Part shown: positions 1-37,788 of the stretch, piece after piece
Layout of the letters: each line of letters begins with the position of its first letter
Numbering within the stretch: position 1 is the stretch's first letter
The notes under the pieces: model-generated
The model's database searches: none
Told to the model about the DNA's origin: nothing
The model's input: the letters and a program-made list of their open reading frames with translations, nothing else
Program-made: the position numbers and the translations under genes
Assembly (NCBI GenBank): GCA_001724275.1
Contig: MEDZ01000037.1
Location: 1 to 37,788 of the forward strand
DNA: 37,788 bases
From: Gemmatimonadetes bacterium SCN 70-22
GTDB lineage: Bacteria; Gemmatimonadota; Gemmatimonadetes; Gemmatimonadales; Gemmatimonadaceae
Reading direction: 5' to 3'

Positions 1-2239
1 CCCCGGCGCCGCCGAAGGCGGGCGCCGCGCCCCCCGCGCCACCTCTACCCGCGCTATCGGCGCCCGCGGCGCCCCCCGCCCCGGCCCCACCCGGGCGCGC
101 CGTCGTCGCCGTGTCACGCCCCCCCTCGCGCGAGCGGAGCTTGGCCTCGAAGTTGGTCGAGAAGCCGAGGCTGATCGTGCTCTGGGGGTTGTTCCCCAGG
201 TACCCCTGCGCGATGTCGCCGTTGGCGGCGAGGAATTCGTTGGACACACTCCCGCGCGGCGTGTAGGCGAACATCAGCTGCGGCTCGATCGTGTGCCGGA
301 TGCGTTCCACCGGCCCGATCCCCGGGAAGAACCCGTACAGCTTCGGCGAGACCGACAGCCCGTAGCTCGGCCGCATGGACTGGGTGAGGAACTTCCCCCC
401 GGTGCGTTCCGTGCGCACCACCAGCGGCGACCGGCCGTCGACCTTCGAGAAGCTCACCGAGGGCGTCACGTTCCACGACCCCTGGAAGAAGCTCGGCAGG
501 TTGAACCCCGTGTCCCAATCGAGGCCGGTCACGAAGTCGCGCGCGAAGACGCGCTCCACCTTGCTCGTAGTGTCGCTGACGTCGGTGTAGATCGTGCGCC
601 GCTGCGGGAAGTCGTTGAGGACGTCGCTGACCCGGATCGAGTTGCGCCAGTTGAAGCCGTAGATCTGCACCGGCGTCTCGATGCTGATCGTCGAGCGGCG
701 TGTGTTGCGCCGCACGCGCACGCTGTCGAGCTGGTTCGTGACGGGGTCGCGCACGTAGCGGAACGCGAAGTCTCCCACCTGGTCGATGTCGAAGCTCTGG
801 GCGTTCGAGATCGTGAGCCCCGGCGACCAGGTGAAGTTCTCGCCAACCCTGATCGGCTTGCTGGTGATCCCCAGGCTGGGGAAGTCGCGGTCCAGCTGCG
901 ATCGCCCGGGATACTGCGTCTGCGTCCCGCCCAGGTTCAGCGTCACCGGCCCCCGCCCCGTCGTGTAGTTCAACGACGACCGGATGGTCTGCATCGCCTG
1001 CGCCGGGTTGAAGCTGATGTTGCGCTGGATGGTGGTGTTGGTGACGTAGTTGAACGTCGCGTTGATGCGCGTGCGCTGCGAGAATTCCTGGGAGTGCGAC
1101 AGCGAATACTGCTTGTTCACCTGCCCGTTTCGCAGGTAGTGGTACGACGACGCCAGCGTCCCGCTGATGAAGCGGTCACGCCACCGATAGTTCACCTGTC
1201 CGTTGAACTTGAGGTAGCCGGGGTCGAAGGCGGTCGAGCGCGCGTCGCTGCGCCAGTCCATGGACAGCTGCGCGTCCATGTAGTCGTTCAGCGCCACGTA
1301 GTAGCCGATGTCCTCGATGGTGCGGCGCAGGAAGGGGCTCTGCCGGAAGACCTGGTTGAAGCCGATGCGCGGGGCGATGATCCCGCTGCGCCGTCCCGAG
1401 CGCATGTCCTGGAAGACGAACGGAAACCACATCACCGGGATGTCGGCGATGTAGAGGATGGCGGGGCGCGCGACCATCACGTTCTTGGACACGAGCTTGA
1501 GCTCGCGCGCCGCGAAGTGATAGTGCGGCTCGGTCTCCTCGCAGCTGGTGAGCCACCCGTCCCGCGCATAGAACGCCGAGCGCCCGGCGTCGGTCGAATC
1601 GCCCTTGAAGGCGGCGACGTTGCCGTGCACCACCCACCGCTGCCCGCTCTCCACCGCCGTGGTGACGTTGCGCACCACGCCACGGCGGTTGTTCACGTCG
1701 TACCGGATGCTCCCCAGGGCGATGATGTCGTCCTGCCCCTGCGACGGGTCACGCAGGAGGAGGGTGTCGCCGCGCGCGATCACCACGTTCGTCGAGTCGT
1801 TGAACTGGATCGTGTCGCCCACGAGCATCGCCGAGTCGCGCTGCACCGCCGCATGCTTCCCGACCAGGTTCATCGTGTGCTCGGCGGCGCGGAAGACGAC
1901 GTTGCCCCCCTGGTAGCGGGTGACGCTGTACCCCTTCCGGTTCAGCAGGGCGTTCATCACGGAATCGGGCGCCGCCCACTGCACCTCCATGCGCATCCGG
2001 GCGGAATCCAGCGCGCTGCGCCCCACCTGTTCGTGCTCGCGCAGCGAGTCCAGCGCGGTGCGTGGCCGCGTCGTGTCGCCGGCCGCGGCGCGTGCCCGGG
2101 CCCGGGCGATGGAGTCGGCCCGCTGCTGCGCGCTGCGAACCGGCGGGGTGGGGCGCTGCCCCCTGGCCTGCGGGGCGCCCACCACGACGAGCCCCAGGGC
2201 GAGCGCCACCAGCACCAGGGCCCGGCGGTGGAACCTCAC
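1..2239 (-). CDS. lptD: LPS-assembly outer-membrane protein LptD (3' end cut by window)
   Basis: Outer-membrane barrel protein that, with LptE, inserts lipopolysaccharide into the outer leaflet. 746 codons are visible and the gene runs off the left edge. A signal peptide fills the first ~30 residues (charged MRFHRR, then a Leu/Val/Ala core). An OstA/LptA-like beta domain follows at about residues 80-210 (VGDTIQFNDSTNVVIARGD), then a barrel-type region with alternating aromatic strands such as IEDIGYYVALNDYMDAQLS. Near the window edge, after STNFEAKLRSRE, there is a Gly/Ala-rich low-complexity stretch, probably a loop between barrel strands. The GTG start overlaps the tatC stop as GTGA, so it is probably translationally coupled and last in the tol-tatC-lptD operon. 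The family call is firm; the C-terminus cannot be judged. Confidence 0.85.
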   Translation of the reverse strand, partial: MRFHRRALVLVALALGLVVVGAPQARGQRPTPPVRSAQQRADSIARARARAAAGDTTRPRTALDSLREHEQVGRSALDSARMRMEVQWAAPDSVMNALLNRKGYSVTRYQGGNVVFRAAEHTMNLVGKHAAVQRDSAMLVGDTIQFNDSTNVVIARGDTLLLRDPSQGQDDIIALGSIRYDVNNRRGVVRNVTTAVESGQRWVVHGNVAAFKGDSTDAGRSAFYARDGWLTSCEETEPHYHFAARELKLVSKNVMVARPAILYIADIPVMWFPFVFQDMRSGRRSGIIAPRIGFNQVFRQSPFLRRTIEDIGYYVALNDYMDAQLSMDWRSDARSTAFDPGYLKFNGQVNYRWRDRFISGTLASSYHYLRNGQVNKQYSLSHSQEFSQRTRINATFNYVTNTTIQRNISFNPAQAMQTIRSSLNYTTGRGPVTLNLGGTQTQYPGRSQLDRDFPSLGITSKPIRVGENFTWSPGLTISNAQSFDIDQVGDFAFRYVRDPVTNQLDSVRVRRNTRRSTISIETPVQIYGFNWRNSIRVSDVLNDFPQRRTIYTDVSDTTSKVERVFARDFVTGLDWDTGFNLPSFFQGSWNVTPSVSFSKVDGRSPLVVRTERTGGKFLTQSMRPSYGLSVSPKLYGFFPGIGPVERIRHTIEPQLMFAYTPRGSVSNEFLAANGDIAQGYLGNNPQSTISLGFSTNFEAKLRSREGGRDTATTARPGGAGAGGAAGADSAGRGGAGGAAPAFGGAG

Positions 2240-3021
2240 GCCATCACTCCCGACTCTTCGGCCAGGCGCGACTCCTCGCGTCGCTGCTTGCGGCGGTACA
2301 CGACGAACGAGCACACGACGCTCAACTCGAAGAGCAGGTACAGCGGGACCGCGATCGCGAGGAGCGAGAACGGATCCTGCCCCGGCGTGATGAAGGCCGA
2401 TGCCACCAGGCAGACGACGACCGCGTGCCGCCGGAACCGGTTGAGGAACTGCGGCGTCACGATCCCGAGCGCGGTGAGCGCGAGGACGGCAATCGGGAGC
2501 TCGAAGACCGCCCCGAGCACCAGCGAGAGCGAGACGACGAAGTCGAAGTACTCCCCCGCGGTGATCATCGGGGTGAGCGACGCCGTCTGGATGCTGTAGA
2601 ACATCTTCAGCGTGATCGGGATGATCCCGAAGAACGCGAGCGAGACGCCGGCCAGGAACAGGATCGCCCCGAAGATGAGGACGGGGATGATGACCTTCTT
2701 CTCGTGCTTGTACAGCGCGGGCGAGAGGAAGCCCCACACCTGCCAGATGAGGACCGGCGACGCGAAGATGGCGCCCAGGGCGAACGCCATGCTCATGGTG
2801 ATCTTGAACGGGTCGGCCGGGTGCGTGTAGACCAGCTGGTGCCCGTTGAGGAACGGGAGGATCGGCCGTTCCAGGATCAGGATGATGTCGAACTTGAGGA
2901 GGAGCGAGAAGGCGACCACGACCCCCGCGACGAGCGCCACGAGCGACTTGAGGATGCGCCAGCGCAGTTCCTCGAGGTGCTCGAGGAACGGCATTTCCGC
3001 CGGGTGCCCTACAGTCGCCAT
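2236..3021 (-). CDS. tatC: Sec-independent protein translocase TatC
   Basis: Core membrane subunit of the twin-arginine translocase, which binds the RR signal peptide of folded exported proteins. 261 aa, the usual TatC length. The N-terminal cytoplasmic signature MPFLEHLEELRWRI (from residue 10) is classic, followed by six hydrophobic segments. The conserved periplasmic stretch ending in LSPALYKHEKK and the motif GEYFDFVVSL are present, and the C-terminus is a basic cytoplasmic tail (YRRKQRREESR). I chose the ATG at 3021; a second ATG at 2994, directly before PFLEHLEEL, is an alternative because neither has a strong Shine-Dalgarno. It lies 19 bp after cpoB and its stop overlaps lptD. TatA/B are not in the window. 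Confidence 0.95.
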   Translation of the reverse strand: MATVGHPAEMPFLEHLEELRWRILKSLVALVAGVVVAFSLLLKFDIILILERPILPFLNGHQLVYTHPADPFKITMSMAFALGAIFASPVLIWQVWGFLSPALYKHEKKVIIPVLIFGAILFLAGVSLAFFGIIPITLKMFYSIQTASLTPMITAGEYFDFVVSLSLVLGAVFELPIAVLALTALGIVTPQFLNRFRRHAVVVCLVASAFITPGQDPFSLLAIAVPLYLLFELSVVCSFVVYRRKQRREESRLAEESGVMA

Positions 3022-3040
3022 GTCGAGGGGGTCGGTCGTC

Positions 3041-3757
3041 CTATCGATTCGTCCGCAGCCACTCCCGTGCGAGGTCGGCTTCGTCCGAGGTGGGGTACTC
3101 CCGCACCACGCGATCCATCGTCGTGCGGGCGTCGGCGCGTCGCCCCTGGCGCGCGATGGAGAGCGCCAGCTTGTAGAGTGCCGTGGACGCCCGCATCGAG
3201 CGCGGGTACTTCTCCACCACGGCCGCATACGCCGAGTCGGCCGCCGTCGAGGTCCCCTCGGCCGCGTACGCCTCGGCGATGTTGATCTGGGCGTCGGGGG
3301 CGAGCTCCGACGTGGGATACCGCCGGAGCAACTCCTCGAAGCCCGCCCGCGCCGCGGAATAGCTCCCGCGGCGCAACTGGTCATACGCCAACTGGTACAA
3401 TTGGTTCGGACCGGGAGCGGCCTGGACCGGGGCGATCGCCGAGGTGTCCCCCGGCGGCGCGACGACCGGCGGCGCCACCGCCTGCTGGGCCCGCGCCTCC
3501 ATCTCGGCCCGCATTTCCTGCAGGCGCCGCTGGCTCTGCCCCGTCAGTTCCTGGATCTGCAGGAGCTGTTGCTGGATCGCGCGCAGCTCACCGCGCGAGT
3601 CCCCCTGGAACCGGGTCAGGCGATCGCTGGTGGCCCGCACCGAGTCGGCCACCGTGCCTAACGATGCCGCCACCGCAGCGAGCTGGCGCGCGCGCGCCGA
3701 GTCGGCGCGCGCGGCCTCGGTGCGGAAGCTCAGGATGTCGCCCTGAAGGATCCGCAT
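3041..3757 (-). CDS. cpoB: Tol-Pal coordinator CpoB/YbgF-like TPR protein, N-terminus uncertain
   Basis: Periplasmic protein that accompanies Tol-Pal and coordinates envelope constriction with peptidoglycan synthesis. From the ATG at 3757 it has 238 aa: a coiled coil at about 12-92 (heptads rich in Leu/Gln/Glu/Arg), a Pro/Ala linker at about 93-117, then tetratricopeptide repeats at 118-238 (LYQLAYDQLRRGSYSAARAG, LYKLALSIARQGRRADARTT). Coiled coil plus TPRs in this order is the CpoB pattern, and the gene follows pal as expected. No signal peptide is visible from this start. An ATG at 3819, overlapping the pal stop as ATGA, begins a signal-like frame (MTGRRLGRAGAAATLV) that is one base out of phase, so a frameshift or sequence error in the first ~60 bases is likely. 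The in-frame extension to 3868 would overlap pal and reads as basic low-complexity sequence. Confidence 0.8.
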   Translation of the reverse strand: MRILQGDILSFRTEAARADSARARQLAAVAASLGTVADSVRATSDRLTRFQGDSRGELRAIQQQLLQIQELTGQSQRRLQEMRAEMEARAQQAVAPPVVAPPGDTSAIAPVQAAPGPNQLYQLAYDQLRRGSYSAARAGFEELLRRYPTSELAPDAQINIAEAYAAEGTSTAADSAYAAVVEKYPRSMRASTALYKLALSIARQGRRADARTTMDRVVREYPTSDEADLAREWLRTNR

Positions 3758-3815
3758 GTCGTTGCGCGTGGGACGAGGGTGGCGGCCGCGCCGGCGCGTC
3801 CCAGCCGCCGCCCGG

Positions 3816-4415
3816 TCATTTCGGCGCCACGAGCGATTCGGCGCCGGCGATGACCTCGAACTCGGCACGCCGGTTCATGCGCCACGCCTCCTCGTTGGAC
3901 GCCGCCACCGCGGGACGCTCCTCGCCGAACGACACGATGTCGAGGCGCCCACCATCGATCCCCTGGTCGGAGAGGTAGCGCTTGACCGCCGCCGCGCGGC
4001 GCTGGCCGAGCGCCAGGTTGTACTCGTCCGACCCGCGCTCATCCGTGTGCCCCGCCACGCGGAGGCGCAGCGACGGGTTGGCCCGGAAGATCGCGAGCTT
4101 GGCATCGAGCGTGGCACGGGCGTCGGGCGAGAGCTCGTCGGAGTCGTACTCGAAGTAGACGGGAGCCGCCAACGTCGCCTTGGTCGCCGCCAGCGCGCGC
4201 TCACGCTCCGCCGCCTCGCGCGCCGCATTCGCCGCAGCGATGGAGTCGGCATGGCGCTTCTCGGCGAGGGCGATGCTGTCACGGCACCGCTGGTCGCACG
4301 TCGGGGACGGCGCCGGGCCGCTCGGCGCCGGCGTCACCTCCGGCTTCTTGCGGCAGGCGGAAACGGCGGCGAGGGCCAGCACCGAGAGGGCGAGTACGCG
4401 AGTTCCACGAGTCAT
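3816..4415 (-). CDS. pal: Peptidoglycan-associated lipoprotein Pal
   Basis: Outer-membrane lipoprotein that binds peptidoglycan and, through TolB, links the cell wall to the energised TolQRA complex. 199 aa. A lipoprotein signal ends in LAAVSAC with the lipidated Cys at 21. A linker with predicted helix (about 45-80) leads to the OmpA-C domain at about 86-190. The peptidoglycan-binding motif GHTDERGSDEYN lies at 122-133 and NRRAEFEV at 181-188. Two extra Cys (40, 44) occur in CDQRC soon after the lipid anchor and are not typical. The order tolB-pal-cpoB is canonical. Confidence 0.97.
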   Translation of the reverse strand: MTRGTRVLALSVLALAAVSACRKKPEVTPAPSGPAPSPTCDQRCRDSIALAEKRHADSIAAANAAREAAERERALAATKATLAAPVYFEYDSDELSPDARATLDAKLAIFRANPSLRLRVAGHTDERGSDEYNLALGQRRAAAVKRYLSDQGIDGGRLDIVSFGEERPAVAASNEEAWRMNRRAEFEVIAGAESLVAPK

Positions 4416-4473
4416 GTCGATGTCCTTGCCTTGGGATGGGGGTGGGGGTGTGAGGTGAAGAAATGAGCCAGTG

Positions 4474-5784
4474 TCAGCGGGCGCGCAGCGACGGCGACCA
4501 GGCGCCGAAGCGTGCCCCGCCCGGGGCGTGCGTCAGCTGTCGCACCGAGTTCGACTCCACGTCGAGGACCCACAGCTGCTTGGTCCCGCCGCGATTCGAG
4601 GTGAAGACCAGGTGACGGGCGTCGGGCGCCCACGAGGGCTGCTCGTTGACCCCTTCGCTCGTGTGCCGCCTGATCACGCGGTCGCGCAGCCCGATGGTCA
4701 TGATCTGCATGCGTCCCGCCAGCTGCGCCTCGAAGGCGATCAGCCGGCCGTCGGGAGACCAGTCGGGGTTCGCGCGGTACGACTGGTCACCGAAATTGTA
4801 CGGGGTGAGCAGCTCCGCGTTCGTCCCGTCGGCGTCGGAAATATACACCTCGGGATGGCCGCTCCGGCCCGAGGTGAAGGCGAGCCGACGCCCGTCCGGG
4901 GAGAAGGTCGGCTGCGTGTTGTCGCTCCCCCGACCGACCGTGATGCGCCGCGCAGGCTCGTTGCCGAACGCGTTGGTGGCGTAGAGATCCGTCCCGGCCT
5001 CCGCGCCGTGGGCGTAGACGATCGTGTAGCCGTCGGGCGAGAAGGTCGGCGTCATGTTCAGCCCGCCGCGCGTGGGGAGGACGCGCGTCGCCCCGCCGAT
5101 CTCGCGGATGACGACCTGCTGTCCCGTCGCCCCCATCGTCATGTAGGCGATGTGGGACGCCTTCGGGTGCCAGACCGGCGACATCGCCCCGCTCTCGTTC
5201 GTGAGCGGGGCCGCGTTGGCGCCGTCGCTGTCCACCTGCCACACGCGTCCGGCACTGACGTACAGGATCCGCGTCGCCGCGATCCCCCGCACGCCGGTGA
5301 TCCACTGTTCGATCTCGTCCGCCACCTCGTGCAGCGCGAGCCGCCACGCCGGCGACAGCGCCCCCATCGGGAGGGGGAAGGCCTTCGTCCGCTCCACCGC
5401 CCCCTTCCCCGCGTTATGCACCGTCACCTGGATCCCGAACGACGTGGGCGTCACCTGCAGGATGGCCGCCGCCCCCAGCCGCGTGAACAGCGGATAGTTT
5501 GGCTTGCTGCTCCCCGAGCCGAACGGCGGGACGGCCGAGGGCTCGAGGGCGATCACGTTGATCCGGTCGCCGTAGGTGAAGTCGCGTTGCAGGATCGCAC
5601 GGATCGAGTCCCCGGCCGTCCCCTCCACGGGGAGGACGAGGACGCCGGGGCGCGTACCGGGCGCGTACACGAGCCCGATGCGGACGCCGGCCACGGTCGT
5701 GTCCTGCCCCCGGGCGGGAGCGGCGACCGTCGCGAGGGAGAGGAGCGCGACCAGAGCGAGCGCGCAGCGGCGCGGGAATGGCAT
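4474..5784 (-). CDS. tolB: Tol-Pal beta-propeller protein TolB
   Basis: Periplasmic partner of Pal and TolA in outer-membrane constriction. 436 aa, family-normal. Signal peptide at 1-26 (MPFPRRCALALVALLSLATV, cleavage near ARG-QD). An N-terminal alpha/beta domain (about 27-150) is followed by a WD40-like PD40 propeller with repeats of the type FSPDGRRLAFTSGRSGHPEVY and WSPDGRLIAFEAQ. The ATG overlaps the upstream tolA-like stop by one base (TGATG). The 58-bp gap to pal holds a G-rich stretch near 4435-4450 on the plus strand but no clear terminator. Confidence 0.97.
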   Translation of the reverse strand: MPFPRRCALALVALLSLATVAAPARGQDTTVAGVRIGLVYAPGTRPGVLVLPVEGTAGDSIRAILQRDFTYGDRINVIALEPSAVPPFGSGSSKPNYPLFTRLGAAAILQVTPTSFGIQVTVHNAGKGAVERTKAFPLPMGALSPAWRLALHEVADEIEQWITGVRGIAATRILYVSAGRVWQVDSDGANAAPLTNESGAMSPVWHPKASHIAYMTMGATGQQVVIREIGGATRVLPTRGGLNMTPTFSPDGYTIVYAHGAEAGTDLYATNAFGNEPARRITVGRGSDNTQPTFSPDGRRLAFTSGRSGHPEVYISDADGTNAELLTPYNFGDQSYRANPDWSPDGRLIAFEAQLAGRMQIMTIGLRDRVIRRHTSEGVNEQPSWAPDARHLVFTSNRGGTKQLWVLDVESNSVRQLTHAPGGARFGAWSPSLRAR

Positions 5785-6491
5785 CAGCGGATGAGTTGCG
5801 GATCGAAGCTGAAGATAACCGTCAGCACATCGTCCCTGAATCCGTCGGGGAGCGGGCCGAACGAGCCCGAACGCGCGGCGGCCTCCACCGCCCCCTGCGC
5901 CTCGAGGTCGAACTCGTACGAACCCGAGCGCCGGCGGAACTGGAACCCCGTCATGCTCCCGTCGCGGCGGATGAGGAAGAGGACCTCCGCGACGAGGGCC
6001 TGCCCGCTGCGCGGCTTGAAGCGCAGCGCGATCTGCCGGACGATGTTCTCCAGGTAACCCGGATAGGGAAACGGGATCCCCTGCACGCTCACGTTCGCCA
6101 CGTCGGTCCCCGTCCCCCCTTCCGGCCCGCCCCCCGCCCGCGGCGCCGGCGTGTTGCGTGTCGGGACCTGTGCGGCGTTAGGCACCGGCGTGGCGCGGGG
6201 CGCCGTCCGTGGTGGAGGGGCCTTCTTCACCGGCACGGGGGCCTCGGCCGGTGCCTCGGCACGCTTGGGGGGAGGCGTCGCCTCACGCGGCGGGGCCGGT
6301 GCCGCCTCCGCCACCTGGCCGATCGCGCGCGGCCCGGCCGGCGCCGCCACCAGGTCCACCTGGTACACGGGCGGGAGCGCCACGCGCTTCTCGCGCGCCA
6401 CCACCAGCGCCACCACCACCAGCGAGAGGTGCAGCAGGAGCGAGAGCGTGGCGGGGAGCCGCAGGGCCCCCCGCGCGGCGCGCGGCGTCAC
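5784..6491 (-). CDS. tolA: TolA-position energy transducer with TonB-type C-terminal domain
   Basis: Inner-membrane anchored protein that transmits proton-motive force from TolQR to periplasmic or outer-membrane partners. 235 aa. One transmembrane helix at about 13-33 (LPATLSLLLHLSLVVVALVV), then a Pro/Ala/Lys-rich periplasmic linker at about 55-130, then a TonB/TolA C-terminal fold at about 145-235 (YLENIVRQIALRFKPRSGQA, VEVLFLIRRDGSMTGFQ-like strand pattern). The linker is short and proline-rich, more like TonB than the long helical TolA of enterobacteria. The position between tolR and tolB makes the TolA role likely. It overlaps tolR by ATGA. Contains one copy of the octamer CGTTAGGC at 6176-6183. 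Confidence 0.85.
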   Translation of the reverse strand: MTPRAARGALRLPATLSLLLHLSLVVVALVVAREKRVALPPVYQVDLVAAPAGPRAIGQVAEAAPAPPREATPPPKRAEAPAEAPVPVKKAPPPRTAPRATPVPNAAQVPTRNTPAPRAGGGPEGGTGTDVANVSVQGIPFPYPGYLENIVRQIALRFKPRSGQALVAEVLFLIRRDGSMTGFQFRRRSGSYEFDLEAQGAVEAAARSGSFGPLPDGFRDDVLTVIFSFDPQLIR

Positions 6492-6895
6492 GGCTTCTCG
6501 GGCTCCACGATCATCCCCACGCCGCTCGTCCCCGCCGCCACCATCACCCCGAGCACGCGGACCACCGAACCGTACGGGACCGACGCATCGGCGCGCAGGT
6601 ACACCCCGCGCTTCGCCCGCTGGTCCGCCAACGCCTTGAAGGCGGCCCGGAACTCCTCGAACGACATCTTCGTGTCGTCGACGAAGACGCTCCCCCGGCG
6701 GTCGATCGTCACGACCAGCCCGCTCTTGGGCTCCAGGGCCCGGGCCTCACCCTTCGGGAGCTGCACGTCCACCCCGCCCTGCATCATCGGCGCCGTGATC
6801 ATGAAGATCACCAGCAGGAGCATCATCACGTCGATGAGGCTCACCACGTTGATCTCGGCGTTCAGCGGTGTCCGCTCCCCCCGTCGGCGTCCCAT
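6488..6895 (-). CDS. tolR: Biopolymer transport protein TolR/ExbD
   Basis: Inner-membrane component of the Tol proton channel that converts proton flow into movement of TolA. 135 aa. A short basic cytoplasmic N-terminus with the family motif NAEINVVSLIDVMMLLLVIF (about 12-31) contains the transmembrane helix and the conserved channel Asp of the LIDVMM segment. The periplasmic domain follows (VDVQLPKGEA through DASVPYGSVVRVLGVMVAAG). It starts 6 bp after tolQ. By sequence alone TolR and ExbD are not separable; the order with tolB and pal decides for TolR. Confidence 0.95.
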   Translation of the reverse strand: MGRRRGERTPLNAEINVVSLIDVMMLLLVIFMITAPMMQGGVDVQLPKGEARALEPKSGLVVTIDRRGSVFVDDTKMSFEEFRAAFKALADQRAKRGVYLRADASVPYGSVVRVLGVMVAAGTSGVGMIVEPEKP

Positions 6896-6901
6896 CGTCG
6901 G

Positions 6902-7621
6902 CTAGATCCGCTCTTCGCGCACGAGAAGCGCGATCAGCTCCGAGCCGAATCCCTCCAGCTCGCCCTCGATGCGATTGAGGCGATTCGCGAAGATGTTGTA
7001 CGCGAAGACCGCGGGAATGGCCACCGCCAGCGCGGCGGCGGTCGCCGTCAGCGCTGCCGCGACCCCAGGGGCCACCGACGCCACGTTCCCCGACCCGCGC
7101 GTCGCGATCCCGACGAACGACTGGATGATCCCCAGCACCGTACCGAACAACCCGATCAGCGGTGACGCCGAGCCGATCGTCGCCAGCCACGGGACATAGC
7201 GGGCGAGCGCATCACGCTCCGCCTCCGCCTGCGAGTCGAGCACCAGCCGCAACGCCTCCACCTGCGACGCGCTGAAGCGCGCCGTCCGCTCGGCCGTCGC
7301 CGCCATCGCCGGGCGCGTCTCCGTCATGAACCGCTCGGCGCGCTTCAGCACCTCGCCGAACGGGTTCGCCCCACCGGCGCGGGCCAGTGCCGCCGCGTCG
7401 TCCAGCGCATGCGCCCGCTCGAACCCCTCCAGGAAGCGGCGCGAGGCGCGTTGCATCCTCGAGAACTCGCGCCACTTGGCGAGGACGATCGTCCAGCTGA
7501 TGAGCGAGAGGAGCCCGAGGAAGGCCAGCACCACCTTGGTCACCAGGTCGGTGGAGCGCAGGAGGTCCCACGCCGATTCGGGAACCGCCCCCCCCATCTG
7601 CGCCAGCATCGGCCAGGTCAC
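6902..7621 (-). CDS. tolQ: Proton channel protein TolQ (MotA/TolQ/ExbB family)
   Basis: Membrane protein forming the proton channel of the Tol complex with TolR. 239 aa from the GTG at 7621. First transmembrane helix at about 27-47 (VVLAFLGLLSLISWTIVLAK), a cytoplasmic loop, then the MotA_ExbB signature WLATIGSASPLIGLFGTVLG and two further helices (ALTATAAALAVAIPAVFAYN). I chose the GTG because it overlaps the preceding epimerase stop as GTGA; an ATG four codons on (7609) is the alternative. A longer in-frame reading to 7702 would sit entirely inside the epimerase gene and is not credible. Confidence 0.95.
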   Translation of the reverse strand: MTWPMLAQMGGAVPESAWDLLRSTDLVTKVVLAFLGLLSLISWTIVLAKWREFSRMQRASRRFLEGFERAHALDDAAALARAGGANPFGEVLKRAERFMTETRPAMAATAERTARFSASQVEALRLVLDSQAEAERDALARYVPWLATIGSASPLIGLFGTVLGIIQSFVGIATRGSGNVASVAPGVAAALTATAAALAVAIPAVFAYNIFANRLNRIEGELEGFGSELIALLVREERI

Positions 7622-8583
7622 TGCGCCCCCTCGCGATGCCGCGCGGCGAAGTACTCGAAGGTCCGGCGCGTCCCGTCGGCCAGCGACACCTCCGGGCGCC
7701 ACCCCAGTTCGCGTGCGGCCTTGTCGATGTCGACCGCCGAGCGTTGCTGCTCGCCCGCGCGGGCCGGGGCGTGCTGCACGGGGACGTTGGACCCCGCCGC
7801 GCCCTGCAACGACGCCGCCAGCTCCAGCACCGTCGTCTGCACCCCCGTCCCCACGTTGTAGGCTCGCACGTCGAGCTGCGCCGGCCGGGGGAGCGCCGCC
7901 TCGGCAGCGGCGAGATTGGCGCGCGCGACGTCGCCCGCGTACACGTAATCGCGCGTCTGGAGCCCCTCGCCGAAGACCGTCAGCGCCTCACCCCTGAGGA
8001 TCCGGTTGCAGAAGATGGCCACGACTCCCGCCTCGCCGTGCGGGTCCTGGCGCGGTCCGTAGACGTTCGAATATCGCAGCGCCACCGTGTCGAGCCCGTG
8101 GATGCGCGCGTAGTACCCGAGGTAGTACTCCACCGACAGCTTGGCGATCCCGTACGGCGACTCCGGGTCCTTCGGCATCGATTCGACCGTCGGCACCGAG
8201 ACGAAGTCGCCGTAGATCGCCCCGCCCGTCGACGAGAAGACGAAGCGCGTCGGGTGTCCGGATGCGCGCACCGCCTCCAGGAGGTTCAGCGTCCCCAGGA
8301 TGTTGATGGTCGCGTCGAACGCCGGGTCGTTGACGCTCCTGCGCACGTCGATCTGCGCCGCGAGGTGGCACAGGACGTCGTAGCGCCCGTCGCGCACGAG
8401 CGCCGCCGTCCCCGACTCCCCGATGCCTGCCACGTGCAACGTCGCCCCGGGCGGCACGTTCTCACGCTTGCCTGACGAGAGATTGTCGACGACGTCGACG
8501 TGGTATCCGCGGGCGAGGAGGAGCTCGACGACGTGCGACCCGATGAATCCGGCGCCGCCGGTGACCAGCGCCCGGCGGCTCAC
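7618..8583 (-). CDS. NAD-dependent UDP-sugar epimerase/dehydratase (SDR, GalE-like)
   Basis: Extended short-chain dehydrogenase acting on a nucleotide sugar, most like UDP-glucose 4-epimerases. 321 aa. The Rossmann motif TGGAGFIGSH lies at 8-17. The active-site signature is complete: SSTGGAIYG (Ser/Thr) at about 117-125, and Tyr144-x3-Lys148 in SPYGIAKLS. The nucleotide-binding segment RYSNVYGPRQDP and the late motif FEYFAARH also fit. The GTG at 8583 is supported by GAGGTGG 7-8 bases upstream; an ATG at 8643 is possible but weaker. Its stop overlaps tolQ as GTGA, which places a sugar epimerase at the head of the Tol operon. Substrate cannot be read from sequence; UDP-Glc or UDP-GlcNAc 4-epimerisation is my best guess. 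Confidence 0.85.
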   Translation of the reverse strand: MSRRALVTGGAGFIGSHVVELLLARGYHVDVVDNLSSGKRENVPPGATLHVAGIGESGTAALVRDGRYDVLCHLAAQIDVRRSVNDPAFDATINILGTLNLLEAVRASGHPTRFVFSSTGGAIYGDFVSVPTVESMPKDPESPYGIAKLSVEYYLGYYARIHGLDTVALRYSNVYGPRQDPHGEAGVVAIFCNRILRGEALTVFGEGLQTRDYVYAGDVARANLAAAEAALPRPAQLDVRAYNVGTGVQTTVLELAASLQGAAGSNVPVQHAPARAGEQQRSAVDIDKAARELGWRPEVSLADGTRRTFEYFAARHREGAQ

Positions 8584-8857
8584 GCGGCCACCTCGGCGCT
8601 GGCGATGCCGACGCCCTGGGCCGCGTGACACGCGGCGGGCCACACGGAGTGCTGCGGGACGAGGAACGTCACGATCTTGTCTGCCTCTGTGGTTGGTGTC
8701 GGCGGCGCGCGCGGCGCCACGGCGGCGAAAGCCGACGTCGAGCGAGGTGCACTAGACAAACGGCGCCGGGGATTCCCCAGGCGCCGTGCCGTACAGCACT
8801 CGTCGTCGGAGTACGGGGGACGCGAGGTGCGCCCTCAATGTAGTCCGATGCGCCCGC
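8584..8857 (-). other. Intergenic region, LysM gene to epimerase gene
   Basis: A 274-bp spacer without a recognised gene. It holds an intrinsic terminator at 8754-8786. It also holds a perfect 15-base inverted repeat CCGCGTGACACGCGG at 8621-8635, and a 30-codon open frame (8672-8580, GTG start) whose stop overlaps the epimerase start as GTGA. I see no convincing sigma70 -35/-10 pair, although the operon promoter should lie here, between about 8640 and 8753. Confidence 0.5.
8754..8786 (-). terminator. Intrinsic terminator after the LysM gene
   Basis: On the minus strand the arms CGGCGCC and GGCGCCG form the outer stem. An inner GGGG/CCCC pair encloses a short AAT loop with a single bulged T. 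TTTGTCT follows directly. It lies about 72 bp after the LysM stop and before the epimerase-tol operon. Confidence 0.7.
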
Positions 8858-10165
8858 TCAGGGGAGCGCCCTCGTGACGCGAGCGCGCACCCCTTCGCGC
8901 AGCAACGGCTGCGACTGGCGAATGATGAGCGCACTCGCGCTGCGCGCCGTGACCCGCAACACGACGCCGCGCGCGATCTCCTGCCCCGCAGCCCCCCGAT
9001 CGTCGGTGAGGAACGTGACCGCGTCGCCCGTGCGCAGGCCACGCGCCGCCCCCACGTCGAGCATCACCACATGCTGCAGCGTCGGGAGCGTCGCACCACC
9101 GACGACAGCCACGACGCGCCCCTCCACCGGGTCGAGACGCTCCGACCGCTCCCCGACTTCGGCGGCAGCGCCCGCGGACACCATCGGGACCAGCGCGCCC
9201 CCTTCCGCCAGGGCACCGAAGGCCGCCGTCACGACCCCTTCCGCCGGTGAGGCGCCGTCGGGCGAACGGGTAACGTGAATGATCCCGACGGGCGTAACGA
9301 GCCGCCCCAGATCCGCGACCGGCGCCCCAACTTCGACCACGAGAAACGCCGCCCGCTCCACAGCAGGGGCCCCCGAAGGCGCGACCAGCTGAACCCGGTC
9401 GAACAGGTGCAGGGTGCGATGCTCGATGGACCGCTCCAGTGCAGGTGGGTCCAGGCGCCGCAGCACGCGCCCGCCACGCGCGACCACGTCCGCGTCGTCG
9501 AACCAGGGAGCGACGAGCGTCTCGCGGGCGATGGCATCCGCGCCGACCGATGCCGCAGACTGCACCCCGGCACCGCCCTCGGCCACCTGCGCGCGGGACG
9601 CCGCCGGCGTCATGGTGCCGACCGGTTCGGCCGAACTCGCCCCCTTCAACGCCCCCCCTCGTCCCCCCTCCCGCGACCCATCCAGGCGCCGCGACCGCGC
9701 AGCCGCAGCGAAAATGGTCGGTGTGCTCAGCGAGTCGGCGGTCACCAGCGTCGGCGCCGCCTCACCAGCTCGTGAGGGAGGCGACGTCGGGGCGGCAGCG
9801 CCCGGAGCGCCTGGCGCCCGAGCGGCGCGCGTGGCCGGGCCCGATGCCGCGGTGCGCGCGGCGGACTCACCGGCAGCCGTTCCCGCGCCGGCCCTCCCCG
9901 CTCCTCGGCGGCCGCGAGGGAGGACCAGCCGCATCCCGACGGGCAGCGAGCGTTCGCTGCGGATACGGGAATTGAGCCGGACGAGCTCCCGCCAGCGGTG
10001 CCCGTCCCCAAGCTCGTTCGTGGCGATGCGCCACAGCGTCTCGCCCGCACGCACGACGTGCACGCGAGGCGCGCCCTGCCCCCGTGCGATGGAGGGGACG
10101 GCCAGCGTCCCCACCACCGCCATGAGGGCCAGGGCACTCCGGCTAGAACGGGAGATCGTCCTCAT
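8858..10165 (-). CDS. Exported LysM-domain protein
   Basis: Secreted or periplasmic protein of 435 aa. Signal peptide at about 1-29 (MRTISRSSRSALALMAVVGT, cleavage near ARG-QG). One LysM peptidoglycan-binding module sits at about 35-83 (VVRAGETLWRIATNELGDG ... LPVGMRLVLP). A long Ala/Pro/Gly-rich disordered segment follows at about 84-215. The C-terminal ~200 residues have repeated Val-rich strands (HVVMLDVGAARGLRTGDAVT) that I do not assign to a named family. The ATG at 10165 lies 22 bp inside the end of ssb; a start at M15 (10123) would avoid overlap but lose the basic part of the signal peptide. The likely role is wall-associated; no catalytic domain is seen. Confidence 0.75.
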   Translation of the reverse strand: MRTISRSSRSALALMAVVGTLAVPSIARGQGAPRVHVVRAGETLWRIATNELGDGHRWRELVRLNSRIRSERSLPVGMRLVLPRGRRGAGRAGAGTAAGESAARTAASGPATRAARAPGAPGAAAPTSPPSRAGEAAPTLVTADSLSTPTIFAAAARSRRLDGSREGGRGGALKGASSAEPVGTMTPAASRAQVAEGGAGVQSAASVGADAIARETLVAPWFDDADVVARGGRVLRRLDPPALERSIEHRTLHLFDRVQLVAPSGAPAVERAAFLVVEVGAPVADLGRLVTPVGIIHVTRSPDGASPAEGVVTAAFGALAEGGALVPMVSAGAAAEVGERSERLDPVEGRVVAVVGGATLPTLQHVVMLDVGAARGLRTGDAVTFLTDDRGAAGQEIARGVVLRVTARSASALIIRQSQPLLREGVRARVTRALP

Positions 10166-10661
10166 CGGACTCGAGGGCGCTCGGGAAGTCCTCGAAGTCG
10201 TCTCCCCCCCCAGCTGCCGCCGGCATCCCGGCTCCGGAGCGCGTGCGCTCCTGCGATGCGGCGCGCCCCCGCCCGCCACCGTTGTACTCGCCGCCATCAC
10301 TCCCTCCCTTGCCACCAAGCATCACGAGGTCGCGAACGCGAATCTCGGTGGTGTAGCGCGTCTGCCCCTCCTTGTCCTGCCACTGCCGGTACTCGATGCT
10401 CCCCTCGACGTACAGGCGATCTCCCTTCCTGACGTAGCGTTCGATGATGTCGGCGAGGCCGCCAGCGCCCGCGCCGCGCGCATTCCACGCCACGCACCGA
10501 TGCCACTCGGTCTTCTCCTGACGATCGCCCCCGGGGCCGTTCCAGGTGCGCGTCGTGGCGAGCGAGAACTCCGCCACCCGCCCCCCGCTCCCCACCGACT
10601 TGATCTCGGGATCCTTACCGAGGTTCCCGATCAGCATGACCTTGTTCAGGCTTCGACTCAC
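10143..10661 (-). CDS. ssb: Single-stranded DNA-binding protein
   Basis: Binds single-stranded DNA in replication, recombination and repair and recruits partners through its acidic tail. 172 aa. The OB fold spans about 1-110 (NKVMLIGNLGKDPEIKSV, FSLATTRTW, TEWHRCVAWN, GDRLYVEGSIEYRQWQDKEG). A Gly-rich linker leads to the acidic tip DEDDLPF, the typical partner-binding end. The GTG at 10661 is preceded by a perfect AGGAGG four bases upstream, which fixes the start. A short Gly/Ala insertion (NARGAGAGGLAD) sits near residue 61. The 95-bp spacer before it holds no gene. The 3' end overlaps the LysM gene by 23 bp. Confidence 0.97.
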   Translation of the reverse strand: MSRSLNKVMLIGNLGKDPEIKSVGSGGRVAEFSLATTRTWNGPGGDRQEKTEWHRCVAWNARGAGAGGLADIIERYVRKGDRLYVEGSIEYRQWQDKEGQTRYTTEIRVRDLVMLGGKGGSDGGEYNGGGRGRAASQERTRSGAGMPAAAGGGDDFEDFPSALESDEDDLPF

Positions 10662-10756
10662 AGTTCCTCCTGGGCGAGAGTGATGACTCGCCACGGACAG
10701 TATGCGCGCACCAAGTGGGGTACGCCACCATTCGATTGCGATCTCTACCGGAAACG

Positions 10757-11224
10757 CTACACCAACTCCTTGCGGAGGATCAGCGCGTCCTCTACCGGGT
10801 GCGCATAGTACCGCGCGCGACGCCCGACGCCAGTGAACCCCTCGGATTCGTACAGCGCCCGCGCCGCCTGGTTCGACTCCCGGACCTCCAGGAAGACCAG
10901 GTGTGCACCGCGTTGGCGCGCCGTGGCGAGCGAATGCCGAAGGAGCAGACGTCCGATCCCCCTCCGCCGGGTACCGGCAGCGGTCGCGAGGTTCGCCAGG
11001 TCGCCGTCGGCGTCGGCGAGATAGACGATCGCGTAGCCGGCGATCGCGCCGAGGGGGAGCTCCGGGGACTCGGCGACCTCGAAGACCACATCGGGGCGGC
11101 CCACCAGCTCGCGAAACGACCGCGCCGACCACGGGTCGGAAAACGTCCCGCGCTCGATCGCGGCGATTGCGTCGACGTCGGCGAGGGTCGCGTCGCGAAT
11201 CGTGACGTGGCCGTCATCGCTCAT
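10757..11224 (-). CDS. rimI: Ribosomal-protein-alanine N-acetyltransferase RimI-like (GNAT)
   Basis: GNAT-fold acetyltransferase of 155 aa, expected to acetylate the N-terminus of ribosomal protein S18 or similar substrates using acetyl-CoA. The N-terminal strand-helix reads IRDATLADVDAIAAIERGTF. The acetyl-CoA loop R-x-x-G-I/L-G-x-x-L is present as RRRGIGRLLLRHSLATA (about 87-103). The RimI C-terminal signature LEVRESNQAARALYESEGF with RARYY is also present. It follows tsaE and tsaB, the usual neighbours of rimI in many bacteria. Acetylation of other proteins cannot be excluded. Confidence 0.9.
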   Translation of the reverse strand: MSDDGHVTIRDATLADVDAIAAIERGTFSDPWSARSFRELVGRPDVVFEVAESPELPLGAIAGYAIVYLADADGDLANLATAAGTRRRGIGRLLLRHSLATARQRGAHLVFLEVRESNQAARALYESEGFTGVGRRARYYAHPVEDALILRKELV

Positions 11225-11264
11225 CCGGGTGCCCAGGACGGCAGCGCGTGCCGATTCGGCGGCC

Positions 11265-12047
11265 TCATCCGGTGGCGCCCAGCGAGCGCCCGTGCGCCTT
11301 CTCCCACTTCACCTGGGCTTCGGCCAGGCGACCGTAGTCGGGCTCCCACGTGTCGAGCGCCACCGGGGCGAGGAGGGGGCCCGGCACGAGGCGCGCGACG
11401 TCACGCGCGAGCGGGACGGCGTTCCGGCCGCCGGCGAACGTGTCTCCTCCCATTCCGACGACGCGAGCGCCCGCGCCGGCCGCGACCGACGCCAGCGCCG
11501 GGCGCGCCATGAGTCCCGGCTCGCCGTCCGCCACGATGACGCCCTCCGCGCTACGCACGAAGCGCTGGCAATACCACTCGCCGCGAAGGGCGTCGATCAC
11601 CGCGATGACCGCCCCGTCGGCGTCCTCGGCCGACGGCGCCGAGCCCCCGACGTTGCGCGACCGCGTGTCGCCCCCCCCCGATGGCGCGAGCGCGGCCGGC
11701 TCGCGTCCCCCCCTCCCGTCCCCGAGCCCTTCATCGCTGGCGGCCAGGAGCGCGAGTGACGACGCGGCCCACAGTTCGATCCCCAACGAGTCGGCCACCC
11801 CCTTCGCGAGGGCGGCGGCGATGCGAAGCGACGTGAAGCCCCCCGGCCCCGCCCCGCAGATGACGCGCGCCAGCGCACTGGCCGGGACCCCGCGCTCCGC
11901 CAGCAGCTGCACGACCGACGGCATGAGGCGTTCCCCGTCGTGCCCGCGCATGGCGACCTCCGTCTCGGCGACGAGGGCGCCCCCCCGGAGGAGGGCGACG
12001 GACCCCGTTCCCGTCGACGCCTCGAGGACCAGTGTCAGCTCAGGCAT
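11265..12047 (-). CDS. tsaB: tRNA t6A synthesis protein TsaB
   Basis: Actin/ASKHA-fold partner of TsaD in making N6-threonylcarbamoyl-adenosine at position 37 of ANN-decoding tRNAs. 260 aa. N-terminal LEASTGTGSVALL is the expected phosphate-1-like loop (here EAST instead of the common DTST). The strong TsaB motif GPGGFTSLRIAAALAKG occurs at about 67-83. Strand V-x-I-D-A-L-R-G-E-W-Y occurs at about 148-158. A Gly/Ser/Arg-rich insertion of roughly 37 residues (about 105-142) separates the two halves and looks disordered. It overlaps tsaE by 8 bp. TsaD and TsaC are outside the window. Confidence 0.93.
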   Translation of the reverse strand: MPELTLVLEASTGTGSVALLRGGALVAETEVAMRGHDGERLMPSVVQLLAERGVPASALARVICGAGPGGFTSLRIAAALAKGVADSLGIELWAASSLALLAASDEGLGDGRGGREPAALAPSGGGDTRSRNVGGSAPSAEDADGAVIAVIDALRGEWYCQRFVRSAEGVIVADGEPGLMARPALASVAAGAGARVVGMGGDTFAGGRNAVPLARDVARLVPGPLLAPVALDTWEPDYGRLAEAQVKWEKAHGRSLGATG

Positions 12048-12477
12048 CGCCCCTCCCGTCGGAGCTCCCGTGCGCCACGAGCTCCCGGACGTCGTCGCGT
12101 CCCGGAACGTGGGCGAGGGTCAGCCGCACCGCGTCAGGGGGAAGCGCATCGCCGGCGCGCTCCGGCCATTCCACGAGGACGATCGCGTGCGCCGATACGA
12201 TCTCGTCCCACCCCAGCCCCAGCAGCTCGCGCGGGTCGCGCAGGCGGTACAGGTCGAGGTGATACACCGGGGTGGCCCCGCCCGCGTATTCGTGCACCAG
12301 GGCGAAGGTCGGCGACGTGACCGGCTCGCGGACGCCCGCGCCGCGGCAGATGGCCTGCACCAGGGTCGTCTTCCCCGCGCCGAGGTCGCCGGCGAGGGTG
12401 ACGACGCACGGCGCGCGGAGTCCGCGCCCGAAGGCCTCGCCCCAGGCCAGCAGGGCGTCACGTGTCAGCACCGGCAT
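12040..12477 (-). CDS. tsaE: tRNA t6A synthesis ATPase TsaE
   Basis: Small P-loop ATPase that resets the TsaBD complex during t6A formation. 145 aa, family-normal. Walker A is GDLGAGKTT (about 30-38). The family motif VTSPTFALVHEY (about 53-64) and the HLDLYRL segment (Walker-B-like region) are intact, as is LVEWPERAGDALP near the C-terminus. It lies 2 bp after uvrB and overlaps tsaB. The uvrB stop and this ATG are embedded in one copy of the octamer CGTTAGGC. Confidence 0.97.
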   Translation of the reverse strand: MPVLTRDALLAWGEAFGRGLRAPCVVTLAGDLGAGKTTLVQAICRGAGVREPVTSPTFALVHEYAGGATPVYHLDLYRLRDPRELLGLGWDEIVSAHAIVLVEWPERAGDALPPDAVRLTLAHVPGRDDVRELVAHGSSDGRGDA

Positions 12478-12479
12478 GC

Positions 12480-14537
12480 CTAACGATGCGCCCGGATCTC
12501 GGCGAACGCGTCGCGCTTGCGCGCGCTGCCGGCGCTGTCGCGTCGCGCGCGCAGTTCGAACACCTCGTCACGCAACCGCGCGGCCGCCTCGAAGTCGAGC
12601 TCATCGGCCGCCACCCGCATGTCCCGTTCCAGCCGGGCGATCATCTCGTCCAGCTCGGCGGTGGAATACGTCGCCTTCGCCTCGGCGACCCGGCGCCCCT
12701 TCTCCTCCCTGTCTTCCCGGGCATCAGCCACCCGCGTGATGAAGCGCACCTCGTCCACCGACTTCACGACCCCCCGGGGGACGATCCCGTGCGCCGTGTT
12801 GAACGCCATTTGCAGCTGCCGACGGCGCGACGTCTCGTCCAGGCACCGCTTCATGGAATCGGTGACCCGGTCCGCATAGAAGATCGCCCGGCCGTTCACG
12901 TGCCTGGCGGCGCGCCCCACCGTCTGGATCAGCGAACGGTCGCTCCGCAGGAACCCCTCCTGGTCCGCATCGAGGATCGCCACCAGCGAAACCTCGGGCA
13001 TGTCGAGCCCCTCGCGCAGCAGGTTGATCCCGATGAGGACGTCGAACTCCCCCAGCCGCAACCCGCGCACGATCTCCATCCGCTCGATGGCGTCGATGTC
13101 GGAGTGCATGTAACGGACCCGCACGCCGGTCTGCGCCAGGTAGTCCGTGAGGTCCTCGGCCATCCGCTTGGTGAGCGTCGTGACCAGGACGCGCTCCCCC
13201 TTCCGCTCTCGGAGGCGGATCTCGTTGAGAAGGTCGTCCACCTGCCCGCGCACCGGGCGCACCTCGATCTCCGGATCGACCAGGCCCGTCGGCCGGATGA
13301 TCTGCTCCACCACCACCCCTTCCGACAGCCGCAGCTCGAGCTCGGAGGGCGTGGCGCTCACGAAGAGCGCGCGCGGCGTCAGCGCCAGGAACTCGTCGAA
13401 CACGAGGGGACGGTTGTCCAGCGCACTGGGGAGGCGAAAGCCGTAGTCCACCAGCACCTCCTTGCGCGCCCGGTCGCCGTTGTACATCCCGCGCACCTGC
13501 GGGAGCGTCACGTGCGACTCGTCGATCACGACGAGGAAGTCCTCGGGGAAGTAGTCGAACAGGCAGGCTGGCCGCTCCCCGGCGCTGCGCCCCGTGAGGT
13601 GGCGCGAGTAATTCTCGATCCCGGCGCACGTCCCGATCTCCAGCATCATCTCGACGTCGAAGTTCGTCCGCGACTCGAGCCGCTGCGCCTCCAGGAGCTT
13701 CCCCGCGTTGCGCAGCACCGTCAGGCGGTCCGCCAGCTCGGCCCGGATCGACTCCACCGCCTTCACCAGGGTCGGGCGGTTGGTGATGAAGTGCTTCGCC
13801 GGATAGATCGCCGCGCGCTCGAGCGTCGCGATCGTCTCCCCCGTCACCGCCGAGATCTTCGAGATGCGCTCGATCTCGTCGCCCCACATCTCCACGCGCA
13901 CCCCCTGCTCCTCGTATGCCGGGAGGATCTCGATGGTGTCGCCGCGCACGCGGAACGTCCCGCGCTCGAAGGCGACGTCGTTGCGCGAATAGAGGATCCC
14001 CACCAGGAGGCGCAGGATCTGGTCGCGCGAGATCCGCTGGCCGCGCGTGAGCGTGACCATCCGCTCGCGGTACTCCACCGGATCGCCCAGGCCGTAGATC
14101 GCCGAGACCGTCGCGACGATGATCACGTCATCGCGCTCCATCAGCGACGAGGTGGCCCGCAGGCGGAGCCGGTCGATGTCCTCGTTGATCGAGGCGTCCT
14201 TCTCGATGTAGGTGTCGGTCGAGGGGACGTACGCCTCGGGCTGGTAGTAGTCGTAGTACGAGATGAAGTACTCGACCGCGTTCGCCGGGAAGAAGCTCTT
14301 GAGCTCCCCGTACAGCTGCGCCGCCAGCGTCTTGTTGTGCGACAGGACGAGCGTCGGCTTCCCGTGGGCCGCGATGACGTTCGCCACGGTCATCGTCTTC
14401 CCCGACCCGGTCACGCCGAGCAGCGTCTGGAACCGGTCGCCGCGCGCGAGCCCCGCGGTCAGCTCGGCGATCGCCTTGGGCTGGTCGCCGGCCGGGGAGA
14501 ACGGGGATTCGAGGCGAAATGGGGCGGGCGACGGCAT
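12480..14537 (-). CDS. uvrB: Excinuclease ABC subunit UvrB
   Basis: Damage-verification helicase of nucleotide excision repair; receives DNA from UvrA and recruits UvrC. 685 aa, standard length. Walker A GVTGSGKT lies at 41-48. The DNA-clamping beta-hairpin [20 protein letters not shown] begins at 94. Walker B is VVIDESHVT. The helicase motif [11 protein letters not shown] and the C-terminal UVR helix pair that binds UvrC ([20 protein letters not shown]) are present. The 67-bp spacer to rel holds no clear terminator; I could not identify a LexA-type operator. Confidence 0.98.
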
Positions 14538-14604
14538 GGGCGCAAGCTAGCAGTATCGGCGTTTCTTCGGGAGTACGGAACGCGGCGCCCGGCGGGGGTG
14601 CTCC

Positions 14605-16788
14605 CTACGCCTCCGTCTGGATGTGCTCCCGCCGAGCCACCTCGGTGATCCCCTTCACGCGCCGCACCGCCTTCAGGATCTTCTGCAGGTGGGCCAGGTT
14701 CTCGACCTCGACCACCGCGGCCCCCGAGACGCGGCCATCCGTCGTTCGCAGCTCCAGCGTGCGGATGTCGGTCCCGGTGGAGCTCACCGCCGACGCCACG
14801 TCGGCATACAACTGTCGCCGGTCGTTCCCCTCGATGGCGAGCCGGACGAGGAAGCGCTCCCCCGGCTGTTCCTGCCAGTCGATCTCCAGGCGTCGCTCGG
14901 GCTCGTGCATCAGCTGGAGCAGGTTGGGGCAGTCGGCCCGATGGATGCTCACCCCTCGCCCCCGGGTCACGTACCCCACCACCTCGTCGCCCGGGACCGG
15001 CTGGCAGCACTGTGCGTAGCGCACCATCAGCCCGTCGGCGCCCTGGATCTTCACCCCGCGCGAGGTCCCGCGCATCCGGTCCACCAGGCGCTCGATCGCG
15101 GTGGTGGGACGCGGTGCGTGGTCCGGCGTCTCGAGATCCGGGTAGAGGAGCTTCAGCACCTGGCCGACGTTGATGTCCCCGTGCCCGATCGATGCAATGA
15201 CGTGGTGGGCATTGTTCAGCCCGAGGGAGCGTGAGATCGCCTCGAGCTGGGCGTCGTCGGCCTTCGCCAGCCGGCGCCGCCGAATCTCCCGGTCGAGGAT
15301 CTCGCGCCCGATCTTGGCGGACGACCGCTCCTCTTCCTGCCGCAGCCACTGCCGGATCTTGTGCCGCGCCCGCCCCGTGCGCACGTGCGCCAGCCAGTCG
15401 CGGTTGGGGCGCGCGTGCGGGGAGGTCAGGATCTCCACCGTCTCCGAATTCTTCAGCTCGCGCGACAAGGGGGCGATCTTGCCGTTGACCTTCGCCCCCT
15501 GGCAGTGCAGCCCGATCTCGGTGTGCACGCCGAAGGCGAAGTCGATCGGCGTTGCCCCCCTGGGAAGCTGGATCACGTCCCCGGTCGGTGTGAAGACGAA
15601 GATCTCGTCCTGATAGAGGTCGAGCTTCAGGAACTCGAGGAACTCGGCCGGATCCCGGGCGTCCAGCTGCAACTCCAGCACCTGGCGGAACCACGCCAGG
15701 TGACGGTCCAGCTCGTCCTGCGACTTCGAGTTCTCCTTGAAGCGCCAGTGCGCCGCGATGCCGTACTCCGCCGTGCGGTGCATGTCGCGCGTGCGAATCT
15801 GGATCTCGTACAGCTGGCGCCCCGGCCCGAAGATCGTCGTGTGCAGCGACTGGTAGCCGTTGCTCTTGGGCTGGGCGATGTAGTCCTTGATGCGCTCCTG
15901 CACCGGCGTCCATCCGTCGTGGATCACCCCCAGGGCGTGGTAGCAGTCGGGGACGGTGTTCACCATCACGCGGATGGCGAGGAGGTCGAAGATCTCCTCG
16001 TACGGGCGCTGGCGCTTGTCCATCTTCTTGTGGATGGACCAGAGGTGCTTGGGCCGCCCGGTGACCTCGACGTCCGGGATCCCCGCCGCCGTGAGGGTGC
16101 GCTCCAGCGGCTCCTTCAACGCCCGCACGAGCGCCTCGCGCTCCGCCCGCTTGGCGGCCACCATCCTGGCCAGGGCGCGATACGCCTCCGGCTCCAGGTA
16201 CTTGAATGCCAGGTCCTCGAGCTCCCACTTCACCTGCGCCATCCCGAAGCGATGCGCCAGCGGGGCGTACAGGTCCATCGTCTCCTGCGCGATCCGCTCC
16301 CGCTTGTGCTCGGGCAGCCAGTCGAGCGTCCGCATGTTGTGCAGGCGATCGGCCAGCTTGATCATGATGACGCGTGCGTCCTTGGCGATCGACACCAGGA
16401 GCTTGCGGTAGTTCTCGACCTGCCGCTCCTCGGTCGAGTTGAGCGGAAGGTGCCCGATCTTCGTCAGCCCATCGACGATCTGCGAGACCTCGCGGCCGAA
16501 CTCCTTCTCGATCTCCTCGATCGTGATCGGGGTGTCCTCGACCACGTCGTGGATGAGGCCACTCGCCACCGTGACCGTGTCCAGCTGGAGGTCGGCCAGG
16601 ATCTTGGCCACCTCGACGCAGTGCGAGACGTACGGATCGCCGTTCTTGCGGAACTGCCCCTCGTGCGCCTTCGCCGAGTACTCGTAGGCGCGCGTGAGGA
16701 ACGCCACGTCCAGCCGCTCGGGGACCGGGTCCCCAGAGGGCCACCAGGGCGGAGCTTCGCGTACTGCGGATACGGCGGTCGTCGTCAC
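14605..16788 (-). CDS. rel: Bifunctional (p)ppGpp synthetase/hydrolase (Rel/SpoT)
   Basis: Makes and degrades the stringent-response alarmone. 727 aa. The hydrolase HD domain at about 30-180 keeps its metal residues (SHCVEVAKIL, His80-Asp81 in LIHDVVED, KLADRLHNMRTLDWLP), so hydrolysis should work. The synthetase domain follows (RPKHLWSIHKKM, FDLLAIRVMVN, KSNGYQSLHTTIFGP, RTRDMHRTAEYGIAAHW). Then come TGS (IFVFTPTGDVIQLPRGATPI), helical, Cys-containing zinc-finger (YAQCCQPVPGDEVVGY ... HRADCPN) and ACT regulatory domains. The GTG start overlaps radC as GTGA. No other RelA/SpoT gene is in the window; I cannot tell whether it is the only one in the genome. Confidence 0.97.
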   Translation of the reverse strand: MTTTAVSAVREAPPWWPSGDPVPERLDVAFLTRAYEYSAKAHEGQFRKNGDPYVSHCVEVAKILADLQLDTVTVASGLIHDVVEDTPITIEEIEKEFGREVSQIVDGLTKIGHLPLNSTEERQVENYRKLLVSIAKDARVIMIKLADRLHNMRTLDWLPEHKRERIAQETMDLYAPLAHRFGMAQVKWELEDLAFKYLEPEAYRALARMVAAKRAEREALVRALKEPLERTLTAAGIPDVEVTGRPKHLWSIHKKMDKRQRPYEEIFDLLAIRVMVNTVPDCYHALGVIHDGWTPVQERIKDYIAQPKSNGYQSLHTTIFGPGRQLYEIQIRTRDMHRTAEYGIAAHWRFKENSKSQDELDRHLAWFRQVLELQLDARDPAEFLEFLKLDLYQDEIFVFTPTGDVIQLPRGATPIDFAFGVHTEIGLHCQGAKVNGKIAPLSRELKNSETVEILTSPHARPNRDWLAHVRTGRARHKIRQWLRQEEERSSAKIGREILDREIRRRRLAKADDAQLEAISRSLGLNNAHHVIASIGHGDINVGQVLKLLYPDLETPDHAPRPTTAIERLVDRMRGTSRGVKIQGADGLMVRYAQCCQPVPGDEVVGYVTRGRGVSIHRADCPNLLQLMHEPERRLEIDWQEQPGERFLVRLAIEGNDRRQLYADVASAVSSTGTDIRTLELRTTDGRVSGAAVVEVENLAHLQKILKAVRRVKGITEVARREHIQTEA

Positions 16789-17519
16789 AGCAATCCTGCC
16801 TCGGCAAAGCTCGTGTAGCGTCCGCGCCCCACGATCACGTGGTCGTGGACCGGAATGTCCAGCAGTCGCCCCGCGGCCACCAGCTGCTCGGTCACCATCC
16901 GGTCGTCCGGCGAGGGCGTCGGGTCCCCACTCGGGTGGTTGTGAACCAGGATGAGCGCCGCCGCCCGTTCGGCGATCGCCTCCCTGAACACCTCGCGCGG
17001 GTGCACCAGCGACGAGTTCAGGATCCCCCGGGTGATGGTGATGTCGCGCTCGACCCGGTGCTGGCTGTCGAGCACGGCGACGTGAAACTCCTCCACCGGC
17101 AGATCCTCGAGCCGCGGCCCGAACAGCCGATACACGTCGCGAGGCGAGCGCACCGCCATCCCTTCCTGCCGCGTCTCGTTCACCATCCGCCGGCCAAGCT
17201 CGAGCGCCGCATGAATCGCAACCGCTCGCGCCCGACCGATCCCTCCCACGCTGGTGAGCATCCCCAGCGGCTCGGACGCGATCCGCCGGAGCGATCCCCC
17301 CGACCGCGCGAGCACGCCGTGCGCCAACTCGATGGCCGACTGCCCACCACGACCGGTCCCCAGCACTATGGCGAGAAGTTCGATCGCGCTCAAGCGCGTC
17401 GCCCCATGCGATGCCAGCCGCTCGCGCGGTCGTTCGCCCGAAGGGAGCTCCTTGATACTTAACGCACCCGGGGAGGTCTGTCGAGATAAGTCACTGTTGG
17501 GGCAAGCCTTCGCACGCAT
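16785..17519 (-). CDS. radC: RadC family JAMM-motif protein
   Basis: 244 aa. N-terminal helix-hairpin-helix-like region (SIKELPSGERPRERLASHG, LLAIVLGTGRGGQSAIELA, SVGGIGRARAVAIHAALELG) followed by the RadC/JAMM domain. The metal-binding motif HNHPSGDPTPS starts at His193, with the following Asp205/206. The function of RadC remains unsettled; the older DNA-repair label is doubtful and a metalloprotease-like fold is what the sequence shows. The ATG at 17519 is supported by AGGAGAA a few bases upstream. The first ~20 residues (MRAKACPNSDLSRQTSPGA) precede the usual family start and may be a lineage-specific tail. Its stop overlaps the rel start. Confidence 0.93.
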   Translation of the reverse strand: MRAKACPNSDLSRQTSPGALSIKELPSGERPRERLASHGATRLSAIELLAIVLGTGRGGQSAIELAHGVLARSGGSLRRIASEPLGMLTSVGGIGRARAVAIHAALELGRRMVNETRQEGMAVRSPRDVYRLFGPRLEDLPVEEFHVAVLDSQHRVERDITITRGILNSSLVHPREVFREAIAERAAALILVHNHPSGDPTPSPDDRMVTEQLVAAGRLLDIPVHDHVIVGRGRYTSFAEAGLL

Positions 17520-17825
17520 CGATTCTCCTGGAGACGAGGTGCCGCATCATGCCACCGACGCACGGCGTCCCGGACACCGATCACGCGACCCTCGTACCAG
17601 AATCGTACGCCCCCCCGCGGAGCTCGCCCGTACCCTTCATCCCGCACTCATCGCCACATCACAGACATGATGCCCCGTCACGCCTGTGGAATACCGATCC
17701 TCCCGCCCCTTCCCCCTGCCGGCATCGAGCACCGCACGAAGGGCGAGGGGGGCGGCGCCCCTTGGCGCCGCCCCCCCCATCGCTCCCTCCCGCGGACGCG
17801 ATCACGCGTTCACGCGTTCACGCGT
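17520..17825 (-). other. Intergenic region, secA to radC
   Basis: A 306-bp spacer with no gene I can support. It holds a very strong GC hairpin at 17747-17776 and most of an 8-bp tandem repeat that starts inside the secA stop. The radC promoter should lie at about 17540-17700, where I see no good sigma70 match. A 62-codon frame at 17459-17647 is discussed among the rejected items. Confidence 0.5.
17747..17776 (-). terminator. Strong GC hairpin after secA
   Basis: Perfect 13-bp inverted repeat GGGGGGCGGCGCC / GGCGCCGCCCCCC with a 4-base loop, about 50 bp after the secA stop. No T tract follows on the minus strand, so termination would be imperfect or rho-assisted; it may also protect the 3' end of the mRNA. 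Confidence 0.55.

Positions 17826-17837
<12 letters not shown>
17798..17837 (-). repeat. 8-bp tandem repeat across the secA stop codon
   Basis: Four perfect copies of GTGAACGC (minus-strand reading) at 17806-17837 and one imperfect copy, GTGATCGC, at 17798-17805. The last codons and stop of secA (GTG AAC GCG TGA) are made from the first copies. Gain or loss of copies beyond two would not change the protein. Confidence 0.9.
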
Positions 17838-21161
<3,324 letters not shown>

Positions 21162-21169
21162 CGATGCCT

Positions 21170-21781
21170 CTATCGATACAGGGCGTGCTCGCTGATGTAG
21201 CGCGCCACCGCATCGGGTACAAATCCGTGAAGGGAGCGCCCCGCCAGCACGCGCTCCCGGATTTCCGTCGACGAGATGTCCACTCGCCGCGTCTCCAACA
21301 CGACAGGTGCTGGAAGGTCGCCGCCCGTCACCGCACGAATGGCACCAGCCACTGCTGCCTTTTCGACAGTCCCGCCCTCGACCGCCCGGTGCATGATGGC
21401 CAGCTGCGCCAGCTCCGCGATTCGGCGCGGCGACCGCCACTTCCCGAACGTCGTCACCACGTCGGCCCCCACCAGTAGCACCAGCCGATCCCCGGGATGC
21501 TCCCGGGCCAGCGCTTCGAGGGTGTCAACCGTGAAAGATAACCCGGCTCTCTCGATTTCGATCGGATCGACGGCGAACCGGGAATCGCCGGCCGTGGCCA
21601 GCCGTACCATGGCCAGGCGGTCGTCCGCAGTGGCCGACTGCACCCCGATCTTGAGCGGCTGCTGCGCCGCCGGGATCCAGACCAGACGGTCGAGCCCCAG
21701 GGCCTCGAAGGCGTCGGAGGCGGCCAGCAAGTGTCCGTTGTGCGGCGGGTCGAAGGTCCCGCCAAAGAGCCCGACTCTCAC
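21170..21781 (-). CDS. nadD: Nicotinate-nucleotide adenylyltransferase NadD
   Basis: Joins nicotinate mononucleotide and ATP to give deamido-NAD, the penultimate step of NAD synthesis. 203 aa. The nucleotidyltransferase signature GGTFDPPHNGH is at the N-terminus (HxGH type ending in HNGH). The substrate loop VWIPAAQQPLK is present. The C-terminal ISSTEIRERVLAG matches the ISSTxxR motif. The GTG at 21781 follows the bamD stop by 7 bp, with GAGCGAG as a possible ribosome site; longer in-frame readings would invade bamD. Confidence 0.95.
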   Translation of the reverse strand: MRVGLFGGTFDPPHNGHLLAASDAFEALGLDRLVWIPAAQQPLKIGVQSATADDRLAMVRLATAGDSRFAVDPIEIERAGLSFTVDTLEALAREHPGDRLVLLVGADVVTTFGKWRSPRRIAELAQLAIMHRAVEGGTVEKAAVAGAIRAVTGGDLPAPVVLETRRVDISSTEIRERVLAGRSLHGFVPDAVARYISEHALYR

Positions 21782-21788
21782 GGCTCGC

Positions 21789-22589
21789 TCAGAGCGAATC
21801 GCGGCGAACCGTGCTGTCCGGCTGGGGAGTCTTCGACACGGTGGCCGGGGGGGCGCCGCATGCGAGCGTGACCTCCTTGTCGGACGGATACCGCTCGAAC
21901 AGCGTCGCGCAGACGTCGTGCTTGTCCTCCCGGTACCGGATGGCGTCGTAGGAGTCCGCCAGGCGCAGGTAGGCGTCCTTCGACTTGGCCGTCTGGGGGT
22001 AGTTCTTGACGACGTCCTTGAAGTAGATGATCGCCGAGTCGAAGGCCTTCCGGCGGAAGTAGTACATCCCGCTCTCGTAGTCCTTGGTGGCGAACCACTC
22101 CTGCAACGTGTCGATCGCCTTCGTCGCGTCGTCCTTCCGATCGGTGTCGGGATACAGGCCCAGGAGCGACTGGTACGCGGCGAGTGCCTGTTCGCCATAC
22201 TGCGCGTCCAGCGTCGGGCGGCGCCACATCTTCTGGTACTCCCGCGCCGCCTCGAACATCGCGTCGTCGGCCAGCGTGTCGGTCGCGAACGACTCGGCGA
22301 GCCGGTTGTAGGCCTGCGCCGCCAGGAGGTGTTCCTTGCGCCCGGCGTGCGCCTTGGCCAGGTACCAGTGGGCCAGCGGAAGGAGGGTGTCGCGCGCCGG
22401 GAGGTCGAACGTCAGCTTCTCGAACGCCGTCACCGCGTGGTCCCACTTCTTCTTGTTGAACTCCCCCAGCGCCGCCGCATACAGGCGCTCGTTGGTGGGG
22501 TAGCGGCTCAGCTTGAACCCGGCCGAGCACGCCGCGAGGGCGAGGCTCAGGAGGGGTAGGCCGAGTCGGACGGTGCGGGAAAGGAACAT
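21789..22589 (-). CDS. bamD: Outer-membrane assembly lipoprotein BamD
   Basis: Essential lipoprotein of the BAM complex that folds beta-barrel proteins such as LptD into the outer membrane. 266 aa. The lipoprotein signal MFLSRTVRLGLPLLSLALAAC puts the lipidated Cys at 21. TPR-like helix pairs follow (ERLYAAALGEFNKKKWDHAV, LLPLAHWYLAKAHAGRKEHL, SGMYYFRRKAFDSAIIYFKD). The FxxGKxxYA-type periodicity of YfiO/BamD is recognisable in AHWYLAKAHAGR. The ATG at 22589 was chosen because it gives an exact lipoprotein signal; longer frames add a basic unstructured leader. It heads a bamD-nadD-secA unit after a terminator. Confidence 0.9.
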   Translation of the reverse strand: MFLSRTVRLGLPLLSLALAACSAGFKLSRYPTNERLYAAALGEFNKKKWDHAVTAFEKLTFDLPARDTLLPLAHWYLAKAHAGRKEHLLAAQAYNRLAESFATDTLADDAMFEAAREYQKMWRRPTLDAQYGEQALAAYQSLLGLYPDTDRKDDATKAIDTLQEWFATKDYESGMYYFRRKAFDSAIIYFKDVVKNYPQTAKSKDAYLRLADSYDAIRYREDKHDVCATLFERYPSDKEVTLACGAPPATVSKTPQPDSTVRRDSL

Positions 22590-22706
22590 AGCGGGTTGAG
22601 TACCCGGCGAATGGCGTTCGGTTCGCGGAAGCCGGCCAGGCAGCCGGCGCGCGCGGAGCCGGGTAAGGTAATGCACCAAACAGCTTTCTGGAGTCGCCAC
22701 GCCGCG

Positions 22707-22730
22707 AAAAAGTCGCGGGTCCGACCCGCG
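22707..22730 (-). terminator. Intrinsic terminator of the sugar-nucleotide cluster
   Basis: On the minus strand CGCGGGT-CGG-ACCCGCG forms a perfect 7-bp stem with a 3-base loop, followed by ACTTTTT. It lies about 120 bp after the decarboxylase stop. Confidence 0.8.
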
Positions 22731-22800
22731 GCGGCATCCCACCCGGCCGCGCCCTGGGGCCCGCGTCTCGGGCGGGGGGTGGGGGGGAGAGGCCCCTCCC

Positions 22801-22840
22801 CGACAGCGCCCCATCGCGCCCGACAGCGCCCCATCGCGCC
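22801..22840. repeat. 20-bp direct tandem repeat
   Basis: Two perfect 20-bp copies (22801-22820 and 22821-22840, core ACAGCGCCCCATCGCG) followed by a decayed third start (CGACGGCGCT) that runs into the decarboxylase stop at 22851. It looks like local duplication of the gene end. Confidence 0.85.
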
Positions 22841-22850
22841 CGACGGCGCT

Positions 22851-23786
22851 CTACAGCGCGAGCACGCGCCGGAAATGCGCGATGGTGCGCCGGACCCCCT
22901 CGCGGAGGTCCACCTGCGGCTCCCACCCCAGCACGGCCCTGGCGCGGGCGATGTCGGGTTGCCTCACCTTGGGATCGTCCTCGGGGAGCACCTGGAACGT
23001 CAGTGGCGACGCGGAGCCGGTCAGCTCGAGCACCACCTCCGCCAGCTGGCGAACGGTGAACTCGTGCGGATTGCCGATGTTCATCGGCTGCGCGTCGCCG
23101 TGCAGGAACAGGCGATAGATCCCCTCGATCTCGTCGTCGACGTAGCAGAAGGAGCGCGTCTGGCTCCCGTCCCCGTACAGCGTGAGCGGCTCGCCCTGCA
23201 GTGCCTGCACGATGAAGTTGGACACGACGCGGCCGTCGTGGGGGCGCATGCGCGGGCCGTAGGTGTTGAAGATCCGCACGATGCGCGTGTCCACGCCGTG
23301 CGCGCGGTGATACGCCATCGTCATGGCCTCGGCGAAGCGCTTGGCCTCGTCGTACACGCCACGCGGCCCGATGGGGTTGACGTTGCCCCAGTAGCTCTCC
23401 GGCTGCGGGTGCACCAGCGGATCGCCGTACACCTCCGACGTCGACGCCAGGAAGAAGCGCGCCCCCTTCGCCTTGGCGAGGCCGAGCGCGTTGTGGGTGC
23501 CTAACGCCCCCACCTTCAGCGTGGCGATCGGGTGCTCCAGGTAGTCGATCGGGCTCGCCGGCGAGGCGAAGTGGAGCACCCCGTCGAGCGGCCCCGAGAC
23601 GTACGTGTACGTCGAGATGTTGTGGCGCACGAACTCGAAGCGCTCGTGCCCCATCAGGTGCGCGATGTTGTCGGGGTTGCCGGTGATGAAGTTGTCGAGC
23701 CCGACGACCTGGTGCCCCTCCCGCAGGAAGCGGTCGGCGAGGTGCGACCCCAGGAAGCCGGCGGCGCCGGTGATGAGGACGCGCAT
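22851..23786 (-). CDS. uxs: UDP-glucuronate decarboxylase (UDP-xylose synthase)
   Basis: SDR enzyme that oxidises and decarboxylates UDP-glucuronate to UDP-xylose. 311 aa. Rossmann motif [10 protein letters not shown] at 6-15. The family signatures [11 protein letters not shown] and [11 protein letters not shown], the active-site pair in [12 protein letters not shown] (Tyr-x3-Lys), [10 protein letters not shown] and [20 protein letters not shown] are all characteristic of bacterial Uxs. The ATG at 23786 has a G-rich Shine-Dalgarno (GGGAGG) upstream and overlaps the ugd stop by one base, so Ugd product passes straight to this enzyme. Contains an octamer GCCTAACG copy at 23499-23506, giving one TTA leucine codon. 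Confidence 0.93.
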
Positions 23787-25090
23787 CAGCCCCCCCTCCC
23801 GATGGAGTCGTACCGGAAGCCCAGCGCGCGCATCTTGGCCGGGTCGTAGAGGTTCCGGCCGTCGATCACCACCGGGCGCCGCAGCGATTCCTTGATGCGC
23901 GTGAAGTCGGGGTGACGGTACTCGTTCCAGTCGGTCACCACGACCAGGGCGTCGGCTCCCGCCAGCGCATCGTAATTGGTCTCGGCGTACGTGATCCGGT
24001 CCCCGAGCCGCCGTTGCGCCTCGCCCATCGCCGCCGGGTCGTGCGCCACCACGCCGGCGCCCGCCTCGAGCAGCTGGTCGATGAGGACGAGGGAGGGGGC
24101 CTCGCGCATGTCGTCGGTATTGGGCTTGAAGGCCAGCCCCCACAGCGCCACCCGCGTGCCGGAGAGGTCGCCACCGAGCGCCGCGCGGAGCTTCTCGAAC
24201 AGGCGACGCTTCTGCCGCTCGTTCGCCTCCTCCACCGCCTCCAGCACCGCGAGCGAGGACCCGCAGTAGCGCGCCGTGCGCACCAGCGCCTTCACGTCCT
24301 TCGGGAAGCACGAGCCGCCATAGCCGGGCCCCGGGAAGAGGAACGATTGGCCGATGCGCGAATCGGAGCCGATCCCCTTTCGCACGAGGTCCACGTCGGC
24401 CCCGACGCACTCGCAGAGGTTCGCGACCTCGTTCATGAAGGAGATGCGCGTCGCGAGCATCGCGTTGGCGGCGTACTTCGTCATCTCGGCCGACGCGACG
24501 TCCATGAAGATGATCGGCTTTCCCGTGCGCACGAACGGCGCGTACAGCTCGGCCATCACGCTCCGCGCGTGGTCGTTCTCCACCCCGAGCACCACGCGGT
24601 CCGGCTTCAGGAAGTCGTCCACGGCGGCCCCCTCCTTCAGGAACTCGGGATTGGAGCACATGTGGAACGGGTAGCGCGCATGCGCCGCCACCGCACGTTG
24701 CACCTTGGCGGCCGTCCCCACCGGCACGGTCGACTTGGTGACGACGACCAGTTCCCGCATCATGTGCCGCCCGATCTGCTCGGCCACCGCCAGCACGTGG
24801 CGCAGGTCGGCGGAGCCGTCCTCGTCGGGCGGCGTCCCGACCGCGATGAAGACCACCTCGGCGCTGGCGATCGCGGCGCCCACATCGGTGGTGAACGTCA
24901 GGCGCTCCTGCCGCTGGTTGCGCTCCACCAGCTGCTCGAGGCCCGGCTCGTAGATCGGGATGACGTTCTGCAGGAGCGCCTCGATCTTGGCGACGTCCAC
25001 GTCCGCGCACGTCACGTCGTTCCCCGTCTCGGCGAGGCAGGCCCCGACGACGAGTCCGACATATCCCGAACCCACAACCGTGATCTTCAC
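23786..25090 (-). CDS. ugd: UDP-glucose 6-dehydrogenase
   Basis: NAD-dependent four-electron oxidation of UDP-glucose to UDP-glucuronate. 434 aa. Rossmann motif [17 protein letters not shown] at 7-23. The catalytic Cys261 lies in [12 protein letters not shown] and the supporting Lys205 in [11 protein letters not shown]. Strands [12 protein letters not shown] and [20 protein letters not shown] are family hallmarks. The GTG start at 25090 has AGGGGAT a few bases upstream. The next gene consumes its product. It differs clearly from the neighbouring WbpA-type dehydrogenase, which has GGHCIPLDP. Confidence 0.97.
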
Positions 25091-25168
25091 GCCATCCCCT
25101 GAGTCAAGTCGTTCGCGTATGCACGCGACGGAAGCGGCAGATCGTGAGGGGAGACGTCACCCGCGGCA

Positions 25169-25202
25169 CCCCGAACTCCCGACTCCCGTCTCCCGTCCGT
25201 CC
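25169..25202 (-). repeat. G-rich heptamer repeat, locus A (wbpA-ugd spacer)
   Basis: The 114-bp spacer 25091-25204 holds no gene. Its wbpA-proximal half carries the heptamer ACGGGAG on the minus strand (GACGGGAGACGGGAGT is interrupted only by one variant unit), giving four G-runs with loops of 4-5 bases at 25169-25194. It is a G-quadruplex candidate in the transcript just after the wbpA stop. Confidence 0.7.
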
Positions 25203-25204
25203 AC

Positions 25205-26563
25205 TTACAGCTGCGCCAGCTCGCTCTCCGGAATCCCGTCAGTGAGCTTGGAGAGCGGGACGATCCGCGCGCGCGACGGGTTGGCCCGCGTCATGGCGTT
25301 GCGCGTGTCGATGACGAGCCCCGCGTGGTCGGCGACGAACTGGTAGTCGACCGCCGTGTGGTCGGTGACGATCACCACGGCGTCCGCCGACTCCAGCACC
25401 TGGCGGGTCAGCGGGACCCCCGCGCGCTCGTGCCCGTGCTCCTTGAAGTGCGGGACGTGCGGGTCGTGATAGTCGACGAGCGCCCCGCGCTCCTCCAGCA
25501 GGCGCATGACATCGAAGGCCGGGCTCTCGCGCATGTCGTCGATGTCCTTCTTGTACGCGATCCCCAGGATCAGGATGCGGGAGCCGTTCACCGCCTTCCG
25601 GTCCTGGTTGAGCGCCCACGCCACCTTGCGCACGACGTACTCCGGCATTTCGGAGTTGATCTCGCTGGCCAGGTCGATGAAGCGCGTCTTGTAGTTCAGC
25701 GTGCGCATCTTCCACGCGAGGTAGTGCGGATCGAGCGGGATGCAGTGCCCCCCGATTCCCGGCCCGGGCGTGAACTTCATGAAGCCGAACGGCTTCGTCG
25801 CGGCCGCGTCGATGACCTCCCAGACGTTCACCCCGAGCTTGTCGCAGATGATCGCCATCTCGTTCACCAGGCCGATGTTCACGGCCCGGAAGGTGTTCTC
25901 GAGGAGCTTCACGAGCTCGGCCGCCTCGGCGCTCGACACCGGGACCACCGTGTCGATACACGACCCGTACAGCGCGCTCGCCACTTCCACGCAGTCGGGG
26001 GTCACGCCGCCCACCACCTTGGGCGTGTTCTTCGTGTGCCACTTCGGGTTGCCGGGATCGACCCGCTCGGGGCTGAAGGCGAGGAAGACGTCCTTCCCGA
26101 CCTTGAGCCCCTGCTCCTCGATCCGGGGCTGCATCACTTCACGCGTCGTCCCCGGGTACGTCGTGCTCTCGAGCACCACGAGCATCCCCGGGTGGCAGTT
26201 GCGGGCAATCGCCTCGGTCGCCGCCTGCACGTAGCTCATGTCCGGGTCGCGCGTCTTCGACAGCGGCGTCGGGACGGCGATCGAGATCGCGTCGCACTCC
26301 GTCAGCCGTGCTTCCTCGGCCGTGGCGACGAAGCGACCGCCCCTGACCTGCTCGGCCACCTCGGACGAGGGGACGTCCTGGATGTGCGACACCCCCTTCA
26401 TGAGGTGCTCGCACGTCCGCTGGGAGATGTCGTAGCCGATCACCCGGAACCCCGCCTTGGCGAACTCCATCGCCAGCGGGAGTCCGACATACCCGAGTCC
26501 AACGATCCCGATTACCGCGGACCGGTCCTGAATGCGGGAAAGCAGTTCTTCCTTCGTGCCCAT
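25205..26563 (-). CDS. wbpA: UDP-N-acetylglucosamine 6-dehydrogenase (WbpA type)
   Basis: Oxidises UDP-GlcNAc to UDP-GlcNAc uronate, the first step towards 2,3-diacetamido uronic acids. 452 aa. Rossmann motif GLGYVGLPLAMEFAKAG at 22-38. The catalytic Cys274 sits in GPGIGGHCIPLDP, the form seen in UDP-HexNAc dehydrogenases; Lys219 and Asn223 lie in ELVKLLENTFR. ESTTYPGTTREV and AYKKDIDDMRESPAFDV are also typical. UDP-ManNAc dehydrogenase is the main alternative, but the adjacent wbpB, wbpD and wbpE homologues favour UDP-GlcNAc. No clear Shine-Dalgarno precedes the ATG at 26563. It lies 43 bp after wbpE. Confidence 0.88.
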   Translation of the reverse strand: MGTKEELLSRIQDRSAVIGIVGLGYVGLPLAMEFAKAGFRVIGYDISQRTCEHLMKGVSHIQDVPSSEVAEQVRGGRFVATAEEARLTECDAISIAVPTPLSKTRDPDMSYVQAATEAIARNCHPGMLVVLESTTYPGTTREVMQPRIEEQGLKVGKDVFLAFSPERVDPGNPKWHTKNTPKVVGGVTPDCVEVASALYGSCIDTVVPVSSAEAAELVKLLENTFRAVNIGLVNEMAIICDKLGVNVWEVIDAAATKPFGFMKFTPGPGIGGHCIPLDPHYLAWKMRTLNYKTRFIDLASEINSEMPEYVVRKVAWALNQDRKAVNGSRILILGIAYKKDIDDMRESPAFDVMRLLEERGALVDYHDPHVPHFKEHGHERAGVPLTRQVLESADAVVIVTDHTAVDYQFVADHAGLVIDTRNAMTRANPSRARIVPLSKLTDGIPESELAQL

Positions 26564-26606
26564 GGTGTCGTCGTGATTGGGAGTTTCGCGATCCCTTCAG
26601 GGACGC

Positions 26607-27719
26607 TCAGCGCCCGTAGAAGGCACGAACCGTGCCGATCACCTCGTCCAGCTGCGCGCTCGTCAGCTCCGGGAAGATCGGGAGCGAGAGCACCTCCCGG
26701 GCCGCGCGCTCCGCCTCGGGACAGGCCCCCTCCTTGTAGCCGAGGTACTGGAAGCAGGGCTGCAGGTGGAGCGGGAGGGGATAGTACACGGCCGTCCCGA
26801 TCCCCTTGTCCTTCAGATAGGCCTGCAACGCGTCCCGACGGTCCACCCGGAGGGTGTACTGGTTGAAGATCGACTCGTTGGCCGGGTCGATGTGGGGGAG
26901 CTGGACCTCGGGGACATCGGCGAACGCCGCGTCGTAGTAGGCGGCGTTGGCCCGCCGACCGGCGCTCCAATGCGACAGGTGGGGGAGCTTGGCAACGAGG
27001 ACGGCCGCCTGGAGGGCGTCGAGGCGGGAGTTGTAGCCCACCTCGTCGTGGAAATACTGCTTGGCGCCGCCGTGGACGCGGAGGCGCTTCAGCCGGGCGG
27101 CGAGCCCGTCGTCCTGGGTGACGATCATCCCGCCGTCGCCGTACCCCCCGAGGTTCTTGGACGGGAAGAAGGAGAAGGTCCCGATGGTGGCGCCCTCCCC
27201 GGCCATGACCTTCTCGCCGTCGATGACCCGCGAGGCGCCGATGGACTGGGCGGCGTCCTCGATGATGGGGAGCGAGGGGATCAACCGGCGGATCTCCTCG
27301 ATGGGTGCCATCTGGCCGAAGAGGTCGACCGGGATCACCGCCTTGCTCCGGGCTCCGACGGCGGCGGCGGCCGCGGCGGGGTCGATGTTGAAGGTGCGCG
27401 GCTCGATGTCCACGAAGACCGGCGTCGCCCCCACGTTGTGGATCGTTCCGGCCGTCGCGAAGAAGGTGAACGGGGTGGTGATGACTTCGTCGCCACGCCC
27501 CACGTCGAGGGCGCGCATCGCCAGCAGGATCGCATCGGTCCCGTTCGCGCACCCGATGGCGTGCTTGGTGTGCGAGAGGTCGGCCACCATCCGCTCGAGC
27601 CGCTCCACGGGCTCGCCGAGGATGAAGCGCTGGTCGTCGATCACCTGCATCACGGAGGCCAGGACCTCGTCACGGATGAACGAGTGCTGGGCCTTGAGGT
27701 CGAGGAGCGGGACGGGCAT
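26607..27719 (-). CDS. wbpE: DegT/DnrJ/EryC1/StrS aminotransferase (WbpE type)
   Basis: PLP-dependent sugar aminotransferase, here expected to convert the 3-keto group of UDP-GlcNAc uronate to an amine with glutamate. 370 aa from the ATG at 27719 (MPVPLLDLKAQHSFIRDEV, the typical start). Cofactor residues are visible: EDAAQSIGA (Asp155) and the Schiff-base Lys188 in FSFFPSKNLGGYGDGG. Other family motifs: GCANGTDAILLAMRAL and TTPFTFFATAGTI. A GTG at 27782 extends the frame through the G-rich repeat into the wbpB stop; I think this is not used. The place between wbpB and wbpA supports the assignment; other amino-sugar routes share this fold. Confidence 0.87.
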   Translation of the reverse strand: MPVPLLDLKAQHSFIRDEVLASVMQVIDDQRFILGEPVERLERMVADLSHTKHAIGCANGTDAILLAMRALDVGRGDEVITTPFTFFATAGTIHNVGATPVFVDIEPRTFNIDPAAAAAAVGARSKAVIPVDLFGQMAPIEEIRRLIPSLPIIEDAAQSIGASRVIDGEKVMAGEGATIGTFSFFPSKNLGGYGDGGMIVTQDDGLAARLKRLRVHGGAKQYFHDEVGYNSRLDALQAAVLVAKLPHLSHWSAGRRANAAYYDAAFADVPEVQLPHIDPANESIFNQYTLRVDRRDALQAYLKDKGIGTAVYYPLPLHLQPCFQYLGYKEGACPEAERAAREVLSLPIFPELTSAQLDEVIGTVRAFYGR

Positions 27720-27732
27720 GGAAGTATCAGGC

Positions 27733-27779
27733 GGGGGACGGGGGACGGGGGACGGGAGTGCGCCGCGTCGCGGCGCGCT
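27733..27779 (+). repeat. G-rich repeat, locus B, plus adjacent hairpin (wbpB-wbpE spacer)
   Basis: On the plus strand 27733-27756 reads as three GGGGGAC units followed by GGGAG, a textbook G-quadruplex pattern with 2-base loops. It is on the template strand for wbpE. Beside it, 27760-27777 is an inverted repeat GCGCCGCG-TCG-CGGCGCGC directly after the wbpB stop, which could act as a processing or stability hairpin. Confidence 0.7.
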
Positions 27780-27781
27780 CA

Positions 27782-28843
27782 CTAGACTCGTGCCCGCAGT
27801 GGGAGGGGCACCTCGTGCCCGGTCTTGGCCGACTCGTAGATCCCCAGGATCAGCTCGAGCGACTTGCGGCCGGCGCGACCATCGGTGTCGGCGTGGGCCT
27901 CGCCGCGCAGCACGGCGAGCACGTTGCGATAGTACCCCTCGTGCCCGTGGCCGTACACGTTAGGCGGGGTATAGGTGGCCGAATCGACGAGCTTGTCGTC
28001 GTCGTCGTAGTCCGCGAACTGCCACGTCTCGACCTTGTTCACGGCGGTGCCGCCGATCTTCACCGTCCCCTTCTCGCCGAGGACGGTGATCGATCCCTCG
28101 AGGTTGCGCGGATAGGTGAGCATGGTGACCTCGATGACGCCGAGGGCCCCCGAACGGAACTTGAGGATGGCGACGCCCGAGTCCTCGGTCTCGATCCGGC
28201 GGGCCAGGGTGGCGGTCTTGGCCATCACGCTCTCGACCGGCCCCACGAGCCACTGGATGAGGTCCACGTAGTGCGACGCCTGGTTCATGAAGGCGCCGCC
28301 ATCGAACTCCCACGTCCCGCGCCACGGCGCCTGGTCGTAGTACTCCTGCGGGCGCGTCCAGCGCACGGTGGTGTTGGCCATGTAGATGCGGCCGAATCGC
28401 CCCTTGTCGATGGCGCGCCGCAGCAGCTGGACCGGGGGGTTGAGGCGGTTCTGCTTGACCACGAAGAGCTGCACGCCCGCGTCATCGCACGCCTGGACCA
28501 GCTCGTCCGCCGACGTGAGCGTGATCGCCATCGGCTTCTCGCACACGACGTGCTTCCCGGCCTTCGCCGCCTGGATGCCGTGCTGGGGGTGGAGGCCGGA
28601 CGGGGTGCAGACGGCCACGACGTCGCACGGCGCCTGCTCCAGCATCCTGGCGTACGACGTGAACCAGGGGACGTCCTGCCCTTCGCCGGCCTCGCGCGCG
28701 CGGCTCTCGACCGCGTCGCACACCGCCACCAGCTGCAACTCGTCGAGCTTGCCGATCGCGTCGAAGTGGCTGCGGCTGATCCGCCCGCACCCCACGAGCG
28801 CGATCCGCACCGGCGCGCGTCCCCCTCCGTCCTCCTCGCTCAT
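27782..28843 (-). CDS. wbpB: Gfo/Idh/MocA sugar-nucleotide 3-dehydrogenase (WbpB/WlbA type)
   Basis: NAD-dependent oxidation of UDP-GlcNAc uronate at C3 to the 3-keto sugar used by WbpE. 353 aa. N-terminal Rossmann domain with VRIALVGCGRISRSHFDAI at 12-30 and the family CEKPMAITL loop. The second domain carries strings specific to WlbA/WbpB enzymes: VKQNRLNPPVQLLR, RPQEYYDQAPWRGTWEFDGG and FMNQASHYVDLIQWLVG. It overlaps wbpD by ATGA. Contains octamer copy CGTTAGGC at 27958-27965. Known relatives recycle NADH with 2-oxoglutarate; nothing here contradicts that. Confidence 0.92.
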   Translation of the reverse strand: MSEEDGGGRAPVRIALVGCGRISRSHFDAIGKLDELQLVAVCDAVESRAREAGEGQDVPWFTSYARMLEQAPCDVVAVCTPSGLHPQHGIQAAKAGKHVVCEKPMAITLTSADELVQACDDAGVQLFVVKQNRLNPPVQLLRRAIDKGRFGRIYMANTTVRWTRPQEYYDQAPWRGTWEFDGGAFMNQASHYVDLIQWLVGPVESVMAKTATLARRIETEDSGVAILKFRSGALGVIEVTMLTYPRNLEGSITVLGEKGTVKIGGTAVNKVETWQFADYDDDDKLVDSATYTPPNVYGHGHEGYYRNVLAVLRGEAHADTDGRAGRKSLELILGIYESAKTGHEVPLPLRARV

Positions 28844-29460
28844 GCCGACTCCTCCGGCGACAGGTTGTCATCGAGCAGGTGATACGCCGCCCCGCACGCC
28901 GCACATACCAGGCGCGCTTCCCCACTCCCGTCTCCCGTCTCCCGTCCCCCGTCTCTCGTCCCGGCCTTCGGCAAGGAGACGCCACACCGGCACACCCACC
29001 CCACCTGCCGTGCCGGCACCCCCACCACGAGCGCATACGGCTTCACGTCGCGCGAGACCACGGCACCGGCGCCCACGAAGGAAAACTCGCCCAGCGTCAC
29101 CCCGCACACCACCGTCGCATTGGCGCCGATGCTCGCCCCGCGCTGCACCAGCGTGCGCCGGTACTCGTGCTTCCGCGACACGTGGCTGCGCGGGTTGATC
29201 ACGTTGGTGAAGACCATCGAGGGGCCGCAGAAGACGTCGTCCTCCAGCTCGACCCCCTCGTACACCGACACGTTGTTCTGGATCTTCACGTTGTTGCCGA
29301 TCCGCGTCCGCGGCATCACCACCACGTTCTGCCCCAGCGAGCACCGTTCCCCGATCACCGCGCCGGCGTTGACGTGGCAGAAGTGCCAGATGCGCGTGTC
29401 GTCGCCGACGACCGCGCCCGCGTCGACGTAGGCGGATTCGTGGATGAACGGCGCGCCCAT
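28840..29460 (-). CDS. wbpD: UDP-sugar 3-N-acetyltransferase (WbpD type), with zinc-ribbon tail
   Basis: Left-handed beta-helix acetyltransferase that acetylates the 3-amino sugar to UDP-2,3-diacetamido-2,3-dideoxyglucuronate. 206 aa from the ATG at 29460. The family strings HESAYVDAGAVVGDDTRIWHF-type start, GQNVVVMP, VKIQNNVSVYEGVELEDDVF, CGPSMVFTNVINPRS and GANATVVCGVTLGEFSFVGA are continuous. A C-terminal tail has CRCG ... CAACG, four Cys that could bind zinc. Between the two Cys pairs the gene carries the G-rich heptamer repeat in frame (RDGGRETGDGSGE), so that linker was probably made by repeat insertion or expansion. It lies 1 bp after carB and overlaps wbpB. Confidence 0.92.
   Translation of the reverse strand: MGAPFIHESAYVDAGAVVGDDTRIWHFCHVNAGAVIGERCSLGQNVVVMPRTRIGNNVKIQNNVSVYEGVELEDDVFCGPSMVFTNVINPRSHVSRKHEYRRTLVQRGASIGANATVVCGVTLGEFSFVGAGAVVSRDVKPYALVVGVPARQVGWVCRCGVSLPKAGTRDGGRETGDGSGEARLVCAACGAAYHLLDDNLSPEESA
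28920..28950 (-). repeat. G-rich heptamer repeat, locus C (inside wbpD)
   Basis: On the minus (coding) strand three GACGGGA units preceded by GACGGGG and followed by GTGGGG. Five G-runs give a G-quadruplex candidate in the wbpD message. It is in frame and encodes the linker between the two Cys pairs of the zinc-ribbon-like tail. Confidence 0.75.
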
Positions 29461-29461
29461 C

Positions 29462-32698
<3,237 letters not shown>

Positions 32699-32721
32699 GT
32701 CCGGAAGTCTAAGTACAGAAA

Positions 32722-32772
32722 GCCGCTCGAGCGGCACGAGGAGCGCCTCCCCGCCGCGACGCCGGCGGGGAG
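32722..32772 (-). terminator. Tandem hairpins in the gmd-carB spacer
   Basis: First, 32747-32772 forms a 10-bp stem (CTCCCCGCCG / CGGCGGGGAG, 6-base loop) about 10 bp after the gmd stop; no T tract follows it. Then 32722-32735 is a perfect palindrome GCCGCTCGAGCGGC followed on the minus strand by TTTCTGT. Together they may terminate gmd transcripts or attenuate carB. Confidence 0.45.
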
Positions 32773-32781
32773 CACTGCAAT

Positions 32782-33771
32782 TTACACGTCCGCCCCCGAT
32801 CTCACGCGCTCCAGGTCGGCGGTGACCATCATTTCGACCAGCGCCGGGAAGGCAACCCGGGGGCGCCACCCCAGGAGCTCCCGGGCCAGCCGCGCGTCCG
32901 CCACGAGCGACGTCGTGTCGACGGGCCGGAACAGCGACGCGTCGGCGACCACGTGCTCCCGGTAGTCGAGCCCCACGAGCGCGAAGGCGTGCTCGCAGTA
33001 CTCGCGCACCGAGTGCGAGACCCCGGTCCCGATGACCAGGTCGCGCGGTCGCTCCTGCTGCAGCATCCGCCACATCGCCTCGGCATAGTCCCCGGCGAAC
33101 CCCCAGTCGCGCCGCCCCTCCAGGTTCCCCAACGTCAGCGTCCGGTCGACACCCGCCGCGATGCGCGCCGCCGCGCGCGAGATCTTCCGCGTGACGAACG
33201 CCGGCCCCCGGCGCGGGCTCTCGTGGTTGTAGAGGATCGCCGAGGCGACGTGCAGGGCGTGGCTCTCCCGGTAGTTCGACGCCAGCCAGAAGGCCGCCGC
33301 CTTGGAGACCCCGTACGGCGACGCCGGACGGACGGGCGTATCCTCCGCCTGCGGCCACCGCTCCGGACGCCCGAAGATCTCGCACGACGACGCCACGACC
33401 ATGCGGGCAGCCGGGGCCACGCGCCGGACCGCCTCCATCAGGTTGACCGTGCTCCCCGCGTTGGCGGACAGCGCCTCCATGGGACGCTCCCACGACGTGT
33501 CGACCCGGCTGGCGGCCGCGAGGTGATAGACCTCGTCGGGGGCGACCCGAGCCACCACCTCCTGCACCGCCGCCGGGTCGCCCAGGTCGAGCGGGACGAC
33601 GTCGAGGCGTGAGAGGAGGTGCGCGATGCGCCAATCGCGACCATCGCCGCCGCCGCGGCGCGACGTTCCCACGACGCGATACCCGTGCGCGAGGAGGAGC
33701 TCGGCGAGGTACGAGCCGTCCTGCCCACGGACGCCCGTGACGAGCGCCGTCTTCGCGGGCGCGTCACGCAT
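32782..33771 (-). CDS. gmd: GDP-mannose 4,6-dehydratase family protein
   Basis: SDR dehydratase giving GDP-4-keto-6-deoxy-D-mannose, precursor of GDP-fucose, rhamnose or perosamine. 329 aa, slightly short. The Gmd-specific Rossmann motif [17 protein letters not shown] is at 11-27. The active site holds SSCEIFG (128-134, where TSELYG is usual) and Tyr153-x3-Lys157 in SPYGVSK. Diagnostic strings [17 protein letters not shown] and [20 protein letters not shown] match Gmd closely. No partner reductase is adjacent. It begins right after the ribosomal operon terminator; I see no Shine-Dalgarno at the ATG. Its C-terminus is followed by hairpins before carB. Confidence 0.88.
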
Positions 33772-33788
33772 CGGCGAGGGGGTGAACG

Positions 33789-33816
33789 AAAAAGGGAGCG
33801 CCGAACGCGCTCCCTT
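33789..33816 (-). terminator. Intrinsic terminator of the ribosomal protein operon
   Basis: On the minus strand AAGGGAGCGC-GTTCG-GCGCTCCCTT is a perfect 10-bp stem with a 5-base loop running into TTTTT. It lies 27 bp after the rpmB stop. This is one of the clearest intrinsic terminators in the window. Confidence 0.92.
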
Positions 33817-33843
33817 GGTCGAACATCGGTTGGAGCGCCGAGC

Positions 33844-34062
33844 TCACGCGACGGCGGCACCGCGAGGGGCCCGCTGCACCTTGCCGGCGGCGAGGCAGCG
33901 CGTGCACACCTTGACCTTGATGGTCTTCCCTTCGCTCACGACGCGGACGACCTGGAGGTTGGGCTTCCAGGTGCGACGGGTCTTGTTGTTGGCGTGCGAG
34001 ACGCTGTTTCCGTAGGCCACGCCCTTCTCGCAGACGTAGCAGCGGTTGCGACTGATGGCCAT
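33844..34062 (-). CDS. rpmB: Large-subunit ribosomal protein L28 (zinc form)
   Basis: 72 aa. The L28 core GNSVSHANNKTRRTWKPNLQ is unmistakable. Two CxxC pairs (Cys8/11 and Cys53/56) show the zinc-binding C+ form. The ATG has GGAGGG seven bases upstream. It follows rplQ by 3 bp and ends the operon; rpmB at the end of the alpha operon is not the usual arrangement, since it more often sits with rpmG. Confidence 0.97.
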   Translation of the reverse strand: MAISRNRCYVCEKGVAYGNSVSHANNKTRRTWKPNLQVVRVVSEGKTIKVKVCTRCLAAGKVQRAPRGAAVA

Positions 34063-34065
34063 GGC

Positions 34066-34422
34066 TCAGCCCTCCACGAGCTCGATGCGCGCCATTTCCG
34101 CCCCGTCGCCCTTGCGATGGCCGGTCTTGAGGATGCGCGTGTATCCACCGGGCCGCTTGACGTACTTGGGCCCGATCTCCTTGAACAGCTTGTCCGCCGT
34201 CTCCCGCTTCTGGATGTGACGGCCGGCGAGACGGCGATCGTGCAAGGTCCCGGAGCGGGCCTTGGTGATCAGCTTCTCGATGAAGGGGCGAAGCTCCTTG
34301 GCCTTCGCCTCCGTGGTCTCGATGGCACCGTGCTCGATCAGCGACGACGCGAGGCCGCGCATGAGCGCGAGCTTCTGTTCGCTGGTGCGGCGAAGCTGGC
34401 GCCCCGCTTTCCTGTGACGCAT
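34066..34422 (-). CDS. rplQ: Large-subunit ribosomal protein L17
   Basis: 118 aa, normal length. Starts MRHRKAGRQLRRTSEQKLAL, the universal L17 N-terminus, and continues with LIEHGAIETTEAKAKELRPF and GGYTRILKTGHRKGDGAEMA. It lies 5 bp after rpoA in the canonical order. It contacts 23S rRNA domain III and lies near the exit tunnel. Confidence 0.98.
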   Translation of the reverse strand: MRHRKAGRQLRRTSEQKLALMRGLASSLIEHGAIETTEAKAKELRPFIEKLITKARSGTLHDRRLAGRHIQKRETADKLFKEIGPKYVKRPGGYTRILKTGHRKGDGAEMARIELVEG

Positions 34423-34427
34423 TGCCC

Positions 34428-35498
34428 TTACTCCTCTTCGTCGTCTGGCGCGTTCGCGGCCGCGCGGCTCGGCGGGGTCCCCAGGTCGATGATGCGGACG
34501 CCCTCGCCGTTCTCTTCGTAGCGCATGCCGAAGTTCAAGCCTTCGCGCTCCAGGAGGTCAGCGATCTCCTGCAGCGACTTCTTCCCGAAATTCTTGACCT
34601 GGAGGATCTGGTTCTCGGTCTGGCGGACCAGGTCACCCAGGGTACGGATGTTGGAGTTCTTCAGCGAGTTCACCGAGCGAACCGAGAGCTCGAGGTCGTC
34701 GATGGCCGTCTTGAAGAGCTGCGCGAGGCGAGCCGCATCCCCGCCGGCGCTATCCCCGCCCATCGACATCGGCGCCGAAGCGTGCGAGCCGAAGGAGGCG
34801 AAGTACTGGAAGTGCGTCTGCGCCAGCGCCGCGGCGTAGCTGACCGCCTCTTCCGGCGTGATGGTGCCGTTGGTCTCGACGGTGAGCGTGAGGCGATCGT
34901 AGTCGGTGCGCTGCCCGACGCGGGTCTCCGCGACGCTGAAGTTGGCGCGGCGAACGGGGTTGTAGATCGCGTCGACGCGAACGAGGTCGATGGGGAGGCC
35001 GCGGTCGAGGACGTGCTGCTCGGACTCGACGTAGCCACGCCCCTTGTTCACGTAGAGCTCGACGTTGATGTCGCGTGCGTCTTGCAGCGTGAACAGGTGG
35101 TGGTTCGGGTTGATGACCCGGACGCTCCCGCTCTGGTCGATGTCGCCGGCGGTGACGGGCCCCGCCTCGGACTTCCCGATGCGCAGCACCGTTTCCTCGA
35201 CGTCGTCGGCCATGCTGAGGACGAGCGTCTTGAGGTTGCCGATGATCTGGTGGACGTCCTCGACGACGCCGGCGATGGTCTGGTGCTCGTGCACCACTCC
35301 ATCGATCCGGAAGCCCCAGACCGCGGCGCCGCGAAGCGACGAGAGCAGCATGCGCCGCATGGCATTGCCGAGCGTGTGGCCGTAGCCCCGCTCGAGCGGC
35401 TGGAGGACGAATTCGGCGACGTACGGTGCCTCATCCCGCTTCCGGACCTCGACGAGGTGGGGACGAACCAGGCCCTTCAGGTCGATCGCTTGAGACAT
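34428..35498 (-). CDS. rpoA: DNA-directed RNA polymerase alpha subunit
   Basis: 356 aa, a little longer than the common 310-330. The alpha-NTD (assembly, about 1-235) contains FVLQPLERGYGHTLGNAMRRMLLSSLRG. A linker rich in Gly/Ala/Ser (about 225-245, GSHASAPMSMGGDSAGGDAA) separates it from the alpha-CTD (about 255-325), which has LELSVRSVNSLKNSNI and the helix-hairpin-helix VKNFGKKSLQEIADLLE that binds UP elements and activators. An acidic tail ends in DDEEE. The 177-bp spacer before it is strongly structured. Confidence 0.98.
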   Translation of the reverse strand: MSQAIDLKGLVRPHLVEVRKRDEAPYVAEFVLQPLERGYGHTLGNAMRRMLLSSLRGAAVWGFRIDGVVHEHQTIAGVVEDVHQIIGNLKTLVLSMADDVEETVLRIGKSEAGPVTAGDIDQSGSVRVINPNHHLFTLQDARDINVELYVNKGRGYVESEQHVLDRGLPIDLVRVDAIYNPVRRANFSVAETRVGQRTDYDRLTLTVETNGTITPEEAVSYAAALAQTHFQYFASFGSHASAPMSMGGDSAGGDAARLAQLFKTAIDDLELSVRSVNSLKNSNIRTLGDLVRQTENQILQVKNFGKKSLQEIADLLEREGLNFGMRYEENGEGVRIIDLGTPPSRAAANAPDDEEE

Positions 35499-35675
35499 GT
35501 ATCAGTGCTCGGTGCGGTCATACCGGGGCCGCGCCCCGGCAACGCCCCACCCCGCCCCTAACGCGCGGTGGGCTCGTACGAGAGTTAGGGTCTCGACCCG
35601 GAAATCCAGACGGGAGACGGGGGTGTGGAGACGGGAGTTGGGGGGTACCCGCACTCCCGTCTCGCATTCCACCGG
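35499..35675 (-). promoter_or_regulatory. Structured rpsD-rpoA spacer with nested inverted repeats and locus D
   Basis: No gene. Three inverted repeats: CCGGGGC-CGC-GCCCCGG at 35523-35539; CCCTAAC (35556-35562) with GTTAGGG (35584-35590), enclosing the palindrome CTCGTACGAG (35573-35582); and GAGACGGGAGT (35628-35638) with ACTCCCGTCTC (35653-35663), enclosing GGGTACCC. The last repeat is made of the G-rich heptamer, and the plus strand 35612-35645 can form a G-quadruplex. A role in tuning rpoA expression relative to rpsD is plausible but unproven. Confidence 0.5.
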
Positions 35676-36308
35676 TTACTTCGAGTACAGCTCGACGACC
35701 AGCTGCTCCTGGGCGGCGATCGGGATGTTCGGGCGCGAGGGGCGCTCGAGCATGCGACCCGAGAAGGTGTCGCGATCGACCGCGAGCCACGACGGGGAAG
35801 CCCCGCGGGTCGCCTGCTCCATCGCTCCCTGCACCAGGGTCAGCTCGCGCGACTTCTGGCGCACGCGCACCTCCTGGCCCGGGGTCACGACATAGCTGGG
35901 GATGTCGACCGTCTTGGCGTCGATCTCGATGTGCCGATGCCGGATGAGCTGACGCGCCGCCTTGCGGCTGGGGGCGAAGCCCATGCGGTAGACCAGGTTG
36001 TCGAGGCGGCTTTCCAGCGCCGCGAGCAGGTTGTGGCCGTGAATTCCCGGCAGCGCCGACACCTTCTTGAAGGTGTTGCGGAACTGCGTTTCGCTGACCC
36101 CGTAGATGCGCTTGATCTTCTGCTTCTCGCGCAGCTGCTTGGAGTATTCCGACGACTTGCGGCGACGCGACGCCGCCTGGCCGTGCTGACCCGGGGGGTA
36201 CGGACGGCGCTCGACCGGGCACTTCTCGGTGAAGCACTTCGTCCCCTTGAGGAACAGCTTCGTCCCCTCACGGCGGCACTGCCGGCAGGAGGCTCCCGTA
36301 TAGCGCAT
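35676..36308 (-). CDS. rpsD: Small-subunit ribosomal protein S4 (zinc form)
   Basis: Primary 16S rRNA-binding protein, nucleator of 30S assembly, and autoregulator of this operon in some bacteria. 210 aa. Four N-terminal Cys (8, 11, 25, 30) show the zinc-binding form. The core has RRPYPPGQHGQ and KQKIKRIYGVSETQFRN. The S4 RNA-binding domain has LESRLDNLVYRMGFAPSRKA and ARQLIRHRHIEID. It lies 2 bp after rpsK in canonical order. Confidence 0.98.
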   Translation of the reverse strand: MRYTGASCRQCRREGTKLFLKGTKCFTEKCPVERRPYPPGQHGQAASRRRKSSEYSKQLREKQKIKRIYGVSETQFRNTFKKVSALPGIHGHNLLAALESRLDNLVYRMGFAPSRKAARQLIRHRHIEIDAKTVDIPSYVVTPGQEVRVRQKSRELTLVQGAMEQATRGASPSWLAVDRDTFSGRMLERPSRPNIPIAAQEQLVVELYSK

Positions 36309-36310
36309 GC

Positions 36311-36688
36311 TCAGACCCTCCGGCGCTTCGGGGGACGGCAGCCGTTGTGCGGAATCGGCGTCACGTCCTTGATCGACTTCACCTGCAGGCCGGCCGACGC
36401 GAGCGCCTGGATGGCCGACTCACGCCCCGAACCGGGCCCCTGCACGCGCACGTGCACGCGTCGCACGCCGGCGGTGAGCGCTTCGCGCGCGCACTGCTCG
36501 GCCGCGACCGTCGCCGCGAACGGCGTCGACTTCTTGGAGCCCTTGAACCCCGCCTTGCCGGACGTCCCCCACGAGATGGCATTGCCATGCATGTCGGTGA
36601 TCGTCACCAGCGTGTTGTTGAACGTCGCGTTGATGTGGGCGATCCCCTCCGCCTCCACGACGCGCTTGGTCTTTTTCCCGGTCGCCAT
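36311..36688 (-). CDS. rpsK: Small-subunit ribosomal protein S11
   Basis: 125 aa. Platform protein of the 30S subunit near the mRNA exit. Motifs: [57 protein letters not shown] and the C-terminal [16 protein letters not shown]. It lies 1 bp after rpsM. Confidence 0.98.
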
Positions 36689-36689
36689 A

Positions 36690-37067
36690 CTACTTGGTCA
36701 CCTTCTTCTTGCCCGCGATCGCGCGACGCGGTCCCTTCTTCGTGCGCGCATTGGTGTGAGTGCGCTGACCGCGCACGGGGAGCCCACGGCGATGACGGAT
36801 CCCTCGGTACGAGCCGATGTCCATCAGTCGCTTGATGTTCATCGCGACCTCGGTGCGCAACGCACCCTCGACGCGATAATCCTTCTCGATGACCTGACGG
36901 AGCTTGTTCACGTCGCCATCGGACAGATCGCGCACGCGCAGGTCGGACGAGACCCCGGTCTTCCCGAGAATCTCCTTCGCGACGGCACGCCCGATCCCGA
37001 AGATGTACGTCAACCCGATCTCGACCTTCTTGTCGCGAGGGAGATCGACACCAGCGATACGCGCCAT
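36690..37067 (-). CDS. rpsM: Small-subunit ribosomal protein S13
   Basis: 125 aa. Head protein of the 30S subunit that contacts the P-site tRNA and L5. Motifs: [34 protein letters not shown], and the tRNA-contacting basic tail [24 protein letters not shown] lies six bases before the ATG. It lies 2 bp after rpmJ. Confidence 0.98.
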
Positions 37068-37069
37068 AA

Positions 37070-37186
37070 TCAGCCCTGCCGCTGCTTGTGCTTAGGGTTG
37101 CGCTTGCAAATGATGCGAGTGACGCCGCTGCGCTTCACGACTTTGCAGTGCTCGCAGATGGGCTTCACGCTGCTGCGGACTTTCAC
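37070..37186 (-). CDS. rpmJ: Large-subunit ribosomal protein L36
   Basis: 38 aa with a GTG start. Its sequence [20 protein letters not shown] continues with [18 protein letters not shown]. The zinc ligands Cys11, Cys14, Cys27 and His33 are present, so it is the C+ form. GGAG sits six bases upstream of the GTG. It is the first gene of the operon; infA, map, adk and secY, which usually precede it, are not here. Confidence 0.97.
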
Positions 37187-37240
37187 CGGAGACTCCGAAT
37201 CGATCCGAAGGGAACTAACGAAAAATCGGACAAGACACCA

Positions 37241-37269
37241 AGAATAGACATGTCGCCCCCTCGATGCAA
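37241..37269 (-). promoter_or_regulatory. Sigma70-type promoter of the rpmJ-rpmB operon
   Basis: On the minus strand TTGCAT (-35, 37264-37269), a 17-bp spacer and TATTCT (-10, 37241-37246). The transcript would start near 37234, leaving a leader of about 48 bases before the rpmJ GTG. The surrounding 37190-37300 is noticeably AT-richer than the rest of the window and holds nothing else I recognise. Confidence 0.8.
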
Positions 37270-37344
37270 GGGATCGACAGCGCCAAAATCACGTACTGGC
37301 GCGCAATTACGCCCCCTCCACCCCACCCAGCCACCCCTCCCCGC

Positions 37345-37554
37345 TCACCCCCCCGCCATCTCCCGACGGACTCGCTCCATCGCCCCCCGCGGGTCACCCG
37401 CCGCGGTCACCGCCCGCCCCAGAACCAGGTACCGCGCCCCGGCGCCAACCGCCCCGCCCGGCGTCACCACCCGGAACTCGTCCAGCTCCATCAGGCGGCC
37501 GACGGCCTCCTTGATGTGGCGGGCGGTGATGACATTGCACTGGCAGACGATCAT
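37345..37554 (-). pseudogene. Chimeric frame: Bfd-like N-terminus joined to PyrF-like C-terminus
   Basis: 69 codons. Residues 1-27 (MIVCQCNVITARHIKEAVGR then LMELDEF) resemble the start of bacterioferritin-associated ferredoxin-like [2Fe-2S] proteins, with the first CxC pair. The second Cys pair such proteins need is missing. Residues 28-69 (RVVTPGGAVGAGARYLVLGR then AVTAAGDPRGAMERVRREM) resemble instead the C-terminal end of orotidine-5'-phosphate decarboxylase (PyrF). Codon endings change from mostly C to mostly G at about 37455-37475. I read this as two gene fragments joined by rearrangement or by an assembly error, not as a working protein. If real, the 3' part is the remnant of a pyrF that stood before rpmJ. 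Confidence 0.55.
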
Positions 37555-37558
37555 GATC

Positions 37559-37788
37559 TCAGCCCTGGGCGACTCCGGCGATACCGGCCAGCGACTTCAC
37601 CGCCCGCTTCAGCTGCGCGTTCTCGCGGCGCAGGCGGCGCAATTCCGCATCACCGGAGCGGGACGGTTGCTCGGCCCGCTTCAGCCAATTGTAATAGGTG
37701 GTGTCCGTGACACCCAGGACACGGGCGATCTCATAGACCCGCTTGCCTTCGCCGCGGAGCGCCGCGGCTACCTTGAGCGGCGCCGGCG
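37559..37788 (-). CDS. Helix-turn-helix protein, transposase OrfA-like (5' end cut by window)
   Basis: The last 76 codons are visible. A helix-turn-helix (VYEIARVLGVTDTTYYNWLK) is followed by a Leu-spaced basic/acidic helix (LRRLRRENAQLKRAVKSL), the layout of IS3-type OrfA (transposase_8) proteins. No terminal inverted repeat or OrfB is visible, and the frame ends with a short tail (AGIAGVAQG). It stops 4 bp before the chimeric frame. It may share the foreign origin of that frame's N-terminal part. A small transcription regulator is the other possibility. Confidence 0.5.
   Translation of the reverse strand, partial: PAPLKVAAALRGEGKRVYEIARVLGVTDTTYYNWLKRAEQPSRSGDAELRRLRRENAQLKRAVKSLAGIAGVAQG

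Follow-up and report, generated by a model that had tools for sequence, protein, structure and literature searches.

The 69-codon reading frame at the contig end

The stretch of DNA analysed here (the window) is the entire contig C37 (37,788 bp) of the assembly of Gemmatimonadetes bacterium SCN 70-22, which consists of 84 contigs and 4.70 Mb and is estimated to be 99.98% complete. In this contig the end of pyrF is followed by rpmJ, rpsM, rpsK, rpsD and rpoA, all in one orientation, and a minus-strand ORF of 69 aa, running from 37554 to 37345 and open through the join described below, ends about 230 bases short of the end of C37. Since the window is the whole of C37, the feature at issue is no more than 310 bp away from where a contig stops. 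The opposite end (1-120) also cuts a gene, a large minus-strand ORF (2-2737), in a Gly/Ala-rich low-complexity stretch. The features of the region are the following:

37348..37473, minus strand: native pyrF 3' end (orotidine 5'-phosphate decarboxylase), comprising the last ~42 codons, with rpmJ directly downstream; from amino acid and nucleotide alignments
37455..37473, minus strand: junction zone CGGGTGGTGACGCCGGGCG, coding for R-V-V-T-P-G; from alignment rows, exact-match search and blastn ends
37474..37554, minus strand: foreign bfd 5' end (Bfd-like [2Fe-2S] protein, alphaproteobacterial), cut ahead of the second Cys pair; 97% aa identity to L031
37559..37778, minus strand: foreign HTH_Tnp_1-type ORF, C-terminal part, which precedes bfd in Aestuariivirgaceae; from Pfam and aa identity
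37779..37788, no strand: last 10 contig bases, outside the alignment with the alphaproteobacterial locus

The original prediction had read the ORF as a chimera of a Bfd-like start (residues 1-27) and a PyrF-like end (residues 28-69), and this reading is borne out by the ORF translation, by the split between two Pfam families and by NCBIfam. In Pfam, Fer2_BFD matches residues 2-31 (E 8.5e-4) and OMPdecase residues 28-61 (E 4.3e-4), both weakly and below the curated cut-offs. The Fer2_BFD profile (PF04324) is matched only over positions 1-28 of 50, with 20.1 bits vs a cut-off of 26, which leaves the ORF outside the family, and, of the two Cys pairs (CxC … CxxC) expected of a Bfd-like [2Fe-2S] protein, only the first, CQC, is present, as had been predicted, the homologue L031 having CGGC past the junction. 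The NCBIfam model of PyrF (NF001273) matches residues 25-67 with E 1.6e-7, at 31 bits vs a cut-off of 193, and only model positions 188-230 of 233 are covered, far from a full-length TIM barrel; the N-terminal and central catalytic parts of PyrF are missing from the ORF, and the N-terminal part is found on another contig, C26.

Full-length homologues in related genomes had been named as the counter-evidence to look for, and none was found in 60 relatives, 58 of which gave matches, to the PyrF half only. Likewise, when the genome contigs were searched with the 69-aa protein, each returned match spanned one half only.

The two sides of the junction

When the two halves were searched separately, as the prediction had proposed, they led to different phyla. 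Residues 25-68 share 80% and 77% aa identity with the PyrF C-termini of the two same-genus genomes compared, G001 and G002. In G002 pyrF is intact, in the order pyrD-pyrF-rpmJ-rpsM-rpsK-rpsD, and the nucleotide alignment to it begins at the CGGGTGGTGACGCCGGG block.

By contrast, residues 1-33 share 97% aa identity with the Bfd of Taklimakanibacter lacteus (L031), a member of the Aestuariivirgaceae (Hyphomicrobiales, Alphaproteobacteria), and 88% with those of both Rhizobiales bacterium Y(2018) and Aestuariivirga sp. YIM B02566, again in the genome-contig search. The Bfd of L031 reads MIVCQCNVITSRHIKEAVGRLMELDEFRVVTPGEVFRCCGERPQCGGCMPH..., with start and motif as in the window, and continues past the motif with EVFRCCGERPQCGGCMPH to the second Cys pair (CGGC), which is absent from the window. 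At the nucleotide level, 37455-37778 aligns at 85-90% identity to a locus of four Aestuariivirgaceae genomes, where bfd reads ...DEFRVVTPG... and goes on to its second Cys pair, and the order imelysin-like/HTH/bfd/bfr/multicopper oxidase is found in all four (the names imelysin-like, bfr and multicopper oxidase are our own reading of the sequences). The original prediction had named, as one of two options, that the last ~310 bases belonged to another genome; they are indeed alphaproteobacterial, and the account has to be extended, because the tail also holds the end of the HTH ORF. Of this ORF the C-terminal 72-75 codons lie in the window (37559-37786), with a Pfam match to HTH_Tnp_1 (E 1.3e-8) and 89% aa identity to the HTH protein of L031 over 72 residues. 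The alignments to all four alphaproteobacterial loci begin at query base 11 and are continuous up to 37778; the last ten bases (37779-37788) are GC-rich and CGGCGCCGGCG-like, and their failure to align would reflect either divergence or another end error.

In the four Aestuariivirgaceae genomes, this HTH_Tnp_1-like ORF (~85-90 aa) resembles OrfA of IS3 and is a conserved neighbour of bfd-bfr (L031:2557-2991, L032, L033, L052); perhaps it is a transposase-type protein that was domesticated to regulate the iron-storage genes. The resemblance also raised disruption of pyrF by an insertion sequence as a candidate, which was rejected, since the fixed HTH-bfd neighbourhood in four genomes, together with the presence of the tail in one copy only in the assembly, indicates that the tail is not the end of such an element. 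Base composition did not discriminate as a test of foreign origin (66.9% GC in the tail vs 69.2% in the window).

The two identities change over at the segment predicted as the point of fusion. The R-V-V-T-P-G motif is present in both parent genes, bfd and that for PyrF, and identity to the alphaproteobacterial loci extends across CGGGTGGTGACGCCGGGCG (37473-37455) and ends there, pyrF identity beginning at the same block. Exact matches of 15-17 bp to the bfd genes of L031-L033 cover the zone (16-17 bp in L031 and L033). The join is thus located where it had been placed, not as a point, however, but as a zone (37455-37473) in which ~16-19 bp, judged from relatives of both parents, are common to the two gene families.

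Division of pyrF between two contigs

The remainder of the native gene is found elsewhere in the assembly. With the PyrF of G002 as query, residues 1-175 match C26:28-525 and residues 217-260 match C37:37351-37482, with no further match in the assembly; C26 thus carries the first ~65-70% of pyrF, adjoined by pyrD, at its very start. In agreement with this, a 12-kb stretch of a single G002 contig aligns to window positions 31739-37464 (86-87%) and then to C26:107-2128 (79%), the gap between the two aligned blocks being 220 bp in the G002 contig. C26 covers roughly the first 70 bp of this interval and then runs into a 33-bp tail in which pyrF can no longer be read, and about 115 bp of pyrF are missing from the assembly between the two contigs. 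The counterpart of these ~115 bp in relatives has ~72-75% GC, and this high GC content is a plausible reason for the break. As for the 33-bp tail (C26:1-33 in G000:C26, L025; reverse complement TCGGCCAACCGGTGGCGGCCGCGGTGTTCGGGT), it departs from pyrF homology and has no second occurrence in the assembly, and this end of C26 may also be faulty.

Further DNA of the donor was sought in the assembly with sequences of its relatives, so that the absences are supportive and not absolute. With ~3 kb of L032 DNA from each side of the locus as query, only the fragment in the window was found, and a search for the bacterioferritin (Bfr) of the L032 locus found none in the assembly. No genome matched was the contaminant itself, the highest nucleotide identity being 90%. 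A Fer2_BFD match at C16:18291 (15.7 bits), considered as a possible second half of bfd, lies in an unrelated region, where long ORFs overlap one another, and was judged spurious.

Origin of the join and comparison with known systems

Taken together, the alignments establish, at the level of sequence comparison, that the tail is of foreign origin, that pyrF is split and that the locus is intact and collinear in a relative: the DNA is of Gemmatimonadota up to 37473 and of Aestuariivirgaceae beyond it, where the contig stops at 37788, and the native continuation (pyrF 5' part and pyrD) stands at the start of C26. On these grounds the 69-aa ORF is almost certainly an artefact at a cross-species chimeric contig end inside pyrF. 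The Gemmatimonadota assembly would have broken within pyrF, leaving pyrD and the pyrF 5' part on C26 and the pyrF 3' end, with rpmJ onward, on C37; the latter break would then have been extended by ~306 bases of Aestuariivirgaceae DNA (HTH ORF and bfd start), passing through the ~16-19 bp common to both genes at the R-V-V-T-P-G codons. Such a join would stem from DNA that was co-sequenced or contaminating, and would have been made either by the assembler or in the library. Shared stretches as short as this are probably to be expected many times by chance between two multi-Mb genomes, and the join therefore needs no biological cause.

The original prediction had left two options, a mis-joined contig and a real deletion or transfer junction. 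It is the former that is strongly favoured by the alphaproteobacterial tail, the rest of pyrF on C26 and the collinear G002 locus, while a recent transfer or deletion at the junction is improbable. A real and very recent inter-phylum transfer, in which Aestuariivirgaceae DNA recombined into pyrF through the shared ~16-19 bp and interrupted the gene, could have used this motif for microhomology-based recombination just as well. However, the foreign piece is only ~306 bp and reaches to the contig end, searches with L032 DNA for the ~3 kb bordering the donor locus on each side found none of it elsewhere in an assembly complete enough (99.98%) that a large insert should be visible, and the halves of the native pyrF sit exactly at two contig ends. 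Loss of pyrF makes a cell need uracil, a need that the interrupted gene would also entail. A split and otherwise collinear pyrF, with no further donor DNA, makes the chimeric contig end by far the simplest account. As to a functional Bfd-PyrF hybrid protein from a real gene fusion, the reading frame is open across the join, but its two sides match different phyla, the Bfd half is without the second Cys pair, the PyrF half is without ~80% of the enzyme and no full-length homologue appears in the 60 relatives or at the returned genome-contig loci, so that this explanation can hardly be entertained.

The chimeric contig end is an ordinary artefact with no new biology, and its significance is limited to data quality. 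Automatic annotation would predict a protein of 69 aa that does not exist and would list pyrF as missing or broken, errors that might be mistaken for a need for uracil or for a gene fusion.

Compared with PyrF (NF001273 / PF00215), residues 25-68 of the ORF and the rpmJ neighbour correspond to G001 and G002, whereas, of the ~240-260 residues of the enzyme, no more than the final ~42-44 are present, the remainder being on C26. The Bfd-like (2Fe-2S)-binding protein (PF04324) of the Aestuariivirgaceae is matched in residues 1-33, downstream of the same HTH ORF, but the copy in the window is cut ahead of the second Cys pair, and a search of the assembly for the adjoining bfr found none. The error class addressed by GUNC (PMC8201837) is that of draft-genome contigs which are chimeras of two species. 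The present case resembles such contigs in the switch of lineage within one contig and differs from them in that the foreign part amounts to just ~300 bp, and, being so short, it would probably be missed by contamination checks based on gene counts.
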